NCBI GenBank assembly: GCA_016926955.1
Contig: JAFGNN010000029.1
Span: 1-52,481 of the forward strand
Direction of reading: 5' to 3'
Source of the DNA: Spirochaetales bacterium
GTDB taxonomy: Bacteria; Spirochaetota; Spirochaetia; Treponematales; UBA12059
Length of the DNA stretch: 52,481 bases
Part shown: piece by piece, positions 1-52,481 of the stretch
Layout of the letters: every line of letters begins with the position of its first letter
Numbering within the stretch: position 1 is the first letter of the stretch
The notes under the pieces: generated by a model
Seen by the model: the letters and a program-made list of their open reading frames with translations, nothing else
Database searches by the model: none
What the model was told of the DNA's origin: nothing
Program-made: the position numbers and the translations under genes

Positions 1-95
1 AGAGGGAATCGCGAATAGCTCATGCATGCCGTGATACCGTCGCGCACGGCTTCCCCGCTTGCGATTCCCGAAAGCTTCGTGACACTTCATGACGC

Positions 96-125
96 TTGCG
101 ACTCGGAACAAACCGATGGTATTCT
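96..125 (+). promoter_or_regulatory. putative promoter of the AhpD-like gene
   Basis: TTGCGA (96-101), an 18-base spacer and TATTCT (120-125) resemble a housekeeping sigma promoter. The predicted start would lie near 132, just before the GGAGGT ribosome site at 135-140. Pattern match only. Confidence 0.4.
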
Positions 126-144
126 CCGAGCCCCGGAGGTTGAC

Positions 145-510
145 ATGGAGCCGAAACTCTTCGACAAATCCATCCAGGAATGGCAGTCCGAACGTGAAAC
201 CCTCAACGATAAGGTCATGGACCTGGCCGGACTCGAGATCAAACGCTTCTTCAGCCTCGATTCTCAGACCTATCGCCCCGGCGCCCTCGACGCCAAGACG
301 AAAGAACTCCTCGGCCTCGTCGCCTCTCTGGTCCTCCGCTGCGATGACTGCATCCTCTATCACACCATCCGGGCCAAGGAAGAAGGCGTAACAAACGAAG
401 AATACCGCGAGGCGCTCGGGGTCGGACTGATAGTCGGCGGTTCCATCGTCATTCCCCACCTGAGGCGCGCGGCAGCTCGCTGGGAAGAACTTGGCCGATC
501 CGAGCATTGA
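145..510 (+). CDS. carboxymuconolactone decarboxylase / AhpD-like protein
   Basis: A 121-residue protein of the AhpD/carboxymuconolactone decarboxylase superfamily. The family signature is visible in the middle: CxxC followed three residues later by His (RCDDCILYH), preceded by the typical TKELLGLVASLV helix and followed by a glycine-rich helix. Such proteins are alkylhydroperoxidase-type thiol reductases or decarboxylases; the CxxC suggests a redox role. The ATG at 145 is chosen because GGAGGT lies four bases upstream; the same frame stays open back to 22, but that extension is low-complexity and unlike the family. Substrate cannot be told. It converges on the SpoIIE-type gene. Confidence 0.85.
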   Translation: MEPKLFDKSIQEWQSERETLNDKVMDLAGLEIKRFFSLDSQTYRPGALDAKTKELLGLVASLVLRCDDCILYHTIRAKEEGVTNEEYREALGVGLIVGGSIVIPHLRRAAARWEELGRSEH

Positions 511-569
511 GCGTACTCCACGCTCGAGGGCCGCTCCTCGGGCAACCCGAGAAGTAGATCACGCCCTTC

Positions 570-2843
570 CTAATCCGCTTCGATGAACCCTGAGCGCGCC
601 TTCTCTATGAAGGAAACGTTCTTGAGCGCGGTCGGATCGCTCGGAGAACGCTCGAGGACGGACTGGAATACCTCCCAGGCCTTGTCGATCTGCCCCGATT
701 GGTAGTAGGCAACGCCGAGGTTGTTCGCTACGCGCAGGTCCTCGGGACGATCTGCCTTGAGCGATGAGAAGGCCCTGACCGCGGCATCATGTTCACCGGC
801 GCGGAGCAAGGCTATCGCCTTCATGTAGCGGTCCCTGAACGAACCGAGCGCGGCGTCGACCGGAGCCTGCCGGGCCTGCCCGACAGCTTCGGATGGAAGA
901 TCCTCGCGTCCGTCTCCGCCTGTCGACGTCGCCCGCGCCTTGAAGTCGAAGACGAGCACGGCGCGGTCGTCATTCTGCGGAGCGTCGCCGGAGAAGCGCT
1001 CGACATCCAGGGAAAGGGCTTCGACGAATGCCTGGGGAGAAAGTTCGGCCCGATCACGTACGAAGTCTACGAAACGCGAGTGCTCGTAGAAGTCCCCCGC
1101 GTGGTTGCGAGCCTCGATGAACCCGTCCGTGAAGAGCACGACCCTGTCGCCGGGCTCGAGTCGCGCGTGGCGCGTTTCGTAGCCGCCATCCTCGAAACTT
1201 CCAATGAAGTAACCCTGCGTGTCGAGGGAGATTATCGCTCCGTCCGCGCCCCTGCGCAGCAAGCCCGCGTGGTGCCCTGCGTTGGTGTACATGAGATCCC
1301 CGGTTTCGAGGTCGAGGACGCAAAGGAAGGCGGAAAGGTAGTGTTCGAGGTCTCCGATGAAACGGTAAACCTCGTCGTTGATCTCGGTCAGGATGGCGCC
1401 CGTCGAGAGGCCATGCCGCGAGTGGGACTGGAAGCTCGCCTTTGCCATGGTGGTGATCAGTGCGGCCGGAACGCCGTGGCCCGACACGTCCGCGATAAGG
1501 AAACCGTAAACGTTCCGGCCGAGCCTGAGCACGTCGTACAGGTCGCCGCCGAGGTTTTCCATCGCCTGGTATCGCGCGGCCATCTCGAACTCGGGTCGAT
1601 CCGGCAGGGAATCGTCGTTGGGGATGATAGCCAGCTGGATGCGCTGGGCCATGGCCAGATCGCGCAGGAGCACTTCGTTCTTCTCTTCGAGCTCGGCCGT
1701 TCGCTCGTGGACTTTCCTCTCCAGATCGCTCGAGTACTCGATGATGCGACGGTTCTGGTCCTCGATCGAGCGCGCCATCTCGTTGAAATTCTCGGCCAGC
1801 ACGCCGATCTCGTCGTTGGAGCGGACGTCCGCTCGCGCGGTGAAATCGCCGTCGTGCATCTGGTCAATCGCCGACATGAGCGGCCGGATCGGCTTGAGCG
1901 TACGGCGGATGAGCAGGGTAACCGTCAGTACGAGCACCGCGAGGAAAGCGACAAAGCTTCCTGCGAGCACGCGCAAGGTCGCGACCGCGCTTGCCATGGA
2001 CAGGTCGTATGGCATGGCGGCCAGAATGAACATGCCCGTCATGAAGTTGCGCCGGTACGCCGCGAAGTGGCGCTCGCCCCCGATGCTGACGATGCGCTGC
2101 CCCTGCTTTTCCGCGAGCAGGAGACCGAGTTCGTCTATATCGGCGCGCGCGAGTTCGCTCGTCAGCTCCGGCACGGCCCGAGAAAACTGGCTCGCTATGA
2201 CCCCGCCCTGCGACGAGAGCAACATCCCCTTCCCTTCGTTCGGCAGATCGATGGTCTGTATGATGTTCTGGATCTTGTCGAGGGTCATGTCGACCCCGAG
2301 GACGCCGACCAGGCTGCGCGCTTCGTCGAACACCGGCATGACGCCCATGATCCCTATCGCGCTGATCGTATCGAGCTGCCCGACATCGGTGACCGTGAAA
2401 GCCTGGCCGCGCTTCGCCGTCTCGTACCAATACTTCGTTCGCGGATCGTAGCGCTCGGGCATGCTGGCGTATCCGTTGACGAACCCGGTGCCGTATCCCC
2501 TGAAAAAGAACGTGCCGTCTTCGGTGCCGAGGAAAACCGAGCGGAGCACTTGCGAGCGCTCATGGACGGTCCAGTAGAAAAGACGGTCTAGCCGCTCGAA
2601 ATTCGACGCGCGCACCTCGTCATAAGAAGCAAGCGAACGGGCGAGACGTTCCAGTTCCTCGAAGGTCATGGTCAGCTTAACGTCCGTCTGGTCAATGGCG
2701 AAATTCACCAACTCGTACGCGTTCTGTATGGTGTAGTTGTAAACGTTGAAATAGCTGAGCGCGCCGAGGACGGCCAGCAGAACGGCTGTCAGGGCGCCGA
2801 TGTTGAGGATTACTATTGTTTCGATACGCCTGCGTACGGCCAT
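570..2843 (-). CDS. membrane-anchored SpoIIE-type (PP2C) serine phosphatase with sensor, HAMP and TPR domains
   Basis: 757 residues. Two membrane segments (about 9-31 and 289-312) enclose an extracytoplasmic dCache-like sensor domain; then come a HAMP domain (about 313-366), a coiled coil (to about 400), and a PP2C/SpoIIE phosphatase domain (about 425-635). The metal-binding acidic motifs are all present: GGDLYD (432-437), ADVSGHG (451-457), FTDGF (571-575) and NDD (624-626), so the phosphatase should be active. A C-terminal TPR pair (about 670-750) is an addition to the usual RsbU-like plan. Family members dephosphorylate anti-sigma antagonists or other phosphoserine proteins in response to an outside signal. 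No antagonist or anti-sigma gene is adjacent, so the target is unknown. GGGAG lies six bases before the ATG. Confidence 0.92.
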   Translation of the reverse strand: MAVRRRIETIVILNIGALTAVLLAVLGALSYFNVYNYTIQNAYELVNFAIDQTDVKLTMTFEELERLARSLASYDEVRASNFERLDRLFYWTVHERSQVLRSVFLGTEDGTFFFRGYGTGFVNGYASMPERYDPRTKYWYETAKRGQAFTVTDVGQLDTISAIGIMGVMPVFDEARSLVGVLGVDMTLDKIQNIIQTIDLPNEGKGMLLSSQGGVIASQFSRAVPELTSELARADIDELGLLLAEKQGQRIVSIGGERHFAAYRRNFMTGMFILAAMPYDLSMASAVATLRVLAGSFVAFLAVLVLTVTLLIRRTLKPIRPLMSAIDQMHDGDFTARADVRSNDEIGVLAENFNEMARSIEDQNRRIIEYSSDLERKVHERTAELEEKNEVLLRDLAMAQRIQLAIIPNDDSLPDRPEFEMAARYQAMENLGGDLYDVLRLGRNVYGFLIADVSGHGVPAALITTMAKASFQSHSRHGLSTGAILTEINDEVYRFIGDLEHYLSAFLCVLDLETGDLMYTNAGHHAGLLRRGADGAIISLDTQGYFIGSFEDGGYETRHARLEPGDRVVLFTDGFIEARNHAGDFYEHSRFVDFVRDRAELSPQAFVEALSLDVERFSGDAPQNDDRAVLVFDFKARATSTGGDGREDLPSEAVGQARQAPVDAALGSFRDRYMKAIALLRAGEHDAAVRAFSSLKADRPEDLRVANNLGVAYYQSGQIDKAWEVFQSVLERSPSDPTALKNVSFIEKARSGFIEAD

Positions 2844-2879
2844 TGAACGCTCCCGAACTTCCGGCGGTGTGGTCGAAGC

Positions 2880-2908
2880 AGTCTATAGCCGAGCGACCGG
2901 GTCGTCAA
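2880..2908 (-). promoter_or_regulatory. putative promoter of the SpoIIE-type gene
   Basis: On the minus strand TTGACG (2903-2908), a 17-base spacer and TAGACT (2880-2885) precede the start codon at 2843 by about 35 bases. Confidence 0.45.
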
Positions 2909-2974
2909 ACTATTTCCCGATCGCCTCACCAAGGGCGGGCTAGGCGTCCCGCCGGCACCGGATGCCGACCCCCC

Positions 2975-3014
2975 AAAAAAAACGGCGCGGGCCCGTCGGG
3001 ACCGCGCCGTTTTT
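2975..3014 (-). terminator. rho-independent terminator of the outer-membrane protein gene
   Basis: A G+C-rich stem (ACGGCGCGG at 2982-2990 with CCGCGCCGT at 3002-3010) is followed on the minus strand by eight U residues (A tract 2975-2982). It lies 22 bases past the stop of the gene at 3036-3506. Confidence 0.88.
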
Positions 3015-3035
3015 ATCCAGCGATTCGGTGGGGCT

Positions 3036-3506
3036 TCAGAACCAGAAACGGAAGCCGAACCCTGCTTGCAAACCCCAGTCGGGTATGGATACCCCTGTCG
3101 GCGCGAGGAAGCCGACCGCCGGGGCGAATTCGACAAAGAGTTCGAGCGGCGGAATCGGGAAGGCGTTGAGACCCACGGGTACGCGCAGTCCGGCACTCAC
3201 GCTGTCCCCGACCTGCAGGTAGAGCCCGGGGCCGACGTAGTAGTTGATGAACGATACGAGGTTGCCCTGGTAGAGCCACCAGTCGAGAAGGACCGCCGCG
3301 GAGGCGGATCCCGTTTCGGGGATGCTGACGCCCAACCCGATGACAGGCGGGAATTTCGGAAGGCGGAAGCTGAGCAGGGCGGAATTCGGGAGTCCGCCCG
3401 CGACGTTGAGGCCGAATTCGCCGCCGATCGCCGCCTTGTAGGCGAAGGCCTGGCCGGCTCCCAGGAGCAGGAGCACGAGCATTACGAGAAGCGCTTTGCG
3501 TTTCAT
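3036..3506 (-). CDS. small secreted outer-membrane beta-barrel-like protein (hypothetical)
   Basis: 156 residues with a clear signal peptide: MKRK, a Leu/Val-rich core and a QAFA cleavage site near residue 22. The mature part alternates hydrophobic and polar residues with many Gly, Pro and aromatic residues, and the protein ends in FRFWF. A terminal Phe with alternating aromatics is the usual signal for barrel insertion by the BAM complex, so I infer an outer-membrane barrel of about eight strands. The ATG at 3506 is chosen over upstream codons because it begins the signal peptide and has GGAGG (3511-3515) four bases upstream. A weak promoter (TTGCTT, 17 bases, TACCAT) may lie just upstream. 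The gene is followed by its own terminator. No family is recognised. Confidence 0.75.
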   Translation of the reverse strand: MKRKALLVMLVLLLLGAGQAFAYKAAIGGEFGLNVAGGLPNSALLSFRLPKFPPVIGLGVSIPETGSASAAVLLDWWLYQGNLVSFINYYVGPGLYLQVGDSVSAGLRVPVGLNAFPIPPLELFVEFAPAVGFLAPTGVSIPDWGLQAGFGFRFWF

Positions 3507-3597
3507 GGAACCTCCGGACATCATGGTATGTTGATAGCTTCCCCGAAGCAAGGTTCGGCGTCAAGGCTCGTGTCCTTCGTTCGATATGAAAAGGGCG

Positions 3598-3627
3598 AAA
3601 AAAAGCCGCGGACCGATGGCCCGCGGC
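3598..3627 (-). terminator. terminator downstream of tRNA-Glu
   Basis: Stem GCCGCGG (3605-3611) / CCGCGGC (3621-3627) with a nine-base loop; on the minus strand it is followed by seven U (A tract 3598-3604). It begins six bases past the encoded CCA of the tRNA. Confidence 0.8.
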
Positions 3628-3632
3628 GCGAT

Positions 3633-3707
3633 TGGCATCTCCTAGGGGAGTCGAACCCCTCTTGTCGGAATGAAAATCCGATGTCCTAACCGATAGACGA
3701 AGGAGAC
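3633..3707 (-). tRNA. tRNA-Glu (anticodon TTC)
   Basis: The minus strand folds as a tRNA: acceptor arm GTCTCCT/AGGAGAT (first pair G-U), anticodon stem TCGGA/TCCGA around loop TTTTCAT giving anticodon TTC, and T arm with GGTTCGA. The discriminator is G and CCA is encoded (3633-3635). The 5' CTTCGTCTA stretch matches bacterial tRNA-Glu. It has its own promoter and terminator, so it is a single-gene transcript. Confidence 0.95.
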
Positions 3708-3720
3708 GCGCGATAACCGA

Positions 3721-3750
3721 ACCCTATCCTTTTTTTGCGGACAGTGTCAA
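3721..3750 (-). promoter_or_regulatory. promoter of tRNA-Glu
   Basis: TTGACA (3745-3750), an 18-base spacer containing an A tract, and TAGGGT (3721-3726) on the minus strand; the mature tRNA begins at 3707. Confidence 0.65.
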
Positions 3751-3772
3751 GGCACTCCCGTCTCCGCCCCCG

Positions 3773-5017
3773 TCACGAGTGGTCCGCGAGGCGGGACCTC
3801 AACAAGTCACCGAGCCTCCGAGAGTGGTCGTCGTCAGGGTTTATTGACTGGGCCGCGTCGCAGTCGGCCAGGGCGCGCGGATAGTCGGCGAGGTGGAAGA
3901 ACGCTTGTGCCCTGCGCATCAACGAATAGAAGTGGTAGGGATGGATGTCCAGGGCACGGTCGAAATCGACTATGGCCTCTGCATACCGGGCGCGGATGGA
4001 ATGGATCACGCCGCGGTAGTACGCGGACTTGTAGCAGCGCGGATCGAGCTCGAGGGCCTTCGAGAAATCCTCGAGGCTCTCGTCGTAGCGCGACTCCGAG
4101 AAGTACGCCATGGCTCGATGCTTGAGGATAACGGCCCGGGCCTCCTGGCGCGTGTCGTGTGCGAGTATCCGGGAATAGAGGTCGATCGCCCTCAGGTAAT
4201 CGCCCCGGTTGTGGGCTGCCAGCGCCGCCAGCAGCATGTCGTCGGAGCTGGCGTACTCGCGCAGGTAGTCGAGGTCGGCCTTCGGCGCGACTGGAGCGGG
4301 CGGCGCGATATCGGAGAAGAAGGGCAGGTCGATGGCCTGTTCGATCTTGCGGTAAAAGGCCCCGCGACGGCGCGCAAGCTCGTCCGAGAGCTGGTGCTGG
4401 TAATCGCGGATCTCCTGGAAGATGATGTCGGAAAGCGTAAGGTTGGCGTTCAGGGCTGCGAGTTTGCGGCGCATCGGCTCGTCGAACGGGGTGAATTCCG
4501 CCTTGTAGACGAGCTCGTGCTCCACCTCCGCCCAGGCTTCCTGGAGTATGGTGCGGATCTGCACCTCTACGACCTCGGCTTCCAGCGACGGTGCGTCCTC
4601 GCGGAGGTCTTTCGGAATCTCCACGAGCAGGTGGATCGACTCGTAGCCGAACTCTCGGAATGAGCGCTCGGCGCCCTTGCGCTCCACTTCTACCACCCGG
4701 AAGGCCCGGCCGAGCTCCTCCTCGACCTTTGCCAGGTCGCCGATGAACGGGCACACAAAACGGACGCCGAGCAGGTCCGTAAGCGGTATGGGGCTTCTGC
4801 CCGAGGCCCTTGCTTGCTGGTAAAGGCGGATGCGTTTCTTGAAATAGCTTGGAAAGGACTTTACCCGGGCTTTCACGCCCGGTCTCAAGCCGGAATCCTC
4901 GAGCACCTTCCGCATCCGGGCGGCCATGGCCTGGACGACGGCCTCCCTGTCCGCGAGCGAGGATCGCCATGCTTCCTCGAGCTCGAGACGATTCAAAGCC
5001 GGTTCAGTCGTCTCCAT
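3773..5017 (-). CDS. RelA/SpoT-domain (alarmone synthetase-like) protein with C-terminal TPR repeats
   Basis: 414 residues. The N-terminal half (about 25-235) is a RelA/SpoT nucleotidyltransferase domain: ARVKSFPSYFKKR (50-62), TDLLGVRFVC (80-89), FGYESIHLLVE (123-133), EVQIRT (151-156) and AEVEHELVYK (163-172) correspond to the ATP/GTP-binding and catalytic motifs of (p)ppGpp synthetases. There is no HD hydrolase domain and no TGS/ACT region, so it is a synthetase-only type. Residues about 255-400 form three or four TPR repeats, probably for protein binding. I infer (p)ppGpp or pGpp synthesis controlled by a partner. No ribosome-binding site precedes the ATG; instead a promoter ends eight bases before it (5026-5054), suggesting a leaderless mRNA. 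Confidence 0.88.
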   Translation of the reverse strand: METTEPALNRLELEEAWRSSLADREAVVQAMAARMRKVLEDSGLRPGVKARVKSFPSYFKKRIRLYQQARASGRSPIPLTDLLGVRFVCPFIGDLAKVEEELGRAFRVVEVERKGAERSFREFGYESIHLLVEIPKDLREDAPSLEAEVVEVQIRTILQEAWAEVEHELVYKAEFTPFDEPMRRKLAALNANLTLSDIIFQEIRDYQHQLSDELARRRGAFYRKIEQAIDLPFFSDIAPPAPVAPKADLDYLREYASSDDMLLAALAAHNRGDYLRAIDLYSRILAHDTRQEARAVILKHRAMAYFSESRYDESLEDFSKALELDPRCYKSAYYRGVIHSIRARYAEAIVDFDRALDIHPYHFYSLMRRAQAFFHLADYPRALADCDAAQSINPDDDHSRRLGDLLRSRLADHS

Positions 5018-5025
5018 AGGCTATG

Positions 5026-5054
5026 AGGATACACCGGAAGCGGCATGAGGGCAA
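5026..5054 (-). promoter_or_regulatory. putative leaderless promoter of the RelA/SpoT-TPR gene
   Basis: TTGCCC (5049-5054), a 17-base spacer and TATCCT (5026-5031) on the minus strand; the ATG (5017) follows the -10 box by eight bases, so transcription should begin at or next to the start codon. Confidence 0.55.
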
Positions 5055-5094
5055 AGGGAAAGCGTCGCCCGGCGCGGGCGCGAAGGATGGTACC

Positions 5095-5126
5095 AAAAAA
5101 AAGCCGCCCCGATTGGGGCGGCTTTC
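5095..5126 (-). terminator. rho-independent terminator of flaA
   Basis: Perfect 11-bp stem AAAGCCGCCCC (5101-5111) / GGGGCGGCTTT (5116-5126) with loop GATT; on the minus strand it runs into a nine-base U tract. It lies 17 bases past the flaA stop. Confidence 0.93.
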
Positions 5127-5142
5127 CGGGCGGGCTTACAGC

Positions 5143-6189
5143 TTACTCGGTTCCTGTGGTTTCCGAGGTGAACTCGGTCTTCGGTTCCTGCTTCAGCCTC
5201 TCAAGGTAACGGAGGACCTGCGACTCGCCGAAGCGCCGGCTCTCGATGAGCTTGCGGTCCGCTTCGCGCTTGTCGTTGATGCCCCAGACGGCCTCGTCGT
5301 CGATGTCGCGCACCGGGTCGAGTACGGCTTTGTCGTAGAGGATCTTGACGTCCTTGATGTAGGTGATGAAATCGCCGCCTTCATGGGCCGCATCGCGGGT
5401 GATGAGGATGCCGGCTAGCTTCACGAAGGGGGAGGACTTCGGGTAGAGCGGGAACAGGCGAAGTTCGCGGTTGCGGACGTCGCTCACGTACGCCGGGTTG
5501 TCCCAGCGAAGTTCCTTCCAGCCGTCGAAGTTCAGGTAACCCATGAACATCGTCGTCTGCTTCCCTTCCTGGTCCTCGAGGATGAGGGAGATGCCGTGGG
5601 GGAAGTTCATGCCGCGGACGGTGACGGCGAGCGACTTGATGACGCCCACGTTCTTCACGATGCCCATGGCGGTGGTGATCTTGGTGTCCGCGTTGAAGGT
5701 TCCCTCGAAGCGGGTCAGCCGATCGTTGACCGGGTCCGTACCGCCCGCCTCTTTCCGCTCGAAGGCGGGAATCGAGAAGGGAGGGGTCACCATGGCCCAG
5801 CTGTTGAAGGTTTCCGTGGGGAAATGGACCCGGATGCCCATGACCGTCTTGCCCGTGTAGGCTCCGCCGACTACGGGGGCCTCCCGGGTGTAGGACAGGG
5901 CCTGGTTGAAGTTGGTCCGCGAGGACGAAGCGAGGGTGATGTCCCAGTTGCCGATGGCGAGGCTGGTGGCCATCTGCTTCTTCTGGTCCTCGGTGTAGCT
6001 GGCGCCGGCGGTGGTGGAGAAATCCATCACGGTCGCGCCGTTGTCGAGGAACTGACCGGCGTTGAGCGGATCCTCGTTCGTGTCGGCCTTGAGGAGCGAG
6101 AAGTCCATCAGGACCGCCTCGTCCGCGAAAACCGAAAGCGTCCCGAGGAGCAGCACGAGCGTCGCCGCTATAAAGACCTTCCTTGTCAT
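5143..6189 (-). CDS. flaA: periplasmic flagellar filament outer layer (sheath) protein FlaA
   Basis: 348 residues, with a signal peptide (MTRKVF, hydrophobic core, cleavage after VFA near residue 22) and then a secreted domain characteristic of spirochete FlaA: VLMDFSLL near the mature N-terminus, SWAMVTPPFSIP, and the block KSLAVTVRGMNFPHGISLIL followed by GYLNFDGWKELRW. FlaA coats the FlaB core of the periplasmic flagella and is exported by Sec, unlike FlaB. The ATG at 6189 starts the signal peptide and has AAAGGAG (6198-6204) eight bases upstream. A near-perfect consensus promoter and a strong terminator make it a single, highly expressed gene. Its place after a run of sugar-modification genes suggests that the latter may act on flagella or envelope. 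Confidence 0.93.
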   Translation of the reverse strand: MTRKVFIAATLVLLLGTLSVFADEAVLMDFSLLKADTNEDPLNAGQFLDNGATVMDFSTTAGASYTEDQKKQMATSLAIGNWDITLASSSRTNFNQALSYTREAPVVGGAYTGKTVMGIRVHFPTETFNSWAMVTPPFSIPAFERKEAGGTDPVNDRLTRFEGTFNADTKITTAMGIVKNVGVIKSLAVTVRGMNFPHGISLILEDQEGKQTTMFMGYLNFDGWKELRWDNPAYVSDVRNRELRLFPLYPKSSPFVKLAGILITRDAAHEGGDFITYIKDVKILYDKAVLDPVRDIDDEAVWGINDKREADRKLIESRRFGESQVLRYLERLKQEPKTEFTSETTGTE

Positions 6190-6221
6190 ACTCTGAACTC
6201 CTTTCTGTAAGGCGGTCGATG

Positions 6222-6235
6222 AGCCGAATTCGGCT
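6222..6235. promoter_or_regulatory. 14-bp palindrome at the flaA transcription start
   Basis: AGCCGAATTCGGCT is a perfect palindrome immediately downstream of the flaA -10 box, covering the expected start (about 6232). It could be an operator or, at the RNA 5' end, a short stabilising hairpin. Confidence 0.45.
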
Positions 6236-6238
6236 ACA

Positions 6239-6266
6239 ATTATATTCGGGCGAATAGCCTTGTCAA
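6239..6266 (-). promoter_or_regulatory. flaA promoter (consensus sigma-70 type)
   Basis: Both hexamers are perfect: TTGACA (6261-6266) and TATAAT (6239-6244), separated by 16 bases on the minus strand. The promoter sits just past the stop of the GerMN gene, so flaA is transcribed independently of the upstream operon. It is a housekeeping-type, not a sigma-28-type, promoter. Confidence 0.88.
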
Positions 6267-6272
6267 ATACTT

Positions 6273-6776
6273 TCATTTTTTTTGCTCGTCCGCGCCGCCG
6301 AAAGGCACCTGTCCCCCGATTGTAAGGAGGATGCCGTCGAGGCCCGGCTCGGCCATGGCCATGACGCGCCGCGCGGCGTACAGGGCGCGACGGATGGGCG
6401 CACCCCCTTCCCCGAGGGCCCCTTCGTCCAGGTCGATCCGGAGCACCTCGTCCCGGAGCAACACGGCGTCTACCCTGGTACCGGGGGCGAAGAGCGGGGC
6501 CAGGTCCGGATCGGACGGACCGAGCAGCAACTCGGCCATGGTTTCCGCCGCTTCGGCCTCCGGTTCGCGGGACGGCAGGGCGCGGAGCTCGCCGACCAGG
6601 CGGCCGTCCGTCGCGCGGGGGAAGAGCAGGACTACGGGGCGGCGGGCGCCCTCCGCGACCCAGGAGGCCAGGGCGATGGCGACAAGGATGGCGAGCAGCG
6701 CGGTGCGGTACACTCGGGCCCGGCCGAGGGCGGCGACGGGGGCCGATGCCAGGATGCGGTCTAAAAAGTCGTTCAT
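6273..6776 (-). CDS. GerMN-domain membrane-anchored protein
   Basis: 167 residues: a short cytoplasmic N-terminus, one membrane segment (about 25-42), then an extracytoplasmic GerMN domain (about 48-158) with the family's hydrophobic strand pattern (VVLLFP, ELRALP, MAELLLGP, VLRIDLDEGAL, LDGILLTIGG). GerMN domains occur in envelope and spore-germination proteins and are thought to bind peptidoglycan or partner proteins. Its ATG overlaps the stop of the amidase gene by four bases (ATGA), so the two are translationally coupled and probably work together on the cell wall. Confidence 0.82.
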   Translation of the reverse strand: MNDFLDRILASAPVAALGRARVYRTALLAILVAIALASWVAEGARRPVVLLFPRATDGRLVGELRALPSREPEAEAAETMAELLLGPSDPDLAPLFAPGTRVDAVLLRDEVLRIDLDEGALGEGGAPIRRALYAARRVMAMAEPGLDGILLTIGGQVPFGGADEQKK

Positions 6777-7864
6777 GGCGCGGATGTTCCCTTGCGGTTC
6801 TCGAAATAGTCTATGAAATCGACAATGCCATTATAGACGGCGTCCGAGATGCTCCGCAAGTGAGCGGGATCCGCCAGAAGGCGCGCCTCGGCCTCGTTCG
6901 TCACGAACCCCATCTCGACGAGTACGCTGGGCATGCGGGCGTTTCGCACCACGAACCACTCCTCGGCGCGGATGCCGCGGTTGCGGGAGCTTGCGCCGAT
7001 GTTCCGCTCCAGCCGTTCCACGATGGACCGCGCGAGCAGGACGCTCTCGGTGGTGTACTCCTCTTCCATCATGACGTTCACGATCGGAGCGATCTCGTCG
7101 TCCACGCCCGGGGTGCCTGACTCGACGAGGGTTCGGCGATAGTCGGGATTCAGGTACCAGACCTCGAATCCGGAGGCGTTGCGGTTGAAGGACGCGTTCG
7201 CGTGGATGGAGACGTAGATTATCGCCTCGTTGGGCCGTAGCTCGACGGCGTTGGCCATCTCGACGCGCTCCTCCAGGCTCGGATAGGTGTCCGCCTCGCG
7301 CGAAAGCATGATCCGCCGATCCGGGAAGCGCTCGACCAGGGCGTCCCGCACCTGAAGCGCCGTCGCGAGCGCGAGATCCTTCTCGAGGATCTTCCGCTTG
7401 TCCTTGCCGCTTCCGTATTCGCCGACAGCGCCCGGATCCTTGCCGCCATGGCCCGGGTCGATCAGCACGGCCGCGACGCGGAACCGGGAAAGCCGCTCGG
7501 TGCTCCGCTCTTCGAACCATGCCGAGAGGTAGGCGGCGGTGGTTCCATCGAGCAAGGGACCTCCGGGCCCCGAGCTCGACGGGGTCAGCCGGACGGGGCG
7601 ATCGCCGAGCAGGTGCCAGGGGGAACCGGGCTTGAAAGCCGCCCGGTCTCCGTCTCGGGTCAAGGAGACGGTTCCGAGCAACGGATCGAGCGACAGGACG
7701 GCACCGAGCTCGGACGCGAAATCGGCAACGCGCACGGGCGCTCCCGCGGCGGACGGAACCTGGGCGTCCGCGGCCCTGGTTCCCGCGAAGGCCGCGGCGA
7801 GCGTGAGGCAGACAAGGAGGGCCGAATCGGGTCTTCCGCCGCGGCGCTTTGCGAGGGAGCTCAT
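6773..7864 (-). CDS. N-acetylmuramoyl-L-alanine amidase (Amidase_3)
   Basis: 363 residues. An N-terminal signal or anchor (about 15-34) is followed by an uncharacterised domain and a C-terminal zinc amidase domain (about 130-355). Zinc ligands and catalytic residues are visible: the His of LIDPGHGGKDPG (about 135-146), a Glu in ILEKDLAL, the His of YVSIHANA (about 217-224) and the Glu of VLVEMGFVTN. The enzyme cleaves the bond between MurNAc and the stem peptide in the periplasm, for cell separation or for letting envelope structures pass. It lies four bases after the ATP-grasp gene and overlaps the GerMN gene. Confidence 0.93.
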   Translation of the reverse strand: MSSLAKRRGGRPDSALLVCLTLAAAFAGTRAADAQVPSAAGAPVRVADFASELGAVLSLDPLLGTVSLTRDGDRAAFKPGSPWHLLGDRPVRLTPSSSGPGGPLLDGTTAAYLSAWFEERSTERLSRFRVAAVLIDPGHGGKDPGAVGEYGSGKDKRKILEKDLALATALQVRDALVERFPDRRIMLSREADTYPSLEERVEMANAVELRPNEAIIYVSIHANASFNRNASGFEVWYLNPDYRRTLVESGTPGVDDEIAPIVNVMMEEEYTTESVLLARSIVERLERNIGASSRNRGIRAEEWFVVRNARMPSVLVEMGFVTNEAEARLLADPAHLRSISDAVYNGIVDFIDYFENRKGTSAP

Positions 7865-7868
7865 CGCC

Positions 7869-9458
7869 TCATCCTGCCCTGATCGCGCGTTCCGTGTCCA
7901 CGACGTAGAGGGCTGCCTGCCAGCCGCCCCGCTCGAGGGCCTGCCAGAATCGTCCGGCGAGAGCCGCTTCCCCGGGCCTTGCGGGGCGCGTGCCCGAAAG
8001 ACGTTCGACGATTTCGATCGACTCCGAGAGCGGCCTTCCGAGCCAGTCGGGCGAAGCGAGCGCGTCCGCGGAAAGCGGCAAAGGGAGGTAGGGAAGCGCC
8101 GCGCCGCGTTCCGGCTCCGCTCCGTCCGCTTCGGCGGGCAAGGCCGCGACGGTTTCCAGGAACTCCGCGGGCGCCGAGCCGTAGGCGTGCGGCGGCCAGG
8201 TCCGGCCGTCTGGCAGGTTGATCGAGCCTGCGCCTTCGAGAAAACCCTCCGTCGCGGCGTTCCGGGGCTCGAGTATGGGCAGGAGGCTGCGGGCGGCCCG
8301 TTCCGCGGCTTCGATCGCCGTTGTGCGGTCGGGCGCCTGGCTTATGACGTTCCCTCCCTTCTCCACGTTATTCGAGGGGAACACCGCCCGCGCCCCCGGT
8401 CCGAGGCGCAGGAACACATCCTTGACGAAGGGCTCGAGCTTCGCCTCGCGCTCTCCGTCGAGCCGGGCGACCGTGCCGGGTATGGAGATGAAAGCCCGTT
8501 CCGCGGAGACCCAGGCGCGGCGAGGCGCCAGGTCGCCCGGGGGGAGCCCCACGGCCACCCGCAAGGCCGCCAGGGTAGGCTCGGCGCCGGAAGCGTACGG
8601 ATAGGTCCAGCCGGACATGTAGCCGCCGGAGAGCCGCGCCGCGATCTCGCCGACCACCGCCCCGCGTTTTCCCAGCTTGATGTCGCCTTTGGCGGCTCCG
8701 GGGCCGAGGCCGAGGGCGCGCACGCCGAGCTTGAAGACGCGCACCACCTCGCCGACCGCCTCGGGAGGGAACGCGCTCGGCATGGTGTGCCCGAGCTCCA
8801 CGAAGAATGGCGCGAAGGCGATATGGCGGTCGGCTACGCCGCAGAGCTCGACCCGGCCGTCGGACACGATGGCGTCGATCGAAAACTCCGGGCCTTCGAT
8901 GTATTCCTCGACGATCGCGCGTCCCGCGCGTGAGGATCGCAAGGCATCCGCGATGGCCGGGCCGTATTCACCGGGGGCGGCCACGAGCCGGCACCCTCGG
9001 GCGCCCATGTTGTCGACGGGCTTGACCACGAGGGGGAAGCCGATGCGTTCCGCCGCGAGGGTCGCGTCCTCGCCGGCTCCGACGGTAACGAAACGGGGCG
9101 ACGGGACTCCCGCGGCGGCGAAGCGCTCCCGCATCCTGCCCTTGTCGCTCGCGTCGAGGGCCGTTGCGTGGGGAATGCCGGGAAGCCCGAGGCGCTCCGC
9201 TATCCAGGCGACGTTCGCAGAAAAATCGGTACCGGCGGTGAATACGCCATCCAACCCACCCGCAGCTCGAAGCCCGCGGGCGGCGGCCTCGAGCGCGTCG
9301 CGGTCCTTGAGGTCCACATGGAGGAATTCGTCCGCGATTCCCGCGCCGGCGGCGGCGGCGTCCCCGTCGGCCACCGCGACGCGCCATCCCTGCTCCCGGG
9401 CGAGACGGATTGCGGGCATTTGCATGACGCCGGCGCCAAGGATCATGATGCGCTTCAC
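7869..9458 (-). CDS. ATP-grasp domain ligase-like protein of the glycan-modification cluster
   Basis: 529 residues. The N-terminus KRIMILGAGVMQMPAIRLA is the Rossmann-like preATP-grasp fold; the ATP-grasp core follows with FPLVVKPVDNMGARGC, AIVEEYIEGPEFSID and, at the metal site, GDIKLGKRGAVVGEIAARLS. A further C-terminal extension of about 150 residues is unrecognised. ATP-grasp enzymes form C-N or C-O bonds through an acyl phosphate; here the likely substrate is an amino acid, carboxylate or sugar acid being attached to the product of the neighbouring genes (inference). The start is a GTG at 9458, which overlaps the upstream stop (GTGA), and it begins exactly at the domain. Confidence 0.85.
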   Translation of the reverse strand: MKRIMILGAGVMQMPAIRLAREQGWRVAVADGDAAAAGAGIADEFLHVDLKDRDALEAAARGLRAAGGLDGVFTAGTDFSANVAWIAERLGLPGIPHATALDASDKGRMRERFAAAGVPSPRFVTVGAGEDATLAAERIGFPLVVKPVDNMGARGCRLVAAPGEYGPAIADALRSSRAGRAIVEEYIEGPEFSIDAIVSDGRVELCGVADRHIAFAPFFVELGHTMPSAFPPEAVGEVVRVFKLGVRALGLGPGAAKGDIKLGKRGAVVGEIAARLSGGYMSGWTYPYASGAEPTLAALRVAVGLPPGDLAPRRAWVSAERAFISIPGTVARLDGEREAKLEPFVKDVFLRLGPGARAVFPSNNVEKGGNVISQAPDRTTAIEAAERAARSLLPILEPRNAATEGFLEGAGSINLPDGRTWPPHAYGSAPAEFLETVAALPAEADGAEPERGAALPYLPLPLSADALASPDWLGRPLSESIEIVERLSGTRPARPGEAALAGRFWQALERGGWQAALYVVDTERAIRAG

Positions 9459-11245
9459 GTCGCTGTTCCTTTCGGCGCCAGGCGCCGGGCGTAGATCTCG
9501 AAAGTGTCGCCGAGACGGAAGAACCGGCTCGCCGTTCCGCGCAAGGAACGGATCCAGCCGGGATCCCCCTCCCTGGCGCCGGGAAAGCGTTCGGGATGGT
9601 GCCCCGTGGATCGCACGAGCTCGACGCGGAAACCGAAGCGGGCGAGCAGGCGGGCGGCGCGCTCCGGCTCCCACACGCTCAGGTGGTCGTAGGGACTCGC
9701 GGCAAGGAAGGCGCGCCTGTCCTTGCGCGCGCTGATTCCGGACCCGGAAGGGGTGGACAGGGCCAGGACGCCGCCCGGCGAGAGCAGGCGGGCGGCCCGC
9801 TCGAGCACTGCTCCGAGCTCCGAGAAATGCTCGACGACATACCACATGGACACGCAGTCCAGACCGTCGGGCACCAGGTCGTCAATGAGCGGATCCTGGA
9901 AGTCGGCGACCATGGCCGGCAGGCGGAGCGTGTCCCTCACATGCGCGACAGCGTCCCCGGCAAGGTCGAGTCCGTACGATTCCCATTCGCGTCGCGAAGC
10001 CTCGGAAACGAAGGCGCCGTAGGCGCAACCGACGTCGAGGAGCTTCCTGCCCTTCCCCGCCGCCGCGGGCACCAGGCGATCGATGCGATCGAGCCGCTCC
10101 GCGGCCAGCGCGGTCAGGACCGGCCAGTCCTCGAGGTAGGTACGGCCGTACTGGGCGCGGTACTCCTCGAAGAAGTAGTCCTTGCCGTAACGGCCCGGTC
10201 GGTCGGCGAATCCTTCCATATAGAGAAGACCGCATCCCCGACAGCGGAAATAGCTCCGGTCCGGAAAGCGCTCGATGTCGCTCCGTGAGGGCGAGGAACA
10301 AGCCGGACAACGGCCGCTCGCCTTCGATTGGAGCGAACCCAAGGCCTCCGCGAGGCTCTCGCGCGAAGGTGGCGCGGGCCTCGCCGAGGCTTCAGCGAAG
10401 GCGGGCAGGTCTTCGAGCAGGGCGGACAGGGCTTTGGTCTCCGGCTCCCGGGTGCCGATGGAGGGGAAGCCGGCCTCTCGCGAGAGCGCGGCATGATAGG
10501 CAGAGGGGTCCAGGACCGCCACGAGGCACCCGGCCCAGGACGCCTCGAAGGCGGTGAGCCCGAACGAGGTGAACACGAGGTCCCATGAGGACAGGTGTTC
10601 CTTGAGGTTCTGGACCGGGCCGAGAACGGCGATGCCTTCGGGGATCGTTTCGCGGGAGGCGCCGGGTCGGCTGAGGGCGCCGGAGACCAAGGTGAGGCGC
10701 GACGGCTCGAAAAAACCTCTTTCCACCAGGAAGCGCGCGAGCTTCGGGCCCAAGCCGGCGGGATCCTCCCCGCCGAACGCGAGGAGGGCCTTCCTCGCGG
10801 ACTTCGCGGCCTGCCGGCGGTGGACGGGCAGGTCGAGGTATCCGCGCGAGGACAGGTTCGGTCCCGGTTCTGTACGGCGCGCGGGCGGCAGGGGAAGGGC
10901 GTCGACGAGATAGGGCGCCGCCCGGCGCGCTGCGCCGCCTTCGTCGAGGGCGACGACCGGACCGCGATGGAGCCAGGTTTCGAGCTCCTCGGCCGAGGTG
11001 TCGCGCCGATCGAGCAATACGAGGTCGAAGCGCTCGTCCGCTCCGAGCTTGTCGAGCACGATGTCGTCGGCGGCTCCCGGAAAGGCCAGGGTGATCTCGG
11101 CGGCGCTCCAGGAAGCGCCCTCGCTCCCGCGCGAAACGTAGACACGGGCGCCGGGACCCAGTTCCCGCGCGAGCGAGAGGCAGCGGACCAAGTGGCCCGA
11201 GCCGTTGCCCCGCCTGACCGAAGGGACGAGCAGCACGCGCTTCAA
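9455..11245 (-). CDS. fusion of SpsG/PseG-like glycosyl hydrolase-transferase and zinc-ribbon SAM methyltransferase
   Basis: 596 residues. Residues 1-310 resemble SpsG/PseG (GT-B fold UDP-sugar hydrolase or transferase): the N-terminal GSGHLVRCLSLARELG signature (15-30) and SSWDLVFTSFGLTAFEASWAG. Then come two zinc-ribbon cysteine pairs, CPAC (313-316) and CRGC (335-338), and a class I methyltransferase with motif I LLDVGCAYGAF (402-412), followed by WYVVEHFSEL. Zinc-ribbon methyltransferases of this shape act in sugar modification. I infer that the protein takes a nucleotide-activated sugar and methylates it or a related product. The start is taken as TTG at 11245, four bases after the spsF-like stop; GTG at 11236 is an alternative. 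Confidence 0.82.
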   Translation of the reverse strand: MKRVLLVPSVRRGNGSGHLVRCLSLARELGPGARVYVSRGSEGASWSAAEITLAFPGAADDIVLDKLGADERFDLVLLDRRDTSAEELETWLHRGPVVALDEGGAARRAAPYLVDALPLPPARRTEPGPNLSSRGYLDLPVHRRQAAKSARKALLAFGGEDPAGLGPKLARFLVERGFFEPSRLTLVSGALSRPGASRETIPEGIAVLGPVQNLKEHLSSWDLVFTSFGLTAFEASWAGCLVAVLDPSAYHAALSREAGFPSIGTREPETKALSALLEDLPAFAEASARPAPPSRESLAEALGSLQSKASGRCPACSSPSRSDIERFPDRSYFRCRGCGLLYMEGFADRPGRYGKDYFFEEYRAQYGRTYLEDWPVLTALAAERLDRIDRLVPAAAGKGRKLLDVGCAYGAFVSEASRREWESYGLDLAGDAVAHVRDTLRLPAMVADFQDPLIDDLVPDGLDCVSMWYVVEHFSELGAVLERAARLLSPGGVLALSTPSGSGISARKDRRAFLAASPYDHLSVWEPERAARLLARFGFRVELVRSTGHHPERFPGAREGDPGWIRSLRGTASRFFRLGDTFEIYARRLAPKGTAT

Positions 11246-11249
11246 ATCG

Positions 11250-11954
11250 TCACTCCGCGGTCCAAGGCTGGACGAGCGACCAGTCGCCTGATTCAAGCGC
11301 CTTGAGGGCCGCGACCAGAACGCGGGTCGAAGGGTCGAATCCTGCTTCATGCGCGAGGTCGAGGGCGCGTTCGTAGTCGCCCGCGGTGTCCACGGTGACG
11401 CGTCCAGCCGGATAACGGCACTCCTGCGGCGCTGCTTCACGCCTCACGCGGAAGCGCTCCGGCCTCCGGTAGAGGAAGGGACAGACGTGCTCGCGCTCGT
11501 AAGGATCGACGGCTTCGGCGTCTGCCGCGAGCAGGGCGGCCGCCCGCGCGGCCTCGACGCCAAGGCCGAGCGGCATTCCCTCCAAGGCGGCGTAGTCGAG
11601 GTCGGATTCGACGGCGAGGTCGGACGCCAGCGAGGCGAGCTCAGGCGAGACGAAGGGGTTGTCGGCCGTCGCGCGTATCACGCGCTCGAGCGAGAATTTC
11701 CGTATGGCCAGCGCGAAGCGCGCGAGCACGTCTTCCTTCGGCCCCGGCACGAGCTCGAAGCCCGCGCGGGCGGCGAGCGGCTCGAAGACCCGGGCGGAGG
11801 CTTCGTCGCAAGCGAGGATGCGCACGCTCGCGGCCACCCGGGAGAGCCGTCGCATGCAGGCTTCCACCATGGGCACGCCGCCGAAGGGAAGCAGCGCCTT
11901 GCGCGGCAGGCGGCTCGAGTCGAGACGGGCCTGGAGTATGACGCCGAGCCTCAT
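11250..11954 (-). CDS. SpsF-like cytidylyltransferase family protein
   Basis: 234 residues, the usual length for the SpsF/NeuA-like family. MRLGVILQARLDSSRLPRKAL at the N-terminus is the nucleotide-binding signature (QARxxSxRLP.K), followed by GGVPMVEACMRRL and, at the metal site, RVIRATADNPFVSPEL. Such enzymes activate acidic or deoxy sugars as CMP-sugars for surface or flagellar glycans. The ATG overlaps the stop of the glycosyltransferase gene by four bases. Together with the SpsG-like fusion downstream it supports a pathway to an unusual sugar. Confidence 0.87.
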   Translation of the reverse strand: MRLGVILQARLDSSRLPRKALLPFGGVPMVEACMRRLSRVAASVRILACDEASARVFEPLAARAGFELVPGPKEDVLARFALAIRKFSLERVIRATADNPFVSPELASLASDLAVESDLDYAALEGMPLGLGVEAARAAALLAADAEAVDPYEREHVCPFLYRRPERFRVRREAAPQECRYPAGRVTVDTAGDYERALDLAHEAGFDPSTRVLVAALKALESGDWSLVQPWTAE

Positions 11955-12910
11955 GGGATCGGCTCCCAAAGATCGACGAGGGCCCGGGCGTCGACGCGGA
12001 ACCGGAAGGCGTTGTCCGCGACCCAGGCGCGCGCGGCCTTGAATTCCCGGTACGCCTCGCCGATGCCCACACCCGCGCCCGCGGCGTAGGGCAGGAAGCG
12101 CGACCATGGCAGATGGGCCGCGTCGGAGCGGCGCACCGGGGCCAGGCTGCGCAGATGGAAACGCCGGTAATCGGGACCGGGGCTCGTGTCGTACGCTGGC
12201 GGCGCTTCTACGTAATCCACGCGCAGCGCCTGGGCCGATCCGAGGAGCTCGCCGCGGAGCCAGGCGCGAAAGCCGAATTCGACGAGCTGCCACCAAGGCC
12301 GGGAGTATTCCCGGTCGAATCCGCCGAGCGCCTCGAAACGGGCTTTCGAGTAGACGCCCGCGTAGTCGAGCGGAAACAATGCTTTCTCCCCGTCCTCGCG
12401 GGGCTCGAGGCTCAAAACCCGGAGGGCGCTTCCTTCGAGGGCGGGCGCTCCGATGGCCGGAAGCGTCTCGCCGTCCCGGGCTCGGTACCAGGGCGTCGCG
12501 CAGAGCCAGGCGCGCTCCTCGATCCGGTCGACGAAGCGCGACGAAAGTCCGCCCGCCGCCAGCTTCTGGTCGTTCCAGAGCAACAGGACCCAGGGCATGC
12601 GCGCCTCGCGGAACCCGATGTTGGCACGCTCCCCGGGCGTCAGGCCCGCGGGAACCACCGCGAAGCGCGTCGAGGGGAAGCGCGAGACGAGCGCCTCCAG
12701 CTCGTGCCGTCCCTCGCCACCTTCTTCCACCGACACCACCTCCGCGAAGCCGGCGCGTTCCAGGTCCTGAAGCTGGCGGGCGCGGTATATCCGCCCTCCG
12801 CGGTTAAGCACGACCACGGAGATCCTCGAGGCGGGAGCGGGGCGGCCGCCGCTGCCGATGACGGTGTAGGCGGCCAGGGACGGATCAGGCGTTCCAGGTG
12901 TGGTATTCAT
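11951..12910 (-). CDS. glycosyltransferase family 2-like protein
   Basis: 319 residues. SRISVVVLNRGGRIYRARQL near the N-terminus and MPWVLLLWNDQKLAAG in the middle (a DxD-like region reading NDQ) suggest a GT-A-fold family 2 glycosyltransferase. WWQLVEFGFRAWLRG is typical of the acceptor half. The DxD motif is not canonical, so catalysis is uncertain. The ATG at 12910 lies inside the end of the spiro-SPASM gene (26-base overlap), and the 3' end overlaps the spsF-like gene by four bases. It probably adds or modifies a sugar in the same pathway. Confidence 0.7.
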   Translation of the reverse strand: MNTTPGTPDPSLAAYTVIGSGGRPAPASRISVVVLNRGGRIYRARQLQDLERAGFAEVVSVEEGGEGRHELEALVSRFPSTRFAVVPAGLTPGERANIGFREARMPWVLLLWNDQKLAAGGLSSRFVDRIEERAWLCATPWYRARDGETLPAIGAPALEGSALRVLSLEPREDGEKALFPLDYAGVYSKARFEALGGFDREYSRPWWQLVEFGFRAWLRGELLGSAQALRVDYVEAPPAYDTSPGPDYRRFHLRSLAPVRRSDAAHLPWSRFLPYAAGAGVGIGEAYREFKAARAWVADNAFRFRVDARALVDLWEPIP

Positions 12911-14414
12911 CGCAACGCTCGCAGATGGCGGGAAGCTTCCGCTCGACGTGGGCGCGCCAGGCGGCTTCGCCCTTGGCCCAGATAGCTTCGAGGGCATCCT
13001 CGAACACGTTTCCGAGCGGCGCCGATTCCGGGCAGGCGCCGGGTGCCAGGACCTCGCGACACATCAGGACAGAGCCGTCGAGGACGACGACCAGGTCGCG
13101 TGCCAGATGCCTGCAGGGAAGGCGCCGCAGGGGCGCGAGATCGGAGACGGTCCGGTCCGGCAGGCGGCCCGCGAAGGCGTCGTACTTCTGGATGATCACG
13201 TCGAGTCCCTTCTCCTTCCAGCCGCGCCAGAAGGACTCGAGGTGGAGCTCATTCTCGCGCATCCGCACGGCCTGCGCGTGCACGCGGCCGGGGAAGATGG
13301 AGCCGAGCCGTTCCGCGAAGGCGACAGCCTCGGCAAATCCGGGGCCGCGCAGGGACGCGTACGCGTCCGCTTCCGTCTCGTCGAGCGATACTATCCAGTC
13401 GATCCGGCCGGAATCCGCGTGTCGTTCCGCGATGCCCTCGACCACGCCCGGTCGCCAGCCTGCGCCCGAGGTCTCCACGATGAGCGAGAGCCGCGGCCGC
13501 GACAGGACCGATTCCGCAAGGGCGCCGAAATCGGGGTGCAGGGCGGGTTCGCCCCAGAGCGAGAGATCCACCACGGCGTCTCCCGAGAATTCGGCGACCT
13601 TTTCCATGAACGCGTCGAACCGTGAGGCTTCCATGAAGTCCCTCCGGGCCGTGACGTCGCCGCCGAAGCCCGGGTACGGGCAGTACGCGCAAGCGTGCGG
13701 ACAGGCGCCGGAAACCTGCACGTGGATGAAGGCCGGCCGGTTGCGGAGCACTTCCTCATGCGCCGGGAGCAGGTCCTGCACCGACTCGGCCGACACGATC
13801 CCGACGGCGGCGAGTCGGGCCGAAGCCTCGAAGTCTCGACGCGTGTCGCAGACCGCCCTGAAGCGCCAGGGCCTGAGATCGACGCGGGAGATCTCGGTCT
13901 CGACGTCGAAGGAATTGATGTCCTTCTGTACGGTCAGGAAGAGCGCGTCGCGCGAGAAGGGCAACTTCTCGCGGGAAGCGATGGCGGAGAGGGCCATGAG
14001 GATGCGCGGCTTCACGAATTCCGCCGTGAAGCCCTCCGGCCAGCCGTCGGCGAAGAGATACTCGGCCTTCCAGCGCTCGAAGGAGGCGGCCATGGCCGAC
14101 GCGAAGGCTCCGTCCAGGAAGGGCTGGTCGCCGAACGCGTGCACGAGGAGGCCTGGGGCGCCGGTAGCCATCGGATCGCCCGCGATGGCGCCGAGAGCCT
14201 CGATGAAGGCCGGGACGTCCCAGGAGGCTCGGCGCACGAGCTCGTAGTCGCCCGGCGGCGGTTCGAGCCCGGACGCGAGCACGACGACCCGCTCGAGGCC
14301 GGGCAGGGAACGAAGCGCCGCGAGCGAGCGCTCGAACGCTGAAGGGCCTCCGGCGAAAGGCTCGAAGGCGAGGCCCGTGGCGGGCACGAGGTCGAGAACC
14401 GCGACTGTCTTCAT
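12885..14414 (-). CDS. spiro-SPASM radical SAM protein with nucleotidyltransferase-like N-terminal domain
   Basis: 509 residues. The radical SAM cluster motif CPHACAYC (238-245) has CxxxCxxC spacing; the C-terminus (about 420-509) carries a SPASM region with cysteines in CRHL, LMCREVLAPGAC and CERC for an extra Fe-S cluster. This matches the spiro-SPASM family known from spirochetes. The first 200 residues are not radical SAM: AFERSLAALRSLPGLERVVV, FGDQPFLD and the late DINSFDVETEIS block look like a sugar nucleotidyltransferase (SpsF/IspD-like GT-A) fold. I infer a two-function enzyme modifying a sugar or peptide at the head of the glycan pathway. The start is ATG at 14414 with TAGGAG five bases upstream. 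Substrate is unknown. Confidence 0.87.
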   Translation of the reverse strand: MKTVAVLDLVPATGLAFEPFAGGPSAFERSLAALRSLPGLERVVVLASGLEPPPGDYELVRRASWDVPAFIEALGAIAGDPMATGAPGLLVHAFGDQPFLDGAFASAMAASFERWKAEYLFADGWPEGFTAEFVKPRILMALSAIASREKLPFSRDALFLTVQKDINSFDVETEISRVDLRPWRFRAVCDTRRDFEASARLAAVGIVSAESVQDLLPAHEEVLRNRPAFIHVQVSGACPHACAYCPYPGFGGDVTARRDFMEASRFDAFMEKVAEFSGDAVVDLSLWGEPALHPDFGALAESVLSRPRLSLIVETSGAGWRPGVVEGIAERHADSGRIDWIVSLDETEADAYASLRGPGFAEAVAFAERLGSIFPGRVHAQAVRMRENELHLESFWRGWKEKGLDVIIQKYDAFAGRLPDRTVSDLAPLRRLPCRHLARDLVVVLDGSVLMCREVLAPGACPESAPLGNVFEDALEAIWAKGEAAWRAHVERKLPAICERCDEYHTWNA

Positions 14415-14631
14415 GTCGCTCCTAGTATCGGCCGGGAACGGAGGGACCCTTGAGGCGCATGCGCACCAAGGCCCCGGCACGCGCGGGTCCGAGCTCTGTC
14501 CCTCGGGCGAGCGCGGCCCGCATTGTATCGGAATACGGGCACGGCGAGTGGGGAAAAGGCAACTCGGTCGCCTCCGGTCCTCCGGGGCGACGGCTTTTTC
14601 CGTCGGCACCGGGTGAGCTCGCGTTTCCCTC

Positions 14632-14660
14632 TTGACCACCCTTCATACTGTCGCTAGTAT
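14632..14660 (+). promoter_or_regulatory. nrdJ promoter
   Basis: TTGACC (14632-14637), a 17-base spacer and TAGTAT (14655-14660). The expected start near 14667 leaves a leader of about 80 bases that contains the inverted repeat at 14675-14694. Confidence 0.65.
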
Positions 14661-14674
14661 CGTGATTGATAACA

Positions 14675-14694
14675 TACCACCACCCATAGTGGTA
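14675..14694. promoter_or_regulatory. inverted repeat in the nrdJ leader (operator or hairpin)
   Basis: TACCAC (14675-14680) and GTGGTA (14689-14694) flank eight bases, about ten bases after the predicted transcription start. It is in a position suited to a repressor site. It does not match the NrdR box I know. Confidence 0.4.
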
Positions 14695-14747
14695 CCCCAC
14701 CAAGACAACCAGCGCGGCGTGCGACGCCGCTTGAAGCGGAGGACGGC

Positions 14748-18296
<3,549 letters not shown>

Positions 18297-18357
18297 CTTC
18301 CAGGCAAGTTTCGCGCTTGAGGTTCCGGACGATCTCGGAAGCTCTTCCCGGTGGATC

Positions 18358-18420
18358 GCTGAAGGCCTTTCGGCCTTCAGCGCCGTCGGAGCGTAGCGAC
18401 GACGCTTCGTCGCCGTCCGA
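18358..18420. repeat. pair of short perfect hairpins between the two nrdJ-tail hairpins
   Basis: GCTGAAGGCC/GGCCTTCAGC (10 bp, loop TTTC, 18358-18381) is followed by GCGACGA/TCGTCGC (7 bp, loop CGCT, 18396-18413) inside TCGGA/TCCGA arms (18386-18390, 18416-18420). They resemble the hairpins at 21273-21319 and 47731-47821. Confidence 0.65.
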
Positions 18421-18433
18421 GCCGAAGGCGAGG

Positions 18434-18487
18434 CGTGAAACGTGCGGTTCCACAACAGGTTGCAGTTGACGTATAGGCACGTTTCGC
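18434..18487 (+). pseudogene. second, synonymously diverged copy of the nrdJ 3' end in a hairpin (copy 2)
   Basis: Bases 18437-18469 encode [10 protein letters not shown] and a stop, identical in protein to the end of NrdJ, but seven of the ten sense codons differ, all at third positions. Arms 18435-18445 and 18477-18487 form an 11-bp stem (one G-U) with a 31-base loop, the same loop length as copy 1, and one stem pair shows a compensatory T-A to G-C change. The copy is in a frame shifted by two relative to nrdJ and has no gene body attached. It is probably the displaced original end of nrdJ or the remnant of a second one. Confidence 0.7.
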
Positions 18488-18758
18488 ATTTCAGGATTCT
18501 GGAAGTCGCCGGGGCCTTCGGGGCCTCGGCCGTTTCCGGCACCCTCATGCGACTACCCGCGGCGACTTTTTTTCCGATTCCGCGAGGATGCTCCACGCCC
18601 TGCCGTGGTGACGGCTTCCGCATAAATATCGAACGCCGACGCGCCTGCTGGCCCGGACGGCCGCGTCGCTTGCAGGTCCCGCGCAAGAATATCCGCCCCG
18701 GACGAGTTTCCGGGCGCTCATCCTGGCCAGCGCAAAACCTTGCTGGCAAAGATATTAC

Positions 18759-18787
18759 TTGTAGCTTCCCGCACGCGCTGGTATGCT
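18759..18787 (+). promoter_or_regulatory. putative promoter of the arginine deiminase gene
   Basis: TTGTAG (18759-18764), a 17-base spacer and TATGCT (18782-18787); the expected start (about 18794) is just before the AAGGGGGAG ribosome site. Confidence 0.5.
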
Positions 18788-18807
18788 TGCCTGTCGAAGG
18801 GGGAGCC

Positions 18808-20058
18808 ATGGCCCAGAGTCCAGTTATCCAGTCCGAAATCGGACGCCTGCGCCGAGTGATCGTCCACGCCCCGGGAAGCGAAGTCGAGGCGATGAGTCCG
18901 CAGAGCGCGGAGGAAGACCTCTACAACGACATCGTCCCGCTTCGCATAGTGCAGCGGGAGCATCGGGAGCTCAGCGCCTTCCTTTCGCTGGTCGCGGAGG
19001 TTTCCGACGCGGCGGAGCTGCTCGAGCGCGCCCTCACCGACTCGGCCTCCCGGAAAGAATTCCTCGACCCCCTTCTCGGGTTCTACGGGGCGGAACGGCG
19101 ACGGGAGGAGCTCGACGCGATGGATGCCGCCGAGCTGTCGCGGGTCGTCATCGAGGGGCTTCCGGCCCGGCACGACGGCGTCGAGTCGCTATTCTCCGGC
19201 CGCCGCTTCGACCTCCCGCCCCTGCCGAACCTCTACTTCATGCGCGACGCCGGTTTCGTGTTCGGAGACCGGCCCGCCGCCTGTTCGATGCGCTTCGACG
19301 TACGCCATCCGGAGAGCCTGATCGACCGCGCCATCTTCCGGAGCCCGGCAGCCCTCGCCTCCCCCCGCCTCTCGCTCGACGGCCCCGCCTTGCGAAGCGA
19401 CGGTTTCTCCTTCGAAGGCGGCGACGTCCAGGTGCTCGGCCCGGCCACGCTGGCCATCGGAGTCTCGGAGCGAACGAGCGCGCGGGCGGTTGATGCCCTG
19501 GCCAAGGCCCTGGCCGTTTCGGCCGGAGTGCCGGTGCGGGTCTTCGCGGTCGAGCTTCCGAAGGAGCGGGCGACCATCCACCTGGACATGGTCTTCACGA
19601 TGATCGACCGCGACGCCTGCCTGGTGCACGAGCGGAGCATACTCGGCACCCGCCGCTGCCGCGTCGCTCGGCTCGACGCTAACCCTGCCGGCAGGACCTC
19701 CGTCCGCGAGCAGGAGTCCCTTCTCGCCGGACTCGCTGAGGCAGGCCTCCCCCTCCAGCCGGTCATCACCGGCGGCCCCGATCCGATACAGCAGGACCGC
19801 GAACAGTGGATGAGCGGCGCCAACAGCTTCGCCTTCGCCCCGGGCAAGATACTCATGTACTCGTGCAATCCGCGCACGCTCGACGCCCTCGACGCCGCCG
19901 GCTTCATGGTGAAGTCCGCCGGGGACTTCACCGGGGGGGGCGACGATCCCTTCAAGTATGGTAGACTGGCAGTCGGGTTCGAGGGCGCGGAGCTTGCCCG
20001 GGGCGGAGGCGGCGCGCGCTGCATGACGCTGCCGGTGGAGCGCGACGCCCTCCCCTGA
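18808..20058 (+). CDS. arginine deiminase family protein
   Basis: 416 residues, the length of ArcA-type arginine deiminase, which converts arginine to citrulline and ammonia. Guanidine-modifying motifs are visible: RRVIVHAPGSE at the N-terminus, PNLYFMRDAGFV (usual form FTRDP), FEGGDVQVLG, TIHLDMVFTMID with the catalytic His, REQWMSGANSFA, and the nucleophile in ARCMTLPVERD (Cys about 405). The Thr-to-Met and Pro-to-Ala changes around the RD motif are unusual, so substrate preference may differ. The ATG has AAGGGGGAG upstream. No carbamate kinase or ornithine transcarbamylase is adjacent; DAHP synthase follows 15 bases on, so the classic ADI operon is not present here. Confidence 0.88.
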   Translation: MAQSPVIQSEIGRLRRVIVHAPGSEVEAMSPQSAEEDLYNDIVPLRIVQREHRELSAFLSLVAEVSDAAELLERALTDSASRKEFLDPLLGFYGAERRREELDAMDAAELSRVVIEGLPARHDGVESLFSGRRFDLPPLPNLYFMRDAGFVFGDRPAACSMRFDVRHPESLIDRAIFRSPAALASPRLSLDGPALRSDGFSFEGGDVQVLGPATLAIGVSERTSARAVDALAKALAVSAGVPVRVFAVELPKERATIHLDMVFTMIDRDACLVHERSILGTRRCRVARLDANPAGRTSVREQESLLAGLAEAGLPLQPVITGGPDPIQQDREQWMSGANSFAFAPGKILMYSCNPRTLDALDAAGFMVKSAGDFTGGGDDPFKYGRLAVGFEGAELARGGGGARCMTLPVERDALP

Positions 20059-20073
20059 TACGGAGGATAGCGA

Positions 20074-21111
20074 GTGGCACGCAACGAACTGCCGAGTCCC
20101 GGAGACTTGGCCCGCGAGGATTCCCTGCCCGCCGCGTCGCGCGCCCTCGTCGAGTCGAGCCGGTCCGTGGTCCGCGAGATCCTGGCCGGCCGCGACGACA
20201 GGCTCCTCCTTCTGGTCGGCCCCTGTTCGATCCACGACCCGGACGAAGCGGCCGTCTACGCCGCCAAGCTGGCGGAACTCGCCGCCAAGGTATCGGGCGA
20301 GGCCTACGTCGTGGCTCGCGCTTTCGTGGAGAAAAGCCGCACCAGCCTCGGTTGGCGTGGACTTGCACGCGACCCGCACCTTGACGGATCGCGCGGCACC
20401 GGGGAAGGCATAGTCGAGGCCCGACGCGCCCTGACCGGGATGCTGGCATCGGGGGTTCCCGTGGCCGTCGAGCTGGTGAGCCCCTTCCTGTGGCCCTATT
20501 GGATCGACTGCGTGAGCTGGGCAGGGATAGGCGCGCGTTCCGTCGAGTCGCCCTCGCTTCGCGAGGCCACGGCCCTGATTCCCTGTCCCGTCGGCTTCAA
20601 GAACGGACTCGACGGCGATCCGGCCGCGGCAATCAACGCGGTGCTCTCTGCCGTGCGGCCCGGAACGGCGCTTGCCATCGGCAAGGACGGCCGCCTGGTC
20701 GAATCGGAAGCCCCGGGGAACCCTGCCGTCCACGTGGTGCTGAGGGGCGGGCGGGACGGCCCGAACGTGTCGCTCGCGCCGCGCGTCGCCGCGTCAATGG
20801 AAGCCATGGGACTGCTTCCCTCGATACTCGTCGACTCGAGCCACGACAACTCGCGCAAGCGTCCCGAGCGCCAGCGGGGAGCGGCCCTCAAGGCCCTTGC
20901 CCTCAGGCGGCGCGGCGTGCCGATTCGCGGCATCATGATCGAGAGCTACCTGAAGGCGGGGCGCCAGCATCCGGCGCCCCGGAACCTGCTGGCGGCAGGC
21001 CTCTCGGTTACCGATGCCTGCCTCGGCTGGGACGCGACGGAAAGGCTCGTGCTGGAGCTTGCCACCCGCGAACGGCGGATCAGGGAGAAACTGGCCAGGA
21101 AGGGCGCCTGA
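20074..21111 (+). CDS. 3-deoxy-7-phosphoheptulonate (DAHP) synthase, class I
   Basis: 345 residues, matching AroF/AroG/AroH. It condenses PEP and erythrose 4-phosphate, the first step of aromatic amino-acid synthesis. Motifs: LLLVGPCSIHDP, EKSRTSLGWRGLARDPHLDG, WAGIGARSVESP, GFKNGLDGD, VDSSHDNSRK, GIMIESYLKAG and LSVTDACLGW. The usual EKPRT reads EKSRT here, a notable change in the PEP-binding loop. The start is GTG at 20074 with CGGAGG eight bases upstream. It is probably cotranscribed with the arginine deiminase gene. Confidence 0.94.
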   Translation: MARNELPSPGDLAREDSLPAASRALVESSRSVVREILAGRDDRLLLLVGPCSIHDPDEAAVYAAKLAELAAKVSGEAYVVARAFVEKSRTSLGWRGLARDPHLDGSRGTGEGIVEARRALTGMLASGVPVAVELVSPFLWPYWIDCVSWAGIGARSVESPSLREATALIPCPVGFKNGLDGDPAAAINAVLSAVRPGTALAIGKDGRLVESEAPGNPAVHVVLRGGRDGPNVSLAPRVAASMEAMGLLPSILVDSSHDNSRKRPERQRGAALKALALRRRGVPIRGIMIESYLKAGRQHPAPRNLLAAGLSVTDACLGWDATERLVLELATRERRIREKLARKGA

Positions 21112-21265
21112 AGGCCGGCGGCCGAAGACAGTGACTTTCAACCCGGAGCGATAAACGGAACGGCCGCCCCTCACGGGACGGCCGTCGCCGATGTAATGCG
21201 TTCTGCCGCGAACCGGATAACCGGGCCGGCGCCGGACACGGTCCGACGTCTTCGCCGGGGCGTCG

Positions 21266-21319
21266 GGAAAATCGACGAACGAGGTTCGTCGCCTTCAATG
21301 GGGTTTCGCCCCATTGAAG
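21266..21319 (-). terminator. double hairpin terminator of the ferredoxin gene
   Basis: Reading the minus strand after the ferredoxin stop: a perfect 11-bp hairpin (arms 21293-21303 and 21309-21319, loop of five), then CGACGAAC/GTTCGTCG (21273-21280, 21284-21291) followed by ATTTTCCC. The second has the form of a rho-independent terminator; both resemble the other intergenic hairpins of this window. Confidence 0.7.
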
Positions 21320-21321
21320 AG

Positions 21322-21492
21322 TCAGCCCTGGATGATGGCTTCGGTGGGGCAGACGGCGGCGCAGGAGCCGCAGTCGGTGCACTTGTCCGGATCGATCCAG
21401 CGGATGTCGTTCTTCTCGGAAATGGCCTGGACCGGGCACTCCGGCTCGCAGGCGCCGCAGTTCACGCAGGCGTCGGTGATCTTGTAAGCCAT
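21322..21492 (-). CDS. 2[4Fe-4S] ferredoxin
   Basis: 56 residues with two clostridial-type cluster motifs, CVNCGACEPECP and CTDCGSCAAVCP (CxxCxxCxxxCP twice), and the VxAI/TEAI stretches that follow each. It carries electrons in the cytoplasm, for example for pyruvate:ferredoxin oxidoreductase or radical SAM enzymes. The ATG at 21492 is chosen because the protein then begins MAYKITDACVNCG, the standard ferredoxin N-terminus, with GAGAGG upstream. It is a single gene with its own promoter and terminator. Confidence 0.96.
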   Translation of the reverse strand: MAYKITDACVNCGACEPECPVQAISEKNDIRWIDPDKCTDCGSCAAVCPTEAIIQG

Positions 21493-21524
21493 TGGCGCAA
21501 CCTCTCGTGGCGGGATTGATCGTA

Positions 21525-21554
21525 AGGATAGCACGGTGGAACCGCGACGCGCAA
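21525..21554 (-). promoter_or_regulatory. putative ferredoxin promoter
   Basis: TTGCGC (21549-21554), an 18-base spacer and TATCCT (21525-21530) on the minus strand, about 33 bases before the start codon. Confidence 0.5.
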
Positions 21555-21580
21555 GCGGTGAGGCGCCGCGCCCGAGCCGC

Positions 21581-21610
21581 TTGACCCCTTCCGCCGGAGG
21601 CGAATACCTT
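21581..21610 (+). promoter_or_regulatory. putative leaderless promoter of the family 4 glycosyltransferase gene
   Basis: TTGACC (21581-21586), an 18-base spacer and TACCTT (21605-21610); the ATG at 21618 follows by seven bases. The GGAGG at 21596-21600 lies inside the spacer, so it would not be in the mRNA. Confidence 0.5.
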
Positions 21611-21617
21611 GAGTCCC

Positions 21618-22781
21618 ATGAAAGACGTCATCGTCGGCCAGTTCAACGACGGCTACCTGCCCATCATGGACGGCGTCACGCTCACCGTCCGCAACTACGC
21701 TTACTGGCTCAACCGGATGCTCGGCCCCACCTATGTCGTTACGCCATGGTTTCCGGGCCACAAGGACGCCGAACCGTTCCCGGTCATACGCTACTTTTCC
21801 GTGCCGACCATAGTCAGGCCGCCCTACCGCATCGGCATTCCCGACTTCGACGCGAAGCTCCAGGAAATCCTCCGGAAGCGGCGCTTCAGCCTGGTCCACG
21901 CCCATTCGCCCTTCGGGGCCGGGCGCGCGGCGCTCAAGGTGGCCCGCGAGAAGCGCATTCCCATCATCGCCACCTTCCACTCGAAATTCCGCGAGGATCT
22001 GATGCGGGCCTTCCCCGTCAAAGCCATAGTAAACGAACAGGTCGACCGCATCGTAGATTTCTTCCATTCGGTCGATGAGGTCTGGGTTCCGCAGGAAGCG
22101 GTGGCGTCGACCCTGCGCGAGTACGGCTACCGCGGCCCTTACCAGGTGGTGGAGAACGGCATCGACCTGCAGCCCCCGGTTTCGATCGACGAACCGGCCG
22201 CGTCGGGCGGCCGTCATCTCGGGCTCGAGGGCGAAACCCCGATGGGGCTCTTCGTGGGCCAGCACATCCTCGAGAAGAACCTCGAATTCCTCGTGCGATC
22301 CCTTCCGGCCATCGTCGCGGCCATTCCGGGTTTCCGCATGGTTTTCGTGGGCCAAGGCTACGCGAAGGAACAGCTCAAGGACCTCGTGGCCAGGCTCGGC
22401 ATCGAGCGGTCGGTCATCTTCCATCCGGTCATCCACGACCGCGAGCTGCTCAAGAGCATCTATGCCCGGGCCGACGTGTTCCTCTTCCCGTCAAAATACG
22501 ACAACGCCCCGCTCGTGGTCCGCGAAGCGGCGGCCTACCGCGCGCCCTCGGTCATGCTGGAGGGCTCCACCGCCGCCGAGGTCATACGGGACGGGGAGAA
22601 CGGCTTCCTGTCCCCGGACGACGTGGAAGCCTATTCCGCGACGGTCATCCGGGTCCTGCTCGATCGATCCCTCCTCGAACGGGTCGGACTCGGCGCTTCG
22701 CGCACGCTCTGCCGCTCGTGGCGGGACGTCGCGGGCGAGGTGCGCGACCGCTATCTTGGCATCCTTTCGCGCTGGGCCTAG
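21618..22781 (+). CDS. glycosyltransferase family 4 protein
   Basis: 387 residues with a GT-B fold: N-terminal FNDGYLPIMDGVTLTVRNYA (acceptor side), HAHSPFGAGRAAL and IIATFHSKF, and in the C-terminal half FVGQHILEKNLEFLV, GFRMVFVGQG and FPSKYDNAPLVVREAAAYRAP. The last carries the donor-binding glutamate region of the family. It resembles diacylglycerol or lipid glucosyltransferases, so glycolipid synthesis is likely but not shown. Two starts are possible: ATG 21618, seven bases after a -10 box (leaderless), and TTG 21609, eight bases after GGAGG. I prefer the ATG. Confidence 0.88.
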   Translation: MKDVIVGQFNDGYLPIMDGVTLTVRNYAYWLNRMLGPTYVVTPWFPGHKDAEPFPVIRYFSVPTIVRPPYRIGIPDFDAKLQEILRKRRFSLVHAHSPFGAGRAALKVAREKRIPIIATFHSKFREDLMRAFPVKAIVNEQVDRIVDFFHSVDEVWVPQEAVASTLREYGYRGPYQVVENGIDLQPPVSIDEPAASGGRHLGLEGETPMGLFVGQHILEKNLEFLVRSLPAIVAAIPGFRMVFVGQGYAKEQLKDLVARLGIERSVIFHPVIHDRELLKSIYARADVFLFPSKYDNAPLVVREAAAYRAPSVMLEGSTAAEVIRDGENGFLSPDDVEAYSATVIRVLLDRSLLERVGLGASRTLCRSWRDVAGEVRDRYLGILSRWA

Positions 22782-22783
22782 CA

Positions 22784-22875
22784 TGAACGGCGCTTGGCGC
22801 CCGCAGCGGCGACGAGCGCAAGCCCGCCGCGTTACCGTGGCCCGCTCCGTCTGGGCGGGCGCTTCGCGCCGTTCA
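22784..22875. repeat. long interrupted inverted repeat upstream of the LuxR-type gene
   Basis: TGAACGGCGC (22784-22793) pairs with GCGCCGTTCA (22866-22875); after a three-base symmetric interruption GCGCCCG (22797-22803) pairs with CGGGCGC (22856-22862). Each arm also contains its own GGCGC-NNN-GCGCC palindrome. The sequence TGAACGG(G)CGC recurs at 47731-47757. Confidence 0.6.
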
Positions 22876-22894
22876 CTTCGTCAGGAGGATCGTA

Positions 22895-23842
22895 TTGCTC
22901 GAGAACCTGTGGTACACGAGCTGCTATGGCTTGAGCCTCGCGGCCTGGCTGGGCATCCTGCTCGGCTATCTCCGCCGCCGCGAGGCGCGGACCTTCTGGT
23001 TCCTACTCCTGTTCACGGGCTTCTCCGCCGTCTCGCTCAGCATCTCGCTCGGCGCCTCGCTCGAGTACGCAGACCCGACGGACGGCCGCTACAAGGCGCT
23101 CAACGCGCTTTCCCTCGCGGCTTTCCCGTTCTTCCTTCTCTCCATCCCGCGCTTCTTCAGGACCTTCGGCGCGGGCCGCGGCCAGCGCGCGATCGACGCA
23201 GTCTCGGCGGCGCTCGCCGCGACGAGCGCCGTGCTTCCCGTCCTCCTCTACCTTCCCCTGCCCGAGGGGGCCTTCGCGGCGGTCCTCGCGCCCCACGTGG
23301 CGGCGCTCGCCGCCGCGGTGCTCTACGCCCTCGCCTCGCTCGCGCGGCTCGGCCGGCGCCCTCAGTCGCGCGATGACGCGGGCTGGACCCGCTTCGCCCG
23401 CTGGAGCCTCCTGCCTCTCGCACTCATCTTTCCCCTCGTGGTTGCGTCCGACATACTCCAGCTCCCCCGCATCCTCATAGGTTTCGATCCGCCACGCTTC
23501 CTCCCCCTCCTGGCCGCGCTCGTCGGGCTCGCCTACCTCCGCGCCCAGGCCCCCCGGGACGCGGGCGCGGCGGCGATCCATCCGAAGGCGCGCGCGGCTT
23601 CAGGGGTCGCGCCCGAAGCCGCGTCCTTCGACAGGTTCGGACTTTCGAGGCGGGAACGCGAGGTCGCGGAACTCCTGCTCGACGGATTCTCTTACCGGGA
23701 GATCGCCGACAGGCTTTTCGTCTCGCACGGAACGGTCAAGACACACGTGCTGAGCGTCTACCGGAAAACCGGCGCACGTACCAAGCTGTCACTGCTCAAG
23801 GCGCTGGCTCCGGCAGGGGGGACCGGCTCCACCGAAGGGTAG
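22895..23842 (+). CDS. membrane-embedded LuxR-family transcription regulator
   Basis: 315 residues. The first 220 hold about six or seven hydrophobic segments (for example SLAAWLGILLGYL, FWFLLLFTGFSAVSL, AALAATSAVLPVLLYL, LLPLALIFPLVVASDI); residues about 245-305 are a LuxR helix-turn-helix with LSRREREVAELLLDGFSYREIADRLFVSHGTVKTHV. It is therefore a one-component regulator that senses at the membrane. The start is TTG at 22895 with AGGAGG six bases upstream. Signal and targets are unknown. Confidence 0.86.
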   Translation: MLENLWYTSCYGLSLAAWLGILLGYLRRREARTFWFLLLFTGFSAVSLSISLGASLEYADPTDGRYKALNALSLAAFPFFLLSIPRFFRTFGAGRGQRAIDAVSAALAATSAVLPVLLYLPLPEGAFAAVLAPHVAALAAAVLYALASLARLGRRPQSRDDAGWTRFARWSLLPLALIFPLVVASDILQLPRILIGFDPPRFLPLLAALVGLAYLRAQAPRDAGAAAIHPKARAASGVAPEAASFDRFGLSRREREVAELLLDGFSYREIADRLFVSHGTVKTHVLSVYRKTGARTKLSLLKALAPAGGTGSTEG

Positions 23843-23968
23843 AATCGGGGAGGGAACGGGGAAAATCCACCCTTCGGCCGATACCGCCCCTGCGGGTAGA
23901 TCTGCGAAGCTCCTCGGGTCGACGGGACGCCGCGCCTCCGCGCCCGAGCCCCGCCCAAGGAGCGAACC

Positions 23969-25066
23969 ATGAAGAGTGTCACGAAGATTCCGGGTACGCC
24001 GCGCCGCTCGGTTGCGAGACAGGCCGCAGCAGCCGCCTGCGTGGCGATCCTCGCCGCCACCGCGCCGCGCGCGACCGCCCAGGCCGCCTCGTCCCCGGAA
24101 TCATCCGGCTACGTCTACGGCGACGCCGCGAGCGACGTGCTGATGGCGGACCTGGTCGGCTTCGGGCTCACCTTTTCCACGGTGGGGCTCAACTTCCTCG
24201 GCTCGCTTGCGCTCGGCGCCGACGGCGACTACGGCGTCGGCGACCAGATCCTTTCCTCTTCAATAACGGAGCTGTCGAGCGTCAACCTCTTCGTCGCCGG
24301 GAGTCCCGACGCCCTCGCGCTCTCGCTCGCAGGCGCCGCGCTGCTCGGGGGCGAATGGATCGCGGCGGAGACGGCCGGCCTCTACTCGCGCGAACAGCAG
24401 TGGTTCTACTGGGCCAAGAACAACCTGGCCATGTACAAATCATACGACGCCTACGCGGCCATACGCGAACGTTCGTCAGCGTGGGGCGACGACGGCTTCG
24501 GTCGCCTGGGGGCGCTCGAGCTGCTCGCCCAGCCCTTCAACCCCGATCGTTACGCGGAGCCCCTGCTCTGGGGCGCCGTCGGCGTCACCCTGGCGACGGT
24601 CGTCGGCCAGTGGGCGCTGTCGCCCGAGCCCGGCGCGACCAGTCCATTCACGACCGGCGAGTGGTACCTCGGCGACGAGCCGAGTACCCCCGCGGGATAC
24701 TGGCTGTCCCACTCCCTCTATTTCCTGAGCGGCAACGCCCTCGGCGCCCTCGGCGAGGAAGGCGTGTACCGCGGGGTCCTCCACGAGGAACTTTCGCTCG
24801 CGCTCGGAAGCGCGACCGCGACGGTGCTGGACTCGGGCCTCTTCGCCGGCATGCACCTGGCCACCGACCTGGCGCGCGGGCTCGACTGGAAGCAGATCCT
24901 GGTCCACGTGGCGGGCGTCACGGTCAACAACGTGATCTTCGACCTCGCATACGAGCGCGGCGGTTTGCCGGCCGCGGTGGCCGCCCACGCCGCCGCCAAC
25001 TTCGCCGGCAACATCCTCGCCTCGTTCCTGTACGGCGGAGTCCCGTCGACCCGCCTTGGCAACTGA
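23969..25066 (+). CDS. CPBP-family intramembrane metalloprotease with signal peptide
   Basis: 365 residues. An N-terminal signal peptide (core AAAAACVAILAATA, cleavage near TAQA) is followed by a hydrophobic protein with the CPBP (Abi/Rce1-like) motifs in the last third: GEEGVYRG (glutamate pair with Arg), FAGMHLATD (FxxxH) and AHAAANFAGN (HxxxN). These bind zinc within the membrane. Family members cleave prenylated proteins, bacteriocins or unknown substrates. The ATG has AAGGAG seven bases upstream. A cleavable signal is unusual for this family. Confidence 0.8.
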   Translation: MKSVTKIPGTPRRSVARQAAAAACVAILAATAPRATAQAASSPESSGYVYGDAASDVLMADLVGFGLTFSTVGLNFLGSLALGADGDYGVGDQILSSSITELSSVNLFVAGSPDALALSLAGAALLGGEWIAAETAGLYSREQQWFYWAKNNLAMYKSYDAYAAIRERSSAWGDDGFGRLGALELLAQPFNPDRYAEPLLWGAVGVTLATVVGQWALSPEPGATSPFTTGEWYLGDEPSTPAGYWLSHSLYFLSGNALGALGEEGVYRGVLHEELSLALGSATATVLDSGLFAGMHLATDLARGLDWKQILVHVAGVTVNNVIFDLAYERGGLPAAVAAHAAANFAGNILASFLYGGVPSTRLGN

Positions 25067-25096
25067 AACTCGGGTCCCTGGAGTAGCCGCCCGCCC

Positions 25097-27055
25097 CTAG
25101 CTTCGCTCCACGCGAAAGAGGCGCGACGAGCGGGCCTTCATGGCCCCCAGGTCGAGAACCGCGGGCAGGGGCTCGACGCGCTCGCCCGAATCGGCGTCCA
25201 CGAGGGCGACGGCTCCCGGATCGCGCGCTCGGAAGGCCGAAAGGTCGAAACGCTTCGAACGGACAGGACGGTCCCAGTTGAAGAACGCGATCCACCCCGC
25301 GTCGTTGTGGAATTGCTCGGGGATTTCGCGTTCCATGAAGTCGAGCGCGGCGGCGCGCCCCCAGGAGCATTCCGCCGAGATTTCCGCGAGCTTCCCGAGC
25401 TCGGCGACGTCCGACGCCGCGAGCCTGCCCCATTCGTCGGATACCGCGACAAGCCCTCCGGACACCGCGACCGCATGGAGCTGGGCCTTGATCTCGGCGC
25501 TTCCCAGCTTCGTGTCCCTCCGGCGGGCCATGACGCAGTCCGGGTCGTTGGTCCAGAGCGATCCGTGCATGGGCGAGCGGACCAGGGTCGCGCGGAGCGA
25601 GTTGCGGAGGCCGACCATGGCGCCCGTGCGGAGGAGCTTGCCTTCGAGCCGTATCCAGAAATCGCCGGTGTCGGGGCCGATCCTCATGGCGTCCACGGTG
25701 CCGATGCCCGCGGAGAGGGGCATGCCGCAGCCGACGATGGTCGGCCGGGCGCCCGCGCGCGCGCGTATCAGGCGCATGCCCGACTTGAGGGCCTCCGCCC
25801 GCGAGAGGCCGAGTTCGTGCAGGTTGCCGCCGCGCAGGCACGCCGCGAAGAGGAAGTCGCACTTGAGGTACTCGAAACCCCATTCCTTCACGATGCGGTC
25901 GACGACCTCGGAGAGGTACTCGCGGAAACGGGGGTGCGTCGCGTCGAGGCCGTGGTAGATGCCTTTCCAGATCGGGTTGTAACCGGCCGGCAAGGCCGCG
26001 CCCCTCTCGTCCCGGAGCAGGTACTCGGGGTGCTCGCGGAAAAGGGTCGAAACGCGCGACACGGCGAAGGGAGCGAACCAGAGGCCCGGCCGCAGGCCCG
26101 CTGCCCTGATGGCGTCGGCGAGCTCCTTCATGCGGCCCTCGAAGGCCGGCCGGGTCTCGAGCCAGTCGCCGATGCCCTTCTGCCAGCCGTCGTCGATCTG
26201 GAAGAAGTCGAAAGGCAGGCCGCTCTCCTTGACCCCCTTGAGATTGGCGTAGAGCTTCTCGGGGTCGATTCGGTCGTAGTACTGATACCAGGAGCACCAC
26301 CCGAGGGGGCTCCGCTCCGGGCGCCGGTAGCCGGATTCCCGCGCGAGCTCGGCGAAGTAAGCGTCCGCCACCGCGTCCGGGCGTCCGCTCGCGAACCAAA
26401 GGCCGTCGAGGGTGAGTTCCGCGCGGGGAGCAAGCACCTTGCGGCCGAAATCGTAGACGAGCTCGAAGAACGAACGCCGCGGCCCGCCCGGTAGCAGGTG
26501 GAGGAAGATGTAGAGGAACTGGTCGAAGGGACCCGTCTGGCCAACCAGCACCGAGTCGCCGGAGTCCAGGTCCGCCACCACGGTGTACATCTCGGAGGAA
26601 AGTTCGCCGGGCGAGTTGGACGGCAGGTTGGACAGGTTCGAGGTGACGAGCGAGACGAGCCTGAGGCGCGGCCTCAAGGGTTTCTCGGTCATGCGGTAGC
26701 TGCGGACCGTGGACCAGGACTGGTAGCCGTTCCTGAGGAAGGAGACGCGCGCGGGATCGACGCCGGGCAGGAGCTCGTCGAGGCCGTTCCACGCGGGAAG
26801 CCTGAGCCGCGTGACGCGCAGCGAGCGGTCGCGCAGGTTGCGCAGCCGGAGCTTCCAGGCCGTCCCGATACCGGACTCGGAGCTGGAGACGAGCAGCTCG
26901 ACGTGGCGGGCCGCATCGACGTAGCGGGCGGTCCCGGAGTCCTCCGAGACCAGTTCGAGAGCGAGCACGTCCCGCCTGGTACCCGACTTGGTCTCCACGG
27001 CGGCGCGCGGGAAGAGCTTGACGACCGATCGGTAGATGAAACTCGGGACGGCCAT
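25097..27055 (-). CDS. glycoside hydrolase family 36-like alpha-galactosidase
   Basis: 652 residues. An N-terminal beta-sandwich with RNGYQSWST is followed by a TIM barrel: SPLGWCSWYQYYDRID, FFQIDDGWQKGIGDW, GLRPGLWFAPFAVS, the nucleophile Asp in EYLKCDFLFA and the acid/base Asp in MRIGPDTGDFW. This is the clan GH-D (GH27/GH36) catalytic pair, so release of alpha-linked galactose or a related sugar is likely. There is no signal peptide, so it acts on imported oligosaccharides. The ATG has GGAGG five bases upstream. No transporter gene is adjacent. Confidence 0.88.
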   Translation of the reverse strand: MAVPSFIYRSVVKLFPRAAVETKSGTRRDVLALELVSEDSGTARYVDAARHVELLVSSSESGIGTAWKLRLRNLRDRSLRVTRLRLPAWNGLDELLPGVDPARVSFLRNGYQSWSTVRSYRMTEKPLRPRLRLVSLVTSNLSNLPSNSPGELSSEMYTVVADLDSGDSVLVGQTGPFDQFLYIFLHLLPGGPRRSFFELVYDFGRKVLAPRAELTLDGLWFASGRPDAVADAYFAELARESGYRRPERSPLGWCSWYQYYDRIDPEKLYANLKGVKESGLPFDFFQIDDGWQKGIGDWLETRPAFEGRMKELADAIRAAGLRPGLWFAPFAVSRVSTLFREHPEYLLRDERGAALPAGYNPIWKGIYHGLDATHPRFREYLSEVVDRIVKEWGFEYLKCDFLFAACLRGGNLHELGLSRAEALKSGMRLIRARAGARPTIVGCGMPLSAGIGTVDAMRIGPDTGDFWIRLEGKLLRTGAMVGLRNSLRATLVRSPMHGSLWTNDPDCVMARRRDTKLGSAEIKAQLHAVAVSGGLVAVSDEWGRLAASDVAELGKLAEISAECSWGRAAALDFMEREIPEQFHNDAGWIAFFNWDRPVRSKRFDLSAFRARDPGAVALVDADSGERVEPLPAVLDLGAMKARSSRLFRVERS

Positions 27056-27075
27056 GAGATCCTCCGTGCCGTAGA

Positions 27076-27103
27076 GTATAGGCGGCGTCCCCGCGTCGTC
27101 AAA
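27076..27103 (-). promoter_or_regulatory. promoter of the GH36-like gene
   Basis: TTGACG (27098-27103), a 16-base spacer and TATACT (27076-27081) on the minus strand, 20 bases before the start codon. Confidence 0.6.
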
Positions 27104-27191
27104 GCGGAGGCGCCTCGGGCGCGCGGCCGCGCTGGCCCGCGCCATCCCGCATCCGGCCCGCCGGTGCCTTGAGCCCGCGCGCGCCCCTCGC

Positions 27192-27220
27192 TTGCTTCCC
27201 CGCGCCGCTCGCGGCATACT
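27192..27220 (+). promoter_or_regulatory. putative promoter of the AAA ATPase gene
   Basis: TTGCTT (27192-27197), a 17-base spacer and CATACT (27215-27220); the start codon at 27238 follows GGAGGGG. Confidence 0.4.
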
Positions 27221-27237
27221 GGCAATCCGGAGGGGAC

Positions 27238-28986
27238 ATGAAGGAACAGCTCATCGTCAAGAACCTGCCGTTCATAAAAATCCTGCCGGCCTGGGCCCAG
27301 GAGCTTTCCTACAAGTACCTCTCCAAGACCGCCAATCTCTACATCGTCCACGGCAACATCCGCGACTTCCTGCCCCACAAGATGAACGAGGGCGAGTTCA
27401 TCTTCGTGAAGATCCAGGAGTACGTGTCGGAGGTGCTGTTCGGGAACCGCGACCTCATCGTGTTTTGGGACCGCTCGAGCGGCGTCACCTTCTGCACCCC
27501 GGAGATGCGCCGCGACTACCTCAAGACCATGCTGGCCGAATTCCCCGAGACGCCCGAGGAAGACCTGCTCTCCTCCGAGCCGCTCAAGGCCTTCCGCTAT
27601 CTCGAGCGCTACTTCCTCCGCAACATTCCGCACAAGAAGCGCATCGTGCTGATCATCGACTACGCCGAGACCGTGGTTCCCTCGGGCGAGGTCGCGCGGC
27701 TCGACGACGCGGACCGCTACTGCTTCGTCACGCTGAACCGCTGGAGCCACGACCCCGTGTTCACCCAGGGCGATGTGTCGGTAATACTCCTTTCGGAGAA
27801 CCTGTCCGACATCTCGCCGCGCATCGTCGGCAGCCCCACCACCGTCAAGGTCGAGATTCCCATACCCGACGAGACCGTGCGCCGCAGCTTCCTCGAATTT
27901 CTCGAGACGAAGGAAACCCTGCTGCTCGACCGGGGCATGGAGCCGTCCACGGTGGCGGCCATCACCGCGGGCCTGAACCTGGTCAACCTGAACCGCCTGG
28001 CCGCGGAAAGCTGGCAGGAGGACAAGCCCATCTCGATGGACTACCTCAAGGCCCGCAAGCGCGAGATCGTGGAGGCGGAGGCCGGCGGGCTCCTCGAGTT
28101 CCTCGACACCGAGCACGACCTTTCATTCGTGTCGGGGCACGAGTTCGTCAAGAAGCGCTTCAAGCACGCGGCTCGCGCCCTCAAGCAGGGAAGGCTCGAC
28201 GTCCTGCCCATGGGCTACCTGATCGCGGGGCCGGTGGGTACGGGCAAGAGCTTCATGGTCACCGCCTTCGCCGGCGAGATCGGTGTGCCCATGGTCAAGT
28301 TCAAGAACTTCCGCTCGAAGTGGCAGGGGACCACCGAGGCCAACCTGGAAAAGGTGCTGTCCATCCTCAAGGCGCTCGCGCCGGTAGCCGTGATGATCGA
28401 CGAGGCCGACGCCTTCCTCGGCAACCGCGACCAGGAGGGCGACTCGGGCACCTCGAACCGCGTCTTCGCCCAGCTCGCGAGCTTCATGGGCGACACGACC
28501 CTGCGCGGCCGCATCATCTGGTTCCTCATCACCTGCCGGCCCGACCTGATCCCCATCGACCTGAAGCGCCAGGGCCGCGCCGAGGAGCATCTGGCCCTCT
28601 TCTATCCGGACACCGAGTCCGAGAAGGAAGCGCTCTTCGAAACCCTGGTCCGGAAGCTCGACCTCTCGATCCGCAGATTCTCGCCCTCGGAGCTGCTCCG
28701 GAAATTCAGGCACGAGTTCTCGGGGGCCGACCTCGAGGCGGTGCTGATCCGCGCCAAGTTCAAGGCCGCGATGGAAGGACGGACCTTCGTCACGAAGGAG
28801 GACCTCGAGGAGACCATGGCCGACTTCGTGCCGCCCGCGTATCCGCACGAGATCGAGCTGCAGAACCTGGTGGCGGTACTCGAATGCACCTCGAAGGAGA
28901 TGGTCCCGAAGCGCTTCCAGAACCTGGACCGCACCCGCCTCGTGAAGGACATCGGCGAGCTCAAGGCCCTGCTCGGAGAGCGCTGA
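27238..28986 (+). CDS. AAA ATPase with degenerate N-terminal AAA-like half
   Basis: 582 residues. The C-terminal half (about 295-560) is a complete AAA module: Walker A GPVGTGKS (331-338), Walker B VAVMIDEADAF (383-393) and a basic RQGRAEEH stretch that may hold the arginine finger. The N-terminal half (about 30-270) looks like a second AAA fold without Walker A but with a Walker B-like RIVLIIDYAETV, as in Ycf46-type proteins. There is no protease or membrane segment. I infer a hexameric remodelling ATPase of unknown substrate. The ATG has GGAGGGG upstream. The gene converges on mutS2. Confidence 0.85.
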   Translation: MKEQLIVKNLPFIKILPAWAQELSYKYLSKTANLYIVHGNIRDFLPHKMNEGEFIFVKIQEYVSEVLFGNRDLIVFWDRSSGVTFCTPEMRRDYLKTMLAEFPETPEEDLLSSEPLKAFRYLERYFLRNIPHKKRIVLIIDYAETVVPSGEVARLDDADRYCFVTLNRWSHDPVFTQGDVSVILLSENLSDISPRIVGSPTTVKVEIPIPDETVRRSFLEFLETKETLLLDRGMEPSTVAAITAGLNLVNLNRLAAESWQEDKPISMDYLKARKREIVEAEAGGLLEFLDTEHDLSFVSGHEFVKKRFKHAARALKQGRLDVLPMGYLIAGPVGTGKSFMVTAFAGEIGVPMVKFKNFRSKWQGTTEANLEKVLSILKALAPVAVMIDEADAFLGNRDQEGDSGTSNRVFAQLASFMGDTTLRGRIIWFLITCRPDLIPIDLKRQGRAEEHLALFYPDTESEKEALFETLVRKLDLSIRRFSPSELLRKFRHEFSGADLEAVLIRAKFKAAMEGRTFVTKEDLEETMADFVPPAYPHEIELQNLVAVLECTSKEMVPKRFQNLDRTRLVKDIGELKALLGER

Positions 28987-28995
28987 GTCCCCGTC

Positions 28996-31341
28996 CTACT
29001 TGAGCCTGACGATGGTCTTGCCGAAACCGCCCTCCTCGGGGCGGGCGAAGTGGTAGTCGGCCACGGCGGGGTGCTTCTTCAAGAGGCCGTGGATGCCCTT
29101 GCCGAGCACGCCCTCGCCGGTGCCGTGGATGATCGAGAAGAGCGAAAGGCTCGCGAGCGCGGCGGCCTCCACCTGTTTCTCCGTCGCCGCGAGCGCCTCC
29201 GCGAGCCTGAAACCGCGCAGGTCGAGCTCGAAGACCGGTTTCGCGGAGGAGCCGAGCGAGGCGTCGACGAAGACGCGCGGCGCGGTTCCCTTTTCCTCGG
29301 GCGCGGGCTCCAGGTCGCTCTCGGGGAGGGTCAGGCGAAGCGAATCGGTCTCCACGAGCCAGTGGCCCTTCTTCGCCTTCCTGACCAGGGTGCCCTTCTT
29401 CTTCGTCGACCGGACCGTGACCGCCATGCCCTCGGAGAAGTCGACCGGTCCGCGCGAAGCCGCCTCGTTGGCCTCGAAGCGCTCGGCGAAGGCTTCCTCC
29501 TCGGCCGCGACCTTGTCCTCGAAGTCCTTGATGAACTCCTTGACGGCCTTGGTCTTCTCGGGCGTCAGCTCGCCTTCGCGCAAGGTGCGCACCAGGTTCT
29601 CGAGACCCGCGCGGCTCTCGGAGAGCAGGCGCTTCAGTTCGCCGATACCCTGCCTGCGGAGCTCCTCCTCGCGCTGCTTGAGGCGCAGCTCCTTCAGGTC
29701 GGCCTTGCGCTGTTCCTCCATGGCGTCGCGGAGCCGGCTCTTCCGCTCGTCCTCGAGGGCGTCCAGCTCGCGGTGCTTTTCCGAGAGGCCCCGGATCAGG
29801 GCCGCCACGTCGGTTCGCTCCTCGTCCAGGTATTTCCGGGCCCCCTCGACCACGGGGCCGGGCACTCCGTTCCGCTTCGCGATGTCGAGCGCGCGGCTCT
29901 CGCCGGGTATGCCCATGAGGATGCGGTAGGTCGGCGAGAGGGTGCGGAGATCGAACTCCATGCTCGCGTTGAGCACGCCCTCGCGCGTGTAGCCGTAGTT
30001 CTTGAGGATGCCGTGGTGGGTGGTGACCACGCAGAGCGAACCGCGCGCGATGAACTCGTCGAGCAGGCTCATGGCGATGGCGCAGCCCTCCTCGGGGTCG
30101 GTGCCCGAGCCGAGCTCGTCGAGCAGGACGAGCGAGCGCGCGGTGGCGCCGGAGAGGATGTCGCCGATGGTGCGCATGTGGCCCGAGAAAGTCGAGAGCG
30201 ACTGGTCGATGCTCTGCTCGTCCCCGATGTCCGCGTAAACGCCGTCGAACACCGGCAAGGCGCTGCCTTCCACGGCGGGTATGGCCAGGCCGAACTGGTT
30301 CATGAGCGAGAGAAGACCGACGGTCTTGAGGCCGACCGTCTTGCCGCCCGTGTTCGGCCCCGTGATGATGAGGGTGCGCGCGCCTTCCGGCAGCTCGAGG
30401 GCGATGGGGACGGCCGAGCGGCCGAGCATGGGGTGGCGCGCCTCGCGGAGGATGAGCCCCGCGGCGGCGGGCCGCGCGAAGACGCCGCGTCCGAGGGCGG
30501 CGTGACGCGCGCGGGCATAGAGGCCGTCGACCGAGGAGCAGGCGGCCCGGGCCGCGACGAGATCCTCCTTCATGGAAGACAGGCGCGCGGTGACTTCGCG
30601 GAGGATGCGCGCGAGCTCCTGGCGGTACTTCGCCTCCTCCTCCACGAGTTCGTTGTTCTTGCGCACAAGCTCGTCCGGCTCGATGAAGACGGTCTGGCCG
30701 GTCTGCGACACCTCGTGGACGATGCCCTTTACCCGGCCCCGGAAATTGGACTTGACCGCGAGCACGGTGCGGCCGTCGCGGATGGTGGGCACCTCGTTCT
30801 GCAGCATGGAACGGAAGCCCTCTTCCTTGAAGAAGCCCGCGGTGATGCGCTCGATGTCGATGTTGGCCCGCCGGATGCGCGCGCGGATCTCGCGGAGGCC
30901 GGGGAGGTCCTTGACCGTGCCGTCGCGTTCCAGGATGCCGAAAACCGCGCCGGCCACGGGCGAAAGGTCCGGGCTGGCCCCGGCTTCCGCTTTGAGCCCC
31001 TCGTGCGCCGAGGCGGCGGCGAAGGCGCGGAGCGAGGCCCAGGCTTCCGACCAGATGCCGAGGGCGTAGAGGTCTTCGACGTCGAGGGCGGCGCCGGATT
31101 TGCCGAGCACGCGGACCGCGTCCTGGATGGGCGGGAAAACGCCGTCCGGCAGGGCCGCGCCGTCGTCCATGGGCTTGCGGAGGGACTCGACGCGGGCCTT
31201 GAGCTCCTCGACCGCCTCGGCGTCGTCCAGCGGCAAGGAGGTGACGAGGGCTTCGCGGCCTTCGTCGGAGCGGCAATAGGCGGCGACGTCCTCGCGGACG
31301 CGGCCGAATTCGAGCAGGGTCAGGGCGTGGGCGTTGGTCAT
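28996..31341 (-). CDS. mutS2: MutS2 (ribosome-rescue / Smr-domain ATPase)
   Basis: 781 residues. MutS-type core and ATPase: Walker A ITGPNTGGKT (326-335), STFSGHMRTIGDIL and Walker B LVLLDELGSGTDPEEG; then a long charged coiled coil (about 515-620), a KOW-like segment, and a C-terminal Smr domain (about 705-781) with ELDLRGFRLAEAL and the catalytic-type HGTGEGVLGKG. MutS2 splits collided ribosomes or suppresses recombination; it lacks the mismatch-recognition domain. It follows rsgA by 12 bases, in line with a shared ribosome-related operon. Confidence 0.95.
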   Translation of the reverse strand: MTNAHALTLLEFGRVREDVAAYCRSDEGREALVTSLPLDDAEAVEELKARVESLRKPMDDGAALPDGVFPPIQDAVRVLGKSGAALDVEDLYALGIWSEAWASLRAFAAASAHEGLKAEAGASPDLSPVAGAVFGILERDGTVKDLPGLREIRARIRRANIDIERITAGFFKEEGFRSMLQNEVPTIRDGRTVLAVKSNFRGRVKGIVHEVSQTGQTVFIEPDELVRKNNELVEEEAKYRQELARILREVTARLSSMKEDLVAARAACSSVDGLYARARHAALGRGVFARPAAAGLILREARHPMLGRSAVPIALELPEGARTLIITGPNTGGKTVGLKTVGLLSLMNQFGLAIPAVEGSALPVFDGVYADIGDEQSIDQSLSTFSGHMRTIGDILSGATARSLVLLDELGSGTDPEEGCAIAMSLLDEFIARGSLCVVTTHHGILKNYGYTREGVLNASMEFDLRTLSPTYRILMGIPGESRALDIAKRNGVPGPVVEGARKYLDEERTDVAALIRGLSEKHRELDALEDERKSRLRDAMEEQRKADLKELRLKQREEELRRQGIGELKRLLSESRAGLENLVRTLREGELTPEKTKAVKEFIKDFEDKVAAEEEAFAERFEANEAASRGPVDFSEGMAVTVRSTKKKGTLVRKAKKGHWLVETDSLRLTLPESDLEPAPEEKGTAPRVFVDASLGSSAKPVFELDLRGFRLAEALAATEKQVEAAALASLSLFSIIHGTGEGVLGKGIHGLLKKHPAVADYHFARPEEGGFGKTIVRLK

Positions 31342-31353
31342 ATGGTGTCCGTC

Positions 31354-32340
31354 TCAGTCGTCATCGTGTTCGTACCCGTAGTCGCGCCGCGGCCGGCCGA
31401 GCTTCTTCGCCCACTTGGGGGTTTCCTCGAATTCAAGCTCGGCGAGGACGCGGGCGTAGCTTTCATAGCGGTCGTCGTGGATGGTCCCCGCCTCCACCGC
31501 CTTCAGCACCGCGCAGCCGGGCTCGTCGAGGTGGCGACAGCGGGCGCCGAGGGCGCAGCCGCCTGAGACCGCGCGTATCTCGGGGAAGAGCGGACCGACC
31601 TCGGCAGCTTCAAGGCCCCGCACCGCGAGGCGCCTGAAGCCGGGCGTATCGACGATGCGCGTCTCGCCGTCGGAGAGGCGCACGAGCACCGCCTGCGTGG
31701 TGGTGTGCTTGCCCCGCTCGTATTTCTCGGACACTTCGCCGACGCGGCGCGAAAGCCCGGGTTCGAGGGCGTTGAGCACGCTCGACTTGCCGACGCCGGA
31801 TTGGCCCACGAAGGCCGTCTCGAGTCCCCGCAGCTTCGCGCGGAGCTCCTCGACGCCCTCGCCAGTCCGGGCCGAGCAGAGGTGGACGCCGTAGCCGAGC
31901 CGCCCGTAATCCTCGAGCCGGGCGGCCGTATCGTCGTCGAGGCCGAGGTCGGCCTTGTTGAGCACGATGAGGAGCGGCACCGACCCGAGCTCCGCCATCA
32001 TGGCGACGCGGTCGACGAAGCGGGGCCTGAAAGGGGGCAGGACGGGCGAGGCGACGCAGACCACCAGGTCCAGGTTCGCGGCGATGGCCTGGCGCGCCCG
32101 GCCCTTCTCGTTGTAGCGCCAGAAGAGGTTGCGGCGGGGCACGAGCGCCGTGACAGAGCCCTTGTCCGCGTCGATGGGATCGGGCTCGACCGTCACCCGA
32201 TCGCCGGGGGCCAGGGCGTTGTAGCGTCCGTCCGCGCCCTCCCCTTTGAGGACCTTGCCCTTGATGCCGCAACGCCGGACGCCGTCCTCGCACTCGACGA
32301 GGAAGGAGCCGACGCTGCCCGCTATGACGACGCCATCCAT
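31354..32340 (-). CDS. rsgA: ribosome small-subunit GTPase RsgA
   Basis: 328 residues with an OB fold and a circularly permuted GTPase: G4 NKAD comes before G5 SARTG, G1 GQSGVGKSS and G3 DTPGF, followed by a zinc site (CALGARCRHLDEPGC). RsgA checks the 30S decoding site late in ribosome assembly. The start codon overlaps the murI stop by one base (TGATG), indicating translational coupling. Confidence 0.96.
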   Translation of the reverse strand: MDGVVIAGSVGSFLVECEDGVRRCGIKGKVLKGEGADGRYNALAPGDRVTVEPDPIDADKGSVTALVPRRNLFWRYNEKGRARQAIAANLDLVVCVASPVLPPFRPRFVDRVAMMAELGSVPLLIVLNKADLGLDDDTAARLEDYGRLGYGVHLCSARTGEGVEELRAKLRGLETAFVGQSGVGKSSVLNALEPGLSRRVGEVSEKYERGKHTTTQAVLVRLSDGETRIVDTPGFRRLAVRGLEAAEVGPLFPEIRAVSGGCALGARCRHLDEPGCAVLKAVEAGTIHDDRYESYARVLAELEFEETPKWAKKLGRPRRDYGYEHDDD

Positions 32341-33155
32341 CAGGGGTCCAGGTCGCCGAGGGTCGGTCCGGGTTCGAGGCCGAAGCGCTCCGCGAAACGG
32401 GCCATGGTGGCGTCCGGTTCCGCCCCGGTCACGCGGAGCCTGCCCCGCGCGGGCGGGAGCGGGCCCGAGGCCAGCGCGTTCCGTTCCTTGAGGAGGTATT
32501 CGACGCGGCGCGCGACGCCATCCCGCGAATCGACGGTCTCGACGCCGGGTCCCGCGGCTTCCGCGAGCTCGGCAGCCACATGGAGAAAGTGCGTGCAGGC
32601 CAGCACGACGCGGTCGGCGCCCGCCTCGACGAGCGGGGCCACTGCCTCGGCGCAGGCAGCGCGCCGCTCCTCCTCAGTCGCGTCGAACAGGCGCTTCTCC
32701 ACGAACGCCACGAGCTCCTGGGCGCCCTTACGGACCACGCGCACGCCCCGGGCATGGCGGGCGACAAGCTCGTCGAGATAGGGATCCCGGACGGCGGCGG
32801 CGGTGGCCAGCACGCCGATGACGCGCGTCTTCGTGGATTCCGCGGCCGGCTTGATGGCCGGCACGGTGCCCACCACGGGCAGCTCCGGATGGTCGGCGCG
32901 GAGCGCGGCAAGGGCCGCCTGGCTCGCGGTATTGCAGGCCACCACGACGAGTTTCGGGCGGAGCTCGGCCACCGCTCGGCCGACGACGAGCCGCACGATC
33001 CGCTCGACCTCCCCCCGTGACTTGAGGCCGTAGGGGAAGTGCCCGGAATCGGCGAGGTACTCGAGACGCTCGTATGGAAGCCGTTCGCGGATGGCCTCGA
33101 GATAGGGAAGCCCCCCGACGCCCGAGTCCAACACGAGGATGGGCGAATCGTTCAT
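32340..33155 (-). CDS. murI: glutamate racemase
   Basis: 271 residues. It makes D-glutamate for peptidoglycan. Both catalytic cysteine motifs are present: ACNTAS and ACTHFL (more often GCTHYP), with the N-terminal LDSGVGGLPYL carrying the catalytic Asp and Ser. ADSGHFPYG is the usual substrate-binding stretch. It lies 48 bases after the zinc-ribbon gene and overlaps rsgA by one base. Confidence 0.95.
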   Translation of the reverse strand: MNDSPILVLDSGVGGLPYLEAIRERLPYERLEYLADSGHFPYGLKSRGEVERIVRLVVGRAVAELRPKLVVVACNTASQAALAALRADHPELPVVGTVPAIKPAAESTKTRVIGVLATAAAVRDPYLDELVARHARGVRVVRKGAQELVAFVEKRLFDATEEERRAACAEAVAPLVEAGADRVVLACTHFLHVAAELAEAAGPGVETVDSRDGVARRVEYLLKERNALASGPLPPARGRLRVTGAEPDATMARFAERFGLEPGPTLGDLDP

Positions 33156-33203
33156 GCCGGCGCCGTGGAAATCGGATGGACGGTCATAAGAATCGACGGG
33201 CTC

Positions 33204-33503
33204 CTATCGTTTGAACAGGTCTTCGAAGGCCGACCGGGCCGCCGCGTCCTTGTCGCCGCCGCGCGCGACGGCCCCCGGGCTTGCGGCGAGGAAGCGCGGA
33301 TCCGCGACGAACCACTCGCAGAGGTTCGACCGTTCCTTATCCACGACCTGCTCCGTGACGGTCTCGAGACAGTCCCAGTGGACGCCGACCTTGTAGAAGC
33401 GGCAGTGCATGCAGACATGGAGATCGCGCCCGCATTTCGGGCAGGTCTCCCGGAACCCGACCTTGCCCTCGCGGGGCAGGCTCTCGCCGCAGTACGCACA
33501 CAT
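33204..33503 (-). CDS. small zinc-ribbon protein (hypothetical)
   Basis: 99 residues with eight cysteines, most in CxxC pairs: CAYC (2-5), CPKC (21-24), CMHC (31-34), then single Cys in HWDC and NLCEWF. Two zinc ribbons are likely. The C-terminus (after about 70) is charged and probably flexible. No function is known to me; it heads the murI-rsgA-mutS2 run and may be coexpressed. There is no ribosome-binding site: a promoter ends eight bases before the ATG (33512-33540), suggesting a leaderless mRNA. Confidence 0.72.
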   Translation of the reverse strand: MCAYCGESLPREGKVGFRETCPKCGRDLHVCMHCRFYKVGVHWDCLETVTEQVVDKERSNLCEWFVADPRFLAASPGAVARGGDKDAAARSAFEDLFKR

Positions 33504-33511
33504 GGAGAAGG

Positions 33512-33540
33512 ATACTATACCGGGCCCCGCCCTTGGACAA
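33512..33540 (-). promoter_or_regulatory. putative leaderless promoter of the zinc-ribbon/murI/rsgA/mutS2 operon
   Basis: TTGTCC (33535-33540), a 17-base spacer and TAGTAT (33512-33517) on the minus strand; the start codon (33503) follows by eight bases. Confidence 0.55.
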
Positions 33541-33576
33541 GGGCGAAGCGACTGTTCCTCGACGCCCGGGCCGCCC

Positions 33577-33606
33577 TTGCGGACCGGCCGCCCTTCCGGT
33601 TATCGT
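33577..33606 (+). promoter_or_regulatory. putative leaderless promoter of the pentapeptide-repeat gene
   Basis: TTGCGG (33577-33582), an 18-base spacer and TATCGT (33601-33606), six bases before the ATG at 33613. Confidence 0.45.
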
Positions 33607-33612
33607 GGGCAC

Positions 33613-34215
33613 ATGTTCCCTTTCGTCACCTGCGCCGAATCCGCATGCTCCGCCCTGGCGCTGTCCGGATCCGACCGTTGCGCCGCCCACCTGCCCGACC
33701 GCGCCGCCTTCACGGCCGCGCGCGCCGCCGAGCTGGCTTCCGGCACGGAACCCGTCGAGGACCTGGATCTCTCGGGCCTCGAATTCGTCGGGCTCTCGCT
33801 CGAGGGCCGGAGCTTCCGGGGCTGCCGCTTCGCGGGCTCGGCCTTCCGCAACTCGAGCTTCGCGGGCGCGGTGCTCCGCCTCTGCTTCTTTGATTTCGCC
33901 TCCTTCGACTCCTGCGACCTCTCCGGCCTCGATGCCCAATACTGCTGCTTCGCGGGCTCGACCTTCCACGACGTCAGCTTCGAAAACTCCGAGCTCGTGC
34001 ACAACAACTTCGACGGCATCTCGACGCGGTCGTGCACGTTCAACTACTCGAACCTCTACAACTCCCGCTTCGTCCGGGCGCGCTTCGCCAGCACCGACTT
34101 CGTCGACTGCAACCTCAAGAAGGCCTACTTCCTGCTCACCAGCGAGGAGGAGGTCTCGTGGAAGTATTCGAACACGCAGGAGGCCGTCCGGGACCCGGAC
34201 CGGGTGGTCTCGTGA
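33613..34215 (+). CDS. pentapeptide-repeat protein with N-terminal cysteine motif
   Basis: 200 residues. Residues about 55-175 are pentapeptide repeats (LDLSGLEFVGLSLEGRSF, FRGCRFAGSAFRNSSF, FNYSNLYNSRFVRARF), which fold as a four-sided right-handed helix. The first 35 residues contain spaced Cys and His (FVTCAESACSAL, RCAAHLPDR), perhaps a metal site. The function of such proteins is mostly unknown. No ribosome-binding site is visible at the ATG. The stop overlaps the GTG of the metallo-beta-lactamase gene, so the two products are made together. Confidence 0.82.
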   Translation: MFPFVTCAESACSALALSGSDRCAAHLPDRAAFTAARAAELASGTEPVEDLDLSGLEFVGLSLEGRSFRGCRFAGSAFRNSSFAGAVLRLCFFDFASFDSCDLSGLDAQYCCFAGSTFHDVSFENSELVHNNFDGISTRSCTFNYSNLYNSRFVRARFASTDFVDCNLKKAYFLLTSEEEVSWKYSNTQEAVRDPDRVVS

Positions 34216-34817
34216 AGATACACTTCCACTACTCGCTGCACGGCTTCTCGAACGTCTACCTCGTGGGCAACGAGATCACGGGCGACGCCTTCGTGGTTGA
34301 TCCGGCCGATTTCACCCGCGACATCCTGGTGGCTGTCGAGGAGGACGGCTGGTACATCCGCGCCGTGCTCGTGACGCACAACCACGAGCACCACGTGCGC
34401 GGCCTCTCGACGCTCCGCTCCATCTACGACGCAACCGTGTACGCGGCCAACGCCTCGGTCGGGGGCCAGGCCTGCAGGGTGGTCCGGGACGGCGAGCGCT
34501 TCGAGGTCTGCGGCATGCAGGCCGAGGCGCTCTCGGTTCCCGGACATTCCTCGGACTCCATCGTCTACCGCGTCGAGCGCGTGCTGTTCACCGGCGACAC
34601 CCTCGAGGCGGGCGCCATCGGCTCAACGCTCTCGCGCTACGGCGGCAACCTGCTCCGGCAGGGCCTGGCGCAGAAAGTGCTCTCGCAGGACGAGTCCTGC
34701 GTCATCCTGCCCGGCCACGGCCCGCCGTCCACGGTGCTGGCGGAGCGCCGCTTCAACCTCGGCTTCGACCCGGCCCTGAAGCGCAAGGAAAGCGAGCGCT
34801 ACGACTTCTTCGTATAG
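34212..34817 (+). CDS. metallo-beta-lactamase-fold hydrolase
   Basis: 201 residues of the glyoxalase II-like branch. Metal motifs: THNHEHHVRG (the usual HxHxDH reads HxHxEH), VPGHSSDSIVY, LFTGDTLEAG and LPGHGPPST. All ligand histidines are kept, and Glu replaces the normal Asp, which may alter metal binding. Substrate is unknown. The start is GTG at 34212, overlapping the pentapeptide-repeat stop (GTGA). A strong hairpin follows (34821-34862). Confidence 0.86.
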   Translation: MKIHFHYSLHGFSNVYLVGNEITGDAFVVDPADFTRDILVAVEEDGWYIRAVLVTHNHEHHVRGLSTLRSIYDATVYAANASVGGQACRVVRDGERFEVCGMQAEALSVPGHSSDSIVYRVERVLFTGDTLEAGAIGSTLSRYGGNLLRQGLAQKVLSQDESCVILPGHGPPSTVLAERRFNLGFDPALKRKESERYDFFV

Positions 34818-34820
34818 TCT

Positions 34821-34862
34821 GGGGAAGAAACCCTTTCCTTTCGAGGGAAAGGGTTTCTCCCC
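34821..34862 (+). terminator. terminator-like hairpin after the metallo-beta-lactamase gene
   Basis: GAAACCCTTTCC (34827-34838) pairs perfectly with GGAAAGGGTTTC (34846-34857); GGGGA/TCCCC extend the stem past a one-base bulge. No U tract follows, so it may act as an mRNA 3' stabiliser or a weak terminator. Confidence 0.55.
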
Positions 34863-34875
34863 CAGGCCCCCGAAA

Positions 34876-35009
34876 GCGCGCTGCGCGCGCTATCGGCAAG
34901 GTATTGATGGTAGCGGTAGCGCTCCGCGCTACCTGGCCTCATGCGCACTGCGCGCGCTTTCGGCAAGGAAATGATGGTAGCGGTAGCGCTCCGCGCTACC
35001 TGACCTCAT
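34876..35009. repeat. two tandem 67-bp repeats rich in palindromes
   Basis: Units 34876-34942 and 34943-35009 differ at about five positions. Each carries a GCGC-rich palindrome, a CGGCAAGG box and a perfect hairpin GGTAGCGC-TCC-GCGCTACC. No open frame or CRISPR-like spacer is present. Confidence 0.8.
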
Positions 35010-35021
35010 CCCAAAGCACGA

Positions 35022-35041
35022 CCAGGGGGAGTACCCCCTGG
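35022..35041. repeat. perfect 8-bp hairpin
   Basis: CCAGGGGG-AGTA-CCCCCTGG, directly after the tandem repeats. Its position suggests it belongs to the same repeat block. Confidence 0.6.
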
Positions 35042-35123
35042 ACCCCTACATGCTTGGCGTGATTATTCCCTGTTCCCTTGGCATGGCAAGTCTCCACCTC
35101 GGCACCTGATCGCACATGGAATC

Positions 35124-35152
35124 TTTACGGGAGGTGGCGAGCCGCTTATACT
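35124..35152 (+). promoter_or_regulatory. promoter of the DUF2147 gene
   Basis: TTTACG (35124-35129), a 17-base spacer and TATACT (35147-35152), 29 bases before the start codon. Confidence 0.5.
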
Positions 35153-35181
35153 CCGTTCCGACACCCTCCAAAGGAGTTGCA

Positions 35182-35715
35182 ATGACCATTCGACGCAGGG
35201 TTCTGCTTCTCGCGCTCGTCGCCTTCCTGGTCGCGCTCGCGGTCCCGGCCTTCGCCGCGGACAACGTGCTCGGCCTCTGGAAGACCATCTCCGACAAGAC
35301 CGGCAAGGCCCAGTCCATCGCCGTCCTCTACATGAACGGGGGCAAGATGTACGGCCGCATCATCGCCACCTATGACGACGACGGCGTCACCTTCGAGGAC
35401 ACGCTGCTCCTCAGGAAGACCCGCGCCGACGCGCTCGCCGGCGACCCCTTCACCTGCGGGCTGGACTTCGTCTACGGCATGGTCGACAAGGGCAAGGACT
35501 GGCAGGGCCTGATCATGGACCCCGAGGACGGATCGGAGTACACCTGCCGCATCTGGAAGGAAGGCGAGAAGCTCATCGTGCGCGGCCAGCTCAAGGGCCT
35601 CGGCTTCCTCGGGCGCAACCAGACCTGGATGCCCGCCAAGGTTTCGGAGCTGCCCGCAGGCATGGCTATGCCTGACACCAAGGCCTGGGTTCCCGTCATC
35701 CCGAGAAAGAAATAG
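35182..35715 (+). CDS. secreted DUF2147-family protein
   Basis: 177 residues with a signal peptide (TIRRRVLLLAL core, cleavage at AFA near residue 26). The mature part begins DNVLGLWKTISDKTGKAQS and contains GLIMDPEDGSEYTCRIW and GLGFLGRNQTWMP, the layout of DUF2147: a small periplasmic beta-sandwich of unknown function. The ATG has AAAGGAG upstream. It stands alone, converging on pdxY. Confidence 0.85.
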   Translation: MTIRRRVLLLALVAFLVALAVPAFAADNVLGLWKTISDKTGKAQSIAVLYMNGGKMYGRIIATYDDDGVTFEDTLLLRKTRADALAGDPFTCGLDFVYGMVDKGKDWQGLIMDPEDGSEYTCRIWKEGEKLIVRGQLKGLGFLGRNQTWMPAKVSELPAGMAMPDTKAWVPVIPRKK

Positions 35716-35763
35716 ACCGAACCGCGGTCGGCGGGCGCCCGTGGCCGTTCGGCCCGGCGTCCG

Positions 35764-36621
35764 CTACCGCAACGACGCGGCCCTGAAGCGGCGGCCGGGG
35801 TGCTCGAGCGCTTCCTTCGCCTGCACCAGGCGCAGCTCGCGCGTGCCGTCGCGCTTTGTCCGCTCCAGCACCGAGAAGACCGAATCCGTCATCAACTCGA
35901 GCGCCTCGACCGGATCGCGCGAGCGGAGCCAGTGCGCCAGGAAAAGTGCGGAAACAAGGTCGCCCGTCCCGTTCGGCGGTGTCGGGAAACCGAGTTCCGG
36001 CGTCTCGATCCGCCACGCGCCCGCTCCGGTCGACAGCAGCATGGAGATGGACCCCGGTGTCCGGGCTTCCGGCAGGTAGCTCGTCATGAGCACGATGCCG
36101 GGCCCGGCGCGCCGTATGGTCTCGCAGGCAGCGAGCGCGCCTCCGTCGTCGCGGATGGCGAGCCCCGAAAGCGCTTCCGCCTCGAACTGGTTGGGCGTCA
36201 CGATGTCCGCGGCCGGCAGGAAGCGGGCGCGGATCAGCTCCGGGATGCCTGCGCGCACGTAGAAGCCCGGTCCCGCATCGCCCATGACCGGGTCGCAGCA
36301 CCACACCGCCCGGGGGTTCGCGGCCTTCACCGCGGCGACCGCGCGAAGCACCGAATCGCCCAGGGCGGGGAAGCCCAGGTAGCCCGTCAGCACCGCCTCG
36401 CAGGAAGCGAGCACGCCGCGCTCGGCTATGCCCTCCACCACCGCGTCCACGTGCTCGGCCCCGAACGCCTCGCCCTTCCAGGAACCGTAGCCGGTGTGGT
36501 TCGAGTACTGGACGGTGTTCACCATCCAGACGTCGTGGCCGAGCAGCTCGAGGGGAAAGGCCGCTGAGCGGTTTCCGACATAGCCGTATGCGACGTGCGA
36601 CTGGATCGAGAGGATGCCCAC
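35764..36621 (-). CDS. pdxY: pyridoxal/pyridoxine kinase
   Basis: 285 residues of the ribokinase-like superfamily. GILSIQSHVAYGYVGNRSA at the N-terminus and NTVQYSNHTGYGSWKGE are diagnostic for PdxY/PdxK; CDPVMGDAG and the catalytic PPNGTGDLVSALF complete the active site. It phosphorylates pyridoxal for PLP salvage in the cytoplasm. The start is GTG at 36621, two bases after the hemW-like stop, and it is the last gene of the lepB-hemW-pdxY operon. Confidence 0.94.
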   Translation of the reverse strand: MGILSIQSHVAYGYVGNRSAAFPLELLGHDVWMVNTVQYSNHTGYGSWKGEAFGAEHVDAVVEGIAERGVLASCEAVLTGYLGFPALGDSVLRAVAAVKAANPRAVWCCDPVMGDAGPGFYVRAGIPELIRARFLPAADIVTPNQFEAEALSGLAIRDDGGALAACETIRRAGPGIVLMTSYLPEARTPGSISMLLSTGAGAWRIETPELGFPTPPNGTGDLVSALFLAHWLRSRDPVEALELMTDSVFSVLERTKRDGTRELRLVQAKEALEHPGRRFRAASLR

Positions 36622-36623
36622 CG

Positions 36624-37856
36624 CTAGGCCCCGTTGCCCGAGGTCACGGCCTCGACCGGGAAGCGGCGCCCGATTAGCTCGCCGAGCGCGACAAGCACGG
36701 GGTTGAGGATGTCCATGCCCCGGGCAGTCGGCGCTATGGCCCCTTCGGCGAAGGCGAGGGCATCGGGCCTCGAGGCGGCGAAGTCGAGGGCGAGCCGCGC
36801 GGCCTCCGCGCCGAAACGCGCCTCGAGCTCGCGCAGGTCGACGCCCCGGGCGGTCCGCCAACCGAGCATGAGCGCCTCGAAGAAGGCCTCGCGCGGCGCG
36901 ACGAGCTCGATCTCCTCGCCGGCGGCCGGATCGGCGAGAAAGCGCTCGACGGAGACGCTCGCGGCGCGACGGCGGACCCCGCCGTCGGCGAGCCGCTTCT
37001 GGCCCGCGGCCGAGGGGCCTGCGCCGATCCACTCGCCCGCCGCCCAGTAATTCAGGTTGTGCAGGCACTCCGAGCCGCGCGCGGCCCAGTTGGACACCTC
37101 GTAGCGGAAAAGAGCGGCGCCGGCCAGGACGGACTCGACCGCGGTGTGGGTCTCCGCGCGTAGCCCCTCGTCGGGCAGGCGGACCGTCCCCGCTCCGACC
37201 GCGCGCGCGAGCGGCGTCGTCTCTTCCAGCGTGAGCTCGTAAAGCGAGACATGCTTCGCCCCGGCGGCGAGCGCTTCTTTCGCCGAGAGCGCCAGTCCCT
37301 CTGGCGTCCCGCCGGGGAGGCTTTCCATAAGGTCGACCGAGAGCGCGCCCTTCCAGCGGGCGGCGATAAGGTCGAGCGCCCCGCGGGCATCGGCGGCGCT
37401 CGCCCTCCGGCCGACAGCGGACAGCGCCGCGTCCTCCAGGGACTGCACGCCGAGCGAGACTCTGGTCGCGCCAGAATCTTCCATCGCCGAAAGACGTCCC
37501 GCGTCAAGGCTCTCCGGGTTGGCCTCCACCGTGAATTCCTCCGCTCCTGGCGCCAGGGCGCGCAGGCCGCCCAGGAGTCGCCCGAGCTGGGCCGGCGCGA
37601 GCAGTGTGGGAGTCCCGCCTCCCACGTAGACCGTGGCGAAGGGCCCGATTCCCTCCTCGCGCGCCAGGTCGCGGGCGCGTCCGAGGACTGCGTCGACGAA
37701 GCGCTCGTGGCGGCCCCCGGCGCCGGCGTCGATGCTCCCCGACGGGACGCTCGCGAAGTCGCAATAGGCGCACTTGGAGGCGCAGAAGGGCACGTGGACG
37801 TAGAGGCCGGCGCCGACAGGACGCCGTCCCGCGCGGACAGCGCCCGTCGCGGGCAT
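36624..37856 (-). CDS. hemW: HemW-like radical SAM protein (coproporphyrinogen III oxidase family)
   Basis: 410 residues. GLYVHVPFCASKCAYCDFAS carries the CxxxCxxC cluster motif and the extra Cys typical of HemN/HemW; TVYVGGGTPTLL, FTVEANPESL and RVSLGVQSLED follow. HemW is now seen as a heme chaperone rather than an oxidase; the two are hard to separate by eye. The ATG overlaps the lepB stop by one base (TGATG). Confidence 0.9.
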   Translation of the reverse strand: MPATGAVRAGRRPVGAGLYVHVPFCASKCAYCDFASVPSGSIDAGAGGRHERFVDAVLGRARDLAREEGIGPFATVYVGGGTPTLLAPAQLGRLLGGLRALAPGAEEFTVEANPESLDAGRLSAMEDSGATRVSLGVQSLEDAALSAVGRRASAADARGALDLIAARWKGALSVDLMESLPGGTPEGLALSAKEALAAGAKHVSLYELTLEETTPLARAVGAGTVRLPDEGLRAETHTAVESVLAGAALFRYEVSNWAARGSECLHNLNYWAAGEWIGAGPSAAGQKRLADGGVRRRAASVSVERFLADPAAGEEIELVAPREAFFEALMLGWRTARGVDLRELEARFGAEAARLALDFAASRPDALAFAEGAIAPTARGMDILNPVLVALGELIGRRFPVEAVTSGNGA

Positions 37857-38587
37857 CAGGGCCTCCCGAATCGGTCGAAGGGCCAGTAGCGGAACGCCAC
37901 GCGGCCGAGCAAACGTTCGCGTCCCACCGGCCCCCAGACGCGCGAATCCGCGCTCGCGGCGCGGTCGTCGCCGACCAGGAAGTATTCGTCCGGCCCCAGC
38001 GCGATCTCCTGATAGGTGGACGAAAGGGGCAGCTCGTCGGCCCAGAGCTCGGGAGCGGCTGTGGCGCCGAGCTCGTAGATCCGGCCGGAGACTTCGAACT
38101 CCGTCAGGTAGTGGGCCGCGCCCGGCACCTTGACGTAGAACACCCCGTCCTTGGCGAAGAGCCGGTCGCCCGGCAGCCCGACAACCCGTTTGAGCGCCCG
38201 GTCGGCGACTCCGGCCGAGCGGCCGCCCAGGCTGACGCGCTGGAAGGTGACCAGGCGGAGCAAGGAGTCGATGACGGACAGGGCCGCTCCGGGGCGTTCG
38301 CTCCACGGAGCTTCGACGAGGGCGATGTCGCCACGTTCGGGCTCGCGGGCTCCGGGCAAGCGTATGCCGAAGGGTTCGATCCTGCCACCGTAGGCCAGCG
38401 AGGAGACGAGGACGAGGTCTCCGGGCTCGAGGCCGGGCGACATCGACCTCGAAGCGACGCCGTAGGGCGCCACCAGCAAGGCGGACACCAGCTCGTACGC
38501 GAGGAGGAGGATGAAGGTCAGGCCGATCGCGTTGATGACCCGGCGCCGCCGTTCGCGTTGCTCGGAGTAGGAACTGCGACGTCTCAT
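37856..38587 (-). CDS. lepB: signal peptidase I
   Basis: 243 residues with one N-terminal membrane segment (about 17-40). The catalytic Ser lies in ASRSMSPGLEPGD and the Lys in RALKRVVGLPGD; GDDRAASADSRVWGPV is the family's third box (usual GDNRxxSxDSR). It cleaves Sec signal peptides at the outer face of the membrane, which several secreted proteins of this window need. It heads the lepB-hemW-pdxY operon. Confidence 0.94.
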   Translation of the reverse strand: MRRRSSYSEQRERRRRVINAIGLTFILLLAYELVSALLVAPYGVASRSMSPGLEPGDLVLVSSLAYGGRIEPFGIRLPGAREPERGDIALVEAPWSERPGAALSVIDSLLRLVTFQRVSLGGRSAGVADRALKRVVGLPGDRLFAKDGVFYVKVPGAAHYLTEFEVSGRIYELGATAAPELWADELPLSSTYQEIALGPDEYFLVGDDRAASADSRVWGPVGRERLLGRVAFRYWPFDRFGRP

Positions 38588-38617
38588 GTAGCCGCCCCGG
38601 GGTGTGTCACGGCGCGG

Positions 38618-38646
38618 AGGGTAGCATCTTTCCCTCGCGTTGACAA
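38618..38646 (-). promoter_or_regulatory. putative lepB operon promoter overlapping the smpB promoter
   Basis: TTGTCA (38641-38646), a 17-base spacer and TACCCT (38618-38623) on the minus strand. The -35 box shares five base pairs with the smpB -35 box. Confidence 0.5.
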
Positions 38647-38669
38647 GCGAGAGCGTCCTTTCCTATAGT
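38640..38669 (+). promoter_or_regulatory. smpB-rsmD promoter
   Basis: TTGACA (38640-38645), an 18-base spacer and TATAGT (38664-38669). The expected leader is about 80 bases. Confidence 0.65.
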
Positions 38670-38754
38670 CGTCCATCAGGCCGGCGAGGCCCGGGACGCG
38701 CATCGCGCCGGCCATTCGCGGGACGATCCACCGGACACAGCAGGAGCCGAGAGC

Positions 38755-39219
38755 ATGCGCGAGGAAGGCGTCAAGACTATCGCGGTCAACCGCAGGGCGC
38801 GCTTCGACTACGAGGTCGAGGAGACCTTCGAGTGCGGCATCGAGCTCCAGGGCTCCGAGGTCAAGAGCTTCCGGCTCGGCAAGGTCTCCTTTCCCGACGG
38901 CTTCGCCACGATCGAGGGCGGCCAGGTCTGGCTGCGCCAGGTGCACGTCGCCGAGTACGCCTGGTCGAGCGTCTTCAACCACGATCCCGACCGGGTCAGG
39001 CGCCTCCTGCTCCACAAGGACGAGATCAAGCGCCTCCGGCGCAAGGTCGACGAACGCGGCTACACTTTGATACCGCTCTCCTTCTACTTCAAGAAAGGCC
39101 GCGTCAAGGTCGAGCTCGGCCTCTGCAAGGGCAAGAAGCAGGCGGACAAACGCGCGTCCATCAAGGAGCGGGACATGGACATGGACATGCGACGCGAGAT
39201 CCGCGAGCGGAACCGCTAG
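38755..39219 (+). CDS. smpB: SsrA-binding protein SmpB
   Basis: 154 residues. It carries tmRNA to stalled ribosomes for trans-translation. Family features: NRRARFDYEVEETFECGIEL, GSEVKSFRLGKVSF, the RRLLLHKDEIKRL helix, YTLIPLSFYFKKGRVKVELG and a basic C-terminal tail that enters the mRNA channel. rsmD starts directly at the base after its stop. The tmRNA gene itself is not in this window as far as I can see. Confidence 0.96.
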   Translation: MREEGVKTIAVNRRARFDYEVEETFECGIELQGSEVKSFRLGKVSFPDGFATIEGGQVWLRQVHVAEYAWSSVFNHDPDRVRRLLLHKDEIKRLRRKVDERGYTLIPLSFYFKKGRVKVELGLCKGKKQADKRASIKERDMDMDMRREIRERNR

Positions 39220-39777
39220 ATGCGCGTCACCGGCGGCTCGCTCTCGGGCAGGACACTGAAGGTCCCCAAGGGTCCCCTCGACATCCGTCCGGCCATGGAC
39301 CGAATGCGCGAAAGCGTGTTCGGCGTGCTCGGCGACCTTTCCGGCATGAGCTTCCTCGACCTCTTCGCCGGTTCCGGCATACTCGGAGTCGAGGCCGCCT
39401 CGCGGGGAGCAACGCGCGTCGTGTGCGTCGAGAAGGACCGCGCCAAGTTTCCCGTCCTGCTCGAAAACGCCGCGCTCGGCGGAGGCGTCGTCGAGTGCCA
39501 TTGCGTGCCGGCGGAACGCTTCATCCTGCGCGCCCGCGAGCGCTTCGACCTCGTGTTCCTCGATCCGCCCTTCCCCTACGCCTGGAAGCGAGACCTGCTC
39601 GAATCGGTCGGAAAGTCCGCGCTCGCCAAAGACGGCGGTCTCGTGCTGATGCACTTCCCCGAGGAGGACGGCTTGCCCGACGAGATGGGTCCGCTGGCGC
39701 GGGTCGACGAACGCCGCTACGGACGCTCCGTGGTCAGGTTCTGGCGAATGACGGACCCAGGACAGGAGCGGTCCTAG
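39220..39777 (+). CDS. rsmD: 16S rRNA (guanine966-N2)-methyltransferase RsmD
   Basis: 185 residues. MRVTGGSLSGRTLKVP and IRPAMDRMRESVFGVL are typical of the family; SAM-binding motif I is FLDLFAGSGILGVEA and the catalytic motif IV is LVFLDPPFPYA (DPPF). It methylates G966 of 16S rRNA. It starts on the base after the smpB stop, so translation is coupled. Confidence 0.94.
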   Translation: MRVTGGSLSGRTLKVPKGPLDIRPAMDRMRESVFGVLGDLSGMSFLDLFAGSGILGVEAASRGATRVVCVEKDRAKFPVLLENAALGGGVVECHCVPAERFILRARERFDLVFLDPPFPYAWKRDLLESVGKSALAKDGGLVLMHFPEEDGLPDEMGPLARVDERRYGRSVVRFWRMTDPGQERS

Positions 39778-39965
39778 CGGTCCACCTTCGCGAGCCAGGC
39801 GCGGAGCCGGGATTCGGCGCCTTCGGTGTCGGGTTCGGGCGCGCGGATACTTTCCGTTCCGCACCCGTCGAAGCATGTGGCATCGGAGCCGGCGCGGCAA
39901 GCGAAGGGAGCCTCCGTCTCGGGCGAAGCCACGACCATCATCCGCACTTCGCGTCGCCCTTCCAT
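39774..39965 (-). CDS. possible small protein antisense to the rsmD 3' flank
   Basis: 63 residues starting MEGRREVRMMVV, with three Cys (FACRAGSDATCFDGCG). It is listed because GGGAGG lies seven bases before the ATG, a good ribosome site; the last codons overlap the rsmD stop by four bases. No promoter is visible and no family is recognised. A plus-strand terminator at 40024-40041 suggests that the region may simply be the rsmD 3' untranslated part. Confidence 0.35.
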   Translation of the reverse strand: MEGRREVRMMVVASPETEAPFACRAGSDATCFDGCGTESIRAPEPDTEGAESRLRAWLAKVDR

Positions 39966-40023
39966 ATCGGTGCCTCCCTTCGCCACGCCGTCGCGGCAAC
40001 GACGTGCCGCTCTTGAAGCTAGC

Positions 40024-40041
40024 GCGCCTTTCGGCGCTTTT
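40024..40041 (+). terminator. putative terminator of the smpB-rsmD transcript
   Basis: Short stem GCGCC/GGCGC with loop TTTC followed by TTTT. It is about 250 bases past the rsmD stop and before the next promoter. Confidence 0.5.
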
Positions 40042-40085
40042 CAGCCTCATCGGGCGCGCGGACCCGTAACTTTCGATCATAGATA

Positions 40086-40114
40086 TTGATTATTTTAGAG
40101 AACGATCCTATAGT
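40086..40114 (+). promoter_or_regulatory. promoter of the TPR-rlmN operon
   Basis: TTGATT (40086-40091), a 17-base spacer and TATAGT (40109-40114) in an A+T-rich patch; expected start about 40121, 22 bases before the first ATG. Confidence 0.6.
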
Positions 40115-40142
40115 TTTTCCAAGGTTTACGGAACCATTACGT

Positions 40143-40484
40143 ATGGATGCAAACATCTTCGACAAGTTCCCCGCGGGCGGCCTCATAAAGACCGGCGACG
40201 AGCCGGTAACCGACATGCCCTCGGAGCGGAAAGCCCTCCTCAACCGAACCGGCAACCAGCTCTTCAACGGCGGTCAGCTCGAGGAGGCGCGGAGGATATT
40301 CCAGACCACCGGCTATTCCGACGGCCTCGTCCGGGTGGGAGACCGCTACCTCGCCGACGGCAGGAGCGTCGACGCGCTCAAGATGTACAAGCTGGCCCAT
40401 GAACATTCGAAAAGCGATGAGCTCATCCGGCGGATGGCTCTGACGATACAAAAAATCCTGCAGGAAGAAGAGGAAACGGCATGA
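40143..40484 (+). CDS. small helical-repeat protein preceding the TPR gene
   Basis: 113 residues, starting MDANIFDKFPAGGLIKTG. From about residue 30 it is helical, with TPR-like pairs (NQLFNGGQLEEARRIFQTT, GDRYLADGRSVDALKMYKLA). No catalytic motif is seen. The ATG at 40143 has no clear ribosome site, and an in-frame TTG at 40086 is rejected because it lies in the promoter. The stop overlaps the start of the next TPR gene (ATGA), so the two proteins probably form a pair. Confidence 0.75.
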   Translation: MDANIFDKFPAGGLIKTGDEPVTDMPSERKALLNRTGNQLFNGGQLEEARRIFQTTGYSDGLVRVGDRYLADGRSVDALKMYKLAHEHSKSDELIRRMALTIQKILQEEEETA

Positions 40485-41626
40485 GCGACCACAACCACGG
40501 TCCTGAACACGATCCGATCCCGCCCCGCGACGGCGACGAGGGCCAGGCTCCCGAGCTGGTCGAGATCTCGGAACTCTCCAAGAAAGGCTACCAGTACCTC
40601 AAGGAGAACCGGGTCAGGGACGCGGAGACCGCCTTCTCGAAGATCCTCGAGACGGATCCGGAGAACAACTACGCCCTGGTCGGCCTCGGCGACGCCGCCC
40701 GCAAGCGCGGCGCGCACCGCGACGCCATCGACTACTACAAGAAGTGCCTGGTCTACCATCCAGGCAACAACTACGCGCTCTTCGGGCTGGCCGACTGCTT
40801 CAAGGCGCTCAACCAGTACCAGAAGGCCATCGAGATCTGGGAGCAGTACCTGCTCCACGACAACCGGAACATCACGGTGCTGACGCGCGTGGCCGACGCC
40901 TACCGCAAGGTGCGCGACTTCCGCAAGTCCAAGGCCATCTACCTGCGCGTCCTCGAGATGGAGGAGAGCAATCCCTACGCCCTCATAGGCCTCGGACACC
41001 TCCACTACGATTTCAAGGAATACCGCGAGGCGCTCGGATTCTGGCAGCGCATGGTGGACATGCAGGGCGAGGGTGTCGACATCCGCGTCCTTACCTCGAT
41101 AGGCAACTGCCATCGCAAGCTCAAGCAGTTCGAGCAGGGCGTCGAGTACTTCGAGAAGGCCCTCAAGAAGGAAAGCGACAACTTCTACGCCCTTTTCGGC
41201 CTCGCCGACTGCTACCGCGGCATCGGCCAGTCGGGCCGTTCGCTCGACTACTGGAACGGCATCCTGGCCCAGGATCCCAAGAACAAGGTCATCCTGACGC
41301 GCGCCGGTGACGCATACCGCGCCATGGACGATTTCGCGACGGCCACCGACTACTACGAGCGCGCCCTCAACATCGAATTCGACGTCTACGCGGTACTCGG
41401 GCTGGCCGTTATCGCGCGGATGCAGGGGCGCGTCGGGGAGGCCATCGAGAGCCTCCGGCGCCTCATCCAGAACGACCCGAAAAACTATCGGCTTTCGCTC
41501 GAGCTCGCCCACTGCTACCTGGCCCAGAACGAGCGGCAGAAGGCTATCGACACCCTCCAGGACTTCCAGCGGCTCGGCATACGGAACTCGTACGTCCAGG
41601 AGCTGCTCACGAAGATCCAGCGCTAG
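40481..41626 (+). CDS. TPR-repeat protein
   Basis: 381 residues; after a charged N-terminus (about 1-25) there are about nine or ten TPR units (for example ALVGLGDAARKRGAHRDAID, ALFGLADCFKALNQYQKAIE, ALIGLGHLHYDFKEYREALG). No signal peptide is present, so it is cytoplasmic and scaffolding. Similar TPR proteins are common in spirochetes. It lies six bases before rlmN and overlaps the upstream small gene by four bases. Partner proteins are unknown. Confidence 0.88.
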   Translation: MSDHNHGPEHDPIPPRDGDEGQAPELVEISELSKKGYQYLKENRVRDAETAFSKILETDPENNYALVGLGDAARKRGAHRDAIDYYKKCLVYHPGNNYALFGLADCFKALNQYQKAIEIWEQYLLHDNRNITVLTRVADAYRKVRDFRKSKAIYLRVLEMEESNPYALIGLGHLHYDFKEYREALGFWQRMVDMQGEGVDIRVLTSIGNCHRKLKQFEQGVEYFEKALKKESDNFYALFGLADCYRGIGQSGRSLDYWNGILAQDPKNKVILTRAGDAYRAMDDFATATDYYERALNIEFDVYAVLGLAVIARMQGRVGEAIESLRRLIQNDPKNYRLSLELAHCYLAQNERQKAIDTLQDFQRLGIRNSYVQELLTKIQR

Positions 41627-41632
41627 CCTCCC

Positions 41633-42703
41633 GTGCGCGTACCGCTCACGGGCATGGAGGGCGCGGAGCTCGCCGAAGCCGCGGGCTTCGACAAGGGTTT
41701 CCGCGCCCTCCAGGTATTCCGGTGGATAGCCCGCGGCGCTTCGGCCTTCGCCGACATGAGCGACTTGCCGCTCGCCGAGCGCGACCGCCTCGAGCGGGAC
41801 TTCGGGCCGCTTTACGGAACGCGCGTCGACGCCTCGCTCGAGGACGACGACGGCACGGTCAAGCTCCGCGTGCGGCTCGAGGACGGCGCGGCAGTCGAGT
41901 GCGTGCTGCTGACCGACATCGAAGGCCGCATGACCGCCTGCATCTCGACCCAGGTCGGCTGTCCCATGGCCTGCGCCTTCTGCAAGACCGGCACGCTCGG
42001 CTTCCTCCGCAACCTCGATCCCCACGAAATCGTCGAGCAGTACCTCCACCTGGCCAAGCGCTACGGCCGACCCTCCAACCTCGTGTTCATGGGCATGGGC
42101 GAACCCCTGCTCAACCTCGAGGCGGTCCGCAAGTCCATCGCGGTGCTCTCGAGCCCCGACGGCTTCGACCTCTCCTACCGGAAGATCACCATTTCGACCT
42201 GCGGCATCGTGCCGGGTATCCGCGACCTGGCCGCGAACGGCCCCCACGTACGGCTCGCGATCTCGCTGACCGCCGCCGACGATGCCCTGAGGTCCGAGCT
42301 CATGCCGGTTAACAGGCGCTGGCCTCTCGCCGAACTCCGGGCCGCCCTGCTCGAATACCAGAAAGCGACCGGCGACCGGATCACGCTCGAAGCGGCCCTC
42401 ATGGGCGACCGCAATTGCGGCCCCGGCGAGGCGGAAAAGCTCGCCCGCTTCATCGGCCGCATGAAGGCCCAGGTGAACCTGATCCCGTGGAACCCGGTGG
42501 AGGGTCTCCCGTTCAGGGAACCCTCGCGTTCCCAGGTCGAGGCGATGGAGAGGCGGCTCGAGGAGCTCGGCGTCGTCGTGAACCGGCGCATGAAGCGCGG
42601 CCGCGGCGTCTCCGGCGCCTGCGGCCAGCTCGGCGACACCGGCGAAGTGGCCCCCAAGCGCTGCGCCGCCGACACCGACCGTTCCGAGGACTCAGCGCCT
42701 TAA
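41633..42703 (+). CDS. rlmN: 23S rRNA/tRNA (adenine-C2)-methyltransferase RlmN
   Basis: 356 residues. Radical SAM motif CPMACAFCKTG (CxxxCxxC) follows STQVG; FMGMGEPLLNLE and ITISTCGIVPGI are further family marks, and the methyl-carrying Cys lies in SGACGQL near the C-terminus. It methylates A2503 of 23S rRNA and some tRNAs. The start is a GTG at 41633, six bases after the TPR stop. Confidence 0.96.
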   Translation: MRVPLTGMEGAELAEAAGFDKGFRALQVFRWIARGASAFADMSDLPLAERDRLERDFGPLYGTRVDASLEDDDGTVKLRVRLEDGAAVECVLLTDIEGRMTACISTQVGCPMACAFCKTGTLGFLRNLDPHEIVEQYLHLAKRYGRPSNLVFMGMGEPLLNLEAVRKSIAVLSSPDGFDLSYRKITISTCGIVPGIRDLAANGPHVRLAISLTAADDALRSELMPVNRRWPLAELRAALLEYQKATGDRITLEAALMGDRNCGPGEAEKLARFIGRMKAQVNLIPWNPVEGLPFREPSRSQVEAMERRLEELGVVVNRRMKRGRGVSGACGQLGDTGEVAPKRCAADTDRSEDSAP

Positions 42704-42716
42704 GAGGAGCAAATCG

Positions 42717-42825
42717 GACGCCGAGGCGCGGAGACGCCGAGAGGATCCTGGGGGATGAGAGCGGAATGCGCCCCGGGACCGGTCGCGCTTCTTCTCGGCT
42801 CCATCCGTCTCGGCGTCTCGGCGTT
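42717..42825. repeat. inverted repeat built from a repeated 9-mer
   Basis: GACGCCGAG occurs at 42717-42725 and 42733-42741; the reverse form CTCGGCGT(C/T) occurs at 42809-42817 and 42817-42825. The two halves can pair around about 70 bases. It lies between rlmN and the FTCD gene, which converge, and could act as a terminator or be a dispersed repeat. Confidence 0.6.
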
Positions 42826-42839
42826 TCTTCGCACTGGGG

Positions 42840-44519
42840 TCAGCGGCCTATGTGCGCTCCGACCAGGACGAGGACTTCCTTGCAGGCCGAGTCGGCTTTC
42901 CGGACCAGCTCCTCGGCCTTGGCGCGCCGCTCGGCCTTGAAGGCCCCGTCGGCGATGGAACCCAGGTTGGTGATGACGTTGAGGGCCGCGCCCTCGCAGC
43001 CCGCGCGCGCGAGCAGGGCGCCGACGCCCGCGTCGCTGGCGGAGGCCCTGTTGCCGAGCCGCGCCGCGTCCGCGCAGAAGCCGATGGCTTCGAGGCAGGC
43101 TTCGGCCGTGGCGAGCGGCACGTCGGCTGCGGCCTTGTTGGCCTCCTCGACGGCCTCGTTTCGGACCGCCTGCTGTTCGGCCGTAGCCTTCGGCAGCTTC
43201 ATGGCGGCCATGACGGCGTCGAAGGCGCGCGTGTCTTCGTCGACCGCTCGCATGAGCGCGTCCTTGAGGGTCTGCGCCTTCACGGCCATGGCGGAGAGTT
43301 CGTTCCACCCGCCTTCGTATCCCTTCTTGCCCACCGTCAGGTTCGCCACCATGGCCGCAAGCGCGGCCGCCAGCGAGCCGGCGAGCGCCGACACCGAGCC
43401 GCCGCCGGGAGCGGGCGAGTCGGCGGACACTTCGTCGCAGAAGTCCTTGACCGTCATGGCGGCGAGGGGGGCGGCCTCGGCTACCGCGTACTCGACCACC
43501 TTCTTCGCGCTCTCGAAGGGCGCCACGTCGTCGAGGCCGAGCGAACGGACCGCCGTCTCCACGAGGAGCGCCTCGGGCGCGCCCTCGCTCTTGCCCATGC
43601 GCGAGAGGTAATGCCGGCCGGCCTCGACCAGCGGTCCGAGCGGCACGAGGCCCACGATCTCGGAACCGGTCACGACGAGGCCGAGCTTCGCCGCTTCTTC
43701 CTTGACGGTCTCGTAGACCGAGAAAAGGCTTGTGGCGCGCCAATCCGTCAGATTGATGGAGACCTGGGCGCGCTTGTAGCCGTCGATGTACCAGCCGATG
43801 GCGCGCACGTTGTTGAGCCGCCCCGGCACCTTCACGGTGTTGCCCGCGGCGTCCTTGACGATGTTGCCGTCCGCGTCGCGCGCCGCGCGGCCGCCTTCGC
43901 GGATGCTCAGCGCGATCTCGTTGGCCAGCTTCCGGTCGCGAGTGTTGAGGTCGACGTTGTAGGCCACGAGGAACTCGCGCGCGCCGACCACGCAGGCGCC
44001 CGAGCGCGCCATGAAGGCCGCGGGGCCGAAATCGGGTGCCCACTCGGGCTTGGCCAGCTTGGCCTCGAGTGCCTCGTACTCGCCGGAGCGGATATCCGCG
44101 AGGCTTCTCCGCTCGGGCCGCGAAGCTGCGGCCTCGTAGAGGTAGACGGGCACGCCGAGCTCGCGCCCGATCCGTTCGCCGAGCGTCCGGGCCAGTTCCG
44201 CGCATTCCTCCATGGAGACGCCGGAGACCGGCACGAAGGGGCACACGTCCATGGCGCCCATGCGGGGATGCGCGCCCGAATGCTTAGACATGTCGATAAG
44301 CCCGAAGCCCTCGCGGGCCGCGCGGAAAGCGGCCTCGAGGACCGCCTCGGGCGGGCCGGCGAAGGTGAAGACGGTTCGGTTGGTGTCCGCGCCCGGATCG
44401 ACGTCGAGCACCGCGACGCCCTGCACCGAGGCCGCGGCCTTGGCGATCGAATCGATGACGGCCCGGTCCCGGCCCTCGGAAAAGTTCGGGACGCATTCGA
44501 CGATCCTGCGCGCGTTCAT
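42840..44519 (-). CDS. bifunctional glutamate formimidoyltransferase / formiminotetrahydrofolate cyclodeaminase
   Basis: 559 residues. The N-terminal part (about 1-325) is the formiminotransferase: RRIVECVPNFSEGRD, DMSKHSGAHPRMGAMDVCPF (with the catalytic His) and VYLYEAAA. The C-terminal part (about 350-559) is the cyclodeaminase: DEVSADSPAPGGGSVSALAG and LTVGKKGYEGGW. Together they take the formimino group from histidine breakdown and make 5,10-methenyl-THF. In many bacteria the two are separate; the fusion is the animal-like FTCD layout. The ATG at 44519 has AAGGAG upstream. No other hut genes are adjacent. Confidence 0.93.
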   Translation of the reverse strand: MNARRIVECVPNFSEGRDRAVIDSIAKAAASVQGVAVLDVDPGADTNRTVFTFAGPPEAVLEAAFRAAREGFGLIDMSKHSGAHPRMGAMDVCPFVPVSGVSMEECAELARTLGERIGRELGVPVYLYEAAASRPERRSLADIRSGEYEALEAKLAKPEWAPDFGPAAFMARSGACVVGAREFLVAYNVDLNTRDRKLANEIALSIREGGRAARDADGNIVKDAAGNTVKVPGRLNNVRAIGWYIDGYKRAQVSINLTDWRATSLFSVYETVKEEAAKLGLVVTGSEIVGLVPLGPLVEAGRHYLSRMGKSEGAPEALLVETAVRSLGLDDVAPFESAKKVVEYAVAEAAPLAAMTVKDFCDEVSADSPAPGGGSVSALAGSLAAALAAMVANLTVGKKGYEGGWNELSAMAVKAQTLKDALMRAVDEDTRAFDAVMAAMKLPKATAEQQAVRNEAVEEANKAAADVPLATAEACLEAIGFCADAARLGNRASASDAGVGALLARAGCEGAALNVITNLGSIADGAFKAERRAKAEELVRKADSACKEVLVLVGAHIGR

Positions 44520-44562
44520 GGGGAGCTCCTTGCGGCTTGCGGGGAAGTGGGGAAGCGCGACG

Positions 44563-44590
44563 ATTATACCACGGCTCGAAACTTCCGTGG
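44563..44590 (-). promoter_or_regulatory. FTCD promoter with overlapping inverted repeat (operator)
   Basis: On the minus strand the extended -10 TGGTATAAT has a perfect TATAAT (44563-44568). Directly upstream, CCACGG (44569-44574) and CCGTGG (44585-44590) form a 22-bp dyad with ten central bases, covering the spacer and the weak -35 region. The position suits a repressor of histidine use. Confidence 0.6.
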
Positions 44591-44701
44591 GGGCTTCCCG
44601 CACCCCGGTCCGGTTCCGTCCCGTCGCCCCAAACGCGCCGGGGACGCGCGGCAGGTTACGGGAACGGTCGCACCAACTGTCCGGACGGACGCCCTTCCCG
44701 C

Positions 44702-44731
44702 TTGGACAGGCCGCCCGTCCCGCGCTAGGAT
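44702..44731 (+). promoter_or_regulatory. putative leaderless promoter of the ClC gene
   Basis: TTGGAC (44702-44707), an 18-base spacer and TAGGAT (44726-44731), six bases before the ATG at 44738. Confidence 0.5.
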
Positions 44732-44737
44732 GGCCTC

Positions 44738-46315
44738 ATGGCTCAAGGCATCCTCCCGCGACCGGGACGGGGCGGCATCGGAGGCCTGGTTACCCAGGCG
44801 TACCGCTCCCGCCTCGGCATCTTCCTCCAGAGCGTGCTGATCGGCGTCATCTCCGGATTCGTCGTGCTCTCCTTCCGCCTCGCGCTCGAGGCCGGCGAAG
44901 GCTTGCGGGAGCGTGCCTACCTGTACCTGCGCCAGGGCCCGACGGCCCTGGTCGTCGCCTGGTCGCTCGGCTTGGTCCTTCTCGGCATCTTCCTGGGCTG
45001 GATAGCGACGCGCTTTCCCATGACGCGCGGCTCGGGAATCCCGCAGATAAAGGGAGCCTTCCAACGTCGCTTCCGCCTGCAGTGGCTGCCGGAAATGCCG
45101 CTCAAATGGCTGGGCGCCGTGCTCGGCATCGGCGCGGGGCTCTCGCTCGGGCGCGAAGGCCCCTCGGTCCAGCTCGGCGCCTACTCCGGCAAGGCCGTCC
45201 TCGGCATCTTCCGCCGCCCTGCCACCGAGCGGCGGTACCTGCTGACCAGCGGGGCGGCGGCGGGGCTCGCTGCAGCTTTCAACGCGCCGCTGGCCGGCGT
45301 CATCTTCGCGGTCGAGGAGCTGCACCGCTATTTCTCGCCGCTCCTCCTCGCCTGCGCCATGGGCGCCTCCGTGGCGGGCGACTTGGTCGCCGGCCGCTTC
45401 TTCGGACTGAAGCCCTCGTTCACCTTTCCCTCCATCGAAGTGCTAGGCCTCGAGCGGCTGCCCTGGGTGGTCATCTTCGGCGTGGTGGCGGCATTCGGCG
45501 CCGACCTCTTTAAGCGGGCGCTTTACGCGGGACAGGACTTCTACGCCCGACTCCGGATTCCCCCGATGGCGCGCCCGGTCGTGCCGCTGCTCGCCTCGGT
45601 ACCCCTCGGGCTTGCGGGCTTCGACCTGCTCGGCGGCGGGCACCACCTGGTCGAAAGCCTGGCGACAGAGCATTTCGCGCTCGGCGTCATGCTGTCGCTC
45701 TTCGCCGGCAAGCTGCTCTTCACCGCGCTGTCCTACGGAACGGGCAGCTCGGGCGGCATTTTCCTGCCCCTCCTCGTGGCCGGCGCCCTGCTCGGGGACG
45801 CCTACGGCAGCGCGCTCGCCGCACTCGGCGCGATCCCCGAGACGGAGACGCTCAACTTCCTCATCATAGGCATGGCGGCTTTCTTCACCGGCGTTGTGCG
45901 CGCCCCCGTGACCGGCGCGGTGCTGGTGATAGAGATGAGCGGCAATTTCAACCACTTCAGCTCGATCATCGCAGCCTGCCTGGTCGCCTATGTCGTCACG
46001 GACCTGATACGCTCTCGCGCCGTGTACGACGTGCTCCTCGAGCGGATCGACGCGCGCTTCGACCTGCCCAAGGATGGTTCGGGCCGGACCATAGTGGAAG
46101 CCCACGTGGCCGCCGGCTCCGCGCTGTCAAACCGCTTCATCCGGAACGTTCCCTGGCCCTGCGGGGCGCTCGTGGTCGGGGTCCAGCGCGGCGAGGCCGA
46201 GCTGGTCCCGCGCGGAGACACCGAAATCAAGCCCGGCGACGTCATCATCGCGCTGGTGGACGAAGCCCGGGCCGCGGAGGCGCAGGCGAAGCTGGAAGAG
46301 CTCGGCTCCGGCTGA
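44738..46315 (+). CDS. ClC-family chloride channel/antiporter with TrkA-C-like tail
   Basis: 525 residues with about ten or more membrane helices. ClC selectivity motifs are present: GSGIPQIKG, GREGPSVQLG (with the gating Glu), FAVEELHRYF (with a second Glu at the proton site) and GIFLPLL. The glutamates indicate Cl-/H+ exchange rather than a pure channel. Residues about 445-520 form a TrkA-C/RCK-C-like domain (GDTEIKPGDVIIALVD), a regulatory ligand site. The ATG lacks a ribosome site; a promoter ends six bases before it. Confidence 0.93.
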   Translation: MAQGILPRPGRGGIGGLVTQAYRSRLGIFLQSVLIGVISGFVVLSFRLALEAGEGLRERAYLYLRQGPTALVVAWSLGLVLLGIFLGWIATRFPMTRGSGIPQIKGAFQRRFRLQWLPEMPLKWLGAVLGIGAGLSLGREGPSVQLGAYSGKAVLGIFRRPATERRYLLTSGAAAGLAAAFNAPLAGVIFAVEELHRYFSPLLLACAMGASVAGDLVAGRFFGLKPSFTFPSIEVLGLERLPWVVIFGVVAAFGADLFKRALYAGQDFYARLRIPPMARPVVPLLASVPLGLAGFDLLGGGHHLVESLATEHFALGVMLSLFAGKLLFTALSYGTGSSGGIFLPLLVAGALLGDAYGSALAALGAIPETETLNFLIIGMAAFFTGVVRAPVTGAVLVIEMSGNFNHFSSIIAACLVAYVVTDLIRSRAVYDVLLERIDARFDLPKDGSGRTIVEAHVAAGSALSNRFIRNVPWPCGALVVGVQRGEAELVPRGDTEIKPGDVIIALVDEARAAEAQAKLEELGSG

Positions 46316-46371
46316 GCGCCGACGGACCGGCGGCTCCGGGCGGAACCCGGGCGTGGAAGCGTCGCGGCGTA

Positions 46372-46400
46372 TTGCGCCCGGCGAAGCGCGCGGCTATCAT
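46372..46400 (+). promoter_or_regulatory. putative leaderless promoter of the PilZ gene
   Basis: TTGCGC (46372-46377), a 17-base spacer and TATCAT (46395-46400), six bases before the ATG at 46407. Confidence 0.55.
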
Positions 46401-46406
46401 TTCCCC

Positions 46407-47174
46407 ATGCCCGGCTCTGGCGATTTCGGCAAGAAGGTCTTCTTCCTCCACCCGCCCGGCGTCATCAACGACGTCGCGGGCCTGCTCGCCAGGTCCGAAT
46501 TCGAGACCTACCTGATCAGGGACCACACAAGGCTGAAGCGCTGGCTCGCCGGCCACCCGGACGGCATCGTCTTCGTGAACATCGACGAAGGCCTGCCGGA
46601 ACCCGAGTGGGAGGCTTGGGTGCGCTCGCTCATGGCCGAGGAGGCGACGAGCGGGGTCGGCGTCGGCATCCTCACGATGACCGGATCGCCCGAACTCTCC
46701 GGGAAGTACCTCATAGACATCGGCGTCGCCTGCGGCTTCGTCGTGGTCAAGGTCGGGGTAGCCCGGACCGCCGAGATCCTCGTCAAGACGCTCGAGGCCA
46801 ACGAAGCCAGGGGCAAGCGCAAATTCGTCCGCGTGCCCTGCGCCGACTCAGGCGTCCTGCTCAGCGCCTCGGACGGGGAGAGGAACCTCAAGGCCACGGT
46901 GCTCGACATATCGGTAGCCGGCGTCGCCTGCCGCCTCGATGAAGGCAGGCGCCCGCCGCCCCGGACCCTGTTCCGCGGAATGCACGTCTCGCTCAAGGGC
47001 GTGCCGCTCTTCGTCGACGGCATCTACGTCGGCTCGCGCGAAGGTCCCGGCGGCACCGTGGAGCTGTTCATGTTCGACCCGCGCTCGCTCGACGACGACA
47101 AGAAGGACAAGATCAGGGATTTCGGCAGGAAGATACTGCAGGGCCGGATGGACGCGGAGCTCGCCGCCTTATAG
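46407..47174 (+). CDS. PilZ-domain cyclic-di-GMP-binding protein
   Basis: 255 residues. The C-terminal half holds a PilZ domain with both binding motifs: RKFVR (RxxxR) and DISVAG (DxSxxG), then FDPRSLDDDKK. The N-terminal 130 residues (KKVFFLHPPGVINDVAGLL and GVGVGILTMTG) look like a receiver-like alpha/beta fold without a phosphoacceptor Asp in the usual setting. It probably binds cyclic-di-GMP and affects motility or another output. No diguanylate cyclase is adjacent. The ATG at 46407 is chosen as first after the promoter; there is no ribosome site. Confidence 0.85.
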   Translation: MPGSGDFGKKVFFLHPPGVINDVAGLLARSEFETYLIRDHTRLKRWLAGHPDGIVFVNIDEGLPEPEWEAWVRSLMAEEATSGVGVGILTMTGSPELSGKYLIDIGVACGFVVVKVGVARTAEILVKTLEANEARGKRKFVRVPCADSGVLLSASDGERNLKATVLDISVAGVACRLDEGRRPPPRTLFRGMHVSLKGVPLFVDGIYVGSREGPGGTVELFMFDPRSLDDDKKDKIRDFGRKILQGRMDAELAAL

Positions 47175-47221
47175 GGCGTGCGCTCCCGCGTCGCCGGCGA
47201 CCATTTCCGGGAGGAGGGCAC

Positions 47222-47728
47222 ATGGATTCAGGGGAAGCGATCAGGGCCGCGATCGGCTATGAGGAGCGCATCCGCGACCTGTACGCGGAGGCGGCGTGCG
47301 AGGCCACGGATGATTCCGCGCGGGCCCTGTTCGAGGCGCTCGGAGCGGACGAAGCCTCGCACGCCGAGTATCTGCGGACGCGGCTCGCCGTCATGGACGG
47401 CACGGGAAGCATGGACCTGCCGCCGCTCGCCTCTGCCCTGCCTGACCCCAGGCGGATCGAAGCCTCGATCGCGCGGGCCGGAGCCGAGACGGTCGGCGAG
47501 GCGCTCGGCGGCGAATTCGGGGCCCTCGAGCGCGCCTTGCGAGCCGAGGAGGAGACGAGCGCCTTCTACCGCGACATGGTCGGGAAGCTGCCCGAGGCTT
47601 CGCGCCCCCTGTTCGCGCGCTTCCTCGAGATCGAGGAGGGGCACACGCGCATCGTGCGCGCCGAGCTCGATCTCGTGAGCCGTTCGGGGCACTGGTTCGA
47701 CATCCGGGAGTTCGACCTGGAAGACTGA
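47222..47728 (+). CDS. rubrerythrin-like ferritin-superfamily protein
   Basis: 168 residues of a four-helix bundle. Diiron ligands are suggested by EER near residue 14, DEASHAEY (ExxH), EEETSAFY and EIEEGHTRI (ExxH). There is no C-terminal rubredoxin domain. It would reduce peroxide or handle iron, suiting an anaerobe. The ATG has GGGAGGAGGG upstream. A set of hairpins and a two-way terminator follow. Confidence 0.85.
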   Translation: MDSGEAIRAAIGYEERIRDLYAEAACEATDDSARALFEALGADEASHAEYLRTRLAVMDGTGSMDLPPLASALPDPRRIEASIARAGAETVGEALGGEFGALERALRAEEETSAFYRDMVGKLPEASRPLFARFLEIEEGHTRIVRAELDLVSRSGHWFDIREFDLED

Positions 47729-47730
47729 GC

Positions 47731-47821
47731 GTGAACGGGCGCAGGGCGCCCGTTCACGGCGACGAATCATGAAAGCGCATAGCGCTTTCATGGCGACGAA
47801 AGGTCCTTCGGCCTTTCGTCG
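47731..47821. repeat. three consecutive perfect hairpins separated by GGCGACGA
   Basis: 12-bp stem 47731-47742/47746-47757 (loop AGG), 11-bp stem 47768-47778/47782-47792 (loop ATA) and 10-bp stem 47794-47803/47812-47821. GGCGACGA follows both the first and second. The stems differ in sequence but share size and spacing with the hairpins at 18358-18420 and 21273-21319. Confidence 0.75.
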
Positions 47822-47874
47822 ATCCCCTGGAAGCGTCGATCTCCCGCCGGGGCCGATGCCTGGCTTTATGAAAT

Positions 47875-47901
47875 AGGCCGCCGGAACCGATCCGGCGGCC
47901 T
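47875..47901. terminator. bidirectional terminator between the rubrerythrin-like and helicase genes
   Basis: Perfect 11-bp stem AGGCCGCCGGA (47875-47885) / TCCGGCGGCCT (47891-47901) with loop ACCGA; it is flanked by TTTC on one side and, on the other strand, by ATTTCAT. It lies between converging genes. Confidence 0.7.
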
Positions 47902-47923
47902 TTCATTCCATCCGTTCCCGCGC

Positions 47924-49819
47924 TCAGGGCCTGCGGGCGTCGGGCCTGTCGCGGCGGGGGCCGGGGTAGCGGCGTTCGCCGTCGTTACGGCCCTGGTAGC
48001 CGCCCTGGCGCGGACCGCCCGGCCGGAATCCGGGGCGGCGCGGGCCGTACCCGGGTCTCGAGTCGCCACCGCGGGGCGTCGCCGGCCGGACGGGCGGCAT
48101 GCCGCCCTGCCTGCGGGCCTCGGCGATGGCGCGCTCGGCGGCCTCGAAGGGCACGGTCGCGAAGCTGAACGCCTCGTAAACCTCCACGGAATCCACGAGC
48201 CGATCGGGAATGCCCGCGAGCTTCTTCACGAGGTCCGCCACGTCCTTCCGCTGCACGTTGTCGCGCTTTCCGATGCCGATGAAAAGCCGGGTCTTGGCGG
48301 TGGCGTCCACCGAGACGCTGCGGAGCTCCGCGTAGCGGGTCTCGTCGAGTTCGCCCTCGAAGCCGGCGGCCAGGGCGGCCGCCACCGCCTCGCGGGCGGG
48401 GAGCTTCGCGAGCATGTCGTCGGCGAGCGAGAGCCAGCGCGCGTCGACGGGGGTCGACTGCGGCCCGGCGGCATCGGCGGCATCGGCGTCGTCGCCGGCG
48501 ATCGGGCTGTCGACGGACGCCGCGCCTGCCTCGTCTCCGGCATCTTCCCGGTCGGCGAGCGCCGCGCCGTCGGCGACGGAGTCTGGCGCCGCGTCCGCGA
48601 CGGCCTCCTCGACCTCCTCCTCGAGCGCTATGCCCGCGAGGGCCATGATGCGCGTCCGGATGCGCTCGCGCTTGGCGTCGAGCACCTCGTCGACGGCGGG
48701 CACCTGTCCCTTTCGGAGGGCCTTTCCGGCGCTCCGCTGGATGAAGAAGAGGCGGCGGTATTCGGCCGGCGTCACGAAGGTGAGCGCGGTGCCGGCGTTG
48801 CCCGCGCGGCCGGTGCGGCCGATGCGGTGCGTGTAGGATTCCGGATCGTGCGGCAGGCTGAAATTGACCACATGCGTCAACTTCTCGACGTCTATGCCGC
48901 GGGCCGCCACGTCGGTGGCCGAGAGGATGCGCGTGCGCTTCGTGCGGAAACGGCCGAGGACCCGCTCCCGTTCGGACTGCGAAAGGTCGCCGTGCAGGGC
49001 TTCGGCTTCGTAACCCCGCTCCGCCAGGTCGCGCGCGAGGTCGTCGGCGTCCACCTTGGTCGAGCAGAAGACGATGCCGTAGAAGTCCTCTTCGACGTCG
49101 ATGACGCGACGCAGGGCCTCGAGCTTGTCGCGCTCGTGCACCTCGAGCCAGATCTGGTCGGTCAGCGTCGTCTCGAGCGGGCCCGACTGGTCCTCGATGG
49201 TCTCGTACTCGCCCAGGTGGCGCGAGGCGATGCGGAGGATCTCGCGCGGCATGGTCGCGGAGAAGAGGAGCACGCGGCGCGCGGGGTTCGACTTCTCGAG
49301 GACCTTCTCGATGTCCTCGACGAAGCCCATGTCGAGCATCTCGTCGGCTTCGTCGAGCACGAGGTGGGTCAGCGCGGACAGGTCGAGGGTGCCGCGGTCC
49401 ATGTGGTCGATGACGCGGCCCGGGGTGCCGACGACGATGTCGACGCCGCGCTCGAGCCTCCGTATCTGCTCGCCGTAGGAGGCGCCGCCGTAAACCGGGG
49501 CGATGATCGGCCTGCCGACGCCGCGATAGGTCGAAATTTCGCCGCAAACCTGGAGGGCCAGCTCGCGGGTCGGCACCAGGACCAGCGCGCGCGGCTTGTT
49601 GTCAGCGGGCGCGTCCCTGAGCAGCTGAATGAGGGGCAGGCCGAAGGCCGCGGTCTTGCCGGTGCCGGTGCGCGCACGGGCCACGATGTGGGCGCCGGGC
49701 GAGAGCAGCCGGGGCACCGACATGGCCTGGATCGGGGTGGGTTCCTCGAAGCCCTTCCTGTCGAGGGCCGCGAGGATTCCGGCGTCGAGGCCGAGGGCCG
49801 CGAAACCATTGCTTTCCAT
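47924..49819 (-). CDS. DEAD-box RNA helicase (DeaD/CsdA type)
   Basis: 631 residues. The helicase core shows the Q motif (FEEPTPIQ), I ARTGTGKT, Ia PTRELALQ, II VLDEADEM, III SAT, V ARGID and VI HRIGRTGRAG. A low-complexity Ala/Asp-rich linker (about 435-500) is followed by a DbpA-type RNA-binding domain (about 540-600, KTRLFIGIGKRDNVQ) and a Gly/Arg-rich tail (GGDSRPGYGPRRPG). These enzymes unwind rRNA or mRNA, often in the cold. The ATG at 49819 has AAGGA upstream. A leader of about 100 bases precedes it. Confidence 0.95.
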   Translation of the reverse strand: MESNGFAALGLDAGILAALDRKGFEEPTPIQAMSVPRLLSPGAHIVARARTGTGKTAAFGLPLIQLLRDAPADNKPRALVLVPTRELALQVCGEISTYRGVGRPIIAPVYGGASYGEQIRRLERGVDIVVGTPGRVIDHMDRGTLDLSALTHLVLDEADEMLDMGFVEDIEKVLEKSNPARRVLLFSATMPREILRIASRHLGEYETIEDQSGPLETTLTDQIWLEVHERDKLEALRRVIDVEEDFYGIVFCSTKVDADDLARDLAERGYEAEALHGDLSQSERERVLGRFRTKRTRILSATDVAARGIDVEKLTHVVNFSLPHDPESYTHRIGRTGRAGNAGTALTFVTPAEYRRLFFIQRSAGKALRKGQVPAVDEVLDAKRERIRTRIMALAGIALEEEVEEAVADAAPDSVADGAALADREDAGDEAGAASVDSPIAGDDADAADAAGPQSTPVDARWLSLADDMLAKLPAREAVAAALAAGFEGELDETRYAELRSVSVDATAKTRLFIGIGKRDNVQRKDVADLVKKLAGIPDRLVDSVEVYEAFSFATVPFEAAERAIAEARRQGGMPPVRPATPRGGDSRPGYGPRRPGFRPGGPRQGGYQGRNDGERRYPGPRRDRPDARRP

Positions 49820-49927
49820 GGGAGTGTCCTTCCGGCGCCGTAAGGGCGCGTCGGGACCGCGGACACGCGGGGAACCGTAGCGGGCCCCGCCAAGAGCGGA
49901 ATCGAAACGCCGCGGGAGCGCCGCGCG

Positions 49928-49956
49928 TGGATAATTCGGAATCTCCACTCTATCAA
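49928..49956 (-). promoter_or_regulatory. putative promoter of the DEAD-box helicase gene
   Basis: TTGATA (49951-49956), a 17-base spacer and TATCCA (49928-49933) on the minus strand. It gives a leader of about 100 bases containing G+C-rich inverted repeats. Confidence 0.5.
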
Positions 49957-49997
49957 AATCCTTACATTTATGCCAGTCCCTCGCACGCGCGCCGCGC

Positions 49998-50026
49998 TTG
50001 CCCTCTCGCCGTCGCCCGGCTATCCT
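49998..50026 (+). promoter_or_regulatory. putative leaderless promoter of the threonine aldolase gene
   Basis: TTGCCC (49998-50003), a 17-base spacer and TATCCT (50021-50026), seven bases before the ATG at 50034. Confidence 0.5.
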
Positions 50027-50033
50027 CGAACCC

Positions 50034-51086
50034 ATGAAATTCGAACGCGACAATCCGCCCCGCTGGTTCGCCAGCGACAACAACGCCTCAGTCCATCCCG
50101 CGGTCATGGCCGCCCTCGAGCGGGCCAACCGAGGCCACGCTGTCGGCTACGGCGACGATCCCTGGACGACACGAGCCGGCGCCCTTTTCAAGGAATGCTT
50201 CGGCGCCTCGTCCGAGACCTTCCTGGTCTGGAACGGAACCGGCGCGAACGTCATGGCCCTGGCCGCGGCGCTCCGCCCCTGGGAGGCGGTCGTCTGCGCG
50301 GAGACCGCCCACATCAACGTGGACGAGACCGGCGCTCCCGAACGGATCGCCGGAGTCAAGCTACTCCCGATACCCGCGGACGACGGCAAGCTGACGCGCG
50401 CCCTGCTCGAGGAGCGGCTCGCGCCCTTCGGCGACATCCACCACAGCCTGCCCCGCATGGTCTCGGTCAGCCAGCCGACCGAGCTCGGCACGGTCTACAC
50501 GCCCGACGAGCTCGGCGCGCTGGGCGAATTCTGCCGCGGACGCGGACTCGTCCTCCACGTCGACGGCGCCCGGCTCGCCAACGCGGCCGTAGCCCTCGGG
50601 ACCGGTCTCCGCGAGGCCGCCGGCCCCGCGGACCTCCTGTCCTTCGGCGGCACCAAGAACGGCCTCATGTACGGCGAGGCCCTGGTCTTCCTCGACCCCG
50701 CCCTCGCCGCCGGCGCTTCCTTCCTCCGCAAGAACGTGCTCCAGCTCGCCTCGAAGCTCCGCTACATTTCAGCCCAGTACGAAGCCTACCTCGGCGAAGG
50801 CCTCTGGAAAGAGAACGCGGCGAAGGCGAACGCGGCGGCGCGCGCCCTCTCCGCGGCGGCCCTCCGCAAGGCAGGCGTCGAAACCGCCTTCCCCGTCGAG
50901 GTCAACGGGGTCTTCGCCCGGATCCCCCGCGCCCTGATCGAACCGCTTTCGCGCGAATGGTTCTTCTACCCCTGGGACGAGGCGGCCGGCCTGGTACGCT
51001 GGATGTGCTCCTGGGACACCGAGGGCGCCGAGATCGAAGCCTTCACCGACGACCTCGCGCGCCTTCTGCGGACGCCGCCGCGCTGA
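50034..51086 (+). CDS. low-specificity threonine aldolase / beta-eliminating lyase family protein
   Basis: 350 residues of the PLP fold type I family. FASDNNASVHPAVMAAL at the N-terminus, GTGANVMAL, ETAHINVDETGAPE, LVLHVDGARLANAAVALG and the PLP lysine in LSFGGTKNGLMYGEA are characteristic. It splits threonine or allo-threonine to glycine and acetaldehyde. There is no ribosome site before the ATG; a promoter ends seven bases away. Confidence 0.92.
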   Translation: MKFERDNPPRWFASDNNASVHPAVMAALERANRGHAVGYGDDPWTTRAGALFKECFGASSETFLVWNGTGANVMALAAALRPWEAVVCAETAHINVDETGAPERIAGVKLLPIPADDGKLTRALLEERLAPFGDIHHSLPRMVSVSQPTELGTVYTPDELGALGEFCRGRGLVLHVDGARLANAAVALGTGLREAAGPADLLSFGGTKNGLMYGEALVFLDPALAAGASFLRKNVLQLASKLRYISAQYEAYLGEGLWKENAAKANAAARALSAAALRKAGVETAFPVEVNGVFARIPRALIEPLSREWFFYPWDEAAGLVRWMCSWDTEGAEIEAFTDDLARLLRTPPR

Positions 51087-51099
51087 GGCCGTCCGTCGT

Positions 51100-51127
51100 T
51101 TGACTCGCGTTGTCCGCTTCCTATACT
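51100..51127 (+). promoter_or_regulatory. promoter of the chemoreceptor gene
   Basis: TTGACT (51100-51105), a 16-base spacer and TATACT (51122-51127). The leader of about 85 bases contains a GGAGGT ribosome site at 51211-51216. Confidence 0.6.
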
Positions 51128-51219
51128 TGAATCGAAGCGACGGGAACCGGGGCGGAGGCGTCTTCGGCGGCGGCTCCGGAATCCCGTCGTGCGGTCTGTC
51201 GGACCGCGACGGAGGTGCG

Positions 51220-52481
51220 ATGCGCAAGCTCTCGATGATGGCACGGATCATCCTGCTCTCTGGCGTCCTCATTTTCGTCCTGCTGGCTTCCATCTCCTTC
51301 CTGATATTCACCACGTTCCGGGCGGACCTCGAGGAGAACCTCGAGCGCCTCTCCCTGGCCACCGCGGGCCTGCTCCACGAGGAGATCCGCTCCTGGATCG
51401 AACCGAAAAAGCAGTCACTCAGGGCCCAGAGCGCGGCCCTCGCGGCGATAGCGGAGGACCGCGAGCGCGTGACCGCCACCGTGGTCGGCATCATCGCCGA
51501 GGACCCGGACGTCATGGAGGTCTATTTCGGCAGCACCGTGCCGTATTCCAGCGGCGGCATGATGATACTCGCCACGGGCACGATCCTGCCGGACACCTAC
51601 GACCAGACCCAGCGCGACTGGTACAAGGCCGCCATGGCCAGCGGCAAGGTCGAATTCGTGGACCCGTACGTGGACGCGGGCACCGGAAAGATCGTCGTCA
51701 CCCTCGCGTACCGCGTCGGGGCGGCCGGCTCCTCGCCCGGCGTCGCCGGCGTGGACATCGAGGCCGCCCGCGTGGCGCAGATCGTCCGGGCCAAGAAGGT
51801 GTCGGCGAACGGCAAGTCGCTCCTCGTCAACCGGGACGGCCTCTACCTGGTCGAAGAGGACGTGGCGAAGATCCTCAAGGTCTCGCCCTTCGGCATCGAG
51901 CTGCCCGCCTCGCTCAAGGACGCCGTGGTGGGCGGCCGGCTTCCCTTCCACCTGGACCGCGCGGGCGACCTCTACCTGGCCTCGACGCCGGTGCCGGAGT
52001 TCAACGCCATCCTGGTCACCTACGGGCCCCTCGCCGACATCTACGGCGCCCTCGGCGAGTTCATCGTCGTCCTGGTCCTGATCGCCTCGCTCGGCTTCGT
52101 CCTGGCCCTCGTCGCCATGGGCTTCATGGCGCGCAGCTTCTCGAAGCCCGTGGTGGAACTCTCGCGCCTGGCCACCCGCCTTTCGGAAGGCGACCTTTCA
52201 GTCCGCGTCGGCGCCCGTCTGGCGGGCAGGGGCGACGAGCTCGGCGTGCTCTCCTCGGGCTTCGCCGCGATGATCGACAAGGTCTCCGGCGTCGTGCGCG
52301 AGGTGCAGGGCTCCGCCGAAGTACTCCTCTTGCAGGCCAATGACCTTTCCGGCGCCTCGATGCAGCTTTCCGAAGGCGCGACGGAACAGGCGGCCAGCAC
52401 CGAGGAAGTGTCGGCCAGCCTCGAACAGATGTCCGGGAACATCCGCAACAACGCGGAGAACGCCCGCGAGACCGAGAAGAT
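51220..52481 (+). CDS. methyl-accepting chemotaxis protein (3' end outside window)
   Basis: The first 420 codons are present without a stop; the gene continues past the window. MRKLSMMARIILLSG begins the first membrane segment (about 8-32), followed by a periplasmic dCache-like ligand domain (DWYKAAMASGKVEFVDPYVD, GVAGVDIEAARVAQIV), a second membrane segment (about 275-305), a HAMP domain (about 307-360, SFSKPVVELSRLATRLSEGD) and the start of the cytoplasmic signalling helices (GATEQAASTEEVSASLEQMS), which carry methylation sites. It senses a chemical outside the cell and steers motility through CheA. The ATG follows GGAGGT closely. Confidence 0.93.
   Translation, partial: MRKLSMMARIILLSGVLIFVLLASISFLIFTTFRADLEENLERLSLATAGLLHEEIRSWIEPKKQSLRAQSAALAAIAEDRERVTATVVGIIAEDPDVMEVYFGSTVPYSSGGMMILATGTILPDTYDQTQRDWYKAAMASGKVEFVDPYVDAGTGKIVVTLAYRVGAAGSSPGVAGVDIEAARVAQIVRAKKVSANGKSLLVNRDGLYLVEEDVAKILKVSPFGIELPASLKDAVVGGRLPFHLDRAGDLYLASTPVPEFNAILVTYGPLADIYGALGEFIVVLVLIASLGFVLALVAMGFMARSFSKPVVELSRLATRLSEGDLSVRVGARLAGRGDELGVLSSGFAAMIDKVSGVVREVQGSAEVLLLQANDLSGASMQLSEGATEQAASTEEVSASLEQMSGNIRNNAENARETEK

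Follow-up and report, generated by a model that had tools for sequence, protein, structure and literature searches.

A conserved spirochete gene set that probably serves a nonulosonic-acid pathway for flagellin glycosylation

Within the window analysed here, a stretch of 52,481 nucleotides from the metagenome-assembled genome (MAG) of a Spirochaetales bacterium, five consecutive minus-strand genes (A to E, 14414 to 7869) probably encode the second half and the tailoring enzymes of the spirochete pathway for flagellin nonulosonic acid (NulO). Gene order, co-occurrence with Maf and the acceptor motifs of FlaB all give good support to a role in flagellar sugar modification, as proposed in the initial annotation, and the envelope is disfavoured as the target. 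From the genes we infer the catalytic role of each enzyme and a likeness between the glycan of the source organism and that of Treponema denticola. If these poorly annotated genes are assigned to one pathway, each can be tested in turn for its part in building an unusual flagellar glycan. The assignment also yields substrate hypotheses for the radical SAM family TIGR04321 and for the ATP-grasp family of E. T. pallidum keeps the whole set despite a genome of only 1.1 Mb.

All of the genes that had been named between 14414 and 5143 are present on the minus strand and are borne out by family matches. Gene A (12885 to 14414) encodes a spiro-SPASM protein of 509 residues with matches to TIGR04321, Radical_SAM and SPASM. 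It is followed by a GT-A-fold glycosyltransferase-like protein (B, 11951 to 12910, 319 residues), by SpsF (C, 11250 to 11954, 234 residues), by an SpsG/PseG-like domain joined to a class I SAM methyltransferase (D, 9455 to 11245, 596 residues), and by an ATP-grasp carboxylate-amine ligase of the L-amino-acid-ligase type (E, 7869 to 9458, 529 residues). The series continues with an N-acetylmuramoyl-L-alanine amidase (F, 6773 to 7864; Amidase_3, PF01520, E 2e-48), a GerMN (Germane) domain protein (G, 6273 to 6776; PF10646, E 3e-6) and the flagellar sheath protein FlaA (H, 5143 to 6189; PF04620, E 5e-72, 243 bits). The description of these genes as overlapping or nearly touching holds from spiro-SPASM to GerMN, where neighbours overlap or lie at most 4 nt apart. 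The gap between GerMN and flaA is 83 nt, measured to the true flaA start at 6189 and not to 6276.

Genome-wide, SpsF is the sole match to CTP_transf_3 (PF02348; E 5e-28 for C) in the source genome, T. pallidum and T. denticola alike, and its best solved relative is the cytidylyltransferase 6oew (E 1.6e-19); on sequence grounds it is the only candidate CMP-nonulosonate synthetase of the genome. In D, the SpsG-like part (D1) spans about residues 1-365 and ends in a zinc-ribbon-like motif of four cysteines, and the methyltransferase occupies about residues 366-596 (Methyltransf_23, E 1e-19). D1 has the invariant residues G15-x-G17-H18-x-x-R21 and C313/C316/C335/C338, and in several genomes weak matches to the PseG model (TIGR03590) fall within it; a profile search of the PDB recovered no PseG structure for D1. 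E scores over the cut-offs of ATP-grasp_4 (PF13535, E 1.2e-12) and LAL_C2 (PF18603, E 2e-11), its best solved relatives are the L-amino acid ligases BL00235 and BacD, and its dedicated family was found in all spiro-SPASM-positive genomes tested (42/42). Outside the class Spirochaetia, an FMN alpha-hydroxy-acid dehydrogenase (FMN_dh) domain is joined to E in a single protein, as would suit a hydroxy-acid substrate. FMN_dh as a universal partner was rejected, since the fusion occurs only in genomes outside the class; FMN_dh is a separate nearby gene in T. pallidum and only a weak match in the source genome.

The initial annotation had found the synthase and the dehydratase of such a pathway to be missing. 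A search of the whole genome rules this out, as an SpsE/NeuB-like synthase, a PseB/PseC-like pair and Maf matches lie elsewhere in it. The source genome has one full-length NeuB-family synthase with SAF (G000:C68), whose best solved relative is SpsE (1vli) and which scores under the PseI/NeuB equivalog cut-offs; a single full-length NeuB is also present in T. pallidum and in T. denticola. The putative PseB (PF02719, 358 bits) adjoins the putative PseC (TIGR03588, 341 bits, cut-off 423.5), as the corresponding genes also do in T. pallidum, and three Maf (PF01973) matches were found along with FlaB genes. With the PseB, PseC and NeuB relatives all below the NCBIfam equivalog cut-offs, the NulO may be Pse, Leg or another. 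No PseH over cut-off was found in 18 genomes (the best match in the source genome reaches 34.7 bits, and T. pallidum gave no match at all). The N-acetyltransferase step of PseH or SpsD may be replaced by E, and we therefore do not class the locus with the canonical Pse pathways.

In the proposed sequence of reactions, a UDP-4-amino-4,6-dideoxy sugar would come from the PseB/PseC-like pair, and the SpsG of the locus would release UDP (the PseG step). The SpsE/NeuB-like enzyme would condense the sugar to the nine-carbon acid, SpsF would make the CMP-activated donor, and Maf transferases would place the NulO on FlaB. Ligase E would take the place of the canonical PseH/SpsD acetyltransferase and join an extended N-acyl group in amide linkage, and the methyltransferase would add an O-methyl to this group. 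Candidates for the dehydratase, aminotransferase, PseG-like, synthase, CMP-transferase and Maf proteins are all present, as in the Pse flagellin glycosylation of Campylobacter, Helicobacter and Aeromonas (PseB/C/H/G/I/F with Maf), but the members here fall below equivalog cut-offs, PseH was not found and an extra tailoring module is co-conserved. The legionaminic-acid pathway of B. subtilis (SpsM-SpsC-SpsD-SpsG-SpsE-SpsF; PMC7439481) has SpsG, SpsF, the SpsE synthase and a dehydratase/aminotransferase pair, all with candidate counterparts here. In contrast to that pathway, no SpsD-type acetyltransferase was identified here, a radical SAM protein, an ATP-grasp ligase, a methyltransferase and a GT-like protein are added, the spirochete genes are dispersed, and the likely target is flagellin rather than the spore crust.

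The product had been suspected to be an undescribed modification, which is doubtful. The N7 acyl group of the T. denticola FlaB glycan is reportedly 2-methoxy-4,5,6-trihydroxyhexanoyl, with no further sugar attached, and the mass computed for Pse5Ac with this acyl group is 450.185. A passage in PMC9481697, citing Kurniyati 2017, states that T. denticola FlaB bears a glycan of 450.2 Da which is required for filament assembly. What seems not to have been described is its gene assignment: the searchable literature yielded none, nor a function for the T. pallidum locus, nor any functional study of spiro-SPASM (TIGR04321) or of the ATP-grasp family of E. T. denticola shares A, B, a fused C-D and E, and the source FlaBs keep the glycosylation motifs. 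In the 450.2-Da glycan, E would plausibly attach the acyl group and the methyltransferase methylate it.

The spiro-SPASM protein scores 480 bits on TIGR04321 (curated cut-off 250), a family that gave no match over cut-off in 14 control genomes outside the spirochetes. Its residues 1 to about 220 form a cytidylyltransferase-like domain that is related to SpsF (hhalign, E 3.6e-11), matches 6oew in the predicted structure (pLDDT 94; Z 20.9) and has lost the basic loop. This domain is fused to a radical SAM/SPASM part (residues about 225-507) with a conserved CxxxCxxC cluster motif (C238, C242, C245) and, on the SPASM side, further invariant cysteines at 434, 452, 498 and 501. BtrN, DesII and BlsE, which are radical SAM enzymes with sugar or nucleotide substrates, have the radical SAM and SPASM/twitch fold of A but not its cytidylyltransferase-like domain. 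The substrate of A would probably be a sugar or a sugar acid bound to a nucleotide, which A would dehydrogenate or deoxygenate. One could also suppose that A-E belong to a NulO pathway in which the ligase, the methyltransferase and the radical SAM protein build something other than the N-acyl extension, for example by tagging the sugar with an aminoacyl group or a peptide or by modifying flagellin itself; E is nearest to L-amino acid ligases, peptides are common substrates of SPASM enzymes, and the C-terminal part of A matches SuiB best in structure (Z 23.8, against 21.0 for BtrN). We regard this as unlikely, because the solved radical SAM enzyme closest to A in sequence is BtrN, a sugar-alcohol dehydrogenase (E 3e-10), A bears a nucleotidyltransferase-like domain, the mass of 450.185 agrees with an acyl extension that a methyltransferase and an amide ligase would build, and a hydroxy acid would suit the FMN_dh fusion.

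Of the "GT2-like" label given to B, the GT-A fold stands in the predicted structure (pLDDT 91.9), where the best Foldseek matches are ppGalNAc-transferases (E 6e-12, TM about 0.6), but no Pfam or NCBIfam family match was found. Residues W112, D114, D199, W207-Q208, D211 and E221 are conserved, including acidic residues but without the canonical DxD motif expected of a GT27/GT2 glycosyltransferase. The model suggests that B may be a glycosyltransferase-like partner, and its role is left unexplained by a T. denticola glycan that is said to carry no further sugar.

Conservation of gene order, set beforehand as the point on which the proposal could fail, extends well beyond the source genome. With profiles for C, D1 and D2 made domain by domain, the full set was found in 28/36 loci of the class Spirochaetia, across nine families and far beyond chance. 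Among 80 loci fetched independently, 48 had it, and contig ends truncate most of the others. C and D are fused into one protein of about 860 residues in several treponemes. In most lineages outside the class, neither the methyltransferase nor B is linked to the A-C-D1 core. It is tempting, though still tentative, to extend the NulO pathway to the whole phylum, with acetyl-CoA N-acylation replaced by a custom hydroxy/methoxy sugar acid that is attached by the ATP-grasp ligase, shaped by a radical SAM protein whose inactivated cytidylyltransferase domain holds the substrate, and capped by the methyltransferase in Spirochaetia or by the fused FMN alpha-hydroxy-acid dehydrogenase elsewhere.

Maf is present in 56/56 spiro-SPASM-positive genomes, and of 46 complete genomes that lack spiro-SPASM 45 have no Maf and the other has one weak match; spiro-SPASM and the E family accompany Maf in every complete genome tested. 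The absences are confined to three families (f6, f9 and f12) and thus represent few independent events. Borreliaceae keep flagellin and lack Maf and spiro-SPASM, those tested also lacking NeuB and E. The FlaB motifs VEVSQL and DRIAS, reported as glycosylation targets in T. denticola (PMC7431986), are kept in the FlaBs of the source genome and changed in 4/4 Borreliaceae FlaBs, for which the absence of the gene set suggests a reason. Sphaerochaetaceae lack flagellin and A, and those tested also lack E. These distributions make it improbable that the target of the cluster is a polysaccharide, lipid or lipoprotein of the envelope instead of flagellin, as the Amidase_3 and GerMN genes of the cluster and the service of SpsF/SpsG-type proteins to spore-coat legionaminic acid in Bacillus (PMC7439481) might suggest: presence of the set follows Maf, both of these families have an envelope, and in one genome of the Sphaerochaetaceae (G227) NeuB and SpsF are present but A, E and Maf are not. 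In T. pallidum, moreover, the sugar genes lie apart from the linked amidase, GerMN and FlaA genes.

That the genes end at flaA is correct as gene order, but they are probably not one transcript. A sigma-70 promoter with 12/12 matches (TTGACA-N16-TATAAT, minus strand, 6266 to 6239) sits inside the GerMN-flaA gap; it is kept in 44/48 loci (26 perfect) against 0.4% of inner coding segments, and T. pallidum flaA likewise has its own. A conserved sigma-70 promoter was also sought upstream of spiro-SPASM, and none was clearly seen. The flaA promoter weakens the single-transcript reading, and flaA probably lies beside the operon and is not its last gene. Given this promoter and the separation in T. 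pallidum, the amidase, GerMN and flaA genes seem to make up a flagellum/envelope module of their own, next to the sugar genes and with a separate promoter. A true functional operon, with the glycan needed on or for the FlaA sheath, would account for flaA adjacency over nine families and for the co-transcription of T. denticola flaA with four upstream ORFs (PMC9481697), but we hold it to be very improbable in view of the same promoter, of the separation in T. pallidum and of the title of Wyss 1998, as referenced in PMC13144727, according to which sheath proteins are not glycosylated. Downstream of flaA, an intrinsic terminator (5100 to 5125, minus strand) has a perfect stem of 11 bp and then a run of T.

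The eight genes of the locus run on the minus strand from 14414 to 5143 in the order A-B-C-D-E-F-G-H. Family matches identify A (14414-12885) as a spiro-SPASM radical SAM protein and C (11954-11250) as SpsF, while B (12910-11951) has no family match. D (11245-9455, TTG start) fuses an SpsG-like domain (D1) to a methyltransferase, and E (9458-7869, GTG start) is an ATP-grasp ligase. The last three genes encode, in turn, F with an Amidase_3 domain, G with a GerMN domain and H, which is FlaA and truly starts at 6189. Neighbours from A to G overlap or are at most 4 nt apart. The gene set described in the initial annotation is indeed present. Divergent from A is a ribonucleotide-reductase-like gene called by eye (14748-18296, plus strand); a short inverted repeat, TACCAC...GTGGTA, lies between the two near 14675-14695, and an Rfam search found no riboswitch.

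The check suggested in the initial annotation, conservation of this gene order across spirochetes, was run on the neighbourhoods of 60 genomes and showed the full order in 28 of 36 loci of the class Spirochaetia, spanning nine families. A second, independent named collection gave 48 of 80 loci, most of the others being cut by contig ends. The nearest relatives of the window are uncultured Spirochaetes MAGs, and the nearest named cultured organism in the list is Breznakiella homolactica (Treponematales). Judging by exact length, we take genome G056 (1,139,633 bp) to be Treponema pallidum and genome G165 (2,843,201 bp) to be T. denticola; for the former, gene merges and annotations also match published descriptions (PMC3265458, PMC5951579). 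In both, A-B-C/D stay together with C and D fused, but E has a different location, as does F-G-H in T. pallidum. Outside the class mostly just A-C-D1 remain linked. From this linkage, A-D is the sugar module, E a partner able to sit elsewhere and F-G-H a neighbouring module. SpsF, SpsG and methyltransferase form one protein of ~860 aa in many treponemes (L040:5413-8001 (+), L037, L039 and others), a Rosetta-stone argument for one pathway. At L040:8926-9807 (+), just downstream of the T. pallidum fused gene, there is a separate FMN_dh protein with a HAD phosphatase.

On the best reading, this locus supplies the conserved activation and tailoring steps for nonulosonic acid (NulO) glycosylation of flagellin in spirochetes, a variant of the known sps/pse-like system dependent on the flagellin glycosyltransferase Maf. 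The initial annotation's sugar-modification reading is supported in part, but the synthase and dehydratase it reported missing are encoded elsewhere in the genome (98% complete): one full-length NeuB/SpsE-like synthase, and a PseB-like dehydratase adjoining a PseC-like aminotransferase, both below equivalog cut-offs. There are also three Maf matches, and T. pallidum has the same sets of genes. Since the locus SpsF is the only CTP_transf_3 gene in this genome, two relatives, T. denticola and T. pallidum, it is by elimination the candidate CMP-nonulosonate synthetase. Weak matches to the PseG (UDP-sugar hydrolase) model fall in D1 in several genomes; this genome and T. pallidum gave none at E 0.001, and their D1 was recognised by motif and locus search. 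The canonical pseudaminic pathway has the N-acetyltransferase PseH, whereas 18 genomes gave no match above cut-off, and T. pallidum no match at all; the locus is therefore not assigned to that pathway.

Spiro-SPASM (above cut-off) and Maf coincide in 56/56 genomes, and Maf is absent from 46 complete genomes without spiro-SPASM except for one weak 49-bit match (Fisher p ~4e-28 when genomes are counted and 3e-4 when families are; with just three negative families, the family-level value is the honest one). The negatives are 31 f6 genomes, flagellated by PF00669, and 15 f12/f9 genomes without flagellin; genome size and gene content suggest that f6 is Borreliaceae-like and f12 Sphaerochaetaceae-like. 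E reaches at least 330 bits in 42/42 spiro-SPASM positives and 0/7 negatives. G227 (f12) carries NeuB and SpsF without Maf, A or a strong E, so having a NulO pathway is not in itself enough for A and E to be present. The reported glycosylation targets of T. denticola flagellin FlaB, VEVSQL and DRIAS (PMC7431986), are kept in FlaBs of this genome, T. pallidum, T. denticola and other Maf-positive genomes, where small changes leave both serines intact; four f6 genomes have IEIEQL/NRIAD-like residues at these positions.

Structural comparison divides A into two domains. Residues 1-231 adopt a cytidylyltransferase fold (Z 20.9 against 6oew from Leptospira) homologous to C (hhalign E 3.6e-11); lacking the basic RLDSSRLPRK loop, this domain probably does not function as a CMP transferase. 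The second domain (residues 223-507) is of the radical SAM/SPASM type, closest to BtrN in sequence (E 3e-10) and to SuiB, BtrN and others in structure. The GT-A fold of B most resembles that of polypeptide GalNAc-transferases, a likeness of fold only. E is closest to the L-amino acid ligase BL00235 and BacD, and outside the class it shares one protein with an FMN alpha-hydroxy-acid dehydrogenase domain (PF01070; L091:10724-12991 (-), L220, L222, L223, L225, L229), a fusion that hints at its substrate.

The T. denticola FlaB glycan, described by Kurniyati in 2017, is reportedly a pseudaminic-configured NulO, N5-acetylated and bearing 2-methoxy-4,5,6-trihydroxyhexanoyl on N7. For such a structure, E could form the amide bond to the hydroxy acid, the methyltransferase domain of D could supply the O-methylation, and a BtrN/DesII-like radical SAM enzyme could carry out the deoxygenation that the missing 3-OH would require. 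Its residue mass computes to 450.185, a consistency check against the 450.2-Da glycan borne by T. denticola FlaBs and essential for filament assembly (PMC9481697), as other compositions could fit.

The 83-nt gap between GerMN and flaA contains TTGACA-N16-TATAAT at 6266-6239 (12/12 consensus matches), a promoter kept in 44/48 loci (26 perfect; one position short in T. pallidum) versus 0.4% of inner coding segments. With a terminator 3' of the gene, flaA probably forms its own transcription unit, perhaps alongside some read-through, given its co-transcription with four upstream ORFs in T. denticola (PMC9481697). Directly downstream of flaA, a RelA/SpoT-domain protein with TPR repeats (3773-5017, minus strand) is kept at the same place in many Treponematales loci. 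At another place in the genome (G000:C59:9398-10646), two more genes of the FlaA family sit next to each other.
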